Under the pieces are notes generated by a model, which saw only the letters and a list, made by a program, of their open reading frames with translations, did no database searches and was not told where the DNA came from. From positions 1 through 52,396 of the IMG/VR virus record IMGVR_UViG_3300028840_001414: a stretch of DNA of 52,396 nt. One strand, given 5' to 3'. This DNA is from a virus. Shown piece by piece: positions 1 through 52,396 of this stretch (the stretch's first letter is position 1; the number at the start of each line of letters is the position of its first letter). The translations under genes and the position numbers were made by a program.

Positions 1-144
1 TTTCGGCGCCTTCACTGTAACGGATACCTTCTTCGGCTTGACTTCGACGTGCCTGGCAAGCGCGGAGAAAATGTCAGGATGATTCTCGCGATACCACTTA
101 TAGCCAGCCACGTCGAGCGTGTGGGTGGCTTTCGATACAATCGG
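1..144. repeat. terminal direct repeat, left copy
   Basis: The first 144 bases are identical to the last 144 (52253-52396). An exact repeat of this size at both ends of an assembled contig is typical of a circular or circularly permuted genome that was not trimmed; a true short terminal redundancy is also possible. The repeat lies inside a protein gene that reads continuously across the join, which favours a circular molecule. Confidence 0.95.
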
Positions 145-408
145 CGGTGGATACTCAGGATTAGTCATAAGCTCCCTGATTGCGTCTGCATCCATCTTGT
201 ACGCGAGGCCACGGACGATCACGATTCCCGTCTTGTCGGGGAGCCTGATCGTTCGTTGCCCCTCTTCCGCGCAAGGAATCAGCGCGGCGAGCTTCGCCTC
301 GATCGCCCACCGATCAGCCTTGGCAGCAGATTCCCTAGCTTTCACGGCGAGCAGTTCGCCCGCCAGTTTTGTGATTGCTTCAAATTCTTCGGGTGTTGGC
401 GGCTTCAT
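1..408 (-). CDS. conserved phage protein of 136 aa, split by the contig join
   Basis: The reading frame starts at ATG 408, 6-10 nt after a GGGAG ribosome site inside the end of the upstream gene. It runs to base 1 without a stop, giving exactly 136 codons; the stop TGA is found at 52250-52252 when the ends are joined. That stop overlaps the ATG of the nuclease gene (52253) as ATGA. The N-terminal half is helical and charged (MKPPTPEEFEAITKLAGELL), and the centre has a beta-like RTIRLPDKTGIVIVRG stretch. Proteins of this kind sit beside recombination nucleases in other phages, as I recall, but I know no function. An in-frame ATG at 420 is a less likely start. Confidence 0.85.
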   Translation of the reverse strand, partial: MKPPTPEEFEAITKLAGELLAVKARESAAKADRWAIEAKLAALIPCAEEGQRTIRLPDKTGIVIVRGLAYKMDADAIRELMTNPEYPPPIVSKATHTLDVAGYKWYRENHPDIFSALARHVEVKPKKVSVTVKAPK

Positions 409-410
409 TC

Positions 411-857
411 TCACTCCCATTCTGTAGCGAGTTTGTCTCGCAACGGGCTCAGGCGCCTCGGCTTCAGGGTACTCTCTTGCGATGTTCTGCATCGCCTGCG
501 TACCGTGTGTCGAAACAGCTTATAATGCGTCTCCGCTCCACTGAACGGGTTCACGTCATAGTTCTCGGAAATATCCGCCTTGCAAACTACGTCATCCGGA
601 TGAAATAGCTTCTCGTTATTCGCTACGCGATGCCGTAGCACTTCCACGCGATCGGGGCCTGGCATTCGGCTAGTCGGAACTGGCGTGCTTGTTGGCTTAT
701 AAGGCGGTGGAACGTCGCCAAGCGCGATTCGTAGTCGGCGCCTGCGTTGTCTGCGTTTGTTATGTTCCCGCGAGCATTCTGGGCAACGGCCCTTTCTCCA
801 GGATGGGCTCAGCGGCTTTTCGGCGCCGCAATGGATGCAGAATTTCGTTTTCATCAT
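411..857 (-). CDS. zinc-ribbon protein, possibly DNA- or RNA-binding
   Basis: About 149 residues. The N-terminus carries two CxxC pairs (CIHCG near residue 8 and CPEC about 20 residues later) that would hold one zinc. An extremely basic run follows (NKRRQRRRRLRI), which suits nucleic-acid binding. The C-terminal part is again rich in Arg. Two adjacent ATGs (857 and 854) are possible starts, and upstream in-frame ATGs at 869 and 878 lack a ribosome site. It lies between the DUF669 gene and the 136-aa gene in the recombination operon, and its stop is just before the next start. No specific function recognised. Confidence 0.7.
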   Translation of the reverse strand: MMKTKFCIHCGAEKPLSPSWRKGRCPECSREHNKRRQRRRRLRIALGDVPPPYKPTSTPVPTSRMPGPDRVEVLRHRVANNEKLFHPDDVVCKADISENYDVNPFSGAETHYKLFRHTVRRRCRTSQESTLKPRRLSPLRDKLATEWE

Positions 858-878
858 ATATCTCATGGACGCGGGCAT

Positions 879-898
879 GGGGGCTATCGATAGCCCCC
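879..898 (-). other. intercistronic palindrome
   Basis: A perfect 20-bp palindrome with arms GGGGGCTATC and GATAGCCCCC lies between the DUF669 gene (ending at 928) and the next leftward start (857). As RNA it folds into an 8-bp stem with a UCGA loop. No T run follows on the minus strand, so it looks like an mRNA-processing or stability hairpin or a protein-binding site, not a standard terminator. Confidence 0.55.
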
Positions 899-927
899 GT
901 GCTCGCATCCGTGCGAACAGTGAAGAG

Positions 928-1506
928 TCAGAAGGGAATGTCTTCATTCGACCGCTGCCAGGGAGGGCGTTCCGGCGGCACGGCCGGCACAGGATTCATC
1001 CCGTTCACAGGCTGAGCGGGAGCCGGCTCGGGTGCCGGTCTGGGGGCAGGCTCCATTCCGTTACGGCACTGGACGGGGGGCGATGGGGATACGGGTGCTT
1101 CCGGCGCGGGCGTACCAAACGGCTTGTAGGTACGGATTTCGTTTTGGTTGTCCTTAACCTTAACGCAAGCAAGACACGTTTTACCAAGTAGCTGATCCGT
1201 GTCATCGAATTTGCTAATGCCGGTCGCGCGGCACAGTGCGGAGACGGTTTGCATTGCAATTTTCCGCGCCATTTCACTCGGGTTGTCGATGTTAAGCCGG
1301 TCCCACAACTTGCGACCCTTGCCCGGCCCGTCCAGGATTGATAAGTCAAGTTTGAGGTATTGGCCGGTGCCCGCCTTGGTTCGCTTGAATTCTGCCTTAT
1401 CAACCATCACCGGATAATCGCCGGGCGGCATAACCTCAAAATCAGGCTGCGGTTCGACGGTTTGCGGGTCAAATGACCCGCCAAAGAACGCTCTCACATC
1501 ACTCAT
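928..1506 (-). CDS. DUF669-type protein, likely ssDNA-binding partner of the recombination ATPase
   Basis: 192 residues from ATG 1506, preceded by AGAAAGAGG. The N-terminal ~120 residues match the DUF669 pattern as I know it: a short start with FFGGSFDP, then PPGDYPVMVDKAEFKRTKAG, KLDLSILDGPGKGRKLWDRLN and a late VKVKDNQNEIRTYKP strand, an OB-like beta fold. The tail is a long Pro-rich linker ending in the acidic tip SNEDIPF, which closely resembles the C-terminal tip of single-strand binding proteins. DUF669 genes commonly sit with AAA_24/Sak4 ATPases, as here (2138-2917). I infer ssDNA binding in replication or recombination. Confidence 0.8.
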   Translation of the reverse strand: MSDVRAFFGGSFDPQTVEPQPDFEVMPPGDYPVMVDKAEFKRTKAGTGQYLKLDLSILDGPGKGRKLWDRLNIDNPSEMARKIAMQTVSALCRATGISKFDDTDQLLGKTCLACVKVKDNQNEIRTYKPFGTPAPEAPVSPSPPVQCRNGMEPAPRPAPEPAPAQPVNGMNPVPAVPPERPPWQRSNEDIPF

Positions 1507-1537
1507 GGCTACCTCTTTCTTGGGTATCGAATATCGC

Positions 1538-1771
1538 TTACTGTGAACGCTCGCTGCGAATCTCGCTATACAAGCGCTCGTGAAACTCTTGTGCGGAGTC
1601 GGCGAGCACGAGCGGGCGGCCGGAACACCAAATATCGTTATCATCGAGGCCAAGCCCAACCCATCTTTCGGTGGCGCCAAAGTATTTGTACCCCGTCACC
1701 AATCCAACGCGGCCCGTGCTATCGACGCACACAGTCCCGGTTAAGTCTTCATCTGGCAGTGGCGCTCTCAT
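1538..1771 (-). CDS. small conserved phage protein, SH3-like beta fold possible
   Basis: 77 residues from ATG 1771 with an AGGAG site 7 nt upstream. The core (GRVGLVTGYKYF, then ERWVGLGLDDNDIWCSGRPLVLA) looks like a small beta barrel; similar short proteins are common in phages of many hosts. The start codon overlaps the stop of the upstream gene as ATGA, so the two are translationally coupled. No function known. Confidence 0.75.
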   Translation of the reverse strand: MRAPLPDEDLTGTVCVDSTGRVGLVTGYKYFGATERWVGLGLDDNDIWCSGRPLVLADSAQEFHERLYSEIRSERSQ

Positions 1772-1944
1772 AGTTGCTTCTCCTGGACCTGCGCGTACAG
1801 CACACCGCGCTTGGTCGTGAGGTTCCTAATTTCGTGGTGCTGTTCTATCGCTCGTTTGATCTGGCCTGCGGTTACAGGCGGATTGATCGGCCCGTCATGC
1901 AGCATTGCTCCATCACAGCGCCGAAGGATAATTTTCTCGATCAT
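1768..1944 (-). CDS. small protein, 58 aa
   Basis: The frame runs from ATG 1944 (site TAGGGG six bases upstream) to a TGA that overlaps the next ATG (ATGA). The peptide begins MIEKIILRRCDGAMLHDGPI and continues with a charged helix and EIRNLTTKRGVLYAQVQEKQL. The ribosome site and the stop/start overlap support a real gene; no family recognised. Confidence 0.7.
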   Translation of the reverse strand: MIEKIILRRCDGAMLHDGPINPPVTAGQIKRAIEQHHEIRNLTTKRGVLYAQVQEKQL

Positions 1945-1970
1945 TCAGTTACCCCTAGAAAAACGGAACA

Positions 1971-2038
1971 GGAATGGGCAGGGCTCGAACCTGCATGTTC
2001 TGGCGTCGTTCTCTCCCCGATATTTTCTCAGCCATTCG
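1971..2038 (-). other. tRNA-like 3' half (T-arm plus acceptor strand)
   Basis: On the minus strand the sequence has a perfect T-arm, stem GCAGG/CCTGC around loop TTCGAGC (1978-1994), followed immediately by CCATTCC (1971-1977), exactly where an acceptor strand should be. A partner strand GAATGG occurs at 2032-2037, giving 6 of 7 acceptor pairs. The 37 bases between do not form a normal anticodon or D arm. So this is a degenerate tRNA, a tRNA-like RNA, or a copy of a host tRNA 3' end such as an attachment core. No CCA is encoded. Confidence 0.35.
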
Positions 2039-2137
2039 CCCTCGGGGTGAGCCGGGCGGCATTCGGCTCCCTATCCGTATCTAGAATCGTCAGGGGGGGG
2101 TACCGTATTTCCATTTTCTGCCACCATTCCTGCTGTA

Positions 2138-2917
2138 TTACTGGCCCGCTGCCGTTACGGCCGCCATGAAGGCGCCGAAGTCGAGCGGAAGCTCGTAAGG
2201 GAGTTGCCCGTAGACGCCGCGACCGCCGCCGGGATGGGCAGGACGCTTCTGTGTGTAGAGGAACCTGGCGCCGCCGGTTACATCGATGCCGCGACTTTTT
2301 TCCTTGTTGAAGCCAACATCCTCCTTCTTGACCACTACCTTCGTATTGCAGAAGAGAATCATGTCGGCCCACCGATAAAGCAGGTTCGCTGCCTTGTCGT
2401 GAATATCGAATTGGTATTGGTCGTAGCTATCGCCGGCGGGATCGTCGAACCGCTTCACCTTGACATGGCCAACAATAATGGAAGCCATATTCCGGCTAGT
2501 TCGCAATACGTCAAGCGCTTCGGTGATATACCGCCAGTAATCGAGAGACATTGTGTAGCCCTTGCCATAGCCACCACCAACTTTCTCGATGCTATCGACG
2601 TTACCGTTCGCTCGGCAAACTTCCGCATGGATTACCGGCTCGAACGCGCTTGCCGAATCGATGAAGACCGATTGAAAATCATGCTTCCCCTGGGCTAGCG
2701 TAGCTAGCGCAGATTGCACGTCTGCAAAGCTGTGGCTCACCGGAAACTTCGCAACGTCTAAAGCGTCGATTCCCTCTTCACCTTTGATCGGGATAGCCAC
2801 CGAAGCCGGCCACGCGGCGGCGAACGTGCTCTTACCGATCTTCTCAACGCCAAGAAGGATGATTCTAGGCGGGCGTAGCTGCGAGCCTTTCGTGATTGAG
2901 TCGAGATTAAAGGCCAA
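2138..2917 (-). CDS. Sak4/AAA_24-type recombination ATPase
   Basis: 259 residues, RecA-fold ATPase of the phage nucleotide-binding (AAA_24) type that acts in single-strand annealing or recombination. Walker A is GVEKIGKS near residues 22-30 and a Walker B-like SVFIDSAS lies near 83-90. Later elements include SIIVGHVKVKRFDDP and a TQKRPAHPGG stretch. The start is TTG at 2917: it has a strong AGGAGGG site 7 nt upstream, no ATG fits, and it overlaps the end of the preceding gene. DUF669 (928) and the PD-(D/E)XK nuclease (50931) in the same operon complete a recombination set. Confidence 0.85.
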   Translation of the reverse strand: MAFNLDSITKGSQLRPPRIILLGVEKIGKSTFAAAWPASVAIPIKGEEGIDALDVAKFPVSHSFADVQSALATLAQGKHDFQSVFIDSASAFEPVIHAEVCRANGNVDSIEKVGGGYGKGYTMSLDYWRYITEALDVLRTSRNMASIIVGHVKVKRFDDPAGDSYDQYQFDIHDKAANLLYRWADMILFCNTKVVVKKEDVGFNKEKSRGIDVTGGARFLYTQKRPAHPGGGRGVYGQLPYELPLDFGAFMAAVTAAGQ

Positions 2918-3089
2918 GGATAGCCCTCCTTTCTTCGAGAATGTGATTCAAGCGGGTCAGAATGCGGCGGTCTTTACTTGCGTTGCCGGAGGAAGTAAAG
3001 TACATTCGCTGCCCGCACACCAGCATATCCGTGTCAACCAACACGGTAGCAACCGGGTGCTCCGTCACTTTGATGATTTCGATTTCCAT
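2907..3089 (-). CDS. small protein, 60 aa
   Basis: ATG 3089 has the site TAGGAG nine bases upstream, and the end overlaps the TTG start of the ATPase gene by 11 nt. It begins with a beta strand (MEIEIIKVTEHPVATVLVDT) and ends with a basic helix (RRILTRLNHILEERRAIL). No family recognised; the operon position suggests an accessory recombination or replication role. Confidence 0.65.
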   Translation of the reverse strand: MEIEIIKVTEHPVATVLVDTDMLVCGQRMYFTSSGNASKDRRILTRLNHILEERRAILGL

Positions 3090-3098
3090 GATCGGCTC

Positions 3099-3299
3099 CT
3101 ATCGTAGTTCGATGGTGAGTGTGGCGGGATTCTCTTGGTCTGCGTCATACAGGATGGTTTCTATGACGCCCTGGAGGATTTCTCGCATTTCTGCGGTCAG
3201 GGCGACCCTTGCGCGAGAGTCGGGCGGGTCATAGAATTCACTGACGGGCCCAAGGGAAAATTCATCACCCGCAAAACGCACAATGATTTCCTCAGTCAT
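3099..3299 (-). CDS. small acidic protein, 66 aa
   Basis: The ATG at 3299 overlaps the TGA of the upstream excisionase-like gene (ATGA), so translation is probably coupled. It is a beta-then-helix peptide (MTEEIIVRFAGDEFSLGPV, then a REILQGVIETILYD helix), overall acidic. No function recognised. Confidence 0.65.
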   Translation of the reverse strand: MTEEIIVRFAGDEFSLGPVSEFYDPPDSRARVALTAEMREILQGVIETILYDADQENPATLTIELR

Positions 3300-3520
3300 C
3301 GATGCCGCCTCCGTCCGCGTGGGGCGTGCGGCTCGGGTTGTCGGCGCCGGGATTCGAGGAACGCCAAAAAGTCATCGGCGCGAATGCGCAACGTGCGACG
3401 AGGGCCAGGCGTGGCGCTTATGTCCACGTAAGGCAATCGCCCTGTATCCAACAGCCGGGCGACCTGCTGCTTGCTGACGCAGAGTTTTTCTGCGACTTCT
3501 ATTACCGTGTAGAGTTGCAC
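3296..3520 (-). CDS. MerR/excisionase-type helix-turn-helix protein
   Basis: 74 residues from GTG 3520, chosen because a TTGGAG site lies 9 nt upstream and the N-terminus then begins directly with the DNA-binding motif. YTVIEVAEKLCVSKQQVARL is a classic excisionase/MerR recognition helix, followed by TGRLPYVDI, a wing (RRTLRIRADDFLAFLE) and a basic tail. Such proteins are recombination directionality factors or small transcription regulators. The integrase (40235) gives it a plausible partner, although the two are in different operons. Confidence 0.8.
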   Translation of the reverse strand: MQLYTVIEVAEKLCVSKQQVARLLDTGRLPYVDISATPGPRRTLRIRADDFLAFLESRRRQPEPHAPRGRRRHR

Positions 3521-3574
3521 CTGTCCGCTCCAAGAGGCCAAAACAATCAATAATCCTAGTCTGATTGGTGGAGC

Positions 3575-3600
3575 GGCCCGGAGCGGGCCACTTTTGGCCC
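3575..3600 (-). promoter_or_regulatory. pair of mutually exclusive hairpins
   Basis: The gap between the winged-helix gene (ends 3610) and the excisionase-like gene holds two overlapping stems that share one arm. On the leftward RNA, GGGCC pairs with GGCCC around a 6-nt loop (3600-3585), or GGCCCG pairs with CGGGCC around CTC (3589-3575). The shared arm makes them alternatives, as in an attenuator. No T run follows, so termination is not shown. Confidence 0.4.
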
Positions 3601-3609
3601 ATTTGAAAA

Positions 3610-4008
3610 CTAGCTTGTTTTCTCGATAGAAACGCGGCTGTGGTGCGAGAAAACCTCGACAGGAAAGCCGCTTTCCAGTAGCTTGAGGTTCAGCTTTGAG
3701 GCCGCACGCCTGATTGCGTCGTCGCTTACTTTCCGGCGCTGCCACACCTTGTCTTGTAGCTCCTCGAAACCAGCGCGGGGATGCGTGTAAACGTACGCTA
3801 AGAGGGAGAACTGGATCGGCGATAAGCGCGCACTCAACTCGCCACAATGCGCGGTGCGAGACTTAGCCGAGAACGTGAGCACCGGCTGGCCGGCGGCAGT
3901 TTCTAACAGTCTCGCAGCCGGCAAGTCGATCACGAGCCGGCCATCTGGCTGCCGGTGCGCATCGTGAATTGCGCGCACCACTTCCGAATCAGACAAGAGA
4001 AATTGCAC
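3610..4008 (-). CDS. winged-helix protein with OmpR/PhoB-like C-terminal domain
   Basis: 132 residues. The start is GTG 4008 with an AGGG site upstream. The N-terminal ~55 residues have no clear fold. The C-terminal part carries a winged-helix pattern: LSPIQFSLLAYVYTHPRAG, a turn, FEELQDKVW, the recognition helix DDAIRRAASKLNLKLLESG and a wing ending in SRVSIEKTS. That is the shape of a Trans_reg_C domain without a receiver domain. It probably regulates phage genes; targets are not visible. Confidence 0.65.
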   Translation of the reverse strand: MQFLLSDSEVVRAIHDAHRQPDGRLVIDLPAARLLETAAGQPVLTFSAKSRTAHCGELSARLSPIQFSLLAYVYTHPRAGFEELQDKVWQRRKVSDDAIRRAASKLNLKLLESGFPVEVFSHHSRVSIEKTS

Positions 4009-4050
4009 AATTACGCCCTAAGCAAGGAACCTGAAACAAAAAGAAGAAAG

Positions 4051-4236
4051 CTACCTTGCTTTACGGCGCCGCATGGCATCGCTACTTACGAACCCCGGCC
4101 GACTCTCGTACTTGTAGAATCTAGTCATGCCCCGCATATCCACTTCGGCATCAGTCCGCCGGTCATAGGGGCCACAATCCAACTCCAAGGGCGGACCAAC
4201 TATCCACCACTCACTCTCTCGTTTCACAATTTCCAC
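4051..4236 (-). CDS. small protein, 61 aa
   Basis: The start is GTG 4236, one base after the stop of the upstream gene and 5-12 nt after AGGGAGAG. It contains a Trp pair (ESEWWIVGPPLELDCGPY) and an acidic turn, and ends with a basic MRRRKAR tail. The beta-rich N-terminus followed by a helix is typical of small phage proteins of unknown role. Confidence 0.6.
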   Translation of the reverse strand: MEIVKRESEWWIVGPPLELDCGPYDRRTDAEVDMRGMTRFYKYESRPGFVSSDAMRRRKAR

Positions 4237-4237
4237 C

Positions 4238-4861
4238 TTACTCTCCCTGCCAGTTTTGTGAGTTCAAATTGCGCTTCCACACTTCCTTGTGCTGCCTAGC
4301 ATCTAGGCCGCGTAGGCATTTCGGTTTATTGGCGACCGTGTAGCCGGCTTCCTCAAGCTGGTGGGCTACCTCCGAAGCAATCTCTTCCCTGGCATATTTC
4401 TCGGCGTACTCCTCGTCGTCGATACCCCAGACTGAGGCATGGTATTCTTCGCCAAGAACGAAGAAGTCACACTTGACGCCATACCATTGCCAGCCGTTTT
4501 CGTACCAGTCAACTAGCTGCGCAAGGGTGCGCTGCCGCTGGGCCGCAATGGCTTCGGCAGCGACTTGCTTTGTGGCGCCGCGATTACGATGGTATTCATA
4601 GATACCCCAGTCTTCATCGTCGGGAAGAGTAATAAGCACGCGCTCACGGTTCGCGTCACACCATACGCACCCACACGAATTCCGAGTAAAATCGGTGGGC
4701 CGCTCTACCTCATGCTCGAAACCACAACAATTCTCCCATGGCGCCTCCGTTAGATCGTCGGGAATAACTTGCGTTTGCTCCAAAATGTCGGCGTAGTCGA
4801 TGGTAGCCGGCGCCGTTTCGATAGCTACCATTATATTGTCGTGTCGTACCTTACTTCTCAT
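4238..4861 (-). CDS. acidic conserved phage protein
   Basis: 207 residues from ATG 4861, preceded by the recurrent leader CCTGGAGACTGCACC. It is rich in Asp and Glu (for example PDDEDWGIYEYHRN and IDDEEYAEKYAREEIASEVA), has a Cys cluster CCGF…CGCVWC near residues 45-70 that could bind zinc, and helical segments in the second half. I recall similar proteins in unrelated phages near ArdA genes but know no function. A DNA-mimic or anti-defence role is only an inference from charge and neighbours. Confidence 0.7.
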   Translation of the reverse strand: MRSKVRHDNIMVAIETAPATIDYADILEQTQVIPDDLTEAPWENCCGFEHEVERPTDFTRNSCGCVWCDANRERVLITLPDDEDWGIYEYHRNRGATKQVAAEAIAAQRQRTLAQLVDWYENGWQWYGVKCDFFVLGEEYHASVWGIDDEEYAEKYAREEIASEVAHQLEEAGYTVANKPKCLRGLDARQHKEVWKRNLNSQNWQGE

Positions 4862-4879
4862 GGTGCAGTCTCCAGGATG

Positions 4880-5041
4880 CTAGGAAAACGAGACTCGCGC
4901 GACTCCATTACTGGCTAAAGCGATAAAGAGCCGCTTGTCGCTAAGCCAGTCGCGAATTTCAAACAGGTCCATCGGAACGTGCAATGGAATACGAATTTCC
5001 TTTTGTCCTGTTTCGATAATTAACGTGTGTGCTAGGGTCAT
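4880..5041 (-). CDS. small protein, 53 aa
   Basis: ATG 5041 follows AAGGAG by six bases, a strong site. The peptide is MTLAHTLIIETGQKEIRIPL, then a short helix and LFIALASNGVARVSFS, a compact alpha/beta arrangement. The frame ends just before the leader of the next gene. No family recognised. Confidence 0.65.
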   Translation of the reverse strand: MTLAHTLIIETGQKEIRIPLHVPMDLFEIRDWLSDKRLFIALASNGVARVSFS

Positions 5042-5051
5042 AGCTAACTCC

Positions 5052-5168
5052 TTATGTGAGTTGCTGTTTTCTGTTTCCGTTATGCCGATAGTCGCGTGGG
5101 CATTTGTCGTGTACCTCGTGTCCTAAATACCTCCAGATACACCTTAATGGAGGCATTTCGTACCGCAT
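5052..5168 (-). CDS. possible 38-aa peptide
   Basis: The 138-base gap between ArdA and the 53-aa gene contains an ATG frame from 5168 encoding a Cys- and His-containing peptide (LRCIWRYLGHEVHDKCPRDY). It lacks a good ribosome site, so it is weakly supported; the only point in its favour is that nearly every other gap in this operon is coding. Confidence 0.25.
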   Translation of the reverse strand: MRYEMPPLRCIWRYLGHEVHDKCPRDYRHNGNRKQQLT

Positions 5169-5179
5169 GACGGCAGTTA

Positions 5180-5698
5180 CTAGATATTCTGGAACACGTA
5201 GACGCCCGAATCACTCTCTATACTGTAGCAATCACCCATAAACAAGTCGCGGGCGAAGGCTTCGTAGTCGATGTAACGACGAAGATGCTCGGGCACATCA
5301 TACGCATATAGCTCGTCGAATAAATTTTCTGCGTATGCCTTTTCGCTATCCCACTCCCCAGAATAGGCTTCCTGGAAGCCGGCTTCCGTTGCGTGGTCCA
5401 CGCCTACATTATCGGCGTAGGCTGCGTATGCTTCCCCGTGCTCTTCGATCAATGCAGCTAGCTCGGCTACGTCTTCGATTGCTTCATATTCGCCGATCTT
5501 GATTGGGCCAAAACCTTCGTAGTCATGGATTGCCCACTCTTCGGCGCTGGGGGTTGGCGATTCTTTCAGCATTTCGGCGATTGCTTCGTGCATTTCGTCT
5601 GCGTCGGTTGCGTCGATCCACTCGCCGTGTAGCTCCCCGGCGTTGTAGCTTGCCAAGCAAGCCACATAGACTCTTGGGGTGTCGGTTGTGGTGCTCAT
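5180..5698 (-). CDS. ardA: antirestriction protein ArdA
   Basis: 172 residues, close to the usual ArdA length. ArdA is a dimeric DNA mimic that blocks type I restriction enzymes soon after DNA entry. Recognised by the N-terminal RVYVACLASYNAGELHGEWI, followed by EWAIHDYEGFG and the helix YEAIEDVAELAALIEEHG; the whole chain is strongly acidic. The start is ATG 5698, eight bases after GGAGG; the in-frame TTG at 5713 overlaps that site and is rejected. It lies in the first-expressed part of the leftward operon, as expected for an entry-protection gene. The genome also encodes a DNA methyltransferase (41711). Confidence 0.92.
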   Translation of the reverse strand: MSTTTDTPRVYVACLASYNAGELHGEWIDATDADEMHEAIAEMLKESPTPSAEEWAIHDYEGFGPIKIGEYEAIEDVAELAALIEEHGEAYAAYADNVGVDHATEAGFQEAYSGEWDSEKAYAENLFDELYAYDVPEHLRRYIDYEAFARDLFMGDCYSIESDSGVYVFQNI

Positions 5699-5788
5699 AG
5701 GTGCGCCCTCCAAAGGTGAATAGGAAACGAGAAAAGCAAGGCCCGGCCGGGGGCGCGAATTCCCGGAATACGCTGCCGGGCGAGTGGC

Positions 5789-6628
5789 CTACCCTGCCGG
5801 CCATGGGGCTATCTTCAGAATGCCCCCGCAATACGGACAATGCCCGTTTCCGTCGTCGTCGATCCAAAGCAAGCCGGAAGAGACTTCGGGTTGTTCGGGA
5901 AGATTGATCGGAAGCAATTGCTGCGCGGGGTCGCGCTTCTCGGGGTATTCTGGCCGGCTGTCAGTTGCGGGGTAATCCTCTAGGTTTGTATAGCCTTTCC
6001 CGCAACACCCATCGGGATACCAATTGCAACTATCGTCGGTGTCCCAATACTTGCCGCAATCGTCGCAATAGATCGACGCCCGGGCGTTGTCGAAAATGGC
6101 GGTTTCCTCTACGTCGAACGCGACCGGATCGGTATAGCCCCCGCGCACATCGCACCCGCCATGTATTTGCAGCAATACATGGGGCCCGTCGTTATCTTCC
6201 CAATAGACGTATTGAATAACTTGGGAAAGCGTATCCTCCCCGTTGTACGTGTTAACGGGCATCGGCGACCCATTGCCGTAGAGCCCCCGGGCGCCGTCAA
6301 GATCGGCAACGAAAGACTCCGCGCCCTGTAAGTCAGGATAGAATCCTTCCCGGTCCATGTATTCGTGAAACCGCCGATCTAGTTCCGCGTTGTACTCTAC
6401 CCGGTCGCGCAGAAAATGGTATACCGAGATTGTCGGGATAATGTCAACCCCTTCTCCGCGCTTGTGGAATTCTACTTTCCCTTCCGGTTCGGCTGCGAAG
6501 TCTCGCCCCTGATTGGCTTCCCAATTGCGGCCGTAGTGGTCGCCTGAATCCAGGATACTACGGCCCGTGTTCTCTTGCAGCATTGCCGCAAGCTTCTCTT
6601 CGGTTGTCGGTTCGGTTGTTACGTTCAT
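5789..6628 (-). CDS. conserved phage protein with zinc-binding Cys motifs
   Basis: 279 residues from ATG 6628 behind the recurrent leader CCTGGAGAATGCACCA. The middle has YCDDCGKYWDTDD with CNWYPDGCCG about 15 residues later, and the end has CPYCGGI, giving at least two possible zinc knuckles. The rest is acidic and beta-rich (VIQYVYWEDNDGPHVLLQIHGG, shown here only in part by eye). Similar proteins occur in many phages next to ArdA; their role is unknown to me. Confidence 0.75.
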   Translation of the reverse strand: MNVTTEPTTEEKLAAMLQENTGRSILDSGDHYGRNWEANQGRDFAAEPEGKVEFHKRGEGVDIIPTISVYHFLRDRVEYNAELDRRFHEYMDREGFYPDLQGAESFVADLDGARGLYGNGSPMPVNTYNGEDTLSQVIQYVYWEDNDGPHVLLQIHGGCDVRGGYTDPVAFDVEETAIFDNARASIYCDDCGKYWDTDDSCNWYPDGCCGKGYTNLEDYPATDSRPEYPEKRDPAQQLLPINLPEQPEVSSGLLWIDDDGNGHCPYCGGILKIAPWPAG

Positions 6629-6651
6629 TGGTGCATTCTCCAGGGGTGTGG

Positions 6652-6912
6652 TTACTTGTTGAGGCAGCGCAATTCAAAATTCTCTACTGCTCCGCGATAC
6701 TCCCGGAAGTAGTGCCCCCAATACGCTTCGCCGGTTTGGGGGTCCACTCGCCAAGTGACATACGGTTGATAGCTGCCCTTGACGTAAGCAAGGACAAAGC
6801 ATAAACGACACCCGTTTTTCTTCACCCATTCCGGTGCTTCATAGCGCGTAAGTATCTGCGCGCCGTTTGGGAGTGTGTTTGCTGTCTTGAAGTTGAAACT
6901 ATTCTCTACCAT
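6652..6912 (-). CDS. small conserved phage protein
   Basis: 86 residues from ATG 6912 with the leader CAACAGGGAGAGAAGC, nearly identical to that of the next gene upstream (7039). The sequence is aromatic and basic (EAPEWVKKNGCRLCFVLAYV, then YVTWRVDPQTGEAYWGHYF), suggesting a compact beta sheet. Its start overlaps the end of the 46-aa zinc ribbon gene by 14 nt. No function known. Confidence 0.75.
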   Translation of the reverse strand: MVENSFNFKTANTLPNGAQILTRYEAPEWVKKNGCRLCFVLAYVKGSYQPYVTWRVDPQTGEAYWGHYFREYRGAVENFELRCLNK

Positions 6913-7039
6913 GCTTCTCTCCCTGTTGTGCTCGTTTTTCTTCTATTTCGTACCCGCATTCATAACACCGATGCTTGATTGTGGTAGCAAGAAAATCCAC
7001 GAAGAATACATGACTACCGCAAACGGGACATTCACCCAT
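6899..7039 (-). CDS. 46-aa zinc-ribbon protein
   Basis: The longer frame upstream is not used: ATG 7039 has the leader CAACAGGGAGAGAAGT. The peptide is a minimal zinc ribbon, CPVC at residues 4-7 and CYEC about 20 residues later, with a charged tail. Such domains bind nucleic acid or partner proteins. No specific family. Confidence 0.7.
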   Translation of the reverse strand: MGECPVCGSHVFFVDFLATTIKHRCYECGYEIEEKRAQQGEKHGRE

Positions 7040-7073
7040 ACTTCTCTCCCTGTTGTTGGCGTAGGACAAACCG

Positions 7074-7103
7074 CCCCGCGCCCGTCTGCCTAGGGGCGCG
7101 GGG
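7074..7103 (-). terminator. strong GC hairpin, terminator-like
   Basis: Ten-base perfect arms CCCCGCGCCC (7074-7083) and GGGCGCGGGG (7094-7103) surround a 10-nt loop, just after the 7128-7499 gene in the leftward direction. It is followed by CGGTTTGT, only a short T run, so it may be a weak terminator that reduces expression of downstream genes or an mRNA end stabiliser. Confidence 0.45.
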
Positions 7104-7127
7104 TGGGCTGTCCCTGCCCGGGGTCGA

Positions 7128-7499
7128 TCAAACGTAGGAAACCTCTTCGGCGTACCATTCCGCCCATAGCTGGCAGACTTCACTTTCCGGGTCGCTTTCA
7201 ACGGCTTCCTTGACGTATCGCGCGCCATGGGTGGTTAGCTCGTTCTCCAACCAACAGCCTACTTTCCATCCATCCGATAGCTCAATTGCGTTTATGCAAT
7301 CCTCCCCAGCGCCGCAGTGTTGTGGGCAATCTGCCTCCCCGCCCCCATCCGGAAATGGACCCTTGGGGAATTCGTCGGAATCGTAACTGTATTCGTCGTC
7401 TGGATCGGCCGGCGCGAATCCCTCTTTCGTGATACGTTCCCTGATTGCTTCCCCGCAATCCTTGCAGAAAATGTCGGCTGCGTAGATATAAGCGCTCAT
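7128..7499 (-). CDS. acidic zinc-ribbon conserved phage protein
   Basis: 123 residues. ATG 7499 lies behind TTGGAGGATACAACA; the longer upstream frame is rejected because this site is clearly better. The N-terminus has CKDCGEAIRERI, and CPQHCGAGEDC follows, so four or more Cys could bind zinc. The C-terminal helix ends QLWAEWYAEEVSYV. The many Asp and Glu residues (PADPDDEYSYDSDEFPKG) give a strong negative charge. I recall this family from several phage groups without a known role. Confidence 0.75.
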   Translation of the reverse strand: MSAYIYAADIFCKDCGEAIRERITKEGFAPADPDDEYSYDSDEFPKGPFPDGGGEADCPQHCGAGEDCINAIELSDGWKVGCWLENELTTHGARYVKEAVESDPESEVCQLWAEWYAEEVSYV

Positions 7500-7518
7500 T
7501 GTTGTATCCTCCAAGTAG

Positions 7519-7695
7519 TTAGGTGTTGTATGCAATCGCGCAATCACTATCACAAAATCTCTGCTCGCACTCTTCCGGTTGGAAATCTCTGCCGCACCAT
7601 GGACACTCACGGGTGTAATCTTTCCATGCGTCCGGACAACCGATTTCGTGGCATAGTACCCCATTGATTGTCAGAACTTCGCAGGATTGGCACAT
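7519..7695 (-). CDS. 58-aa Cys-rich zinc-binding protein
   Basis: ATG 7695 follows CAGGGAGAATACAGCT. The short chain contains CQSC, CHEIGC, CPWCG and CDSDC motifs, enough for two zinc sites; the second half (ECPWCGRDFQPEECEQRFC) looks like a rubredoxin or treble-clef knuckle as in bacterial zinc-ribbon regulators. Function unknown. Confidence 0.7.
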   Translation of the reverse strand: MCQSCEVLTINGVLCHEIGCPDAWKDYTRECPWCGRDFQPEECEQRFCDSDCAIAYNT

Positions 7696-7754
7696 AGCTG
7701 TATTCTCCCTGGGGTGGTGGTGGTGGTGCGTGTAAACGCACGTTCTCTCGATTC

Positions 7755-8153
7755 TCATTCCTGGATGGCGCCCGGCGCTTCGGATAGTTCCAATTCGAGC
7801 ATTGTCAATTCGTCGCTATTCTCCGCACACCACTCGCCAATATGCGCGGGGAATAAGTCGGCATTCTCCCCTTTGCTTTCAGTGCGCTCGTGGTAGCTCA
7901 CAGACTCCCCATAAGCGCCAAGGAAGCAAAGCAAGCTTTCTAGCCCCTCTTGGAGGTTTCCGCCCTGGCGACCCGATTGCAGATCGTCGCCAGTATACTT
8001 CCCCTTGTGGCCCGGAAGATCGATATGATAGCGGTAGCGGGTGCGCCCCCTATCTCCAGGGCGGGGCGAGTATTCGATTGACACAAAAGCGCCATTCACG
8101 CGCACACCTGGAAGCAAGCGCGGAGTTATCTCGGCTGGTGCATGCAAGATCAT
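7755..8153 (-). CDS. conserved phage protein, 132 aa
   Basis: ATG 8153 has the leader CAACAGGGAGAACGCACC, so the longer frame to 8210 is rejected. The first half is beta-rich (LLPGVRVNGAFVSIEYSPRP, then RTRYRYHIDLPGHKGKY) and the second half helical and acidic (GLESLLCFLGAYGESVSYHE, ELTMLELELSEAPG). Found with the same neighbours in other phages as far as I recall; no assigned activity. Confidence 0.7.
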   Translation of the reverse strand: MILHAPAEITPRLLPGVRVNGAFVSIEYSPRPGDRGRTRYRYHIDLPGHKGKYTGDDLQSGRQGGNLQEGLESLLCFLGAYGESVSYHERTESKGENADLFPAHIGEWCAENSDELTMLELELSEAPGAIQE

Positions 8154-8190
8154 GGTGCGTTCTCCCTGTTGTGGTAGTATGACGAAGCAA

Positions 8191-8252
8191 CCAACACGCC
8201 CCACTCGCAAGGTAGCGCAAGTGAGGCGTGTTGGGCGCTTCGCAAAGCGCCC
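8191..8252 (-). ncRNA. structured leader: tandem long hairpins in the leftward transcript
   Basis: The 171-base gap between genes at 8325 and 8153 folds into two strong hairpins. The first has 18-base arms (8191-8208 and 8217-8234); its only two non-Watson-Crick positions are C-A mismatches on the plus strand but G-U pairs on the minus strand, so the structure fits a leftward RNA. The second has 8-bp arms GGGCGCTT/AAGCGCCC (8233-8252) and shares two bases with the first. Upstream is a tiny frame, ATG-AAG-stop, behind AAAGGGGG. An RNA regulator, attenuator or small RNA is plausible. Confidence 0.5.
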
Positions 8253-8324
8253 GGGTGTTTACTTCATTGCGAACCCCCTTTCTACTTGTGGTTCGGTATA
8301 CTATGGGTGCGCCAAGGGGAGGGG

Positions 8325-8663
8325 CTAAGCTTCATTCCATCGGATCGATACAAAGTAGTGCAATTCGCACCCCTCACACTCACGAGTATCGTTTTCGTTT
8401 ACAATGTCGCAGCCCGCGCACACTTCCGGTTTGCGCGGCAGCGCTTTTAATCCCTCTTCCTTTATGATTCGCGCTTCCATACCCTCTACTTCCCATCCAT
8501 CGCACGCAATCTGTTCCAAGCAATCGTCGATAGCTTCGGCCGGATTATTACCGATGCCTGTTACCACGTTTTCATACGGAGTGAACGAGCACCCGCAACC
8601 CTGGAAGTATTGGGAATGCTCTATCCCGTGGTCGATTAGCTCGAATTCACCGATGGTTTTCAT
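8325..8663 (-). CDS. conserved phage protein with zinc knuckle, 112 aa
   Basis: ATG 8663 lies behind CCTAGAGAGAACCAACC. The N-terminus has QYFQGCGCSFTPYENVVTGI, the middle an acidic helical stretch (AEAIDDCLEQIACDGWEVEG), and the C-terminus CAGC…CEGC about 14 residues apart, a likely zinc ribbon. Phages of several hosts carry it beside ArdA-type genes, as I recall. No function known. Confidence 0.75.
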   Translation of the reverse strand: MKTIGEFELIDHGIEHSQYFQGCGCSFTPYENVVTGIGNNPAEAIDDCLEQIACDGWEVEGMEARIIKEEGLKALPRKPEVCAGCDIVNENDTRECEGCELHYFVSIRWNEA

Positions 8664-8695
8664 GGTTGGTTCTCTCTAGGGTGTGGTTACTATCA

Positions 8696-8902
8696 CTAGT
8701 TATGTAGGGCAACAGCCCTATCGATTTCTCGTTGATCGTCGGAGTGAGTCTGTATGATATGTAAATTACTGTGTACATATCCGTTATCTCTGTATTCCTG
8801 ATATTCTTCCCGCACTACTCTCAGGCTAAAATCTCCGAACGCAATTTCCCAAGGGTCACACTCCTCTTGCCTAGTTAGTAGTGTGTAATAGGCCCTTTTC
8901 AT
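8696..8902 (-). CDS. small protein, 68 aa
   Basis: ATG 8902 with the leader CCTGGAGAATGCAACC, the clearest copy of the shared initiation cassette. The chain alternates a strand (MKRAYYTLLTRQEECDPWEI), a helix (RVVREEYQEYRDNG) and an end rich in His and Asp. No family recognised. Confidence 0.7.
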   Translation of the reverse strand: MKRAYYTLLTRQEECDPWEIAFGDFSLRVVREEYQEYRDNGYVHSNLHIIQTHSDDQREIDRAVALHN

Positions 8903-8925
8903 GGTTGCATTCTCCAGGGTGCTAG

Positions 8926-9387
8926 TTAGTCAAGGTTGTAACGCTTCTCTACTTCGTCGCGGTCTGTGAACGTGAGGGGGTAGCTATCGAAATTGTCCAA
9001 CCCGTGGTAATCGTAAAGCGCCCGATATGCTTCGGCGCGCTCTAGCGAATCATCGGAGCACAAGTAACGGCGCAAGCCATCACTGGGGACGCCTACATAA
9101 CGCGCGGCAGATTCCAATTCATCGGCAAACCACGCGGACAATTCGGGGTGGAACCTGTTATCAGAAAGAACCTCATTCTCCCAAGAGCATTTCTCCAGAA
9201 TAAAGCGATACACTCGCCATTCGATCGGTTCGCGGTGCTCGCCCTCCCCGATTGGTTCCAGCACTTCGCACTCCGGCGGGTAAACACCTGTAGTGTCGCG
9301 GTAGACAAACACCCCGCCATAGTCAACCGGGTTGCAATCCCCGATATTTGCGAGTAGTTCCCATTTTGGTTGCGTGGTAGTTCCCAT
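8926..9387 (-). CDS. acidic conserved phage protein, 153 aa
   Basis: ATG 9387 follows AAGGGGAAAGTT. The sequence is acidic with aromatic patches; notable segments are DYGGVFVYRDTTGVYPPECE, a helix PELSAWFADELESAARYVG, and YPLTFTDRDEVEKRYNLD at the end. I recall similar phage proteins named only as hypothetical. Charge and position next to ArdA leave an anti-defence role open. Confidence 0.75.
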   Translation of the reverse strand: MGTTTQPKWELLANIGDCNPVDYGGVFVYRDTTGVYPPECEVLEPIGEGEHREPIEWRVYRFILEKCSWENEVLSDNRFHPELSAWFADELESAARYVGVPSDGLRRYLCSDDSLERAEAYRALYDYHGLDNFDSYPLTFTDRDEVEKRYNLD

Positions 9388-9397
9388 AACTTTCCCC

Positions 9398-9544
9398 TTA
9401 GATACGGTTGCAGTGTGACAAGATAGAAAGGAACGTAGCCCCCTTGCTGGCCAGTAGACAATGAATGAATACCCGCAATCCGAAAGCGCGGATTATCTGC
9501 GCCGGATGGGCTAACACTTCGCGCTTACAGATGAACCCGCTCAT
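9398..9544 (-). CDS. 48-aa protein with hydrophobic core
   Basis: ATG 9544 is preceded by CAGGGAGATTTTGAGA. The peptide has a hydrophobic stretch (IIRAFGLRVFIHCLLASKGA) that might touch a membrane and a Cys near each end. Its stop lies within the ribosome site of the next gene. Function unknown. Confidence 0.6.
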   Translation of the reverse strand: MSGFICKREVLAHPAQIIRAFGLRVFIHCLLASKGATFLSILSHCNRI

Positions 9545-9546
9545 TC

Positions 9547-9642
9547 TCAAAATCTCCCTGGCATTGTGGGGTTGGCAGTGTGGATAAGGATAATCCCAAC
9601 CCAACACCCGATAGCGAACAGGATAAAGGCTGTGCAGATCAT
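9547..9642 (-). CDS. 31-aa single-pass membrane peptide
   Basis: ATG 9642 follows AAGGGGGAAGTT, a strong site. The peptide is almost all one transmembrane segment (ICTAFILFAIGCWVGIILI) with a short polar tail. Its stop lies three bases before the start of the 48-aa gene. Very small hydrophobic early phage peptides can modify membranes or exclude other phages, but nothing specific is shown here. Confidence 0.55.
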   Translation of the reverse strand: MICTAFILFAIGCWVGIILIHTANPTMPGRF

Positions 9643-9657
9643 AACTTCCCCCTTGTG

Positions 9658-9852
9658 TTACTCAGTGGCGCTACAAGCGCGAAGAAAGCACGAGCGGTCA
9701 AATTGCGGGTTGTCACTCTTGAGGCATTCAGACAAGCGCAAAGCAAGAATATCGATTGCGCCATGGGCGCCGGCGCTTTGCGTGCTTTCCAGGTTGCGCA
9801 CTTCAGAGATAGCCCCTGCAATCATCCGGTAGTGTTTGCGTGACATAGCCAT
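9658..9852 (-). CDS. conserved small phage protein, first gene of the leftward operon
   Basis: 64 residues from ATG 9852 behind CAGGGAGAATGCAGCT. It reads MAMSRKHYRMIAGAISEVRN, a middle helix (DILALRLSECLKSDNPQFD) and the tail RSCFLRACSATE. The pattern of KHY near the start and NPxFDRxxFxxAC at the end is common in short phage proteins of unknown role. An overlapping frame at 9639-9821 lacks a ribosome site and is rejected. Confidence 0.8.
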   Translation of the reverse strand: MAMSRKHYRMIAGAISEVRNLESTQSAGAHGAIDILALRLSECLKSDNPQFDRSCFLRACSATE

Positions 9853-10069
9853 AGCTGCATTCTCCCTGAGGTGTATGGGTGAATAGGTTGCTCCACTACT
9901 GAAAGAGTAGCTTGGAAAAACTACGCTTGACGAAGTAGCTTGGAAAAAGCAAAAAACTTTCTGCGATTTCCTAAACTCACGTTGCGATTGTGCCGATAGG
10001 TTTGATAAGGTAGGGAATGCGCGTAAGGGGGAAATACGACAAGTACACTTGCATTAAAGGATCGGCACA
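9853..10069. promoter_or_regulatory. divergent control region between the leftward operon and the XRE gene
   Basis: This 217-bp gap separates the two transcription directions. It contains a 15-bp direct repeat AGTAGCTTGGAAAAA at 9906-9920 and 9934-9948 (28 bp apart), an inverted repeat whose 11-bp arms lie at 9987-9997 and 10061-10071, and a small dyad CAAGTacACTTG at 10040-10051. These are good candidates for regulator sites controlling both promoters. I could not pick convincing -35/-10 pairs. Confidence 0.65.
9906..9948. repeat. 15-bp direct repeat, operator-like
   Basis: AGTAGCTTGGAAAAA occurs twice with starts 28 bp apart upstream of the leftward operon. Repeats on nearly the same face of the helix in a divergent promoter region suggest a protein-binding site. 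Confidence 0.6.
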
Positions 10070-10291
10070 ATGATCGACTACCGGAGTAGAATCAAACGGC
10101 GCCGAAGAGAACTAGGATTGACGCAAGAGGAGCTAGCCAAACGAGCCAAGATACGGCAGTCGCACCTATCGGCCATTGAACGTGGAGCAAGCCGGACGGT
10201 CACCGTCGATACACTGACTAAGGTAGCTCGAGCGCTGAAGTGTAAAATTGGAGCGCTAGTCGATTCAGACTGCAAAGGGTGTAGCGAGTGA
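10070..10291 (+). CDS. XRE/Cro-CI-type regulator
   Basis: 73 residues, almost entirely one helix-turn-helix domain. RSRIKRRRRELGLTQEELAK begins the fold, RQSHLSAIERG is the recognition helix region, and TVDTLTKVARALKCKIGALV closes it; two Cys lie in the last residues. It lacks the C-terminal cleavage and dimer domain of lambda CI, so it is Cro-like or a small C-type repressor. It diverges from the leftward operon, and its start codon lies within the right arm of an 11-bp inverted repeat, which hints at autoregulation. The next gene starts within its stop codon. Confidence 0.88.
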   Translation: MIDYRSRIKRRRRELGLTQEELAKRAKIRQSHLSAIERGASRTVTVDTLTKVARALKCKIGALVDSDCKGCSE

Positions 10292-10410
10292 CGTGGCAAT
10301 ATATACTGTGTGCGCTGGCGTGTGCGGTGGTGTATGCGGTTGGCGTGTGGTATGCGTGTAGGCTGTATTATTGGCTTGTGCGTAGGTGTGAAGAGGATAG
10401 GGGCGAGTGA
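10288..10410 (+). CDS. 40-aa membrane protein coupled to the XRE gene
   Basis: A GTG start overlaps the XRE stop (GTGA), with AAGGGTG ten bases upstream. The peptide starts MTWQYILCALACAVVYAVGV and carries a ~22-residue transmembrane segment, two Tyr/Trp patches at the interface and the charged tail RRCEEDRGE. Coupling to a repressor-like gene suggests co-expression in the lysogen, as for small exclusion or sensor peptides; function unknown. Confidence 0.55.
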   Translation: MTWQYILCALACAVVYAVGVWYACRLYYWLVRRCEEDRGE

Positions 10411-10501
10411 GTGGGCAGGGCAAGTGTAGTCATAGTGATGACACAATAGGCGAGTGTGCGTAGGGTGTAGTCAGAGTGATGGCGCCTAAATCGTGTAACA
10501 A

Positions 10502-10559
10502 CGCAATTTCGTTGCGCGACCATTGCAAAATGCAATGGTACACATTGCAAATTTGCAAT
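10502..10559. promoter_or_regulatory. cluster of three TTGCAA-type operator dyads
   Basis: Three inverted repeats lie in a row: CGCAA-N5-TTGCG (10502-10516), CCATTGCA-AAA-TGCAATGG (10520-10538) and the perfect palindrome ATTGCAAATTTGCAAT (10544-10559). Their centres are about 20 and 22 bp apart, close to two helical turns, like the three-operator arrays of temperate phage repressors. The nearby XRE protein is the natural candidate ligand. Confidence 0.65.
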
Positions 10560-10913
10560 ACTACACCACCACACTAGCCTATCCTTATGACTACGCTGGC
10601 GTAGTGAGGTACGGCACATTGCCATAAGTATAGTGGTGTCAATAGCTTACGGCACGATACACAGCGGGTGCTCGACCCGAACCGTAAATAGAATTGTACG
10701 GATCACGCCGAGGGGCCCCACACCTTAGATTGTTGCCAACCCCCCCCGGCCTTCTCCGGTTCCCCCTGTACCTACCCCGCCTCCGGCGCCACGCCACTTC
10801 TGAAACGCTCCGAGGGGCCCCAGAGCCATGCTCGGCAGGCCAAGTGTAGCGAAACGATGCACCACCATTGGTTTAGCTAGGCATGGAGGGAGAGGTATAC
10901 ACCCCTCTTAGCG

Positions 10914-11186
10914 GTGTCCAAAGGTGTCCCCTATTTTCGGCCAAGTGTCCGGGACACTTAAACCCTTACTATCAAAGGACTTAACCCCCGAAATCCCGAA
11001 GTGTCCCCCGGGGACACTAAAAGAAACCGAAAATGAAGAAAGGAAAGGTGGGGGGGGGGACACCGGGACACACACACACACACACACCACACACACACTC
11101 ATATATACTATATATATAGTATTTTTTCCCTTGCTCCCCCCCCATTTTCGTGTCCCGTTTTTCATACCGGACACCGGGGGGACACT
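10914..11186. other. candidate replication origin or packaging site: GTGTCC word cluster
   Basis: The word GTGTCC or its complement GGACAC occurs 11 times in about 270 bp (starts at 10914, 10924, 10945, 10952, 11001, 11012, 11058, 11066, 11150, 11169, 11180). Random expectation on both strands is near 0.13. Four of them form two odd palindromes, AAGTGTCC-G-GGACACTT and AGTGTCCCC-C-GGGGACACT. Next to them are a G run, a CA repeat and an AT-rich block (11099-11127). Iterons plus an AT-rich unwinding stretch resemble an origin; the position before the packaging genes also fits a pac or cos region. Confidence 0.5.
11070..11127. repeat. CA microsatellite followed by AT-rich tract
   Basis: A run of alternating CA of about 30 bases, interrupted once, passes into a TA-rich stretch with the dyad ACTATATATATAGT and then six T. 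This low-complexity DNA lies inside the GTGTCC cluster and would melt easily. Confidence 0.85.
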
Positions 11187-11320
11187 TCGGGGCGCTTACC
11201 CCCTGCTACTACGCCATACTAGCGAAGTACCTCTTTTAGGCCCCCCATCTCTTTGCGATGCCCCTCTCCGGCGTCCGACCTGGCCCGCCCTCCTTGGCCG
11301 GCAAAGGCTGTGATTCTCAA

Positions 11321-11362
11321 GTGGCTGGTTTCAGAGTTGGAAAAATCACTTGTTGGTAAAAT
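11321..11362 (+). promoter_or_regulatory. phage promoter of the GTGGCTGG class, copy 1
   Basis: GTGGCTGG at 11321-11328 is followed after exactly 28 nt by TAAAAT (11357-11362), with TGG just before the hexamer (an extended -10). The same arrangement with the same 28-nt spacing is found at 17114 and 36793. The predicted start near 11369 leaves a ~43-nt leader to the first packaging-module gene. Confidence 0.7.
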
Positions 11363-11411
11363 GGAGTTAGTGCTTGAGTTTCTGGGTTTCTGAATTTCTG
11401 AGGGGTACAAA

Positions 11412-11711
11412 ATGAGCGAAATGGCGTGTTTGACGGGGTGTGGAGAGAAGGCGAAAACTCGTGGGCTGTGCGCCTGTTGCTACAGCACGGCTCGCTGCCG
11501 GGTGAATTCCAAGCTCACAACTTGGAAGGAGTTGGAGGCGTTGGGGTTGATCCTGCCGTCTACTCGCGGTGCGACAAACAAGCCCCTAGACGAAGCGCTT
11601 GAGGCAAAGCGGGCCAAGAAGGACGAGGCCAGCCCCGCCGAAGACCAGGCGGCCCCGGAGCAACCCGAAGCCGAGGAAGCTCCCGTCACTGCCGTGCCTT
11701 GGGAGAGGTAA
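11412..11711 (+). CDS. small Cys-rich protein, first gene of the packaging block
   Basis: 99 residues from ATG 11412 behind GAGGGG. The N-terminal ~45 residues hold CLTGCGEKAKTRGLCACCYS, a zinc-binding pattern (CxxxC…CxxC) followed by a TWKELEALGLILPS helix; this pattern recurs in short proteins of planctomycetes and their phages as I recall. The tail is Ala/Glu/Pro-rich and disordered. It may bind DNA. The next gene begins at the base after its stop. Confidence 0.7.
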   Translation: MSEMACLTGCGEKAKTRGLCACCYSTARCRVNSKLTTWKELEALGLILPSTRGATNKPLDEALEAKRAKKDEASPAEDQAAPEQPEAEEAPVTAVPWER

Positions 11712-12332
11712 GTGGGCAAGAAACGAAAAGCACCCGCGACCGGCAATAGCATTACCGAACTCTCTCACCGGGCTAAAGCGGTCCTTTGGCGCCAGGACAC
11801 CGGGGAGAGGGTGACTTACAACAAATGGAAAGCCAGGGTCACGTCGCTGAAGAGCCAGGGAATGTCTAACAATGAGGCTATCGTTCGCGCCTCGCAGGAA
11901 TTTCCGTGTCTGGGAATCGTGCTGAGAGACTACGATCTCAGCAGATGGATTCCCGTAAAGAAGGAAGACGCACCCGCGCAGACGACAGACCCGCACCCTC
12001 CTTCGGCGCCGAAAGAGGATGGTGGATTGGTCGTTGATGGGCACGAGCAATCGTACCGCGATAATCTCCGTTGGGCGATCGAGGCAGCCGGCGTTTATAT
12101 GCGCACTAAGGCTCAGCCTGAGAAGTGTCCGAACAACGCGGCCTACTATCTCTACACGCAGGCAATCGAGGCGCCGAAGGATTTTATGGCTAAGGTCGGC
12201 CAGATCGAAAGCAAGGAAGATACCGAGGCCAAGAACAAGGCGAATATCCGTAAGGAGTCGCGAAAGAGTGTTGACGAGATCAACGAATATCTGGACGAAC
12301 TGGATTTAGACAACGAGGAGAGCGATGCCTAG
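11712..12332 (+). CDS. candidate small terminase subunit
   Basis: 206 residues from GTG 11712, directly after the preceding stop, with GGGAGAGG upstream. The N-terminal part has a helix-turn-helix-like stretch (YNKWKARVTSLKSQGMSNNE, then AIVRASQEFPCLGIVLRDYD), the middle a Pro-rich linker, and the C-terminal half a long charged coiled coil (DFMAKVGQIESKEDTEAKNK, then an acidic end). A DNA-binding head plus coiled coil upstream of the large terminase is the usual small-subunit layout. I see no diagnostic sequence match, so the call rests on architecture and position. Confidence 0.5.
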   Translation: MGKKRKAPATGNSITELSHRAKAVLWRQDTGERVTYNKWKARVTSLKSQGMSNNEAIVRASQEFPCLGIVLRDYDLSRWIPVKKEDAPAQTTDPHPPSAPKEDGGLVVDGHEQSYRDNLRWAIEAAGVYMRTKAQPEKCPNNAAYYLYTQAIEAPKDFMAKVGQIESKEDTEAKNKANIRKESRKSVDEINEYLDELDLDNEESDA

Positions 12333-12606
12333 GCTCCGAATGCCGCTGACGTTTTGCAAGAAGCCTACCACTGGTGGTCGAAAAAAGAAAAAGAAGACTC
12401 TTGAGGCCGTTGATTCGTGCGACAACTGCGGGGCGCCGCTTGGCAGGGAGTGTGTGCGTTCTTACGGCTCGGCCGTATGCGCCGTCAGTGACGGTATACA
12501 CGTCGCGAGATTCAGCGACGGTGAGGCTCTGAAGCCGCATTTTTTTTGTTCTGCGGAATGTAAACTGGCATTTGCTGCCGACTGGCAGCAAACGCACTTA
12601 TTCTAA
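12325..12606 (+). CDS. 93-aa zinc-finger protein
   Basis: ATG 12325 overlaps the previous stop by 8 nt and has GGAGAG upstream. After a very basic segment (GGRKKKKKTLEAV) comes CDNCGAP, a beta stretch with further Cys, and FFCSAECKLAFAADW, a YHS/MYM-like treble-clef ending. Likely nucleic-acid or protein binding. Lies between the candidate small terminase and the protease. Confidence 0.7.
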   Translation: MPRLRMPLTFCKKPTTGGRKKKKKTLEAVDSCDNCGAPLGRECVRSYGSAVCAVSDGIHVARFSDGEALKPHFFCSAECKLAFAADWQQTHLF

Positions 12607-12616
12607 GGGGGCTGCC

Positions 12617-13492
12617 GTGAAGGAAAGTAGAGTATGGTTTTGGTTGCTTTTGTTGGCTTTTGCAACATTTTTGTCGTCGATCACGTATGGCGGCGAGGTT
12701 GTGCAGAACGTATACGAGAACACTGTCATCATTACAGACGGCAGCGGCCACGGCTCCGGGGTCTTGTTCACTCGCGATGGTCGCACCTTCGTCTGGACGG
12801 CTGCCCACGTCGCCGACATTTTCATGCAGCCTGACGGCTCGTTTCGGGACGCGACGATCCGGCAGGGCGAGAAGCGCGCCGTTGCTCGCGTGCTCCGTGC
12901 CGGCGATTACGAGACCGATACGGACTGCGCGTTGCTGGAGATCATCAGCGGCGACAAGATGGAGGGGGACGCACGGTTCTACCGCGCTTTCGATGAAGTG
13001 AAGCTCGGCCAGGAGATCATCGTCTGCGGGACGCCGCTTGATATTGAGTGGAACGAGCGGCTTGTGTCGTTCGGTCGATTTTCGGCTATCGACAGGTTGT
13101 GCGACGGATACCCGCTCCTGAAGGCCCGCCGGCTCGATTTCGTGGACATTACCGCGTACCCCGGTAACTCAGGCGGCCCGGTGGTGGACGCGAAAGACGG
13201 CGGGATCGTTGGCCTGCTGGTGATGGGCTCGCAGCCGAGGCTCCTCATTATCGAGCCGACGCGCAACATTTACGAGTGGGCCCGTAGTCACGATTGTTTC
13301 TGGGCCTTCGATCGATCGGTTCCGATGCCTGATTCGATCTATCCGTGGCCTGGCGATTTGCACGTCAGAGAGTGCCGGGAAAAAGCGGACTCTCGCGGCA
13401 GCGAATGGGGTAGCTCCCCACCGCAAGAGAAGGCCGCTAGACGCCGGGGGATTCTCGACATTATCATTGAAGCGATCTTCAACGCTGCGTAG
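12617..13492 (+). CDS. exported trypsin-like serine protease
   Basis: 291 residues from GTG 12617 (AAGGGGGC upstream, 10 bases after the previous stop). An N-terminal signal segment (WFWLLLLAFATFLSS) is followed by a chymotrypsin-fold protease with the full catalytic triad: His in TAAHVAD (~64), Asp in TDTDCALLE (~101) and Ser in GNSGGPVV (~184). GSGVLF and the glycine-rich GTPLDIEW turn match DegP/S1-type enzymes; no PDZ domain follows, only a basic tail. A secreted endoprotease between terminase genes is unusual. It could act on envelope proteins at lysis or entry, or on virion proteins if the leader is not an export signal. Confidence 0.85.
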   Translation: MKESRVWFWLLLLAFATFLSSITYGGEVVQNVYENTVIITDGSGHGSGVLFTRDGRTFVWTAAHVADIFMQPDGSFRDATIRQGEKRAVARVLRAGDYETDTDCALLEIISGDKMEGDARFYRAFDEVKLGQEIIVCGTPLDIEWNERLVSFGRFSAIDRLCDGYPLLKARRLDFVDITAYPGNSGGPVVDAKDGGIVGLLVMGSQPRLLIIEPTRNIYEWARSHDCFWAFDRSVPMPDSIYPWPGDLHVRECREKADSRGSEWGSSPPQEKAARRRGILDIIIEAIFNAA

Positions 13493-13522
13493 CAGCGAAA
13501 GAGGCAAGGGGCAAGGGGCGGC

Positions 13523-15370
13523 GTGAGGGTTTCACCATATTTCTATCATCGTATCCCGAAAGAGATACATGCTAATCTGCGCTGGCGCGCTGCCGTGCAT
13601 AAGCGGGTGGCGGAAGACCCGGAGTTCGCGCAGGCCATGATCCAGGCGTGCGCGAAAGACCCTCTCTTCTTTATCAACGGGTGGGCCTGGACGTATGATC
13701 CCCGCCCCGAGATAGGTGGAGTTCGTCGGCCGTTTGCGAAGCTCCCGTTTATTCTCTACCCATTCCAGGAAGACGCGATCAAGAGCCTTTGTCGCGCGCT
13801 TGGCGGGGAGGATATTCTGGTGGAAAAGAGCCGTGATATGGGCGCGTCCTGGCTCTGTGTCATCTCAGTCTTTTGGGCCTGGCGCTTCCGAACCGGCCTG
13901 TCGTTCCTGCTGGGCTCTCGCGTGGAGGGTTACGTGGATGATCCAGGCAACCCGAAGTCGATGTTCTGGAAGATCGACTATCTGCTGAATAACATGCCGT
14001 CCTGGTTGCGGCCGGCTGGTTACAATCCAGGCGAGCATCGCCGCAAGCTGCATATCGAGAATCCGGAAAATGGCTCGGTCATCGACGGCGAGAGTACAAA
14101 TGCTAACTTTGCTCGTGGCGATCGGCGCACGGCAATTGTGCTTGACGAGTTTGCAGCCGTTGAGGCCGGGCACCGTATTCTGAATGCCACGCGAGACGCG
14201 ACGGCCTGCCGTATCTTTAACTCCACGCCTGCCGGTACGAATAATGCTTTCTATGCGATCCGGGAGACCGGCATTAAAAAGCTGCGGCTTCACTGGTCGA
14301 TTCACCCGCTGAAGTCCGTGGGGCTCTACACGACCGATGAGCACGGCAAGCTGAAGGTGCTCGATCCAAAGGGATACCCCAAGAAGGGAGACGGCGAACC
14401 GTTCGTCCCAATTCTCGACGGCAAGCTCCGTAGTCCGTGGTATGACAATGAATGCAAGCGGGCAGCAAATACGCAGGAGATTGCACAAGAGCTTGATATT
14501 GATTACCTGGGGTCGTCGTTCCAATACTTTAACTCCGATCTTGTTCACCAGCGGATTCGCGAACATGCTCGACCGCCGATCCTGGTCGGTGATTTGGAAT
14601 ATGACGAGGAAACCGCTGAGCCGATCGGATTCAGGGAGAACCCGGAGGGGAATCTGAAGCTGTGGTTCCTGCTTGATCGAAATAATGACCCGCCAAAGGA
14701 CCATAAGTATTCGCTTGGTATTGATGTGTCGGCCGGCACAGGGGCGTCAAACTCGGCTGCGGCCGGTTGGGATATTACGACACATGAGAAGGTCGTCGAG
14801 TACGTGAACCCGTTCATTCGGCCTGAATCGCTTGCCAAGCAGGTTATCGCGATCGCTCGCTGGCTCGGTAATGCGTATGTGATCTGGGAGAGCGGCGGAC
14901 CTGGCCGGCAATTCGGGAGTCGTGTAAACGATCTGCAATACCGCAACGTCTACCTGCGACGGCGAGACGAGGCGATATCCGGCAAGGTGTCTGACATTCC
15001 CGGTGTCGCGCAAACGAAGGAGACGAAGAACCTGATACTTGGCGCGTATCGGGCCGCGATCGAAAAAGGCTACGCCGTGAATCGATCCAAGGAAGCCCTC
15101 GAAGAAACGCTCGAATACATTTTTGATAATGCGAATGGTGTGACACATTCGCGCGCGACCGACAAGGCTGATCCGTCCGGCGCAAAGAGCAATCACGGTG
15201 ATAGGGCGATGGCGGACGCGCTGGCGTGGAAGGGGATCATGGATCGCACCACGAATCCCAAAGAGTCCGAGAAGCCGGATATTCCGATTGGTAGCCTGGC
15301 GTGGCGAAACAAGATGCGAGCAAAAAAGAAGAGACTCGGCAGTAGAGAATTAGATCATTCCTGGAATTAA
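13523..15370 (+). CDS. terL: terminase large subunit (packaging ATPase/nuclease)
   Basis: 615 residues from GTG 13523 after a GGGGC-rich site. TerL pumps DNA into the procapsid and cuts it. The ATPase half shows a Walker A variant VEKSRDMGAS (~100-110), after an adenine-binding LYPFQEDAI stretch, and a Walker B IVLDEFAAV (~203). A coupling-type NSTPAGTNNAFY follows (~235). The RNase H-like nuclease half starts with SLGIDVSAGTGASNSAAAGW (~396), carrying the first catalytic Asp; later acidic residues include WESGGPG and GDRAMADALAW. Length and order are normal. The portal gene follows after 16 bases. Confidence 0.93.
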   Translation: MRVSPYFYHRIPKEIHANLRWRAAVHKRVAEDPEFAQAMIQACAKDPLFFINGWAWTYDPRPEIGGVRRPFAKLPFILYPFQEDAIKSLCRALGGEDILVEKSRDMGASWLCVISVFWAWRFRTGLSFLLGSRVEGYVDDPGNPKSMFWKIDYLLNNMPSWLRPAGYNPGEHRRKLHIENPENGSVIDGESTNANFARGDRRTAIVLDEFAAVEAGHRILNATRDATACRIFNSTPAGTNNAFYAIRETGIKKLRLHWSIHPLKSVGLYTTDEHGKLKVLDPKGYPKKGDGEPFVPILDGKLRSPWYDNECKRAANTQEIAQELDIDYLGSSFQYFNSDLVHQRIREHARPPILVGDLEYDEETAEPIGFRENPEGNLKLWFLLDRNNDPPKDHKYSLGIDVSAGTGASNSAAAGWDITTHEKVVEYVNPFIRPESLAKQVIAIARWLGNAYVIWESGGPGRQFGSRVNDLQYRNVYLRRRDEAISGKVSDIPGVAQTKETKNLILGAYRAAIEKGYAVNRSKEALEETLEYIFDNANGVTHSRATDKADPSGAKSNHGDRAMADALAWKGIMDRTTNPKESEKPDIPIGSLAWRNKMRAKKKRLGSRELDHSWN

Positions 15371-15386
15371 CACCCGGAGGCAGATT

Positions 15387-17114
15387 ATGGCGTCGGTGGC
15401 ATTTTCGGAAAAGAAGTTCGGCAGGCTGCATGACAGCATCCAGTGGTCGGAGAGGCAGCTTGAAGTTCATCGCAAGAAGCGAATCGAATCAATCAATATG
15501 ATGCTTGGCGCGCACTATGCGGAGAAGGAGAACAAGCGCACTATCATTAACAGCCTGAAGATGGCTGTTGATATTTACGTGCGAACGCTCGTGCCTTGTG
15601 TGCCGCGAGCAATGGTGAGTTCCAAGAATATGCAGTTGAGATCGATCGCGCAAAACCTGGGGCTTGCTCTCGATCAGATTCCGGATGAAATTGATCTTGA
15701 AGACACCCTTCGTGATTTCGTGACGGAAGCCCTGTTTTCTATAGGGGTTATTAGGGTCGGGCTTCATACGGTTGGTGAAGCAATGGGGCTACCATACGGC
15801 GCTTCTTACGCTGACTGCATTACGATGGATGACTACTTCCTGGATATGTCCGCTAAGAAGGCGAATCAGATACAGTACGAAGGAAATTCGTACTGGATGG
15901 ATTTTGACAAGATCAAGGATGCGGACTGGATTATCAAAAAAGCTCGCAAAGACCTGAAACCTGACGAGCACAAGGTTATCGGGGTCAATGGTGAGGAGCG
16001 GGCCGAGGGTATTGCAACGTCTGAATCGGCTGAGGTCTTCAGGGATCGGATATGGTTGCGCGACGTGTGGGTTCCGGATGAAGGGTTGATTGTTACTTAC
16101 GGCGTCACGAGCAAGAAAATCTTGAACGTCATCGAACGAGATGGCCCCGGTAAGAGTCCGTATATCAAACTTGGATTTTCCAAGGTTCCCGGCAATTTGC
16201 TGCCGTTCCCGCCTGTCTCTGTTTGGCGTGATCTGCACGAACTCGGTAACGCGATCTATCGCAAGTTGGCCAACCAGGCGGATTCCGAGAAAACTGTTCT
16301 CGGTTTTTCCGGGGACGATGAAGGTGCTACGAATTTCAGGGACGCCAAGGATGGGGACGGGATTAAGTATACCGGCACGGAGCCAAAGAAGTTGACTGCC
16401 GGCGGAATCAATCAGGCTACATTGGCGTTTTCTCTTCAGAACAATGGGCTTTTCTCGTACTTCTCTGGCAATATCGATTCGCTCGGTGGGCTTTCGGCTA
16501 TCACCGAGACTGTTGGCCAGGACCGGCTTCTCAGCGAGGCGGCCGGCGCGCAGATGCGAGACATGGGAGGGATGGTTTCCAAGGCTTACAGGAAGGTGTT
16601 TCGTTCCTTGGCTTACTATGAATGGAATGATCCGATCAAGCGCCGGACCCTGGAGAAGCCGATCGAGGGAACTGACATTGTGGTTCCGACCGCATGGGGC
16701 CCTGATGCGAAGCGGGGTGATTTCGAGGATTACGACATAGATATTGACGTGTACTCGCTCCAGGATAACACGCCAAGCGTGAAGCTCCAAAAGCTAGGCG
16801 CGATCACGCAGAACTATATCATACCGATGGAACCAATGATTTCGGCGGCCGGTGGAACGATCGACGTGCAGGCGATTTTGCGTGACGTTGGGAAGTTCTC
16901 TGGTATGCCGGAGATCGAGGAATACGTGGTATTTATGGAGCCGGAGAATAAGGATCAGCAGGTCGCTCCCGCCTCTGCGCCGGCCAACACAACTCGCACT
17001 TACGAGCGGGTCGGAAAGCCGGGGATGACCGACAAGGGCCTGGCTAATTCCATGCAGCAGACGCTTCTCTCGCAGGCGCCGCAGGGCTCCGGGGCCGATC
17101 AGGGGGGCGGCTAG
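15387..17114 (+). CDS. portal protein (head-tail connector)
   Basis: 575 residues from ATG 15387 with GGAGG seven bases upstream. Portals form the 12-fold ring through which DNA passes. Supporting features are the position right after TerL, the size, an N-terminal helical region, RTLVPCVPRAMVSS, the long alpha/beta core with SVWRDLHELGNAIYRKLANQ and the LSAITETVGQDRLLSEAAGA stretch, and a Pro/Gln-rich disordered C-terminus. The overall layout resembles podovirus connectors more than SPP1/HK97 portals. Function inferred mainly from context and size. Confidence 0.85.
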   Translation: MASVAFSEKKFGRLHDSIQWSERQLEVHRKKRIESINMMLGAHYAEKENKRTIINSLKMAVDIYVRTLVPCVPRAMVSSKNMQLRSIAQNLGLALDQIPDEIDLEDTLRDFVTEALFSIGVIRVGLHTVGEAMGLPYGASYADCITMDDYFLDMSAKKANQIQYEGNSYWMDFDKIKDADWIIKKARKDLKPDEHKVIGVNGEERAEGIATSESAEVFRDRIWLRDVWVPDEGLIVTYGVTSKKILNVIERDGPGKSPYIKLGFSKVPGNLLPFPPVSVWRDLHELGNAIYRKLANQADSEKTVLGFSGDDEGATNFRDAKDGDGIKYTGTEPKKLTAGGINQATLAFSLQNNGLFSYFSGNIDSLGGLSAITETVGQDRLLSEAAGAQMRDMGGMVSKAYRKVFRSLAYYEWNDPIKRRTLEKPIEGTDIVVPTAWGPDAKRGDFEDYDIDIDVYSLQDNTPSVKLQKLGAITQNYIIPMEPMISAAGGTIDVQAILRDVGKFSGMPEIEEYVVFMEPENKDQQVAPASAPANTTRTYERVGKPGMTDKGLANSMQQTLLSQAPQGSGADQGGG

Positions 17115-17155
17115 TGGCTGGTTTCAGGGCTCGTATTTGCCCCATCTGTTATAAT
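17114..17155 (+). promoter_or_regulatory. phage promoter of the GTGGCTGG class, copy 2
   Basis: GTGGCTGG (17114-17121) begins at the last base of the portal stop codon. After 28 nt comes a perfect TATAAT (17150-17155) with an upstream TG (extended -10). The first 14 bases, GTGGCTGGTTTCAG, equal those of copy 1. It would drive the zinc-ribbon, scaffold and capsid genes. Confidence 0.75.
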
Positions 17156-17194
17156 GGAGATTGGTAGACATTTCGTTTACAAGGGGCAGATTTC

Positions 17195-17530
17195 TTGATT
17201 TACTGTTATGAGACCTCGAACGGCGAGGTCGTTGAGCGCGATTTCCCGATGGGGAAAGCGCCGGCGACGATCAGGGTAAAGGGTCGTCGGGCAAAGCGGA
17301 GTTACGCCGCCGAACATGCCGGCAGCCGCCCGGCAGGCGCGGGTTGGCCGCTTGAATGTCTCGGGTCCGGTGTGAGCGGGCACCAGGCCGGCGAGCTTCG
17401 TGCATTCTTCAAAAAGCATCGCTTCGATTGCGATGTATCTCGTGACGGCAACCCGATCTATCGCGATCCCAACCATCGCAAGAGAGCCCTGAAGCTACGT
17501 GGCTTCAGGGAGAACAACGCCTTTTGTTAG
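17195..17530 (+). CDS. FmdB-like small protein
   Basis: 111 residues. The only sensible start is TTG 17195, with AAGGGG about ten bases before it; the ATG at 17208 is out of frame. It begins MIYCYETSNGEVVERDFPMG, the short beta domain seen in FmdB-type phage proteins (Y-x-C/Y start and a PMGxAP turn), then a basic Arg/Lys/Gly segment and a C-terminal charged helix. It lacks the usual paired CxxC. Role in the head module unknown. Confidence 0.6.
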   Translation: MIYCYETSNGEVVERDFPMGKAPATIRVKGRRAKRSYAAEHAGSRPAGAGWPLECLGSGVSGHQAGELRAFFKKHRFDCDVSRDGNPIYRDPNHRKRALKLRGFRENNAFC

Positions 17531-17533
17531 AAT
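17487..17533 (+). promoter_or_regulatory. hairpin plus possible extra -10 before the scaffold gene
   Basis: A perfect 9-bp hairpin CCCTGAAGC/GCTTCAGGG (17487-17510) near the end of the TTG gene is followed by TGTTAGAAT (17525-17533), an extended -10-like sequence 25 bases before the scaffold ATG. GTGGCT is present at 17499 but at the wrong spacing for the main promoter class. This may be processing or a minor promoter. Confidence 0.35.
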
Positions 17534-17557
17534 TTGTTAGAAGAAGAGAGGAAGATC

Positions 17558-18580
17558 ATGGCATTACCCACGGAATTTGTGGCCGAGATGGACGAGGCAC
17601 TCGACTCGATCGACGCCGAGGAGAAAGGCAGCGAGGAAGCCAGCGAGGAAACTGGTACTGATAAAGTAGTCGAGACCAAAGAGGAAGGGGCCGGCGAAGT
17701 CAAGGATAGCGAATCCGAAGCCAAGGATAGCGATGGCGAAGTCAAGGATAGCGAGGGCGAAGCCAAGGATAGCGAGGGTGACGAGTCCGATGGCGAGAGT
17801 GACGAGTCCGAGGGTGAGGGCGACGAAGAGGATGGTGGCGACTCAAAGCCTGTCATTAGTGATTACGCGCTGGAGCAAGCCGTGCTCGCCGGTATCCCCG
17901 TCCAGGATGCGAAAGCCTTCGCTTCCGAGGAATCGCTTTTGCGCGTGGCCAAGGTCGTTCAGCAAAGGCTCCTTGATGCCGATGCGGCCGTTAATGATGC
18001 CACGAAAGACAAGCCCGAAGGCGAAGACCCGCTTGCCGATCTACTGAAGATCGATCTGTCGGAATTCGACCCCGAGACGGCTGCAATAGTGGGAAAGCTC
18101 ACGAGCGTCATTCAAAGCCAGCAGCAATCGATCGATGCGTTTCGCACCGAACAGCAAGAAATTTCCCAGGCGAATCTCGATGCCGGTGCGCGAGAGGTTG
18201 AATCGTGGTTTGACATGCAAATCAAAAATCTCGGTGAAGATTTCACCGATACCCTTGGGGAAGGTGATTACAGCAGCCTTCCCCAGGGAAGTTCGCAGCT
18301 TGCGAAACGCGATGCTATCGCGGATCAGATGGCTGTAGCATTGGCCGGCTATCAAGCTATTGGCCGGACACCGCCACCGCGAGATGAAATCTTTGCCAAG
18401 GCGGCAAAACTCGTGTTGCACGATGATTACGTGCAGCTTCGTGAAAAGGGGCTGGCTAAGAAGCTGGCTAAACGAGGTAAGCAGCATACTCAACGTGCTG
18501 CCGGGCAGAAAATTAAGAACAATATGTCCCCGGAGGAAGAGGCCGCTGCTGCGGTTGATGCGAAATACGGCACGCCATAA
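17558..18580 (+). CDS. scaffolding-type head assembly protein
   Basis: 340 residues from ATG 17558 (AGAGGAAG upstream); the earlier in-frame start at 17534 overlaps the -10-like element. The first ~100 residues are extremely acidic with repeated KDSEGE-type units, the middle is helical with Gln-rich coils (KLTSVIQSQQQSIDAFRTEQ), and the C-terminus is basic (KKLAKRGKQHTQRAAGQKIK) before an acidic tip. Acidic N-terminus, coiled coil and basic C-terminus just before the capsid gene are the usual scaffold layout. No protease domain seen. Confidence 0.75.
   Translation: MALPTEFVAEMDEALDSIDAEEKGSEEASEETGTDKVVETKEEGAGEVKDSESEAKDSDGEVKDSEGEAKDSEGDESDGESDESEGEGDEEDGGDSKPVISDYALEQAVLAGIPVQDAKAFASEESLLRVAKVVQQRLLDADAAVNDATKDKPEGEDPLADLLKIDLSEFDPETAAIVGKLTSVIQSQQQSIDAFRTEQQEISQANLDAGAREVESWFDMQIKNLGEDFTDTLGEGDYSSLPQGSSQLAKRDAIADQMAVALAGYQAIGRTPPPRDEIFAKAAKLVLHDDYVQLREKGLAKKLAKRGKQHTQRAAGQKIKNNMSPEEEAAAAVDAKYGTP
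17697..17790 (+). repeat. short in-frame repeats coding KDSxGE
   Basis: Five copies of an ~18-24-base unit (core AAGGATAGCGA) encode VKDSESEAKDSDGEVKDSEG-type acidic residues in the scaffold-like protein. Copy number could change by slippage. Confidence 0.7.
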
Positions 18581-18627
18581 GGGCGCGGCTGCTACCAGTT
18601 CGGGGGCGAACAAGGGGCGAACGATAA

Positions 18628-19662
18628 ATGGGGATTCCTTTTTCAGACATTGACGATGCTGTTGCGCTGACTCAAGAGAAGCTGGTGAAGCGGGGTTCTT
18701 TTCTCGATCTGCAAACCGACCTGACTGACCACGTTGCAGTTAGGGAGATGTGGAAGGGCCGAAAGAAGAAGTTCGAGGGTGGTAATGATTGGCGCTTTGA
18801 CGCGCAGATTGACCACAACCATTCGGCTCGTGCTGTTGGACTCTACGAGACTGATGGTTCGGCCATTATCGATACAACGATTTCGATGAAGGTTGGGCCG
18901 CGACACGTCAACGCTCATTACACTTACGACAAGCACGAGCCCGCCTTCCAGCGGGGCGGCCTGGCGATCGCTGATTACGTCAAGACCAAGTACGTCGCGA
19001 TGATGGTCTCGTTTTACGAGTACCTTGAAACGATCTTGTGGAGCAAGCCAACCGATTCCAGCGACGAGAAAACTCCGTTCGGAATTGCGTACTGGGTTAC
19101 GAAGGCCGCGAGCGAGGGCTTCAATGGCCTCGATCCGTCCGGCTTCTCTGACGGTCGTGCCGGTAAGTCTTCGACCACTTATCCCCGATGGGCAAATTAC
19201 GGATCGCCTTACGTAGCGGTGTCGAAGGAAGACCTAGTTCGCAGAATGCGGCGCGGCCACCGCAGGACGCAGTTCCGTTCGCCTGTGTCGCACGCGCAGC
19301 CGGACTTGAGCGGCATGAAGAACGGAATCTATACAAATGATTCCGTAATCGGCATCATGGAAGAGCTTCTCGAAGCTCAGAACATGAATCTCGGCAACGA
19401 CCTGGCCAGTAAGGACGGGCGTACCCTCTTCAAGGGTACTCCGGTTACGTACGCGCCGAAGCTCGATAGTGATTCCTCGAATCCGATTTACACGCTTGAC
19501 TGGAAGTGGCTTGCAATCGGCGTGCTGGCTGGTTGGGAAAACAACCTGACTAAGCCGTACATGGTGCCGAACAAGCACTTGGTTAGTCGTGTTGATTTGG
19601 ACGCAACCTTGCAAATGATTTGCACGAACCTGCGAAAGCAGGCCGTGTATCACATCGCGTAG
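18628..19662 (+). CDS. major capsid protein
   Basis: 344 residues from ATG 18628 after AAGGGGCG. It follows the scaffold-like gene in the classic head order, and its size fits an HK97-fold shell protein of a podovirus or siphovirus. Visible segments include an N-arm (DDAVALTQEKLVKRGSFLDL), a central WRFDAQIDHNHSARAVGLYE strand region, a large loop around GRAGKSSTTYPRWANYGSPY, and a C-terminal strand MVPNKHLVSRVDLDATLQMI that fits the P-domain end. Family membership is inferred from order, length and composition, not from a diagnostic motif. Confidence 0.82.
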   Translation: MGIPFSDIDDAVALTQEKLVKRGSFLDLQTDLTDHVAVREMWKGRKKKFEGGNDWRFDAQIDHNHSARAVGLYETDGSAIIDTTISMKVGPRHVNAHYTYDKHEPAFQRGGLAIADYVKTKYVAMMVSFYEYLETILWSKPTDSSDEKTPFGIAYWVTKAASEGFNGLDPSGFSDGRAGKSSTTYPRWANYGSPYVAVSKEDLVRRMRRGHRRTQFRSPVSHAQPDLSGMKNGIYTNDSVIGIMEELLEAQNMNLGNDLASKDGRTLFKGTPVTYAPKLDSDSSNPIYTLDWKWLAIGVLAGWENNLTKPYMVPNKHLVSRVDLDATLQMICTNLRKQAVYHIA

Positions 19663-19723
19663 TAGCCGCTGTTGGCTGGCGTTAGTTCATTTTCATAAAC
19701 GAGACGAAACGAGGTAAACATAA

Positions 19724-20542
19724 ATGGATCAGTCAATCAATGGCCATATCAAACAGGGCCGCGTTTTTAAGGAAGTCGTATGGTTTGAGGGTGACACCGC
19801 ATTGCTCGAAGGCCAGGCGGTTTGCTACAATTACGACTACGGCACCGCGAGCGCTGCGGACGCCCGGCGATTTAACCGCGTCGAGGTTCCGTCTACTACG
19901 AACGCTCAGCATTTCGCGGGCGTCTGTGCCTGTGCGTATGCCGCCAATACGGGCGGGCAGTTGATCGAAATTTACAAGCCGGGTTCGATCTGCAATATCC
20001 TGTCACGGGCTAGCACGACTCTGGGCGTTGGCCGGCTGACGTTCGAGATTACCGCCACCGTGGCAACGAACGGCTCCTTTAAGTTCGAGGGCCTTGAGGG
20101 TGAGGGTTCCTGTATTCCGATGCAGACCGTGGATCGGTCTTCGGATGCTGGCCTGTGCCTGGCGAAGCTCGATCCTCCGGGCCGTCCGTCCGGCGGTTTC
20201 GAGCAGGTTCAGCTTGTTGATAATAGCGCATTTGTTGCGATGGTTGGTGGGACGACTGGCATCATCGGCGCCACGCTGACGAATGGCGATGCCACCGAAA
20301 CCCTTGAGGATGGTGCTATTGCCGGGCTGCGAAAGAAGTTCGTCTGCATTACCACGGAGATTGCCACGAACGATGCGGTCATTACGGTCAGTACCGGCCG
20401 CACACACGCTTTGGCTGACAACGACCTGGCGACCGTTACGTTTGCCGGGGCCTCTACGTGCCTGGGCGCTCAAGTGACCCTTGAGTGGGATAAGGCGTGG
20501 ATCGTGACTTCGCTATCCAAGACTATGCCGGCGCTTGCGTAG
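19724..20542 (+). CDS. head-associated structural protein, decoration type
   Basis: 272 residues from ATG 19724 (GAGGTAAAC upstream). It is small-residue and beta-rich: GRVFKEVVWFEGDTALLEGQ, repeated GTTGIIGATLTNGDATE-type segments and an all-beta C-terminus ending ITSLSK-like VTSLSKTMPALA. A protein like this directly after the capsid gene is usually a capsid decoration or head-stabilising protein. A terminator follows, so the capsid and this gene may be expressed more strongly than later genes. Confidence 0.6.
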   Translation: MDQSINGHIKQGRVFKEVVWFEGDTALLEGQAVCYNYDYGTASAADARRFNRVEVPSTTNAQHFAGVCACAYAANTGGQLIEIYKPGSICNILSRASTTLGVGRLTFEITATVATNGSFKFEGLEGEGSCIPMQTVDRSSDAGLCLAKLDPPGRPSGGFEQVQLVDNSAFVAMVGGTTGIIGATLTNGDATETLEDGAIAGLRKKFVCITTEIATNDAVITVSTGRTHALADNDLATVTFAGASTCLGAQVTLEWDKAWIVTSLSKTMPALA

Positions 20543-20567
20543 TCAACCGCCGTCGAGGCGGATCAAT

Positions 20568-20609
20568 GGCTGCGGCCAGGATGCTCTCTTCTCCTGGTCG
20601 CAGTCTTTA
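20568..20609 (+). terminator. intrinsic terminator after the capsid genes
   Basis: A 12-bp stem CTGCGGCCAGGA/TCCTGGTCGCAG (20570-20603), one G-U pair, with a 10-nt loop and two extra outer pairs, is followed by TCTTTACTTTCT. It lies between the decoration-type gene and the adaptor gene and would allow high capsid with lower tail expression. Confidence 0.6.
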
Positions 20610-20632
20610 CTTTCTATTACGGGATTGACAGT

Positions 20633-21616
20633 ATGGCCGAGAGTGGTCTTTCGATTGGCTTCCCTGAGCTTCAGGCTGAAGTCGGATTCTTTGTTGGCTA
20701 CGGTCGTTCCGGTTGGTCATCGGCGCAGGAATCGGAGATTGATGGGCTCGTTCAGTCTGGCGTTCGGCTAGTCTATTATCCGCCGGCTTGCGATGCGCTT
20801 GCTAAGCTCGGTCTCATTGGTTACGAATGGACCTGGCTACGACCGACGAAATCGCTTAGCGTGTCTGCCGCTTACAGTACCGGCACCGTTGCGATCGCTA
20901 GCGGCGTTGTTACCTTGACGGGTGGTACATTTCCGTCGTGGGCAGAGGATGGCGAACTATCTGTGGACGGTTCGGTTTATTCGGTGGCTAGCCGTGACGG
21001 CGATACACAAATCACACTCGACGATACTAACGTCGATGTAGATTCGGGTACTTCGTACAGTCTCGGTCGTCCGGACTATGATTTGCCGGATGACTTTGGC
21101 CGGCTGGTTGGCGACATTCATTTTCCGAAAGACCAGAACCGCGCCTCCATTAAGGTTGTGGCCGTTAGTCAGTTGCTTGCGATGCGCGCAACAAACGAAC
21201 TGGCCAGTACGCCGCGATGGGCCGCCACTCGCTATAAGTCTTCGACGGGGGCCAGCGGGCAGCGCCAGGAGATTCTTTTCTATCCTACGCCGGATACGGC
21301 CTGGGACTTATTGTATGAGTACGATGCGTACAGCGGCGCGCTGAGTGATTCGTACCCGTACCCGCTTGGCGGAATGCAGTATTCCGAGTTGTATATTGAG
21401 TCGTGTCTTGCGGTCGCGGAGAGGCGAATCAATGGTATGCCGGGAGAGCATAACGACCAGTACGAGCGCTTGCTCGTGGACGCGATCCACCGCGACAAGA
21501 AACATGGCGCCCAATACTACGGACCTATGGGGCACAAGGAAGAGACGACACAGGAGTTTCGTCGGGGATTGACCGGGGGTACATATCCCATCACGTACAA
21601 AGGTGCGAGTATTTAA
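20633..21616 (+). CDS. head-tail adaptor protein (podovirus type)
   Basis: 327 residues from ATG 20633; the ribosome site is poor. The N-terminus (ESGLSIGFPELQAEVGFFVG, then SAQESEIDGLVQSGVRLVYY) is a helical adaptor start as in P22 gp4-like connectors. A beta insertion of ~70 residues (GTVAIASGVVTLTGGTFPSW, then DDTNVDV) is followed by YDLPDDFGRLVGDIHF, a motif I associate with phage adaptors, and a C-terminal helix pair (SELYIESCLAVAERRI). It would dock under the portal. Confidence 0.72.
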   Translation: MAESGLSIGFPELQAEVGFFVGYGRSGWSSAQESEIDGLVQSGVRLVYYPPACDALAKLGLIGYEWTWLRPTKSLSVSAAYSTGTVAIASGVVTLTGGTFPSWAEDGELSVDGSVYSVASRDGDTQITLDDTNVDVDSGTSYSLGRPDYDLPDDFGRLVGDIHFPKDQNRASIKVVAVSQLLAMRATNELASTPRWAATRYKSSTGASGQRQEILFYPTPDTAWDLLYEYDAYSGALSDSYPYPLGGMQYSELYIESCLAVAERRINGMPGEHNDQYERLLVDAIHRDKKHGAQYYGPMGHKEETTQEFRRGLTGGTYPITYKGASI

Positions 21617-21643
21617 TAGACTCAACCGCGAAAGGGGCCTTGA

Positions 21644-21931
21644 ATGGCTAAGGGGAATTTTACCGGTACTGCTTCCAGTGCCGAATTACTTGCTGCGGAC
21701 GAATACCGAGATCAGATTGTAATTCAAAAGACGAACGCAACAGCCGTTGCGCTCGGTTTCGGCGAGGCTGCCGTAGCTGGCAAGGGCATTCAGCTTATCG
21801 AGATCGGTGACGCCGCTATCATTCGCGGCGCCGAAGCGCGAATGCAAATTAACGTCATTGGTAACGGCGGAACCGGCACGTACCAGACAGGTGATATTGA
21901 CGTGCGCAACGGGCCGAACCCGTCACCTTAA
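21644..21931 (+). CDS. small virion-type protein, 95 aa
   Basis: ATG 21644 with AAAGGGGCC upstream. It is an all-beta small-residue protein (SSAELLAADEYRDQIVIQKT, VALGFGEAAVAGKGIQLIEI, GDAAIIRGAEARMQINVIGN) of the type found as head fibre or decoration proteins; similar short phage proteins are common in metagenomes. Specific role unknown. Confidence 0.6.
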   Translation: MAKGNFTGTASSAELLAADEYRDQIVIQKTNATAVALGFGEAAVAGKGIQLIEIGDAAIIRGAEARMQINVIGNGGTGTYQTGDIDVRNGPNPSP

Positions 21932-21948
21932 CACAGGGGAGTGCTTTA

Positions 21949-22206
21949 ATGGGGAAGTATCCGCCAGGAATGTCGGAAGCTGAAAAGCTCAGGTTATCGC
22001 AAGCGCGATTGAAGAAGGAGCGCGAGGCGGCGAAAAGCAAGGGGAAGCCGACGCTGAGTGAATGGGAGAAGAAGCGGGCCGCAGAAAGGAAGGCGGCTGA
22101 AAAAAAGCGTGAGGGGGCTATGAAGCTCGCGCCAAAGGGGGTGCAGTCCGGTAGAAACGCGCTGATTGAAGCGATGACCGGCAAGAACAAGAACAAGAGG
22201 AAGTAG
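21949..22206 (+). CDS. small highly basic protein, 85 aa
   Basis: ATG 21949 follows AGGGGAG. More than a third of residues are Lys or Arg, mostly in one long helix (SEAEKLRLSQARLKKEREAA, KKRAAERKAAEKKREGAMKL) with a KNKNKRK tail. It could bind DNA in the virion or act as an assembly factor. The preceding YPPGMS start is unusual. No family recognised. Confidence 0.6.
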   Translation: MGKYPPGMSEAEKLRLSQARLKKEREAAKSKGKPTLSEWEKKRAAERKAAEKKREGAMKLAPKGVQSGRNALIEAMTGKNKNKRK

Positions 22207-22272
22207 GGAGAGAGACCAACTGCTGGGTTCAAGCACCAGTTACAACTATCACATTTTTCAGGGGGGCGTTCG

Positions 22273-24612
22273 ATGATTGATCGGGTTTGTAGTTTACTGA
22301 AGATGCAGAAACCGGAAATGAACCGGGGCTATCTGTTTGCCAGCGGCGCGACCGTTCCCTCTGATGGGACGGACGGCTACCAGACCGGCTGTATTTTTCA
22401 GCATACGGACGGTGGCGCTGGCACCGCGCTTTACTTGAATGAGGGCTCTATTACGTCGTGTGATTTCAACCGGATTGAAAGTCCCGGCGGAAGTCTGACG
22501 ATCGCCGACTTACAGGACGTGGCCGACGCTTTCTCGACTCGACTCCTTGAGACCGGAACCTATTCGAGTTCGGCCTCGAAGGGTGTCACGCTCAGTTCCA
22601 CGAATACCCGGCCCTTCTCGCTATTGTACGACGATGCGGGTGTGGCGCTCAGCAATGCCGGCGTGGTTCGCGGTATGCTGTCTCGCGTCCTGCTGACCGT
22701 AGACGTGGCTGGCTCGACGATCCTCCCGGCGCGCGGGCAACTAAAAATGCTGGACGGCGTTGATGTTGAGACCGGCATTTACGCCCCGGTTCAGGGCTAT
22801 ATCGAAATGGCAGGCACGCACATTTCTAAGAGTGGGGCAACGCTCTCGTGCTTGTCGGCGAGTATGGAGATTACGACCAAGCTGACGGTTAATAGCGGCG
22901 GCGAGGCGGCTGGTCTTCATGTTGAAACCACTGGTGCCGGTACGATCACGAACAACGGTACGTGCGCCGGTATTTTGATCGACCATGCGAGCGGCGCGGC
23001 CGATTGGCCGGTAGGTCTCTTGATTACTGGGACCGATGTTTTGATTGGTGTGCAGGTTGGCTCTCAAGCCAACACTGCGGGCAGCGGCCTCGTTCTGGAC
23101 GCAACCAGTCGTACTGGTTCTGTTCGATCCTTCTGCGATGATGGCGGGGTAAATATCGCTGACAGCGTGCGTAACATTCAGGCTCGCACTCTACTCACGA
23201 CTGATGCTAGCGGCTCTACGGTTCGCTCCCTTCAGGGGCAGCTAAAACTGACCGATGGCACCGATGTTGAGACTGGCGTTTATACGGGCGTTCAGGGTTA
23301 CGTCGAGCTTATGGGAGATCATTCTTCCAAGAGCGGCGCCAAGTTTTCGTGCTTTGATGCTTCGGTTGAGATCGCGAGCACGAAGACGCTGACTATCGAT
23401 AGCGGCGGCGAGTTTGCTGGCGTTCACATCGAGACCACGGGTTCTGGTTCAATCACTAATAACGGTACGTGTGCTGGTATCCTTATCAGCAATCCCTCTG
23501 GTGCCCCGGATTGGCCGGTCGGTCTTCAGATGGTCGGGACCGATGTACTGGTTGCTGTCCAGATTGGAGCACAATCTAATACCGCAGGTAGTGGTGTTGT
23601 GCTCGACGCCACTACCCGCACCGGAGCCGTTAAGGTCTACACTGACGACGCTGGTTCAAGTGTTGCCGATAGCGTTCGCGGAATTCTGTCTCGCACGTTG
23701 CTAACGGTTGACCAAACCGGCGGTACTATCCGTGCGTCTCAAGGTCAATTGAAGATGCTCGACTTGGTTGACTTGACCAGTGGAGTGTATTGCGGTCTTC
23801 AGGGTTACGTCGAGATGGCCGGCACGCATATTGCGAAGACTGGCTCTAAATTTTCGTGTGTCGATGCTTCGATGGAGATTGGTACTGCCCTTACTATCGA
23901 CAGTGGCGGCTTGGCTTGTGGTATTCACGTTGAAACCACTGGCTCTGGCACGATCACTAACAACGGCACCTGTGCTGGTATCGTTGTTGACAAGGGCGGG
24001 TCGGCTGATTGGCCGTTTGGTTTGATTCTGAACGACTGTGCCAGGTTGATGACTGGTGCAGCCGCGCTCTCGGGTTCGACTGCATGGAATGCAATTGAGA
24101 TTACCACGACTTCGACGCAGACGCATTCGAGCGGTTATCAGCGGTCGATTTACTGTAATCACACTCACCAGACAAACGCCGCAACTGGTTCGTCTGAGAT
24201 CAACGTGATTGCTGCTGATTTGCAGTGTACGGCAAATGTCGGCCAGGCGGCGTATTGCTTCACTGCGTATACTGGCTCGATGGCTGGGGCAACGATCAAT
24301 CGTGTTGCTCATTACGCTGGCTATCTGGATGCGATTACCGGCACCGTGAACGCTTCGAGTGTTGCATTCTTCGAGACAAACGGTGGTGCGACGTATAACA
24401 GCTTCATCGCCCTGCGCCGGCACGCCGGAACGATTCATGCGATTATCAGCGATAAGTCTGGTGGCATTACCGCAACCAACCTGTTCGAGTTTGAGGTTGC
24501 CGGCGGGCCAGCAACGCTTGCCGCCGGAACGTACTCGACCGCCGAAGGGTACATGACAATTAAGGTTGCGGGCTCAACTTATCGAATGCCGTTCTACAGC
24601 GGCACGGATTAG
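22273..24612 (+). CDS. large repeat-containing tail or capsid surface protein
   Basis: 779 residues from ATG 22273 with AGGGGGGC upstream. After an N-terminal ~130 residues (MNRGYLFASGATVPSDGTDG and beta segments), a unit of ~167 residues is repeated three times; each contains GQLKMLDGVDVETGIY, an EMAGTHISKSGA-like segment, TTGxGTITNNGTCAGI and DWPVGL. The last copy merges into a different C-terminal beta region. Small beta residues and triple internal duplication fit a trimeric fibre or surface protein. The terminator at 24633 closes this transcript. Confidence 0.65.
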   Translation: MIDRVCSLLKMQKPEMNRGYLFASGATVPSDGTDGYQTGCIFQHTDGGAGTALYLNEGSITSCDFNRIESPGGSLTIADLQDVADAFSTRLLETGTYSSSASKGVTLSSTNTRPFSLLYDDAGVALSNAGVVRGMLSRVLLTVDVAGSTILPARGQLKMLDGVDVETGIYAPVQGYIEMAGTHISKSGATLSCLSASMEITTKLTVNSGGEAAGLHVETTGAGTITNNGTCAGILIDHASGAADWPVGLLITGTDVLIGVQVGSQANTAGSGLVLDATSRTGSVRSFCDDGGVNIADSVRNIQARTLLTTDASGSTVRSLQGQLKLTDGTDVETGVYTGVQGYVELMGDHSSKSGAKFSCFDASVEIASTKTLTIDSGGEFAGVHIETTGSGSITNNGTCAGILISNPSGAPDWPVGLQMVGTDVLVAVQIGAQSNTAGSGVVLDATTRTGAVKVYTDDAGSSVADSVRGILSRTLLTVDQTGGTIRASQGQLKMLDLVDLTSGVYCGLQGYVEMAGTHIAKTGSKFSCVDASMEIGTALTIDSGGLACGIHVETTGSGTITNNGTCAGIVVDKGGSADWPFGLILNDCARLMTGAAALSGSTAWNAIEITTTSTQTHSSGYQRSIYCNHTHQTNAATGSSEINVIAADLQCTANVGQAAYCFTAYTGSMAGATINRVAHYAGYLDAITGTVNASSVAFFETNGGATYNSFIALRRHAGTIHAIISDKSGGITATNLFEFEVAGGPATLAAGTYSTAEGYMTIKVAGSTYRMPFYSGTD
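22680..24045 (+). repeat. three ~500-bp coding repeats
   Basis: Matching codons recur at about 22743, 23242 and 23750 (the GQLKMLD/GQLKLTD/GQLKMLD positions), giving periods of 499 and 508 bp. The nucleotide match is diverged, so duplication is old or under diversifying selection. Confidence 0.75.
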
Positions 24613-24632
24613 TGCTTGCTGATGCTTGTTTT

Positions 24633-24692
24633 CCCCGCCTCCTATGGGGCACGCCGCTTAGCGGTTCCCCTTGGATGTGCGGGGGATTTTTT
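24633..24692 (+). terminator. strong intrinsic terminator
   Basis: CCCCGC (24633-24638) pairs with GCGGGG (24679-24684), with inner GGGG/CCCC and CCGC/GCGG stems, followed by six T at 24687-24692. It lies directly after the 779-aa protein gene. Confidence 0.75.
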
Positions 24693-24724
24693 CCTGTTTC
24701 CTTTTCAAGAAGAGAGGTACTATT

Positions 24725-25117
24725 ATGCTGCTTGGTCAAGTGTTTCAGTCGATGCCTGCGTGGCGTAAGTTGTCCGCCGTCAATATGAAGCCGGCCGTCG
24801 CGTACAAGATTCTCAAGTACACAAAGCTGGTTGACGCGGAGTACGAGATTGCCGACAAACAGCGCGTGGCGTTGATCCACGAGGTTACTGAGACCAAGGA
24901 GGGCGATCAGGTGTCAATCAAGCCTGGTGACCCTGTAATGACGGAGTACGTTGAAAGATTCAACGAAGTTATGTCGCAAGAGATTGAGCTTCCCAAGATT
25001 GATCTCGACTTCGGCGAAGTGATCGACGCGCTCGACGGCAAGGACGACGTTCTTTCGATTGCTGACCTTGCCATTCTGGAGCCGTTCTTTCAGTCGGGCA
25101 GCAGCGAAGGTGAGTAG
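24725..25117 (+). CDS. small assembly-type protein, 130 aa
   Basis: ATG 24725 behind GAGAGG; the frame extending to 24671 crosses the terminator and is rejected. Helical N-terminus (MPAWRKLSAVNMKPAVAYKI), acidic middle, and the segment IDLDFGEVIDALDGKDDVLS near the end. Comparable short acidic proteins serve as tail-assembly chaperones or scaffolds, but this is not shown. It is followed three bases later by the 779-aa propeller-type gene. Confidence 0.6.
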   Translation: MLLGQVFQSMPAWRKLSAVNMKPAVAYKILKYTKLVDAEYEIADKQRVALIHEVTETKEGDQVSIKPGDPVMTEYVERFNEVMSQEIELPKIDLDFGEVIDALDGKDDVLSIADLAILEPFFQSGSSEGE

Positions 25118-25120
25118 TCG

Positions 25121-27460
25121 ATGGCGAAGAAGCGCGAACTGCACGTACCGTTTCCGCTTGCTGGACTGAACCGTAGCGGCGCTTACCGACAGCAGCCGCC
25201 GTATTCTTCGCCCGATATGCTGAATGTTCGCGGCGCCGCCGCGCTCGAAAGACGCGAGCGCGGCGGTAGCCGGCCAGGGCTTGTGTATTCGCACGATGAT
25301 GATATTGGATCGAACGTGCGAATGCTCACTACAATGACGCTGGCGCTGGGTGATAGCTTTACGATTTGGTCTGACACGTTCGGCGGCTCGTCTCTTGCGT
25401 CCGCCTGGACGCAAGCCCCATGGGCCAGCGCTGTCCCTAGCGTGCTTCCGTCATCACTCGTATCCGTGGATTACACCACTTCCGAGGGCGAGGTTGTTGC
25501 GGATGCGCTGACCATTGATACGTCGCAGCCGTACACTGTAGAAATGTTCCTGGCCCCGTGGGCCGGCGCGTGGCATGGTGCGTATCGCTTGTATTTGAGG
25601 CTCGACGATACCACACCGGCCTACGCGACCGATGGCGTGTTCATTGAGCTAGTGGCAACGGGCTCGACTGGCGCCTACACGGCTTCACTGAAGTCGTATA
25701 CCGGCTCTGCCGAAACGGTGGTGGCTACTGCCGATAGCACGCTCAGTGTCGTGTACCCCGGCTGGTTATCTGCCACTGTTAGCGGCACCACGGTTACGGT
25801 GTACTGGTGTGGCACGCAGATTCTCACTGGCACCGTGGATGCGCATGCAGGCACTCGCGTCGGCTTCGGGATGAACTGCACGGTGGCCGCTGGTCTCTGT
25901 TTATGCAATGTGTTCCGTGTGCAGTATTACTCAACCGGCAGTGTACCCGCGCTGCGGACACAGTTGATCGCGTCGGCCGGTGGCGATCTCTACAAGGAGG
26001 GGCCATACGGCCAGCTTTCCGTTATATCGTCAAACCTCACTGTTCGCAGCGATGTGCCGCTCATGGCGGCGCAGAGCGGGCAGAAGCTATACATTGCTGA
26101 TTATGGCGATCTGCGTGACACTGGCACGGACGGTACGGTGTCGGGGAGCGACCTGGATGATGGGGGCGGGCAGGATTGGACGACGCTGGGGATCGATACC
26201 GATTCTGATGTTTGTGTAATCTCAAATGTAGGAGGAGACACTGTTGCTGGAACTTACGGGATTGCCTCAGTTGCCGTCGGAGCACTCACGCTGTCTTCGG
26301 CGCCTGGCGATGGAACCTGTTCGTATCGCATTGAACGAGCGCCGAAAGTGTATGACCCATCGACAGATACTATCGCTATCCATAGCGCCACCGCCGGAAA
26401 AGGCCAGGTGCCTACGGGTTGCCCATTAGTCTCCCGATGTTTTGGGCGAATCTTCTACTCCGGGGCTGAGATTGCACCGCACGCCTGGTACGCGAGTCGC
26501 CAGAATGACGAAGACGACTTCGATTACTCGCAGACCGATTCTCAGCGGGCAATCGCCGGTACGGCCAGTGATACCGGCGTTCCCGGCGATCCGATTATTG
26601 CGCAGATTACACACAGCGATGACTACCTGATTTTCGGATGCCGTGATTCGCTGTGGAGGATGGCCGGCGACCCGGCCTTTGGCGGTGCGCTCGACGCGAT
26701 AAGTCGCACCGTGGGAATCATCGGCCAGAACGCTTGGTGTATGGGGCCTACTGGCGAGCTAATTCTTTTGTCGCTGAATGGTCTGTATGCGATCGCGCCT
26801 GGTGGCAATTCCTACCCGATTCCGCTGTCGGAGGAACCGCTGCCGACTGAACTTCGGAACATTGATCCAAATACATATGCGATCTCGCTGGAGTACGATG
26901 TACCGGATCGTGGTGTTCATATTTACCTGACGCCCGAATCATCGAATACGCGCATTCATTTCTGGTTTGACTGGGATAGCAAGACGTTTTGGCCGCTAAC
27001 GCTCACGGCGAACCATGAGCCTACGGCTACCTGCGCGATGCAGGGTACGGCGATCGAGGATTCTGGCGTTATTCTCGGCTGCCGCGATGGCCGACTCAGG
27101 CGATTCAGTAACCTTGCCGGCAATGATTGTGGCACGGCGTTTTCGTCGTATGTGGTTATTGGCCCGATTCCGCTAGCAAAGGATTCGTATGTCGGGTCCG
27201 TCGTGTCGATGGAAGCCGTTTTAGCAGAGAATAGCGGCAACGTGACGTGGACGCTGCACCCGGCATTAACGTATGAGCTAGCGGTTAGCGCGTCGGCTTC
27301 TGACACGGGTACTTGGGTTGCGGGGCTGAACGACACGAACCATCCGGCGTGCCGTGGCCAGGCGTGTACGTTGAAACTTACTGGTGCGTCTCATACGCGA
27401 TGGGCGTATGAACATACATTGATTACTACAAAAGAAGCTGGCAGAAGGCGGAAGCAGTAG
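25121..27460 (+). CDS. tail nozzle/stabilisation-type structural protein
   Basis: 779 residues from ATG 25121. The start KKRELHVPFPLAGLNRSGAY and the segments MLNVRGAAALERRERGGSRP and later GRIFYSGAEIAPHAWYAS, IFGCRDSLWRMAGDP and GPTGELILLSLNGLYAIAPG describe a large beta-propeller-like protein of the kind that forms the distal tail tube of podoviruses. A laminin/lectin-like beta insert lies at ~75-250 (TIWSDTFGGSSLASAWTQAP). A YGDLRDTG-type repeat is visible near 330. Function by context and fold impression only. Confidence 0.65.
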   Translation: MAKKRELHVPFPLAGLNRSGAYRQQPPYSSPDMLNVRGAAALERRERGGSRPGLVYSHDDDIGSNVRMLTTMTLALGDSFTIWSDTFGGSSLASAWTQAPWASAVPSVLPSSLVSVDYTTSEGEVVADALTIDTSQPYTVEMFLAPWAGAWHGAYRLYLRLDDTTPAYATDGVFIELVATGSTGAYTASLKSYTGSAETVVATADSTLSVVYPGWLSATVSGTTVTVYWCGTQILTGTVDAHAGTRVGFGMNCTVAAGLCLCNVFRVQYYSTGSVPALRTQLIASAGGDLYKEGPYGQLSVISSNLTVRSDVPLMAAQSGQKLYIADYGDLRDTGTDGTVSGSDLDDGGGQDWTTLGIDTDSDVCVISNVGGDTVAGTYGIASVAVGALTLSSAPGDGTCSYRIERAPKVYDPSTDTIAIHSATAGKGQVPTGCPLVSRCFGRIFYSGAEIAPHAWYASRQNDEDDFDYSQTDSQRAIAGTASDTGVPGDPIIAQITHSDDYLIFGCRDSLWRMAGDPAFGGALDAISRTVGIIGQNAWCMGPTGELILLSLNGLYAIAPGGNSYPIPLSEEPLPTELRNIDPNTYAISLEYDVPDRGVHIYLTPESSNTRIHFWFDWDSKTFWPLTLTANHEPTATCAMQGTAIEDSGVILGCRDGRLRRFSNLAGNDCGTAFSSYVVIGPIPLAKDSYVGSVVSMEAVLAENSGNVTWTLHPALTYELAVSASASDTGTWVAGLNDTNHPACRGQACTLKLTGASHTRWAYEHTLITTKEAGRRRKQ

Positions 27461-29164
27461 ATGGACTTTCGGATACCCAACCCGCATTCACCCGAGGAGG
27501 TGCGCCGCGCGTTCGGCAGGTTGAAGGCGCCGTTCAGCATCCTTGACGAAGGGGCTGCCGGGGAGGTTCTTGTCGGCGCTGGCGTTGGCTCTGTGCCTGT
27601 GTGGGGAACCGAGTTGACGGCGCTTACCAAAGTCACTGTTGACAACATTACGCTCGATGCCACTACGATTACGAGCGACACCGGCGCGATTGGCTTCGGT
27701 GACGAGAATCTGACGACGACAGGAACGATCACCGGAATCAATGTCACCAGCGGGGAAAATCCAGGACACACGCATACGGGCGCAAGTCTAAGCGGAATTG
27801 ATATTTCGGATGACACGAACTTGGCTGCAATATCGCCAATCGTGCTGACTGACGACACACTGAGTCTGGATCAGTCCGCCGTAGATCATGGCTCGATTGG
27901 CGGCTTGGCTGATGATGACCATTCGCAATACCACACTGACGGTCGCGCCGCTACGTGGCTTGCTGCGAACCATGAAACGACTTACAACCACGCCCATTAT
28001 GATACGGCTTATGGCTGGGGAGATCACGCATCTGGTGGTTATCTGAAGGCGAACGGTACGGTTGCATTGACGGGCGACTGGGCTACGGGGGCATTCAGTT
28101 TCATTGGGAGCGAACATTGGTACTTGCGGGCCGATAACAAAAAGATGTATTGGGGCACCGGAAACGATGCTTCAATTTATTACAGCGGCAGCCACCTTAT
28201 GTTCAATTCGCAAGAATATGGGGGTGGAGACTTTCATTTTCTTAACGGAAATATGTATTTCCCGGCCGACAGCCAGAAATGCTACTTCGGCGAGGGCTAC
28301 GACGCTTCGATTTGCTACAACGGTACGGACCTTGTTATCGAATCACGAGAAGTCGGCACGGGTGATGTGAGGATTCCGAATGGGAGGCTCGGGATCGGTA
28401 CGCCGTATGGGCCGGATTTCCTTCTTGATACAAGGTACTTCACGGATGACGAGTCCATACAGCAAATTTGCTGCAAAGCACAGATTACTTTTGGTTCTTC
28501 CGGCAGCGGGGATATGACCAACAAGGCGTATGCTCAATACTTCGCTGCGCAAACGGACGCTGATTACGATGGAGATTTTACCGGCAGCGCTTTTCTGGCT
28601 GGGGTTAATGGGGTGGCTACGCATTACGGCAGCGGGACGCTTGCTAAAATGTATGGCGGCATGTTCCAGGTGCATCTGGCCTCTGGTGCTGGTAATGTCA
28701 CGCGGGGATATGCGTTACGGGCTTATACCTCCGATTCGAGTTCGGTTGGCCAGTTCACATATTGCTACGGCCTTTACGTTGAAGACGTAAATATCGGAAG
28801 TGGCTCGAATAACTGGGCAATCTACACGAAGGAGGGATACGTCTACCACGAGGGCAGCGTCGGTATCAATGTCGCGTATCCCGACGAAAAGCTCGAAGTG
28901 CATGGCCACATTCATCTTGACGATAACTACAAATCGAAATACGGGACCGGCAAGGATGCGACGATCTATTACGACGACACCAATTTGATTATTGACCCTG
29001 ACGAAGCCGGCAGTGGGGTCGTCAAGATTGGCGCAACGGCTGACGATACGATCGATGCCGGGTCGTATTCGGTTGCCGGCGCGGCCGGCGCGAGTGGAAC
29101 TTTCACGACGGTTGACGGCAAGACGGTTACGGTAACTAACGGAATCATCACTGCAATTGTGTAA
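27461..29164 (+). CDS. tail fibre protein
   Basis: 567 residues starting at the base after the preceding stop. The N-terminus (IPNPHSPEEVRRAFGRLKAP) may attach to the tail. It is followed by collagen-free beta-repeat segments typical of fibres: TGTITGINVTSGENPGHTHTG, GGLADDDHSQYHTDGRAA (a motif common in phage and bacterial fibre proteins), YNHAHYDTAYGWGDHASGGY, and repeated GTGNDASIYYSG / GEGYDASICYNG / GTGKDATIYYDD units. The C-terminal end is short, with no intramolecular chaperone seen. Confidence 0.8.
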   Translation: MDFRIPNPHSPEEVRRAFGRLKAPFSILDEGAAGEVLVGAGVGSVPVWGTELTALTKVTVDNITLDATTITSDTGAIGFGDENLTTTGTITGINVTSGENPGHTHTGASLSGIDISDDTNLAAISPIVLTDDTLSLDQSAVDHGSIGGLADDDHSQYHTDGRAATWLAANHETTYNHAHYDTAYGWGDHASGGYLKANGTVALTGDWATGAFSFIGSEHWYLRADNKKMYWGTGNDASIYYSGSHLMFNSQEYGGGDFHFLNGNMYFPADSQKCYFGEGYDASICYNGTDLVIESREVGTGDVRIPNGRLGIGTPYGPDFLLDTRYFTDDESIQQICCKAQITFGSSGSGDMTNKAYAQYFAAQTDADYDGDFTGSAFLAGVNGVATHYGSGTLAKMYGGMFQVHLASGAGNVTRGYALRAYTSDSSSVGQFTYCYGLYVEDVNIGSGSNNWAIYTKEGYVYHEGSVGINVAYPDEKLEVHGHIHLDDNYKSKYGTGKDATIYYDDTNLIIDPDEAGSGVVKIGATADDTIDAGSYSVAGAAGASGTFTTVDGKTVTVTNGIITAIV

Positions 29165-29166
29165 AC

Positions 29167-30144
29167 ATGCCTAGCGCCTACACCGCAAAGCCTGCCGTCA
29201 CGTCTTCGCCTAGCGTACCGCCGGGGTGGAATCCAATTTGGCCGAATCCAGGGCCATTGCCGCCGGGGTATGAAATGGACCTGTCCTTGAGCCTTGAAGC
29301 TCAGGAGCAGATGCAGCCGGGCGTTACGGTCAAGGGCCTCTCGCTTTCGTTGTTCGATCACGTAACTTTTCCAACAACGGAGCCTCAGGAGAATACGGTT
29401 TGGTCGGCCACGTTTCAGGATAACGGTGAATCGGTGCTGATTAGCAACGGCGGGCCGTATGCCGAGACCGTAGAGCAAGATTACTCGGTACTTGATCCTG
29501 GCTGGGGGGTTACGCCCGAACTTGATTTCTTCTTATCTGGTGCCGATGTTGGCAGAACTGTAGTGCTCGAATGTAATAGTGATCCATTTGGACTCGGTTC
29601 ACTTATTGCCAGTGCTAACATTTTGGTTGTTGCCAGTTTGCCCGATCCGGTTCTCAGGTTGGAAATATCCGGGACCGTATCCGTTACTGGTGAACCCGAC
29701 TATGACTACTGGTATTTTTCTGGCCAAGTGTATGTTTACAGGGGCACCAAGTACAAGAGGATTGATTGCAATTACGAGGGCGGTGAAAGCGAGTATGCGG
29801 ACGGGTGGCAAAGCAGCGTGTCTGGTACGCTTGCTGGAGCAGAGGCTACCGCAGACGAAGGGGCGTACACCATAGATATAGCGGCTCTTGCCAGGGCGTA
29901 CTACTTACTGAAATACAAAATGTCTTCTAGCGCATCGAATCCCGGTGATGATCCGCCGGTGCCGAATGATGCTGTGCCGTTTACGATAACTGGTACTGTC
30001 AATACGTACATTACTGAATACGGCCTATCGGAACGGCTTGCTGATACAGAAGATTTCGAGAAACAAGACGAGACGCTTGGAACCGGGAGCATTCTTTCGC
30101 TGGGCTGCGTAAGCGGGTACAACGGGAGTATTTCTATATATTAG
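29167..30144 (+). CDS. virion-associated protein of unknown role
   Basis: 325 residues from ATG 29167, two bases after the fibre stop and with no clear ribosome site, so translation may be coupled. It is Pro-rich at the start (PSVPPGWNPIWPNPGPLPPG), then beta-rich with Ig-like segments (SATFQDNGESVLISNGGPYA, RTVVLECNSDP). Such proteins next to fibres often bind the tail or the host surface. No family recognised. Confidence 0.55.
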   Translation: MPSAYTAKPAVTSSPSVPPGWNPIWPNPGPLPPGYEMDLSLSLEAQEQMQPGVTVKGLSLSLFDHVTFPTTEPQENTVWSATFQDNGESVLISNGGPYAETVEQDYSVLDPGWGVTPELDFFLSGADVGRTVVLECNSDPFGLGSLIASANILVVASLPDPVLRLEISGTVSVTGEPDYDYWYFSGQVYVYRGTKYKRIDCNYEGGESEYADGWQSSVSGTLAGAEATADEGAYTIDIAALARAYYLLKYKMSSSASNPGDDPPVPNDAVPFTITGTVNTYITEYGLSERLADTEDFEKQDETLGTGSILSLGCVSGYNGSISIY

Positions 30145-30172
30145 GGGCCCTCAACGTAAGTGAGTATTGATT

Positions 30173-30769
30173 ATGGCGTTTTTGGGAACTAGGCGCGGTG
30201 TTTCGACGACTCAGGACCAATACGGTCAATCGTCGAGTTCATACGATCCTGGCGCAGCGTTGCAACAGCAACTTGCGCAGGAACAGTGGGACTGGCAGAA
30301 GCAGATTTACGGCGCGCAAGCCAAGGCAGCCAGGCAAGGGGCCGCCGGGCTTACTGGCATGATTGGCCAATACAACCAGGCTTACGGCGCCGCGAAGGAC
30401 GCTAACGAACGGCGATACCAGGAAATGCTCGGTATTACCGACCAGACTACCGGGCAACGGATGGCTGATATTCGGCGTGATTATGAGGGGCAATCCGCCG
30501 ATGCTATGCAGCAACTCTCCCGGCTCGGCCTGGCCAACACAACGATTGCCCCGACGATGAAGATGGGTGTGGAGCGTGAGAAACAAGCATCACTTAATCG
30601 GGCCGCCGATGCACTCCAGGGTACGAAGCTCGGCATTATGGAGCGCCGGACTGACGAGTATCCGAAGTCTGATATTATCTTGCAGCTAGCGCAGATGCTT
30701 GGCCAAGGTGGCGGTGGCGCTGGCGTCGGCGGGATTGTGAATGCCCTTAGTAACATGCGACTAGGATAA
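30173..30769 (+). CDS. ejection/internal virion-type protein
   Basis: 198 residues from ATG 30173. After a short basic start it is Gln- and Ala-rich and strongly helical (GAALQQQLAQEQWDWQKQIY, AKAARQGAAGLTGMIGQYNQ, AMQQLSRLGLANTTIAP) and ends in a glycine-rich loop. This composition is usual for podovirus ejection proteins that line the path for DNA, such as P22 gp7-like or T7 internal core proteins. The following two genes have the same character. Confidence 0.6.
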   Translation: MAFLGTRRGVSTTQDQYGQSSSSYDPGAALQQQLAQEQWDWQKQIYGAQAKAARQGAAGLTGMIGQYNQAYGAAKDANERRYQEMLGITDQTTGQRMADIRRDYEGQSADAMQQLSRLGLANTTIAPTMKMGVEREKQASLNRAADALQGTKLGIMERRTDEYPKSDIILQLAQMLGQGGGGAGVGGIVNALSNMRLG

Positions 30770-30774
30770 CTGAC

Positions 30775-31857
30775 ATGCCGATTACAGTACGTCATGATGC
30801 CGGCGACGGCGACCTTTCCACGCTGACTGGGCTCGCCGCCCTAGCTGGCTTGATGCAAGCGAAAGCGCCACAGGCGCCGACTGTAACGCCGCAGGGTGCG
30901 CCTAGATTGATTGGTCGTGGTGGCGGCGGGAGCATGTTCGCAAGCATCGATAAGGCTGAGGCCCTGAAGTCGCAGCGCGAAATGCAGGTTCGCGAGATTG
31001 ACGCGAAAGCCCAAATGCAAAAGCAGGCCGCCGATGAGTCCATGAAGAAGGTCGCCATTCAGCATGGCCTCGATCGGGAGATGCAGGAGATAGCCACCAA
31101 CGATGAAGTCAGGAAGATGCAGGAAAAGGCGAAGATGGAGGCGAATCAGTTTACATGGAAGTTTGGGCAGGGTGAAAAACAGAAAATATCTCAGTACAAC
31201 AATAATAAGCGCGCTATTGCTGCGGCACTTGCGGAGGGGCGCATTTCGCAAGGAGATGCGGACGCTGCGAACCGTCAAAATGAACTGAAGCTTGGCGGGG
31301 TCGAGCTAGCTGCCTTCCCAAACGAGAATCCCTATCCACCGGGCAAGGGGCCGGCGGATATTTGGATTGATGAAAAACTTGGCGGTGCAGTTGGGCTTGA
31401 TAGGTCCGGTAATGCGCGAATGCTCGTTGCACCAAAGGACATGCCCGAGAACATCGAGAAGCAGAAGATGCTCGATCATCAGTTAGAGATGGAATCAGAG
31501 CGGGCGAAGCAGATGCTTGAGATGCGGCTGAAGCTTGCGACTGAACCGATTCAAACGGGGACCGGCGAAAACAGGACGGTTGGATACCGTTCATCGCAGC
31601 AGATAGATGAAATTATGCAGAAGATTATCGGCGGGCAGCCGGGGGAGCAATCGCCGCAAGAAGAATGGTGGGAGAAAGAGCATAATCGCAATCTTGCTAT
31701 TCACGAAGAAGACAAAGCGCTTCCACCGCAGATAGGCCATGCCGCAGCGTATGTTCGGACGATTCAGCGTAAGGGCGGGTTCAAGGCGCTTCCGCCGGAA
31801 AAGAGGGCAGCATACTTTGCGGCAGTTGATCTCCTGAAACAATTTGCGAACCAGTAA
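30775..31857 (+). CDS. coiled-coil ejection-type protein
   Basis: 360 residues from ATG 30775. A flexible N-terminus (QAPTVTPQGAPRLIGRGGGG) leads into long Lys/Glu/Gln/Met helices (KSQREMQVREIDAKAQMQKQ; KMQEKAKMEANQFTW; MLDHQLEMESERAKQMLEM) that should form coiled coils. It sits between another ejection-type protein and the giant polyvalent-type gene, whose start is two bases after its stop, so the three likely form the internal ejection set. Confidence 0.6.
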   Translation: MPITVRHDAGDGDLSTLTGLAALAGLMQAKAPQAPTVTPQGAPRLIGRGGGGSMFASIDKAEALKSQREMQVREIDAKAQMQKQAADESMKKVAIQHGLDREMQEIATNDEVRKMQEKAKMEANQFTWKFGQGEKQKISQYNNNKRAIAAALAEGRISQGDADAANRQNELKLGGVELAAFPNENPYPPGKGPADIWIDEKLGGAVGLDRSGNARMLVAPKDMPENIEKQKMLDHQLEMESERAKQMLEMRLKLATEPIQTGTGENRTVGYRSSQQIDEIMQKIIGGQPGEQSPQEEWWEKEHNRNLAIHEEDKALPPQIGHAAAYVRTIQRKGGFKALPPEKRAAYFAAVDLLKQFANQ

Positions 31858-31859
31858 CT

Positions 31860-34800
31860 ATGCCAGTTAGCCAGGAAATCCTCTCGATGATTGAGAGGGG
31901 CGAGCGAGATTTGGCCAACAACGCGCCAAAGCTCGACGAAGAAGTTGCCCTCGCGGTCAAGCAGGCCGACGAGCACGCTAAAGCTCGTCGTGATCTCTTG
32001 CGCGAAAAGTATGCCTGGGGCTTGGTTGCGCCGCTAAAGGGTACTCGGCTGGACTACGCCAAGAAGGCTATCCGGGAAGTTAAGGATCACTCCGAAAGGC
32101 AGTGGCTCGTAGAGGAAGTGGCGCGAATCGCTAAATCGCAAGAATGGTCACAGCGAAAGAAGTACAGTGAATCGGGCTATCTCGGTCGCCTTGGTAGCGC
32201 TGCGCAGAAGGTTGGTGGCGCCTTTGCCGAGGGCGGCACCGGCATGGTGGAGGCGCTGGACGACTTGCGAAAGCTGGCGCACGGCAAGGGTCGATCCGCT
32301 GAGGATGTACGGTTCCTACAGGCGCTCGAAGCCGCAAAGCGTGCCGAGAACCCGTTCTCTTCCGAGGCTCCCGGCCTGGCCGGCAAGGCGGCGACAGGGG
32401 CGGCCGGCATGGCGCCGGACATGGCTGCGGGGCTCCTGGCTTTACAGACCGGCGGGCCAAAGGCTGCTTTTGGGTATTGGGGCGCCCGGATGGCGCCTGA
32501 GCGAATCGAGGGATACAAGGGAATGGGTGTGCCCGCTCCGGTTGCTGGCGCGGCTGGCATCGGGACTGCGGCGGCCGAGGGTGCTATCGAACTTCTTAAT
32601 CTCGATCCGACTGGCCTGACCAAGCCTGTTGCTGAGCCGGCAAAGAAGGCGATTCGCCAGGGTGTTAGGTCATTACTCAATAGGGCTATCGGCGAGGGGG
32701 CCGCCAAGCAGGGGGCGAAGGAGCTTGTCAAGAAGTTCGGTGGCGAGGCAGTCAAGAACGCTTTGAAGCACCCGGCTACTAAGCGTGGCATTAGCGCCGC
32801 CGGTAGAGCAATGGAGCGTTTTGTTCTGGAGGGCGTGGAGGAGGGTCTTCAGGCCGAGGTAGAGACTGGGGGGCAATATCTAGCCGCCAAGGCATACGAG
32901 GACATACCCGATATTCCCGCGAAAGCGATCGGGGAGGCCGGGATAGAACAGGGTCTCGGGGCGCTGCCTGGATTGGCGGTACTCAGTGGTGCCGGCGGCG
33001 CCGTGGACGTGGCGCAATCCGTAGGCCAGGCAAGGACGCGCGTAAAGCGATTTGCCGAAGGGGCAGAGCACGCAAAAGTGCAGTCCGAAATAGTCGCCTT
33101 TGCCGACCGGGGGCATACCCCATCGGTTGCAAAATGGCAGGAATGGGGCCTCAAGGAAGAGGAGGGGATGAATCGGAAGCGCCGTCGCGAAGCCACTCAA
33201 GAGCTTGCGGAGGCTTACCGCGAAATCGAACAGATGCGATTCGCCTTTAGTGGTGTGACGCCAACTGCCGCGCAATGGAAGGCTCTCGGCTTACCGGAGG
33301 AGGCTGGCAAAACAGAGGCGGATCGTAAGTCGTACCTTGCCGAGAAATTCCTTCCCGAATCCCCACGGCAGGCTGAAGCTCCCGTTGAGGAGCAGCCGGC
33401 TGCTCTTGCGGGGGAAACCCAAGCGTTGGAAGCGAAGGCAGCCCGTGGTGTTGCCCCTGCAACCCATGATTTTCCAGTCGAGATGGAGGGAACCGGGGAG
33501 CAGATTGGTGGTCGCGAGGTCGTTCGGCAGTTGGAACAAATCTGGGGTACGCCACTCCGTTTTGGCCGGCTCGGCAAGCATAAGGCGCGTGGTATCTACA
33601 AGCTGAAGTCTCGTGTTGCCAGGCTCGCGAAGGGCGAGGAGGCATCACCGGCCGTGCAGATTCACGAAGCTGTCGGACACCATTTAGATGAAACGACAGA
33701 TATTCTGAAATCCGCCCCCGCAGACGCGAAGCAAGAAGTCGGTAAGCTGGATTATGATGCAAGCAAACTGCGAGCCGACGAAGGCTTTGCAGAGTTCGTT
33801 CGCGCCTATCTTACCGGGGGGACCGAACGATTCGCGAACGGGATTGACTTGAAGACCGAGGCCCCAAAGTTCCTGTCGCACTTTGAAGGCTGGCTCGAAG
33901 AACACCCTGAAGTGAAGGCGAAGATGGAGGCTAGCCGCGAGCCTTTGCTGGCCTTCAAGCAGGCCGGTGCGGTTGGGCGAGTGAAGGGACAAATTAGCAA
34001 GACTGGCATAGATCGCGGAAAGGCGGCCCCGCTTCGTGACAGGCTCAATAAATGGAAAGAACACCTGTATGCGCGGGTCAAAGAGGAGGGTCGGCCAGTC
34101 AAGCGATTCGTCGATGAGGCGCGGCAGCTAGGCTATGACCCCGAAGGCGAGACGACACCCTTTGAAGACTACAACGCTTTGCGGCAGGTGGGCCCGCACT
34201 TTGCCGAGAACGCGATTGAGCACGGTGTATTCACGCTTACGGGCACCCCTGAGAAGATTGGCCCGTCGATGTACGAGGCGCTAGCAGAGGTTGAGCCGGG
34301 CGAAGACTACGAAAACTTCATAGCGTGGGCATACGCTAACCATGCCATTGAGTCCTGGGGCGAGGAGAAAGACCCTGGCATTACTCTTGCAGATGCCAAG
34401 GAAGTAGTGTCGCGGCTAGGTAATTCGCGCTATGAAAGTGCTGCCGCGAAAGTGACGGAGTTCAACAATGCGTTAATCAATGTGCTGGCCGATGCCGGTG
34501 TTCTTGATGCCGAGGCGGCAGAGAGGATCGTTGCGTCTTACGAAACATACATTCCACTCGAACGCGCGAGGGAGGGCTCTCGCGGCGGCGGTGGTCGCCG
34601 GATGCTCGATCTGTCGAGCGCAATTAAGGGGCGGCGCGGCAGCGGATTGCAGATCGTCGATCCTATCGAATCGACGCTTGCCCGCGCAACCCGGTTGTAT
34701 GAACGAGCCGCACAGCAGCTTGTAATCAATAAGCTGGTGCAAGTCGCCGCTGACGTAAAGGGTCTCGGCGGGTGGGTTGAGGAAGTGCCCCCGAAGGTTC

Positions 34801-36788
34801 TGGCGACGAAGTTTTCTTTTGAAACGATCAAGCCGCAACTCGAAGGCTTGGATGAATCACTTGGGATTGACGTTGAACATCTCCTCGAAGACATAGACCC
34901 CGAGACGATACTGACCGTATGGCGCCCTGATCTTATGAAGGTGCATGGCGTCCCCATTTACAGGGTCACGCTGGATGGGGAGTCCCGGTTCTTCCAGCTA
35001 GACCCCGATCTCGGTGACGCGCTCGGTGGACTTGAAACCGTGCAGCATCTTGATCCGGTGACTCATATCATGCGCGCCGTTACCGGCCTGATGAAACGAG
35101 GCGCCACGAGGCTCAATCCCGATTTCATACTGTCGAACGCGATACGAGATTGTGACGCCTTCCTCCTGCAAGGAGAAAAGGGACTTAAAGGCGCCTTCGA
35201 TCCGGCGCAATACGCTGCGGCCTACGTGTTCTCGGAAATGCAGGCCATGAAGGGCGAAAAGGGCGTACCGGAAGTCGAGCTATTCAAGCGCATGGGTGGC
35301 GAGCTTTCGACGTATGCCGGTCTCGACAGGCTCAGGCTAAGGCGGGGCGCCCGTCGTGCGGTGCATGGCCGGCAAGGAAAGCTCGCTACAACATCGAACG
35401 TGGTTGGCGTTACCGAAGTGGCGCCGCGAATTGCGGAGTTTGCTGCGATCCTGGAGCGAGAAGGCTGGCTCGATAGAGTCAGAGCCGGCGAGACGCCGCC
35501 GATGGAAGTGCTAATTCGCGCGATCAACGCTGCCCATGACGTGACGATCGATTTTCGGCGCATGGGAAAATGGGGTCGGTATATCAACTACTATGTCCCG
35601 TTTTTCAATGCACGGGTTGAGGGTCTTGATAAATTCGTGCGCACATTCAAGGATCACCCCGGCCGTTCGACCTTTCGTGCGATGAAATACATCGTATTGC
35701 GATCGTTCATCTACTGGTGGCTGCGACACGACGACGACGACTACAAGGAACGGCCTGCCTGGCAGGATAATTTTTACATCTTCAAAGACGGTGAAGGTAA
35801 TCCGGTATGGCGTGTCCCCAAGCCGCAGGAGTGGGGGCTAATCGGCAGTGGTATCGAACGAATGCTCGACGCCATGTACGAGCGAGACCCGGAGCCTGTC
35901 GCACGGTGGTTCGGGCAGGTATTTTCGACTATCAATCCTGGCGTTTTCCCTGCTGGTGTTACGCCCCTTGCTGAATCACTTGCAAATTATGATTTTTCGT
36001 TTCGGCATCGGGAAATTGAATCAAGGTCTCTTCGCCGACTTGAGGCGCCGGATAGATACTACGACCATACAACGGGTGTGTCTAAGGCTGTGGCTCGTTT
36101 GTTGCATAAGGTAAGCGGCGGCAGCATTAAGTTTGGTCCGGCGAAGATCGATCACCTTGCGGACGGATTGCTTGGCGGGCTGTACGGCAAGATCAATGCT
36201 CCGTTCGACAAGCTGTACCGGGGTGGCGAATGGAGCGCTAGCGATATCCCCGGACTGAAGGGGCTGACGCTGCGGCAGGATTACGCGAGGAGCATCGATG
36301 ATTTTTACTCGCGCAAGGAATCACTTAGCAAGATCGCCGAATCAAAAAAGCTACGCGGCGAAATAGACGAGGAACATGCTGCCGAGTTTCGTCGCATACA
36401 ATACGCCGAAAGCCTCATGTCGGATATACGCAAAGCCATTAAGGGCCTCCCGGCAAAAGAGAGGAGAGAGGGCAGGCTGGCGATGATCGGCTTAGCGCGG
36501 GCAGCGCTGGGGCGGGAGCCGCTTGAAAGGTATCCTAACCCGATCGCTAATCCTGATGCAGTCCCCGCTGCCGCGCGTGGTGCGCTGGTGAAACATATCT
36601 CCCAGAAGGCAATTACCGCCTCCGGTAAGCTAGGGGTCGAGAGAACCGAACGTGCTGCGGAATATCTCCGTGCGATGGAGGCTGATCGCGATGTGATTTC
36701 AAGTTCAGTGTATGACCGGCTGCGCGTCCAGGGATTCCGCTCGACGACTGCGAGAGAGCGGCAGATGCGGGCAATATCGAGCTTGTAG
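31860..36788 (+). CDS. giant polyvalent-type internal virion protein (1642 aa)
   Basis: The largest gene. Residues 1-~480 are helical, with hydrophobic Gly/Ala segments around GATGAAGMAPDMAAGLLALQ (~175-200) and VAGAAGIGTAAAEGAIELLN that could insert in membranes. At ~600 is VQIHEAVGHHLDE, an HExxGHH-like metal site reminiscent of metallopeptidases. From ~1070 the TGLMKRGATRLNPDFILSNA segment matches, in my recollection, the large-polyvalent-protein-associated LPD38-type domain of phage and plasmid proteins, followed by FRRMGKWGRYINYYVPFFNA. Such proteins enter the cell with the DNA. No transglycosylase motif was found. Confidence 0.75.
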   Translation: MPVSQEILSMIERGERDLANNAPKLDEEVALAVKQADEHAKARRDLLREKYAWGLVAPLKGTRLDYAKKAIREVKDHSERQWLVEEVARIAKSQEWSQRKKYSESGYLGRLGSAAQKVGGAFAEGGTGMVEALDDLRKLAHGKGRSAEDVRFLQALEAAKRAENPFSSEAPGLAGKAATGAAGMAPDMAAGLLALQTGGPKAAFGYWGARMAPERIEGYKGMGVPAPVAGAAGIGTAAAEGAIELLNLDPTGLTKPVAEPAKKAIRQGVRSLLNRAIGEGAAKQGAKELVKKFGGEAVKNALKHPATKRGISAAGRAMERFVLEGVEEGLQAEVETGGQYLAAKAYEDIPDIPAKAIGEAGIEQGLGALPGLAVLSGAGGAVDVAQSVGQARTRVKRFAEGAEHAKVQSEIVAFADRGHTPSVAKWQEWGLKEEEGMNRKRRREATQELAEAYREIEQMRFAFSGVTPTAAQWKALGLPEEAGKTEADRKSYLAEKFLPESPRQAEAPVEEQPAALAGETQALEAKAARGVAPATHDFPVEMEGTGEQIGGREVVRQLEQIWGTPLRFGRLGKHKARGIYKLKSRVARLAKGEEASPAVQIHEAVGHHLDETTDILKSAPADAKQEVGKLDYDASKLRADEGFAEFVRAYLTGGTERFANGIDLKTEAPKFLSHFEGWLEEHPEVKAKMEASREPLLAFKQAGAVGRVKGQISKTGIDRGKAAPLRDRLNKWKEHLYARVKEEGRPVKRFVDEARQLGYDPEGETTPFEDYNALRQVGPHFAENAIEHGVFTLTGTPEKIGPSMYEALAEVEPGEDYENFIAWAYANHAIESWGEEKDPGITLADAKEVVSRLGNSRYESAAAKVTEFNNALINVLADAGVLDAEAAERIVASYETYIPLERAREGSRGGGGRRMLDLSSAIKGRRGSGLQIVDPIESTLARATRLYERAAQQLVINKLVQVAADVKGLGGWVEEVPPKVLATKFSFETIKPQLEGLDESLGIDVEHLLEDIDPETILTVWRPDLMKVHGVPIYRVTLDGESRFFQLDPDLGDALGGLETVQHLDPVTHIMRAVTGLMKRGATRLNPDFILSNAIRDCDAFLLQGEKGLKGAFDPAQYAAAYVFSEMQAMKGEKGVPEVELFKRMGGELSTYAGLDRLRLRRGARRAVHGRQGKLATTSNVVGVTEVAPRIAEFAAILEREGWLDRVRAGETPPMEVLIRAINAAHDVTIDFRRMGKWGRYINYYVPFFNARVEGLDKFVRTFKDHPGRSTFRAMKYIVLRSFIYWWLRHDDDDYKERPAWQDNFYIFKDGEGNPVWRVPKPQEWGLIGSGIERMLDAMYERDPEPVARWFGQVFSTINPGVFPAGVTPLAESLANYDFSFRHREIESRSLRRLEAPDRYYDHTTGVSKAVARLLHKVSGGSIKFGPAKIDHLADGLLGGLYGKINAPFDKLYRGGEWSASDIPGLKGLTLRQDYARSIDDFYSRKESLSKIAESKKLRGEIDEEHAAEFRRIQYAESLMSDIRKAIKGLPAKERREGRLAMIGLARAALGREPLERYPNPIANPDAVPAAARGALVKHISQKAITASGKLGVERTERAAEYLRAMEADRDVISSSVYDRLRVQGFRSTTARERQMRAISSL

Positions 36789-36792
36789 CAAG

Positions 36793-36834
36793 GTGGCTGG
36801 AAAGAAAGTTCGCAAAACTGAGTCTTGGTATAAT
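36793..36834 (+). promoter_or_regulatory. phage promoter of the GTGGCTGG class, copy 3
   Basis: GTGGCTGG (36793-36800), five bases after the polyvalent gene stop, is followed after exactly 28 nt by TATAAT (36829-36834) with TGG before it. It should start RNA near 36841 and drive the lysis/envelope block. Confidence 0.75.
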
Positions 36835-36871
36835 GAAAGGTGCTGTGCAAGTTCTTCGTTCGAGATTTTCC

Positions 36872-37426
36872 ATGCATGATTCTCTGCATAGCGTCCAACC
36901 GGGCGACGTAATCGGTTTCTCCGGTCGTAGCTGGCTAAGCGCTGGTATCAATATCAGTACATTTGGCATTCCCTTTTGGGGGATTAGTCATGTCGGAATT
37001 GTTGGTTACGCCCATCAGGCGCTGCCGTCGTACTCACTGTTCGAGAGCACGGGAAAAACCGGCGTGCAGAGTCGCAACTTTGACGAGGCCATTATGGATT
37101 ATAACGGTCGCGTCTGGTTATATCAATTGTCACGGCCGCTGTTCCTGCATGAGATGACGCGGCTTATGAGGCGACTGAAGGGGCTGGAGGGGCGCCCGTA
37201 TGACGTGCCTGGTGCCGTTCGGGCCGGCGGGGCGATCTGGTCGCTTATTCAGGCAGTCGCACGCGGCGAAGACCTAACGAGTCTGTTTTGCTCGGAGTTT
37301 GTTGCTGAAGTTCTATCGTACATCGGTATTTTCCCGACCGCTAACGCGAGTCGATGGAGCCCGAATCATCTGGTCCGCAAGCTGCGGCGCATGGGAATCG
37401 TAAACCCACCAATGAGGTTGAAGTGA
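36872..37426 (+). CDS. permuted papain-fold (YiiX/NlpC-like) enzyme, lysis candidate
   Basis: 184 residues from ATG 36872. The upstream in-frame ATG at 36833 overlaps the promoter -10 and would not be on the transcript, so it is rejected. The order of motifs is that of circularly permuted NlpC/P60-like enzymes: QPGDVIGFSG, then GISHVGIVG with the catalytic His (~40), FESTGKTG, and SLFCSEFVAEVL with the catalytic Cys (~140). Such enzymes cleave peptides or amides; in phages they can be endolysins. First gene after a dedicated promoter, it is the best endolysin candidate here. Confidence 0.75.
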   Translation: MHDSLHSVQPGDVIGFSGRSWLSAGINISTFGIPFWGISHVGIVGYAHQALPSYSLFESTGKTGVQSRNFDEAIMDYNGRVWLYQLSRPLFLHEMTRLMRRLKGLEGRPYDVPGAVRAGGAIWSLIQAVARGEDLTSLFCSEFVAEVLSYIGIFPTANASRWSPNHLVRKLRRMGIVNPPMRLK

Positions 37427-37953
37427 AGAGAGCCCTTGCTGTATTACTGCTGTGTGTCACATGCGGGTGTACGCCTAGCCGCACACCCGTAATCGAGCGT
37501 CCGGCCGTTAACGTGCCGATGGCCTTTCGTCAGCGCAACTACACCGACAGCGGCTCCTGCGTCCACGCAACCCTTATTACCCTGCTTCGGTGGCAGGGTC
37601 GTGTAAGCGATGCGAACCGTTGGCGTCGTGACTTCCAAGGCGGTGAGTGGGCTAGTTCGTTCGCGCAAAAGCTGGACGGCAGGGGGATACGTTACGCATA
37701 CGTCACTAACGGCGGCGTGCCGTTTCTTGAGTGGGCTTGTTCAACCCGGCGCGGGTGCGGCATTACCGTCAAGGGCGGCGCACACATGGTCGCGCTAGTT
37801 CATCTTGACGACAAGTGGGCAGCAATCCTTGACAACAATGATGTATCGAAATTTACCTGGATTCCACGCGAGACACTAATCGCTGAGTGGAAGGCCAGTC
37901 ACGGTTGGGCTGTTACGCCAGTGTACTCGCCAGCGGCGCCGTTGCCCTGGTAA
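37423..37953 (+). CDS. exported C39-like cysteine peptidase, probable lipoprotein
   Basis: 176 residues from GTG 37423, overlapping the previous stop (GTGA). The N-terminus is an export signal ending in a Cys (MKRALAVLLLCVTCGC); the lipobox is not strict, so lipid attachment is probable rather than sure. The mature part has YTDSGSCVHATLITLLRWQG with the nucleophile Cys46, KGGAHMVALVHLD with His121, and AILDNND with the third residue, the pattern of C39/papain-like peptidases. With the permuted papain enzyme before it, this suggests a two-enzyme attack on the cell envelope. No ABC transporter domain is present. Confidence 0.75.
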   Translation: MKRALAVLLLCVTCGCTPSRTPVIERPAVNVPMAFRQRNYTDSGSCVHATLITLLRWQGRVSDANRWRRDFQGGEWASSFAQKLDGRGIRYAYVTNGGVPFLEWACSTRRGCGITVKGGAHMVALVHLDDKWAAILDNNDVSKFTWIPRETLIAEWKASHGWAVTPVYSPAAPLPW

Positions 37954-37977
37954 ACCTGTTCAGAAAGAGAGGAAGAA

Positions 37978-38706
37978 ATGTTGAGAGAGTTTTTTAGGGT
38001 GCTCTTAATTGGGGTCGCTCTTGGCTTAATTTTCTGTGGAACATTCGTTGTCATGTCGTCTCTGATTTCTGCGTGTTATGCCGCAGAGGTAACTACAGAG
38101 GAGCGCGTGATCGATCTTCCCCAGGACTCCGAGAAGTGGTTCGTTAGTGTCGTCGGCGATGCGGAAGACCCGCAGTTCCAGGCGGTCCTGCAATGGTTCA
38201 ATGAAGACGAGAAGCTGAAAGACCTGAAGGGTGCAGTTCACTTTTGGAAGATCGCCAGCAACAGCACGGCCTACGAGACCCGGTACAAGCACAACGTCAA
38301 AGGGCTCCCGACTGTGCGGATTCAGGAGGCGAGCGGCGCCGTTATCTATGAGGGGGTTGGCGAGCAGATTCCGGCATCGGCCGATGATTTGTACCGAGAG
38401 ATTTCGGATTCGTCTACTGGCCGAATTATCAACTGGCCGATCTTGAACCGGCCGATCCTGCCGTGGCGCCGTCATATCGAAAGAGAGAGAAATCAGCAGC
38501 CGTCCCCCGCTCCGTGCCCCGGCCCCGACTGTGCCCCCGTGCCGCCTGATCCCACGGTGCCGCCCCTCAGCGACGGTGGCCCGCCTCAAATGGATTCCGG
38601 GCCGTCTGCGGGGCTTGTGCTCGCTCTGTCGATCTTATCGCTGCTTGGCGGCGGCGCTGGCGGGCTTATCTCCCAGTGGCGGCGCACCTATCGCACGGAT
38701 GGCTGA
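37978..38706 (+). CDS. exported thioredoxin-fold protein without redox Cys pair
   Basis: 242 residues from ATG 37978 (GAGAGGAAG upstream). An N-terminal signal or membrane segment (FFRVLLIGVALGLIFCGTFV) is followed by a thioredoxin-like domain: EKWFVSVVGDAEDPQFQAV, helices, VHFWKI, and KHNVKGLPTVRIQEASG with the cis-Pro-type turn. The CxxC active site is missing, so it is not a redox enzyme. A Pro-rich stalk and a C-terminal transmembrane segment (GLVLALSILSLLGGGAGGLI) follow. It resembles exported planctomycete-virus proteins as I recall. A role in lysis or in the envelope is likely from position. Confidence 0.65.
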   Translation: MLREFFRVLLIGVALGLIFCGTFVVMSSLISACYAAEVTTEERVIDLPQDSEKWFVSVVGDAEDPQFQAVLQWFNEDEKLKDLKGAVHFWKIASNSTAYETRYKHNVKGLPTVRIQEASGAVIYEGVGEQIPASADDLYREISDSSTGRIINWPILNRPILPWRRHIERERNQQPSPAPCPGPDCAPVPPDPTVPPLSDGGPPQMDSGPSAGLVLALSILSLLGGGAGGLISQWRRTYRTDG

Positions 38707-38746
38707 TCGTTACGAATTCCAGTTTTCCCTAGCAAGAGAGGTTTGC

Positions 38747-39157
38747 ATGAGTTTTCTCGAAATCGCTTTGTTGTGTATTGTTGGTGTCGGTGGTGGGTGG
38801 GGTATAGTCTCGTGGCTGTTCAAGAAGGATACCGCCCGCGAGGAGCGCCGGCGCGGCGCGGCTACGCTGGCCACTTCGTTATCTGGGCTCGGCTTCAAGA
38901 AGCTGCCCGAATTTCTGGTGGACTACAGCGTAGGCGACTACAGCGCCATGGCTCACAAGATCAAGTCACTGGCCAGCCTGTTTGTCGGCGGTGAGGCCGG
39001 CGTGATGGTCGAGTTCGAGAAGGTCTTTGACAACCTGCTGAGCGCCAAGCTGAAGTCTGAGACCGGCCGCTCGCTAATCGCAGCGAAGCTTGCGGACGCC
39101 GTTGAGGAGCGGGATGCTTCGGCTATCAAGTCTGCCCCGATGGCGAGCGTAAAGTAG
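38747..39157 (+). CDS. small membrane-anchored protein, holin candidate
   Basis: 136 residues from ATG 38747 behind AGAGAGG; the overlapping frame starting at 38531 is rejected. One transmembrane segment (FLEIALLCIVGVGGGWGIVS) is followed by a basic stretch and amphipathic helices (LVDYSVGDYSAMAHKIKSLA). A single-pass N-anchored protein in the lysis block may be a holin or an accessory of one. No family recognised. Confidence 0.55.
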   Translation: MSFLEIALLCIVGVGGGWGIVSWLFKKDTAREERRRGAATLATSLSGLGFKKLPEFLVDYSVGDYSAMAHKIKSLASLFVGGEAGVMVEFEKVFDNLLSAKLKSETGRSLIAAKLADAVEERDASAIKSAPMASVK

Positions 39158-39166
39158 GCACTTCCT

Positions 39167-39214
39167 CCCACGGGGATTTCCGGTCAGGCGCCGGCCCCCG
39201 TGGGTTATTCTCTT
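39167..39214 (+). terminator. intrinsic terminator inside the lysis block
   Basis: Nine-base arms CCCACGGGG and CCCCGTGGG (39167-39204) with an inner CCGG/CCGG pair are followed by TTATTCTCTT. It lies just after the 136-aa membrane protein gene. Confidence 0.65.
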
Positions 39215-39224
39215 GGAGTGATTG

Positions 39225-39482
39225 ATGCAGGGCCCGAATTTCAAGAAACTGGTAATTCGCAAGATGGCTCGTGACGCGGTTCCAGATGGGGGCGGCTTCG
39301 CAGATGGCTTGCGGTTCTTGTCATCGCCAAAAGGAATCGCATCGGCTGTAAAGCGAGCAACCGAATGGGTACAGCAAGCTATAAATGCAGTAAAAGCTGC
39401 GCCAGATAATTCATTCGGCAATAATGACGAAGCGATAGCGAACGAAATTTTAAGGCAGCTTGATGACAGCCAAAGAAACTGA
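39225..39482 (+). CDS. small protein, 85 aa
   Basis: ATG 39225 (TTGGAG upstream; a TTG directly before it is less likely). Basic N-terminus (QGPNFKKLVIRKMARDAVP) and a helical C-terminus (AVKRATEWVQQAINAVKAAP). Its end overlaps the next gene start by 20 nt. Function unknown; may be a lysis accessory or virion protein. Confidence 0.6.
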   Translation: MQGPNFKKLVIRKMARDAVPDGGGFADGLRFLSSPKGIASAVKRATEWVQQAINAVKAAPDNSFGNNDEAIANEILRQLDDSQRN

Positions 39483-39750
39483 AGCCCTGAATGCCCTGCG
39501 GGCAGAGTTGGTCGCGTACCATGTAGAGGTACGTGAGCACATCGCTAGATGCGAGGCGTGCCGGTCAGACGTGGCTACCATGCACGCCGATCTGTATGGC
39601 ATTCCAGGCAACAAGGAGCACACCGGCGTCGTGGGGGAGGTTTCGGAGCTTCGCGCAAGCCGGCGTGCAATCCTGATCGGCCTGCGATGTGCGTGGGGGG
39701 TGCTAGTAGCCGTCGCAGGGGTGGTTACGACTGTACTCTTTGGGAAGTGA
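39463..39750 (+). CDS. XhlA-type coiled-coil membrane protein, holin-like
   Basis: 95 residues from ATG 39463, with AAGGCAGC upstream. A long helix (ETEALNALRAELVAYHVEVR) with two Cys (CEAC) is followed by a linker and a C-terminal transmembrane segment (GLRCAWGVLVAVAGVVTTVL). A cytoplasmic coiled coil plus one C-terminal membrane span is the layout of XhlA-like phage membrane proteins involved in lysis. It is the last gene before the terminator. Confidence 0.6.
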   Translation: MTAKETEALNALRAELVAYHVEVREHIARCEACRSDVATMHADLYGIPGNKEHTGVVGEVSELRASRRAILIGLRCAWGVLVAVAGVVTTVLFGK

Positions 39751-39768
39751 TCTTCTTTCGTTCCTTCC

Positions 39769-39820
39769 AGGGCCACTCAGGGGCCCGTGTAGGGCCGCCG
39801 GTTGCAGGTGGCCCTTCTTT
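39769..39820 (+). terminator. intrinsic terminator at the end of the late genes
   Basis: AGGGCCAC (39769-39776) pairs with GTGGCCCT (39808-39815), with GC-rich inner pairing, followed by TCTTTAT. It ends the rightward late transcript before the integrase region. Confidence 0.75.
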
Positions 39821-40160
39821 ATGTTAGGCTATCTAAAGGCCCTGAGAAACCGCGTCAGAAGCTATGGCGATGGGTAGCGAACATTCTCACCCCCTGTTGT
39901 ATTCTCACTTAGGAATGACGAGCGTGACCACGCTCGATTGAGCGTTTCAATGTGAAAATAGGTAGTTTATGTAACTTAGCGAGATATTCGGAATACACCA
40001 TAAGTCGTTGTTACATAACGAGTTACGTATATCCCTCCTTCAGGACGAGGCGGGATAGCGGCCCGCTACTTTTTTATTTTCGGTTGACGTAAACCATTAC
40101 CCTCGCAGTATTTACGTCACCTTCTCAAAAGGAAATGCTTACGACTGCGCTTTTTTGCGC
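39821..40160. other. non-coding region before the integrase, candidate attP
   Basis: No gene is supported. It holds ATTCTCAC twice (39883 and 39901 area), a perfect 8-bp dyad CGAGCGTG-AC-CACGCTCG (39919-39936), an inverted pair TTATGTAAC/GTTACATAA about 40 bp apart (39968-40018), and GACGTAAA/TTTACGTC around 40084-40117. Repeats plus AT-rich DNA next to an integrase are what an attachment site with arm-type sites looks like, but the core cannot be fixed without the host. Confidence 0.5.
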
Positions 40161-40189
40161 TTGCAACCCCTTTTCTGGCATGGTAGAAT
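40161..40189 (+). promoter_or_regulatory. integrase promoter
   Basis: TTGCAA (40161-40166), a 17-nt spacer and TAGAAT (40184-40189) with TGG just before the -10 form a good sigma70-type promoter 46 bases upstream of the integrase ATG. The -35 is also a TTGCAA word like those in the operator cluster at 10502-10559, so the XRE protein might act here too. Confidence 0.65.
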
Positions 40190-40234
40190 AGGGAGAGAGG
40201 CATTGATAGACTACCTTTGAGTTGGAGGCTCCAC

Positions 40235-41395
40235 ATGACACTGACTGAGCATCGAGATTGGAAGAAGCGGCACCCCGACTTTCCGCTGACTGTTCATGCG
40301 AGCGGTCAATGGTCGAAACGAGTCAAGGGGAAGGTCTATTACTTCGGCAGGCTGGATGATCGGGATGCCGCGCTAAGGCAATGGCTCGAAGAGAAGGACT
40401 TTCTCTTGGCTGGTGTCGCCCCGCCGAAGCACGGTGCCGGGATCACGGTAGCCGAGCTTTTCGAGAAGCATCTAGAAGACGTGAATTCGCGGATTGCTGC
40501 CGGCCGACTTGCCTTGAAGACACGGAAAGACTACCTTGTGCCGCCGTCACTTTTTCGGGCCGCCGGCTTGGAAGGAATGCCGGTCAGGATGCTCACCCCG
40601 ACCCACTTCGCAATGGTTGCAGACGAGCTTGAGAAATCTGATCGCACCTTGCGGACACAGAAGAACATCATCATGGCAGCCAGGGCTGTCTTTAACTGGG
40701 GCGGGCCGGAGGGAATGCAACTTTTCGACGATCGAATTAGGTTCGGGCCGCGATTCAAGCCTCCGAAATCAGATGCGATCGAAGCCGAGCAGGAGGCAGC
40801 CGGGATTGTAAGGTTTCTGGATCGCGAAGTCATCCTTGAAGCCCTCGATACCGCGAAGCCGAGGCTGAAAATTGCAATCCTTCTTGGTATCAACTGCGCA
40901 TTCTACCCTGGCGACACGATTGCCGTAGCCCGCGATCACTTTCATCTGGACGGCGAGATACCCTACCACGATTTCCGTCGCGTCAAGACGCGGCGGCAGC
41001 GCAAGGCCGTCCTGTGGCCCGAAACCGTAGCTGCCATTCGGGAGTATTGGGAGAAGTACCGCCGGCCAAAGGATAAGAGCGAGAGGCGACTGCTGCTCAG
41101 CGAGCGAGGCGAGCCACATGCGTATAGCGGGCAGGGTCGATCACTCCTCGAATCGTTTGGCCGGCTCCTGGATCGAATCGGCAATCGCATGAAGGGGGTC
41201 GGTCTCGGCTCGCTCCGGCACACCTATGCTACGGTGGTTGACTCCGTACCCGACCAAGCGATGATCGACCTAACGATGGGCCATACCAACAAGAGTATCC
41301 AGAAGCGAACCTACCGCCAACTGAATCTAGACGAGCTTGGCCGGCTGAAGGTTCTGGCCGATAGGGTTTGGGGTTGGCTGTATAGCGGAGGCTAG
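40235..41395 (+). CDS. int: tyrosine-type integrase
   Basis: 386 residues from ATG 40235 with TTGGAGG six bases upstream; the TTG at 40217 is rejected. An arm-binding/SAM-like N-terminal region (~60-160) is followed by the catalytic domain. Visible: LGSLRHTYATV with the second Arg (~326), MGHTNKSIQKRTYRQL with His (~348) and the nucleophile Tyr (~359). The usual first Arg box (TGLRxSEL) reads LLGINCAFYPGDT, so the canonical first Arg and the H of HxxR are absent; I recall this variant from planctomycete integrases. It meets the leftward operon end-on, six bases apart. Confidence 0.88.
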   Translation: MTLTEHRDWKKRHPDFPLTVHASGQWSKRVKGKVYYFGRLDDRDAALRQWLEEKDFLLAGVAPPKHGAGITVAELFEKHLEDVNSRIAAGRLALKTRKDYLVPPSLFRAAGLEGMPVRMLTPTHFAMVADELEKSDRTLRTQKNIIMAARAVFNWGGPEGMQLFDDRIRFGPRFKPPKSDAIEAEQEAAGIVRFLDREVILEALDTAKPRLKIAILLGINCAFYPGDTIAVARDHFHLDGEIPYHDFRRVKTRRQRKAVLWPETVAAIREYWEKYRRPKDKSERRLLLSERGEPHAYSGQGRSLLESFGRLLDRIGNRMKGVGLGSLRHTYATVVDSVPDQAMIDLTMGHTNKSIQKRTYRQLNLDELGRLKVLADRVWGWLYSGG

Positions 41396-41401
41396 CGCAG
41401 G

Positions 41402-41710
41402 CTACTCCGGACAGATGCAAAAATAGTCGTCGTCGTCTTCGTAGCCGCAGTTCGCTTCGTGAATGTGCTCCCACACTCTGCCGTGATAGAATCCGCACGT
41501 CAAGAGATCGTCGCGAATTCTGGCGCATGACAGGCAGGTTTTCGCGGTCCAGAAGAAACCGTCCGTCTTTGCCGAGACGTACTCATATTTCTCGCCTGGC
41601 TTAATTTCGCACCCACATTCTCCGCATTTATGCGACTTCCCTGCGGTTCTCGTGGAGGGTGAATAGAATTCACTGTAGCAGTCAGCGTCTATGCAAACGC
41701 AATTAAACAT
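41402..41710 (-). CDS. zinc-ribbon protein, last gene of the leftward operon
   Basis: 102 residues from ATG 41710, one base after the methyltransferase stop. It has CGECGCEIKPGEKYEYVSAK, a zinc knuckle often seen in short phage proteins, further Cys (CIDADCY, CLSC), a FFWTAKTC strand and an acidic end with CICPE. No function known. Confidence 0.7.
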   Translation of the reverse strand: MFNCVCIDADCYSEFYSPSTRTAGKSHKCGECGCEIKPGEKYEYVSAKTDGFFWTAKTCLSCARIRDDLLTCGFYHGRVWEHIHEANCGYEDDDDYFCICPE

Positions 41711-42457
41711 TTAGCTGCCCCCCCTTGGGTCGTGCCATTGTGTGCCATGCTCCCTGGTAATCCGCTCGCAGTATTCACGATCAAGCTCGATGGAAGTGCT
41801 GCTTAGGCCGATGCGTTTACACACCCTGAGCGTCGTGCCGGTGCCAGCAAAGGGATCAAGCACGCTGCCGCCTGGTGGGGTGGTGAGCCTCAAGCACCGC
41901 TCCACAAGCCCTTCGTTAAGTTGCGTCGGGTGCCACTTGCGGCGCTGCTTAGAGTTGCCGACCACACGAGGAAAGTCGAACACGTCGCCTGGCACGCGGC
42001 CGCGCGGGTCGGCTCGCTTGTCACCGTTCTTCTGCCGCCACGAGGGCACGCGGATCGCATCCGGGAGAAGCGGTGCATCCTTATGCCGGAACCGCCATAG
42101 CGGCCGGTGATTGTTACCGAGATCGTGATGGTTGTGCTGCCCGAAAGTGAACGTCTGCACGCAGGGCTTGACTTCAATGCCGCTGCGTAGCGATTCCGCA
42201 ATGACGCCAACTGCAACAGACCATCTGGCATTGAAGCTGAGCCATACGGTGCCAGCGCGGAAGATGAATGAATCAATCCAACGCCAGAGCAAATTCCTGT
42301 ACTCGCTCTCCGAGATGCGGTCATTGTATTGCGCGTACTTGGCGCCGATATTGTCGGGCGGATCAGCGAAGATTGTATCCCATCGCTGGCCGGTGCTCCT
42401 GGCGTGGAGAAAATGAAGGCAGTCATCGTTAATCAGGGTGTGCGTCGTTTGTTTCAT
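41711..42457 (-). CDS. orphan DNA methyltransferase (beta-class, N6-adenine or N4-cytosine)
   Basis: 248 residues from ATG 42457, overlapping the previous gene (ATGA). Motif IV is DPPDNIGAKY (residues 32-41), a DPPD variant of DPPY; the target-recognition region lies in the middle; motif I is LDPFAGTGTT (~200-209), after motif IV, which is the beta-class order. VWLSFNARWS fits a later motif. No restriction endonuclease partner is seen, so it is probably an orphan enzyme that protects phage DNA. Together with ArdA it gives two antirestriction layers. Confidence 0.85.
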   Translation of the reverse strand: MKQTTHTLINDDCLHFLHARSTGQRWDTIFADPPDNIGAKYAQYNDRISESEYRNLLWRWIDSFIFRAGTVWLSFNARWSVAVGVIAESLRSGIEVKPCVQTFTFGQHNHHDLGNNHRPLWRFRHKDAPLLPDAIRVPSWRQKNGDKRADPRGRVPGDVFDFPRVVGNSKQRRKWHPTQLNEGLVERCLRLTTPPGGSVLDPFAGTGTTLRVCKRIGLSSTSIELDREYCERITREHGTQWHDPRGGS

Positions 42458-42759
42458 TTGATGCTAAACTCTCGGTCTGCGAAGTCGTATACGTCTGCGT
42501 AGTGTTTAGTCCACCGCCCCCTGTGAGTATAAGCCTCCGCGATTGCCAAGACGTGTGCCCATTCGTGAATCAGCGTGTCTATCTGTGCATCCCACGACAG
42601 CCGCGAGTCAATCTTGATCGTGTAGTTTCCGCAGCCGTCCGTCGTGGTGAAGCCGGCCAGCCTCTTGCATGGCCGGCGCACCACGCGGACACTGCCATCC
42701 ACCGGGAAGTTCTTACGCAGGGCACTTACGCGCTTGCGCCAAGTAGCTTTTCGTAGCAT
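42454..42759 (-). CDS. SprT-like zinc metalloprotein
   Basis: 101 residues from ATG 42759; the frame extends upstream, but the peptide before MLRKATWRKR is non-homologous in character. A HEWAHVLA motif (HExxH) lies near residue 65, preceded by NYTIKIDSRLSWDAQIDTLI and followed by YTHRGRWTKHY, like short SprT/wss-type phage metalloproteases. The ribosome site is weak. Its start overlaps the end of the HAD gene by 34 nt. Role unknown, perhaps DNA-protein crosslink processing. Confidence 0.65.
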   Translation of the reverse strand: MLRKATWRKRVSALRKNFPVDGSVRVVRRPCKRLAGFTTTDGCGNYTIKIDSRLSWDAQIDTLIHEWAHVLAIAEAYTHRGRWTKHYADVYDFADREFSIK

Positions 42760-43349
42760 GATTCGAGTTTGTATCCCGTTTCCTGGAGGGCCTGAAGGAG
42801 CCGCACGCAATCTGCGGGGTCTTCCGCGTGAGCCGAATTCCACGGGCGGGGCATCAGAATCGCCTGTCCGCCGGCTTGCCGGAAATCTCTTACGTTTCGG
42901 TCCCGGTCATCGATTAGCAGTGAGCCAGGTTTCGCGCAGAAATGCTTACACGGCCCAATCAGGAATTGCCTGTGTATCCACGGCGGCAGAACACGTTGTA
43001 TCCATTCGAGTTTGCCGGCCAGGCAATCGGGGTCAAGCGTCGGACTACTAAGGATGCAGACGTTCTCGGGGCCGACTATTCCGCCGCAAGTTAAGATCAG
43101 CCCATCGCATTCAGCCGACTTTGGTGCATTAGCCCAGAAGTCACGCTTGATTGTTTTCCAGAAAGTTTCTGCCGTGAATGTGTCGTGTGGGTGCAGCACG
43201 TTCGCGGCGGCGACAATATCCCAACCCCACGCCGGATTGTACGCACTATCGTCGTATGCGCTGACGGGGCAGCCGACATATCGCAGCGCTTCCATTGTGC
43301 AGCGATTGAGCACGTCATCCAGGTCGAGAAAGATTTCCCTGATTCTCAT
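42726..43349 (-). CDS. HAD-family 5'(3')-deoxyribonucleotidase-like phosphatase
   Basis: 207 residues from ATG 43349 with GGGAGG seven bases upstream; the longer frame to 43400 is rejected. Motif I is FLDLDDVLN (residues 7-15), motif II lies in CILSSPTLD, and motif IV is LLIDDRDRNVRDF. A cap domain of helices lies between. This pattern fits NT5C-type nucleotidases, which adjust nucleotide pools. It lies next to the dATP/dGTP diphosphohydrolase-type gene. Confidence 0.8.
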   Translation of the reverse strand: MRIREIFLDLDDVLNRCTMEALRYVGCPVSAYDDSAYNPAWGWDIVAAANVLHPHDTFTAETFWKTIKRDFWANAPKSAECDGLILTCGGIVGPENVCILSSPTLDPDCLAGKLEWIQRVLPPWIHRQFLIGPCKHFCAKPGSLLIDDRDRNVRDFRQAGGQAILMPRPWNSAHAEDPADCVRLLQALQETGYKLESCYEKLLGASA

Positions 43350-43362
43350 GGTGCCTCCCTTA

Positions 43363-43782
43363 CTATTCGCCGTGTGCGTGGTCTGCGGGAACCTCAACAT
43401 CGCCGACTACTGGATCGTGGTTCGCGACGCGGCCGGCTTTTGGGGGGCGAATAAGCTCATGCAGATAGCCGAAGGCGTTAAAGAGAATCGCACAAAGCGC
43501 TTCGTCTCTATTTACGAAGTGATTGTCTGCGCCGTCGATTGCACTATACCCCCGGTGGACGCACCACAGGTCCATGAAATGCCGGAACATGGATTTCATG
43601 TAGGCGTCGAGCGGGATTCCACCCTGCCAGTTATCGCTGGCTCGTAACTTTCCGTCTGCTTGGATGCGATGCTTGTGCATGTACCTAGCATATCGCTTCA
43701 GCGCGATTGGGGACAAGAAGCCTTCGTAGTCAAATTTCGCGTCGTCGGAATCGCGGGTGGCCCCGCTGTCGAATGTTCTCAA
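43363..43782 (-). CDS. dATP/dGTP diphosphohydrolase-type (DUF5664-like) protein
   Basis: 139 residues. The start is TTG 43782: AAAGGAGA lies seven bases upstream and the codon overlaps the stop of the phosphoesterase gene (TTGA); the ATG at 43833 would overlap that gene by 55 nt. The N-terminus TFDSGATRDSDDAKFDYEGF, then ALKRYARYMHKHRIQADGKL, RASDNWQGGIPLDAYMKSMF and the HFMDLWCVHRG helix match the family as I know it. These proteins alter purine dNTP pools. No PurZ or DpoZ gene is seen, so a base-Z genome is not indicated. Confidence 0.8.
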   Translation of the reverse strand: MRTFDSGATRDSDDAKFDYEGFLSPIALKRYARYMHKHRIQADGKLRASDNWQGGIPLDAYMKSMFRHFMDLWCVHRGYSAIDGADNHFVNRDEALCAILFNAFGYLHELIRPPKAGRVANHDPVVGDVEVPADHAHGE

Positions 43783-44486
43783 TGGTGTCTCCTTTTGAAT
43801 CTCGACTTGTGGTACTTCTCTCCTTTTCCGCACGGCATGATCTCGTGGTACGGTACACCGTCCAGGATGACGGCAGCCGCCAGGATTGGCCGATCCTTCA
43901 TGTGTTTTCCATAAGCGAATTGATAAGCGTCAATGTCGATGCCGCAGCCAACGTCAACGGAGAAAATCCGTTGCATTGGATTCGCTCGCCACTTTATCCC
44001 GGCCTTGGAGTGGCAATGCCCCATAACGACCGGCATGAGCATCTTGCCCGCCACGTTCCAGGCAGGGTGAATTCCGCCTTGGCCCGTTCCGTGGAAGTAG
44101 TACGCGCCGTCAATGATGTGTTCGTGTCGCCAGTCCCATTCCGGCGTATTCCATGTATTCTGGTAGTCTCGAATGAAGCAGGCGGGGATATTGACGGATT
44201 CTGCAAGCCGCAACACGCGCTCGTCATGGTTGCCAATACATACCTTCGCTTTCAGAAATGCCCCCTTCCACTTCTGAATTTCCCGTTTTGCCGCATGGTA
44301 TTCATCGACCGGGCCAGGGCAATGCGGGTTCGCGGCGTGGAAGCTGATTGCCTGAAAATCGATAATGTCTCCGATGAATACAACTTCATTGCATCGCCAT
44401 TCTTTGTGCAGGTCTTTGCAGAACTGCATGTAACCAGGGTGTGTTGCCGGGGCGTGAACGTCACCGATTACTAGAACTCTTGCCAC
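43779..44486 (-). CDS. calcineurin-like metallophosphoesterase
   Basis: 235 residues from GTG 44486 (AGAGG upstream; the start shares a base with the previous stop, TAGTG). All metal-binding motifs are present in order: GDVH (8-11), GDIID (39-43), GNHDE (85-89), a middle FHG (132) and GHCH (156-159). The fold is a two-metal phosphoesterase acting on nucleic acids or nucleotides. In phage operons these are often of unclear substrate. The last residues are basic (KSRFKRRHH). Confidence 0.85.
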   Translation of the reverse strand: MARVLVIGDVHAPATHPGYMQFCKDLHKEWRCNEVVFIGDIIDFQAISFHAANPHCPGPVDEYHAAKREIQKWKGAFLKAKVCIGNHDERVLRLAESVNIPACFIRDYQNTWNTPEWDWRHEHIIDGAYYFHGTGQGGIHPAWNVAGKMLMPVVMGHCHSKAGIKWRANPMQRIFSVDVGCGIDIDAYQFAYGKHMKDRPILAAAVILDGVPYHEIMPCGKGEKYHKSRFKRRHH

Positions 44487-45022
44487 TATTTAGCCTCTTG
44501 ATTGTTGTCGATTCGCCTCAGAGCCTCCTCTGCCCGGCAGGCCAGGTGATAGAAGAGGGGGTTAGGAATGATGCGCATTTCGTTGAGATCGCAAATATCT
44601 CTCGCGACATAAACCAATTCGGTTGGCACGGAAGCTGGCACCGGCCCCCACTCCCTTTGCTGCAACTCGTCTGGCTGCTCTTTGTCGCTAAACATTATCG
44701 AGCCGCAAGTCGGGCACTTGGGAGATTTGTGCTCGCCCACTCGGCGCGGCAGTAAAGAATAGAACCGTCGCACCTTCAGGATCATTTCGCGCGGTATCTT
44801 CGTTTTGACTTCAACGGCCCCCGGAGGCAGCCCGGCGAGCAGGAAGGCGCGTATTTGTTCGCGCGTCTTTCGATCGAGTGATACTACGTCACTATGGGCG
44901 CGGCGTATATCCGATACCAACCATCGCGACACACCAACCTCGCGTGCTATCTGCCTATCGCTGCGTGGGTTTTCTTCCGCCAGAAGATTGCGGATGGTAT
45001 TTTCTTGATCTAGTGTAATCAA
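44486..45022 (-). CDS. helix-turn-helix and zinc-ribbon protein
   Basis: 178 residues from ATG 45022, overlapping the RusA stop (ATGA). Residues ~5-40 form a DNA-binding HTH (ENTIRNLLAEENPRSDRQIA, then EVGVSRWLVSDIRR). A second helix set follows (KTREQIRAFLLAGLPPG), then CPTCGSIMF with only one clear Cys pair and a helical end. It may be a regulator of the replication operon or a recombination helper. Confidence 0.65.
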   Translation of the reverse strand: MITLDQENTIRNLLAEENPRSDRQIAREVGVSRWLVSDIRRAHSDVVSLDRKTREQIRAFLLAGLPPGAVEVKTKIPREMILKVRRFYSLLPRRVGEHKSPKCPTCGSIMFSDKEQPDELQQREWGPVPASVPTELVYVARDICDLNEMRIIPNPLFYHLACRAEEALRRIDNNQEAK

Positions 45023-45408
45023 TCATCACTCCACGTTATGGTGAGTTCGACTCTCGGGTGCTCTTTATCGATCTTGAAAGTTGGTGGCATACGCTTCATG
45101 TGCTCGTAGTCATCGTCGGGAACGAGCCCAGAATCCACGATCCCGTCATACGCAGCCTTCAATGACCCTATGGCATTGTCTTGGTCCCGGCGCCGTCTTG
45201 AAGCGAAGTAGAATGCCGCGCAGACTTCCACTCTTTGCCACGGGGCAGTTTCGATTTGCTCTGCTTCGATTGCTTCCCTCGCCAGTCGGCGATAGCGCTT
45301 AGTTGCTGCGGCCTTCATCATCCGGCCACCGAAGCTGCCGATAGTGCAATTCGGTTGAAGTACCCTCGCGGGGAGCGGCAAGACAATGGTGAGTGTTTCG
45401 TCTGTCAT
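45019..45408 (-). CDS. rusA: RusA-family Holliday junction endonuclease
   Basis: 129 residues from ATG 45408, overlapping the primase stop (ATGA); the longer frame is rejected. RusA-type enzymes resolve recombination and replication branches. Evidence is the early beta strand LTIVLPLPARVLQPN, the basic helices (MMKAAATKRYRRLAREAIEA), the metal-binding signature RRRRDQDNAIGSLKAAYDGI with conserved Asp, and DSGLVPDDDYEHM. The Ile/Val-rich C-terminal strand closes the fold. Neighbour to the primase gene, as usual in phages. Confidence 0.88.
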   Translation of the reverse strand: MTDETLTIVLPLPARVLQPNCTIGSFGGRMMKAAATKRYRRLAREAIEAEQIETAPWQRVEVCAAFYFASRRRRDQDNAIGSLKAAYDGIVDSGLVPDDDYEHMKRMPPTFKIDKEHPRVELTITWSDD

Positions 45409-47690
45409 TGAGCCTTCTTGAATGCAATGTAATTCTCGGCTGTCCAGTACCGCCAAGTATTGCCGTCCAGTTCCCGAACGATCTCGCCGGCTTCAAGCAG
45501 ATCGCTGATTAGCTCGTCTCGCGTTCGCCGATTCGCCCATTCCGTTCTCTTCGTAATCCTCCTATGCAGGCATCCGGCCTTGCCAGATCGCTTGACAACA
45601 GCCACGATCCTACGCTTGTTCTTTCCTATCTGGCTGTCTACGATTTCCGGGACGATTACCCGTAAGAAAGAATCCAACAGAAACCGAATCAATCGACAGG
45701 CATAATCAGCTATCGATGCAGTGATTTCTGGTTCGCTGGCATTCTCGCTGGCGGCACAGATCAACGCGATTCGGCGAGCGTTTTCCTCGCCCTTCGCGTA
45801 CATGACGGTCATCTGGTCGTCCTTGCGCCCTAGTCCAGTGAGTTCGTCATCGAGTGCGATGAACGCTCGCTCCGCATCGGGTGTAGTCTTAACCATCACT
45901 TGCTCTGGCGGTGCCTCCGTAAACTGTCCCGGCTGGCCAACCATGAGCTTAGGGACGATATGCCCTTCGGGGTCGCCCTTGCCGCGTTGCCACCATTCCC
46001 TACATTGCGTAACAATACTCTCGGGGGGAGGAGTCAGGCGAACGCCACGAAGTTTTGGGGAATACCTGTCTGAGTGGAACATCAGGCATCGGCTGAGCCA
46101 GCCATCTTGAATTTCATCTGGCGATACACCACCCGTAAATCGTTCCGGCGTTGCCATTCCATAGACACAACAACATGGCTCTATGATAGTCCGTTGCTTT
46201 CCCTCCTCTGCGTATTCCTTGCCGAGATAAATGTCACCGGCAGTTGAATATAGTCGCATTAGCAACGATACGATTTGTGCGTGATGTGAACTGCCGCTTT
46301 TTATGTGAGCCATTAAGTGTCCGATTTCATCCACGAGAAAGAGCGTGGCTGGCCGGCGCGAGATTCGGAGTTCGATCGCCGAGTCGGAAGCGAAATTATC
46401 ACCGCCTAGTAGGTCAATGCAGCCAATACTCATACACAGTTGCCGAATGCGCTTGGGCGCGTTATTCTTGCCGGCGGACGATTGGGCAACACCCATGCAG
46501 TACAGATTTGTTCGGCCATCGTTAGCGTCTTTGATCTTCCGGCCGTACAAGGCGCCTAGGAAAGCCAGTGAACAGCCGAGTGTGAGAAATGGTTGTGGAC
46601 GGTTTGAATTAGCATTGATCCACGAGCATATTTCGCCAAGCAAGCCGGTCGGTTGCGTAAGGAATTCAAGCTCCTTCTCTTGCGCGGCGGCGTCTTGCTC
46701 GTTGACGACCGGGAGACAATCAGTAGCCGGCAGCGGCAGAACATTTCCCCTCGCCTTTTCAATTAGCTTCGCAACGTCTATCTCCACCCCTGACGTGTCC
46801 ACCGGCGCGTAGTCCGGATCATTCAGCAGCCAGCCACGAGGCTTATCGCAAGGATGCTTTCGCGCTTCGGTGATCTTGCGGCGGAAGTCTTTCTCGTCTT
46901 TTTGATTGCTAAAGTCCCACGGTGGAACGCAACGAGGATTATATTCGCTGGCCAGCAACGCATACGCCCGGCTGTCCGGCAGCAAGAAGCCGTTCACCAT
47001 CGCCTGTGCAGCGGCGAACAACTGCCCGTGCCCGTCCTGCCCTTGGATTGCGGGATCGCACCGGGCGAGCCATAGGCTTGCACGGCGTAACACACCCTCG
47101 TCAGCAATCGCCGCAGGCTTATTCGCAGGGACACCCGCAACGGTAGCCCGCTTGGCCTGCGGCGATTGCTTGACGGGGCGTAGCGATTCCGGGTATTCAG
47201 CCAGTTTTATTTCCCACGGAGCGTGGCCGTCAGCCCAGCGGTAGCGACCGCCATTAGGATGCACGGAAGGCGCCAGGACCACGTAGTAACCGTCCCCACG
47301 TATGTCGATGCCCGGTCGGAATGAATTCTTGTTGGCTGGTGGATTATCGGTTCTGTAGAACGCATGGAATCCGCCTCGTGGCGTGCCTTGGGCAACCGTT
47401 TTTGGCATATCAGAAAATTCCGTAAGCGAATCGTAGCCATTGATACCCTTCTCTTGGTCTATGTCTACATCGATCACGTATACGCCGCTCTTGGCGCCAC
47501 AGGCGACACCTATGTTTGCATCTGGCCACTTCTCCCACCACGCGCGAATCTGCGCCTCGTCGGTCGTGGCGTCCTTAACGCCGTGCTTCGTAATTGGCGT
47601 CTTTTTCCCAGGAGCAAGCGGGAATACGTGCCAGCCGAGGGAGGCGTATTTCAGGGCGTATTCGAGAAGATTATTCTTGGTTAATCCCAT
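45405..47690 (-). CDS. primase-polymerase fused to a DUF3987-like helicase domain
   Basis: 761 residues from ATG 47690. The N-terminal ~200 residues are an archaeo-eukaryotic-type PrimPol domain: WHVFPLAPGKKTP, VIDVDID (catalytic Asp 74 and 76), RGGFHAFYR (His 109) and GIDIRGDGYYVVLAPSVHPN. A linker follows. The C-terminal ~400 residues are a DUF3987-like ATPase, with a Walker A variant GVAQSSAGKN (~400) and LFLVDEIGHLM. The last residues form a winged helix (RRITKRTEWANRRTRDELIS). Together it can make primers and unwind DNA. No family A or B DNA polymerase is found, so host polymerase is presumably used. Confidence 0.88.
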   Translation of the reverse strand: MGLTKNNLLEYALKYASLGWHVFPLAPGKKTPITKHGVKDATTDEAQIRAWWEKWPDANIGVACGAKSGVYVIDVDIDQEKGINGYDSLTEFSDMPKTVAQGTPRGGFHAFYRTDNPPANKNSFRPGIDIRGDGYYVVLAPSVHPNGGRYRWADGHAPWEIKLAEYPESLRPVKQSPQAKRATVAGVPANKPAAIADEGVLRRASLWLARCDPAIQGQDGHGQLFAAAQAMVNGFLLPDSRAYALLASEYNPRCVPPWDFSNQKDEKDFRRKITEARKHPCDKPRGWLLNDPDYAPVDTSGVEIDVAKLIEKARGNVLPLPATDCLPVVNEQDAAAQEKELEFLTQPTGLLGEICSWINANSNRPQPFLTLGCSLAFLGALYGRKIKDANDGRTNLYCMGVAQSSAGKNNAPKRIRQLCMSIGCIDLLGGDNFASDSAIELRISRRPATLFLVDEIGHLMAHIKSGSSHHAQIVSLLMRLYSTAGDIYLGKEYAEEGKQRTIIEPCCCVYGMATPERFTGGVSPDEIQDGWLSRCLMFHSDRYSPKLRGVRLTPPPESIVTQCREWWQRGKGDPEGHIVPKLMVGQPGQFTEAPPEQVMVKTTPDAERAFIALDDELTGLGRKDDQMTVMYAKGEENARRIALICAASENASEPEITASIADYACRLIRFLLDSFLRVIVPEIVDSQIGKNKRRIVAVVKRSGKAGCLHRRITKRTEWANRRTRDELISDLLEAGEIVRELDGNTWRYWTAENYIAFKKAQ

Positions 47691-47854
47691 ACTTCTATGT
47701 TTTCTGGCGACGTGAGTGTTTCCGCGTACCGCTTGGCGTCTTCGAGATGATTAAATTTCTTGTGATGCATGGTCTTGCCGTCGGCGTCGATAACATACCA
47801 GTGAGGAGCGCCAATCAAATCATGGCGCATGATAGTCAGAGAGGGCTGCGGCAT
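47681..47854 (-). CDS. 57-aa protein
   Basis: ATG 47854 with TAGGGGGC upstream, overlapping the primase start by 10 nt. Short mixed alpha/beta peptide (MPQPSLTIMRHDLIGAPHWY, VIDADGKTMHHKKFNHLEDA). This kind of small HHKKF domain is seen in bacterial proteins, but I cannot name it. Probably translationally coupled to the primase. Confidence 0.6.
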   Translation of the reverse strand: MPQPSLTIMRHDLIGAPHWYVIDADGKTMHHKKFNHLEDAKRYAETLTSPENIEVWD

Positions 47855-47857
47855 TCC

Positions 47858-48025
47858 CTAGCCCCCTACCAGTGTGGCCGTTGCTTCGTAGCATAGCTGC
47901 AAAGAGGCAACGCAAAGGGTAATCAGCACCGCGCCTATGGTGACAACAATTACCGCAAAGAAACAGAGACATGCAATTGCCGTCAGGAACCACATGAAAT
48001 TATCGAATGCCGATGACTTTTTCAC
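47858..48025 (-). CDS. 55-aa two-span membrane protein
   Basis: GTG 48025 overlaps the helicase stop (GTGA). The hydrophobic region (WFLTAIACLCFFAVIVVTIG, then AVLITLCVASLQLCY) can cross the membrane once or twice and contains four Cys. Its place between two replication genes is odd; it could anchor the replication complex or be a membrane-modifying peptide. Function unknown. Confidence 0.55.
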   Translation of the reverse strand: MKKSSAFDNFMWFLTAIACLCFFAVIVVTIGAVLITLCVASLQLCYEATATLVGG

Positions 48026-49638
48026 TTCTCAATCTCCCGTAATGGCTGGTTGTAGTCAACGATCTCGAAATACTTGCCGTTCTTGCGCACGGTAATCGTC
48101 TTGGTCCATTCGAGAAGTGATTGCGAGAAAAACATATCCTCCATAGCGTGATCGACGGACGGCGGCCATGTGAAGCCACGCCTGCTCCACCATTCCCTAG
48201 CAATTCGCCCGGCTGGCCCATCGTGATCCAAGCAAATCCACTCACGGAACATCGACATGCCGCAACGGTATTGCACTTTCAGTGAGTCGGGCGAGCCGGG
48301 TTTCCTGTGCCGGCTAATGATGACGGAATCTACCCGGTGCGTCTCAGGCTGCGTGGAAAGGATCGATTTCGACGACGCCTTATTACCGTGCATCCTGCGC
48401 TGCCGCTCGATTTCATCGAGTCGATCAATCTCTTGCTTCGGGATAATCCAGCCGCACACAGGGCATTGTTTGGTTGCTCTGCTAAAAGATTCGCGACATT
48501 CGGGACACACAGCCATAACAGTTTTGAGGCCAGTTCCGAGCAAATCAATCGGTCCATGCTCTTCGATGCAGCCGGCAAAGTCGAGTACAAGGCAGTTCTT
48601 CTTTCCGGGGCTAATTCGTAGGCCACGGCCGACCATCTGCGAGAACAGACCGGCCGAGAGCGTGGGCCGCAGAAGCACGATGCAATCGACGTGCGGTGCG
48701 TCAAAGCCCTCTGTCAATACGTTTACACAGCATACGGCGTGCAGTCGCCGCTCTTTGAAGTCGCGTATGATTCTATCGCGCTCTTTTCTCGGAGTCTTTC
48801 CGGTGATCGCCGGTGCAGAAATACTCCATTTAGCAAGCTCCCTGGATACGCGGTGGCAATGCGCAACATCGACGCAAAAGAACACGGCAAACTTCCGTTT
48901 TTCCGTCCACATAACTCGCACGGCTTCCTCGATCGCGCCGGGAACAAGCCCCTCCGTATTGGTGGCGGCAGCTAATGATTTCACGATGTAGTCGCCGCCA
49001 CTGTTGCGCTTCACGCCCTTCAGATCGGGTTGTATTTCGCCAACCTTCGATCGCAGGTTCGACAGATAGCCTTGTTCGATGAGGTCGGTGACTTTTGCCT
49101 CGTAGCAGATTTCGTTGAGGATGTGATCCGTATGGCAGATTGGCCCGCAGCCCATGCGAAACGGAGTGGCCGTCCAGCCTATGACTCGCAAATCTTGACT
49201 CCAACAGCGACAGTCTTGAATGAAACTGCGATACTTCCCCTCGCCGGCCGGCGGGATGCGGTGTGCTTCATCGACGAAAATGAAATCGAATGGCGGGAAC
49301 TCACCAGACTTCTTGTAGATCGAATCGATCGACGCAAAGAGAATTGAGGAATCGTAATCCCGCCGGCCGAGCCCGGCCGAGAAGATTCCGATATCACCCT
49401 CCGGATAGACGGCACGAAGCTTCTCAGCGTCCTGCTGTACTAGCTCTTTACGGTGCGCCAAGATGCAGCCGCGAACCCATGGAGCGTCTGCGTGCCACTT
49501 CCGAATGATCGACGCCATCAATACGCTTTTGCCGGCGCCGGTTGGAAGCACGACACACGGGTTCGTCTGCTTTGTGCAGATGTGCTCGTGTAGTGCGGCT
49601 TCCGCGTCGAGTTGGTAGGGCCTGAGAGTGAAGGTCAT
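48022..49638 (-). CDS. superfamily 2 DEAH-box helicase
   Basis: 538 residues from ATG 49638, overlapping the upstream stop (ATGA); the extra seven codons to 49659 are rejected. Motifs: Q-like TFTLRPYQLDAEAALHEHI, Walker A VLPTGAGKS (31-38), ILAHRKELV, DEAH (123-126), TATP, CVNVLTEGFDAP and QMVGRGLRI (VI). A zinc ribbon, CPEC…CPVCG (~385-403), and a basic C-terminal domain follow. This is the UvrB/RecG-type phage helicase used in replication or recombination. Confidence 0.9.
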   Translation of the reverse strand: MTFTLRPYQLDAEAALHEHICTKQTNPCVVLPTGAGKSVLMASIIRKWHADAPWVRGCILAHRKELVQQDAEKLRAVYPEGDIGIFSAGLGRRDYDSSILFASIDSIYKKSGEFPPFDFIFVDEAHRIPPAGEGKYRSFIQDCRCWSQDLRVIGWTATPFRMGCGPICHTDHILNEICYEAKVTDLIEQGYLSNLRSKVGEIQPDLKGVKRNSGGDYIVKSLAAATNTEGLVPGAIEEAVRVMWTEKRKFAVFFCVDVAHCHRVSRELAKWSISAPAITGKTPRKERDRIIRDFKERRLHAVCCVNVLTEGFDAPHVDCIVLLRPTLSAGLFSQMVGRGLRISPGKKNCLVLDFAGCIEEHGPIDLLGTGLKTVMAVCPECRESFSRATKQCPVCGWIIPKQEIDRLDEIERQRRMHGNKASSKSILSTQPETHRVDSVIISRHRKPGSPDSLKVQYRCGMSMFREWICLDHDGPAGRIAREWWSRRGFTWPPSVDHAMEDMFFSQSLLEWTKTITVRKNGKYFEIVDYNQPLREIEK

Positions 49639-50033
49639 TGGGAATTCTCGCGCAGCCACTTCAAATGCATGGTTTCGGGGTCTGCATGAACATGCGGACA
49701 GATAGCCTTGTAAATCTTTTTATCCACATACACGCCGTCGCGAATCACCGGAAAGCGGCGGCGTAACCACGCCGGAAACCACCGCTCCTTAAAAGCCTGC
49801 CACCAGTCAATCGGCCATGATACATTAACCTGAATCCGTTCATCCAACATTCCGGCCATGTAGGCGTTTAGCTTCACAACGAGATCGCCGGCGATATTAT
49901 GGCAAGCGTCAATCACCGCAGTTTTCGGGAGTCGATCTAACTCTCGACGACTCAGCGTCTTTATGGCCGTCAGATCGATTCGTTCTGCCAGGATCGTCTC
50001 GATCATGCTGTCTGCTGCCGAAGATTCTTGCAT
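49635..50033 (-). CDS. conserved phage protein, 132 aa
   Basis: ATG 50033 with GGAGTGGG ten bases upstream; the stop overlaps the helicase start (ATGA). Helical N-terminus (IETILAERIDLTAIKTLSRR), then NIAGDLVVKLNAYMAGMLD and a Trp-rich basic segment WPIDWWQAFKERWFPAWLRR, typical of small phage replication-cluster proteins of unknown role. The end is AICPHVHADPETMHLKWLRE. Confidence 0.75.
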   Translation of the reverse strand: MQESSAADSMIETILAERIDLTAIKTLSRRELDRLPKTAVIDACHNIAGDLVVKLNAYMAGMLDERIQVNVSWPIDWWQAFKERWFPAWLRRRFPVIRDGVYVDKKIYKAICPHVHADPETMHLKWLRENSQ

Positions 50034-50100
50034 AGCTGTTATCCCACTCCTGTTTCGTTACGAACATCGGGCGACGACTTGAGCCTTTACCGTTCATCAT
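49909..50100 (-). CDS. NGKGS-type short conserved phage protein
   Basis: The frame from ATG 50100 (AAGGGCG upstream) starts MMNGKGSSRRPMFVTKQEWD and continues NSYARIFG, a pattern I recall from many phages as a short conserved protein. It overlaps the end of the repeat protein by 14 nt and much of its own end overlaps the 132-aa gene, so length is less certain than the start. Only the first ~28 residues look conserved. Confidence 0.5.
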   Translation of the reverse strand: MMNGKGSSRRPMFVTKQEWDNSYARIFGSRQHDRDDPGRTNRSDGHKDAESSRVRSTPENCGD

Positions 50101-50866
50101 GCAACGCCCTTACAAACATCGCTGAGTTCACATTCTCAATCGTCGCTGAGCCTGCATACCCAATCATCACTGAACCTGCATCCCTAATTATCGCTGAGTT
50201 CGCATACTTAATCATCGCTGAACCTGCATGAATGATACGGGCTGAGCCTGCATCCCTAATTATCGCTGAGCCCGCGTGCTCAATCATCGCTGAGCCCGCG
50301 TGCCCAATCGTCGCTGAGCCCGCGCGTATAATCATCGCTGAGCCCGCGTGCCCAATCGTCGCTGAGCCTGCATTCTCAATCGTCGCTGAGCCTGCATTCT
50401 CAATCGTCGCTGAGCCTGCATGAATGATGCGGGCTGAGCCCGCGTATATAATCGTCGTTGAGCCCGCGCGTGTAATCGTCGCTGAGCCTGCATGAATGAT
50501 GCAAGCATTAACGCAGCGATCAACTACTGGTGAACCGGAGAGAATCCAGCTTCCGCCCAATAGTATCCTGCGATCGTTGCGCACGATCATTCGAGACACG
50601 CGCTCCCGTAATCGCTGAGTTACGGATATTTCCATATCACCCGTAAACCAATGCGGGCGCACTTCTTCATCGATGTGCAAGGCATAGGAATCAGGATTAT
50701 CCCACGCCCCATTTTTTCTTGGGTAGAATTCCAAGCGTGCAAATTCATCGTGGCCATCATCCCGCAGAGACTTGCGTTCAATCAAATCCTCATGGGAATT
50801 CGTAACATCTGGCCGAAAAATCAAGTCGCCCGCCCGTGTATATACCGCAGAAAAAATCTCACACAT
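50087..50866 (-). CDS. octapeptide-repeat protein (8-residue beta-solenoid type)
   Basis: 259 residues from ATG 50866 with GGGAG upstream. The N-terminal ~110 residues (MCEIFSAVYTRAGDLIF, then SHEDLIERKSLRDDGHDEFA and RPHWFTGDMEISV) match a domain I recall from other phages and bacteria; the C-terminal part is 16 units of 8 residues with consensus xAGSATIx, which should form a beta-solenoid. In other genomes the repeats read like GSAQVGNM. Function unknown. DNA repeats allow the copy number to change. Confidence 0.8.
   Translation of the reverse strand: MCEIFSAVYTRAGDLIFRPDVTNSHEDLIERKSLRDDGHDEFARLEFYPRKNGAWDNPDSYALHIDEEVRPHWFTGDMEISVTQRLRERVSRMIVRNDRRILLGGSWILSGSPVVDRCVNACIIHAGSATITRAGSTTIIYAGSARIIHAGSATIENAGSATIENAGSATIGHAGSAMIIRAGSATIGHAGSAMIEHAGSAIIRDAGSARIIHAGSAMIKYANSAIIRDAGSVMIGYAGSATIENVNSAMFVRALHDER
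50121..50504 (-). repeat. 16 tandem 24-bp coding repeats
   Basis: The unit GCTGAGCCTGCATNNTCAATCGTC (variants) recurs every 24 bp, coding the octapeptides of the solenoid protein. Sixteen units fit exactly between 50121 and 50504. Differences are mostly in the two outer-facing residues, as expected for solenoid surfaces. Confidence 0.9.
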
Positions 50867-50930
50867 AATTGACTCCCGTGAAAATTCCCAGTCAGCTAAA
50901 GTGAACGCAATTCACTGGATATTGCCAGCA

Positions 50931-52253
50931 TTACTCAATCCCCTCCCGTATCTCGGCCTTGCGGGTCTTCGTCCAGATGATTGCAACACGGTCCCGTCCG
51001 TCTGCGGTGAACTCGACGGCCTTGTAATCGAAGCCCTCGCATTGCAGAGCAGGCGTAAGCCGCATTATGTCTTCGCAGTACGTATCCTTCCATGCGTCGG
51101 CTAGCTTGCTAACGTCACCTTCCCAGATGACGCGAGAATCCTCCGCAGGATAGCGCGAGAGAATGTCGTCGGGGTAGTGGCCGACCGCTTCAGCGCCAAG
51201 TAGGTCTTTCGCTGCTGTGATTGTTTGATTACCGATCGCTGATATAGGAAGAGTGCAAAGCTCCCTTGTTGTGTAGTGGCCTTCCGCGCGGCCGTGCAGG
51301 AACACCTTGTCTGCCATTGTGAATTCAATGTATTCAGAGCCCCCCTCGGTAACGCCGTAATTTGTCGCTTCTGCAAAGCCAATTAAGCCAGGCAGAATAA
51401 GATGGTCGTCGCAATGCTTGGCTTGGTCTTTGGCCGATAGCCCGCGCTTGTGTTTCTCGCACACCCAATGAGCATTACCCTCTAAAGTTGGCGTAGCATG
51501 GCAACACTGACGGCAGTTGATTGCCGGAATCGGTAACGCAGATTCGCCTGTGCCCCAGCAGAGATCGCGAGCATCGCAGAATCGGCACTCCCACCAGTCT
51601 TCGCGCTCGGAAATTCGCCCCGGCGGTTCGGTTGCGAAGATAATACGTTTCGCTTTCGCCATGAGTGATTCAGCGAAAACTTTGTCGTGCCTAGCCCGCT
51701 CCGCATAAAGCTCGTCGGTGTTCTTGTTACGGGCCAGGTAGAGGGCTCGTTTTATACCCTCCCGGTGCATGTAGACTTGCATCTGGGCATAATGCTGCGG
51801 TTTCGACGCTTGCACACCATCCTTTACGAGTTGTGCGAATGACTTAGTGTTATGCGTCTTGAACTCTAAGACGTGCCAGGTCTTCGGGGCGGTCGGCACG
51901 CCAAGAGCTACACCGTCCATGTGGCCGGAGAAATGGCCGCCGAGAGCATGCACTGCGAACTGATTGCCGTGCTCGTCAACATCATGGACAGTGCAGCCAA
52001 TTTCGCGAAGCTCCTTGACCATGCGAATCTCTTCAAGGTCACCGGTCTCAAAGAGCCGATACATTCGCCCGCTGAATTCCGGCTTAACGCACGCTCTGAA
52101 TGTGTACCAGAGAAATCGATCGCATGGGTGCCCGATGATCGAAGCGCCAAGGTAGCCCCGTGGCGCCTCAGCATCGCCGCGCTTCTTGTGGTAGTCGTAG
52201 ATCGCAGTTACGATAGGAGAATCTTTCGGCATGTACTGAGCAACGCTAGTCAT
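50931..52253 (-). CDS. PD-(D/E)XK nuclease (RecB/Cas4-like exonuclease)
   Basis: 440 residues from ATG 52253, overlapping the stop of the 136-aa gene across the contig join (ATGA). The active site is GHMDGVAL…WHVLEFKTHN (Asp, then Glu-x-Lys, ~110-130) and QHYAQMQVYMH. A Cys group (CRFCDARDLC near 230, then CRQCC and CEKH) suggests an iron-sulphur or zinc site as in Cas4/AddB-type enzymes. It would process ends for the Sak4-like ATPase. Confidence 0.85.
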   Translation of the reverse strand: MTSVAQYMPKDSPIVTAIYDYHKKRGDAEAPRGYLGASIIGHPCDRFLWYTFRACVKPEFSGRMYRLFETGDLEEIRMVKELREIGCTVHDVDEHGNQFAVHALGGHFSGHMDGVALGVPTAPKTWHVLEFKTHNTKSFAQLVKDGVQASKPQHYAQMQVYMHREGIKRALYLARNKNTDELYAERARHDKVFAESLMAKAKRIIFATEPPGRISEREDWWECRFCDARDLCWGTGESALPIPAINCRQCCHATPTLEGNAHWVCEKHKRGLSAKDQAKHCDDHLILPGLIGFAEATNYGVTEGGSEYIEFTMADKVFLHGRAEGHYTTRELCTLPISAIGNQTITAAKDLLGAEAVGHYPDDILSRYPAEDSRVIWEGDVSKLADAWKDTYCEDIMRLTPALQCEGFDYKAVEFTADGRDRVAIIWTKTRKAEIREGIE

Positions 52254-52396
52254 TTCGGCGCCTTCACTGTAACGGATACCTTCTTCGGCTTGACTTCGAC
52301 GTGCCTGGCAAGCGCGGAGAAAATGTCAGGATGATTCTCGCGATACCACTTATAGCCAGCCACGTCGAGCGTGTGGGTGGCTTTCGATACAATCGG
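52250..52396 (-). CDS. partial copy of the 136-aa conserved phage protein (C-terminal 48 aa)
   Basis: This is the same gene as at 1-408, repeated by the terminal overlap. Here only the last 48 codons and the stop (TGA 52250-52252) are present; reading continues at base 145 of the left end in the circle. Confidence 0.9.
   Translation of the reverse strand, partial: PIVSKATHTLDVAGYKWYRENHPDIFSALARHVEVKPKKVSVTVKAPK
52253..52396. repeat. terminal direct repeat, right copy
   Basis: This is the second copy of the 144-base end repeat. Removing one copy leaves a 52,252-bp circle. Confidence 0.95.

Follow-up and report, generated by a model that had tools for sequence, protein, structure and literature searches.

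Phage lysis is usually described in terms of muramidases, amidases, transglycosylases and endopeptidases that act on peptidoglycan. In two-component spanins (Rz/Rz1), adjacent genes in or near the packaging genes specify a lipoprotein and a protein of the inner membrane that has an extracytoplasmic part. The gene pair C39–TRX described here, with its predicted lipoprotein and membrane partner, has this layout in common with Rz/Rz1, but its lipoprotein is a predicted catalytic enzyme and the partner, anchored at its C terminus, has a thioredoxin fold. The LysB sets of mycobacteriophages (PMC6116114) resemble the block that contains this pair in being fitted to a particular host envelope and in including a lipid-directed enzyme, in our case putatively on both counts; they differ in that peptidoglycan hydrolases are also present, and the protein families are unrelated.

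The window (the whole stretch of viral DNA analysed, 52,396 nucleotides) carries at 36872–39750 a run of genes on the + strand in the order C92, C39, TRX, TM1, o86 and TM2, followed by a terminator-like hairpin of 9 bp with a T-rich tail (39791–39815, +) that marks the end of the block, although such sites are not in excess in this region. The block lies 3′ of the last structural gene, between a large polyvalent protein, LPD38 (31860–36788, +; PF18857, E = 2.7e-24), and a tyrosine integrase (40217–41395, +; phrog_1, 7e-22; PF00589, 2.5e-4). A recurring phage promoter had been placed before the block, as the third of its kind, but the region 36789–36880 has no repeat elsewhere in the window (22 nt with 4 mismatches) and the proposal was dropped; sigma-70-like sites at the block do not exceed expectation. 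Elsewhere in the window, the gene at 12572–13489, directly 5′ of the large terminase gene (TerL), matches a phage protease (phrog_9683, 4.7e-8) and is probably the source of the one Trypsin_2 match in the whole-window scan; an ArdA antirestriction protein, a Sak4-like annealing protein, RusA and a single-strand binding protein were also found.

The first gene, C92 (36872–37426, +; 184 residues from a revised and likely ATG start at 36872), encodes a permuted papain-fold enzyme of the NlpC/P60, YaeF/YiiX-like type, as the sequence-only reading had proposed. The window protein scores below the curated cutoff of 27 bits against PF05708 (Peptidase_C92; 17.2 bits, E = 0.0056) and matches phrog_1128 at 5.6e-10, while the family profile matches the YaeF-type cysteine peptidase of PDB entry 3kw0 at 3.7e-6. 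The permuted catalytic pair that defines Peptidase C92 and YaeF/YiiX enzymes is present: His40 and Cys140 are invariant in 56 sequences. This His-then-Cys order and a similar size are shared with described members of PF05708 (BcPPNE, 3kw0; YiiX; LnsA; Tox-Act1), from which C92 differs in being phage-encoded, in the coupling of its gene to that of a lipoprotein peptidase and in its sub-cutoff Pfam score. Characterized permuted NlpC/P60 enzymes target lipid acyl groups and not wall peptides: phospholipase activity is described for Tox-Act1 (PMC12994826), fatty-acid binding for YiiX (PMC3142127) and a function in lipoprotein N-acylation for LnsA (PMC7387801). C92 is therefore better read as a putative lipid-directed enzyme than as the peptide-cleaving one first suggested, a description that fits these relatives poorly. 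No signal peptide was seen in the window protein.

C39 (37423–37953, +) starts at a GTG at 37423 that overlaps the C92 stop by 4 nt. The window protein has no match in Pfam, the C39 family included, and a sequence search of the PDB gave none; one relative matches PF13529 weakly (0.062). Its AlphaFold2 model (pLDDT 82.5, pTM 0.76), however, matches the C39 peptidases PCAT1, ComA and 3erv in Foldseek with E values down to 7.9e-5, at about 14–17% identity to the closest solved structures. Model and alignment agree on a C39-type papain fold with a Cys-His-Asp triad, and Cys46, His121 and Asp137 are invariant over 94 sequences (two rows are gapped at Cys46). A signal sequence and a lipobox-like LCVTCGC confirm the exported C39-like peptidase of the initial description; the lipobox is present in most relatives, mostly with Glu or Asp at +2. 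The fold and catalytic order are common to C39 and C39_2 peptidases (PCAT1, ComA, PF13529), but in contrast to PCAT1 and ComA the phage protein is a stand-alone exported lipoprotein without an ABC transporter. C92 as a general processing enzyme for this lipoprotein was considered and rejected because the lipobox occurs both with and without C92.

TRX (37978–38706, +) has no family match, and its fold is assigned from an AlphaFold2 model with 112 Foldseek matches to thioredoxins at E ≤ 0.001. The window protein lacks the active-site CxxC, so that its description as an exported, redox-dead thioredoxin-fold protein stands, with the correction that the hydropathy profile shows an N-terminal hydrophobic segment, a Pro-rich linker and a second, C-terminal membrane segment. 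In one prophage (L210, in genome G631) TRX has a CxxC (CHQC) at the apparent active-site position, unlike other TRX sequences. By hydropathy, TM1 (38747–39157, +; start revised to 38747) combines an N-terminal membrane segment with a charged helical domain, defined by alignment and HMM matches, and TM2 (39463–39750, +) is a short protein with a C-terminal membrane segment; the two single-span membrane proteins originally noted are thus both present. TM2 has relatives in loci L001, L002 and L016, and a protein of TM2-like size adjoins C39 in prophage L102. Neither protein matches a holin family in Pfam or PHROGs, and TM2 is holin-like in size and layout only. The small ORF between them, o86 (39225–39482, +), is an ORF call without a credible family match in Pfam or PHROGs.

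A search with C39 gave 72 loci, all on viral contigs; relatives in deposited phages and plasmids were absent except for two records at E = 0.8. We selected 51 non-redundant loci having both C39 and TM1, of which 46 contain all four genes C92, C39, TRX and TM1; with the window these make 47. Gene order and strand are identical in all 47, and the 4 nt overlap of C92 and C39 occurs in 35. Among the 51 representatives, chosen for having TM1, the TM1 HMM matches downstream of TRX in every case. Four of the five loci lacking C92 begin at or inside C39, so that C92 would lie beyond the contig end, whereas L095, with 2.7 kb of upstream sequence, seems truly to be without it. The constant order, together with the invariant catalytic residues, places the conservation beyond chance, and the block is a conserved module common to dozens of otherwise dissimilar planctomycete phages.

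The surroundings of the module vary. Most of the larger phages have the order putative small terminase subunit (called from a zinc motif and its position; its PHROGs family has no assigned function), C92, C39, TRX, TM1, a WCxxC thioredoxin lipoprotein, TerL and portal. In podovirus types (the window, L001, L002, L057, L084 and others) the module is directly 3′ of LPD38, in L102 and L108 it adjoins TerL and in L193 the C39–TRX pair is 3′ of capsid genes. The WCxxC lipoprotein gene follows TM1 in 39 of the 51 phage loci (for example L035, 4079–4426) and is lacking from the window. Inserted ORFs resembling HNH/AP2 homing endonucleases separate C92 from C39 in L050 (9444–10004), L056, L065, L078, L091, L020 and L021.

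A planctomycete host, as first suggested, is well supported because the C39–TRX pair occurs in many planctomycete prophages, one of them collinear with the window. A scan of 84,980 species, whose strict pattern was the sole coverage of non-planctomycete genomes, gave one confirmed match, a Pirellulales (Planctomycetota) MAG contig with the whole module. C39 was present in 4 of 392 Planctomycetota genomes drawn phylum-wide, in 43 of 397 from the order of this MAG and in 6 of 170 from the order of genome G402. The collinear prophage lies on a 6.96 Mb contig of G394 and carries, all on the same strand, relatives of window genes (TerL, the 575-residue protein at 15387–17114, 25121–27460 and 30167–30769), followed by an 1825-residue protein, C39 and TRX. 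Within the stretches covered, the module was not found in the G572 and G722 prophages, which have a window-like TerL. Among the 43 planctomycete loci examined, TRX adjoins C39 in all but L212 and C92 is beside C39 in nine; C92 and TM1 are absent from many planctomycete prophages. The C92-less prophages suggest that the constant element of the module is C39 rather than C92, and we judge C39–TRX to be its core. In L193-type prophages, glycosyltransferase-like genes lie 3′ of the tail genes (L223, 3257–4715; L225, 15951–18583).

No conventional lysin emerged, in agreement with the initial observation that lysozymes, transglycosylases and amidases are missing. A Pfam scan of 67 window ORFs returned 16 families, with no known lysin besides C92, and Phage_lysozyme (PF00959), Amidase_2 (PF01510), SLT (PF01464) and M23 (PF01551) were absent from all 13 phage records, window included; CHAP, canonical NlpC/P60, GH19 and Amidase_3 were covered by general Pfam scans alone. 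Four large phages gave no lysin among the Pfam matches listed, and neither did the C92-less prophages of G590 and G402 in a full list over their otherwise unexplained ORFs. A lysozyme replacing C92 in C92-less prophages was also considered; none was seen in one full list or, in another, among the matches listed (25 of 54 families). A lysin of unknown family could be encoded elsewhere in the module phages.

We propose, with a probability of about one half, that planctomycete phages use the block as a late envelope-attack (lysis) cassette instead of the usual endolysin set. A lysis role is inferred from where the block lies, from its localization signals and conserved catalytic residues and from the lack of other candidates, and an envelope role is plausible. 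Placement in late regions, flanked by terminase genes, beside TerL or after the capsid or last structural gene, favours it. C39, tethered to the membrane outside the cytoplasm, would cleave peptides of the wall, either in peptidoglycan stems or in a wall protein; TRX would scaffold or gate it from the inner membrane, C92 may act on membrane lipids or lipoproteins, and TM1 and TM2 would be candidate holins or regulators. Judged from gene content, C39 would be a better candidate than C92 for the wall-cutting step because C39–TRX persists without C92. The loss of C92 and TM1 from many prophages implies that the full cassette is not obligatory. Against lysis, C39–TRX is in an odd place among the head genes of L193-type prophages, and a wall enzyme exported in active form would have to be kept in check.

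The host wall bears on the substrate. Planctomycetes have lysozyme-sensitive sacculi and hence peptidoglycan (PMC4432640), so the sparse peptidoglycan invoked in the sequence-only reading is too strong a description; they also have cysteine-rich YTV wall proteins (PMC8567305, PMC10632474). YTV is encoded in all 20 C39-bearing genomes examined and absent from five of five arbitrary C39-free genomes. Phylum-wide it occurs in 42 of 392 genomes, including all four with C39, a coincidence with a chance of about 1e-4, uncorrected for relatedness. This co-occurrence hints at a protein-wall target. A specific form of planctomycete-wall lysis, in which C39 would cut the YTV wall, the WCxxC thioredoxin lipoprotein would open YTV disulfides and C92 would weaken the membrane, seems improbable to us; the redox-active thioredoxin that it involves is absent from the window.

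The same lipoprotein and membrane-anchored products would also suit envelope remodelling, in which a surface peptidase and its membrane partner alter the cell surface or shield it, as in superinfection exclusion or receptor removal, or aid non-lytic release. Retention of the C39–TRX pair in many prophages and the report of a chronic, non-lytic phage in a planctomycete (PMC10945688) speak for such a role. The block nevertheless lies inside late structural operons, where a separate promoter was not found, and lysis would be left unexplained as no other lysin is recognized; we regard remodelling as possible but unlikely.

Alternatively, C92, being without a signal peptide, could be a classical cytoplasmic endolysin released by a holin, with C39–TRX as an accessory, spanin-like pair. 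A lipoprotein gene beside that of a membrane protein with a Pro-rich linker recalls o- and i-spanins, and in T7 Rz/Rz1 are located between the terminase genes. We find this doubtful: C92 is missing where the C39–TRX pair persists, its characterized relatives target lipids (PMC12994826, PMC3142127) and the TRX anchor is C-terminal, unlike that of i-spanins. Least likely is a virion or DNA-delivery component, with the peptidase and its partners packaged or maturing a virion protein: podovirus types have these genes beside LPD38 and other structural genes, and L193 types have theirs beside capsid genes, but the signal sequence and lipobox send C39 out of the cytoplasm, and the block stays intact while its location shifts between genome types.

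Given the shared envelope-directed block and the lack of any usual wall-cutting enzyme among those found, the module phages probably use an unfamiliar means of opening their hosts. If the lysis-cassette reading is correct, a module without a recognized wall enzyme, present in podovirus-type phages and in larger ones that infect the same phylum, would show a route through an envelope over whose composition there have been decades of dispute. It may also provide tools for planctomycete lysis, and the module can serve to mark the host of uncultivated phage contigs.
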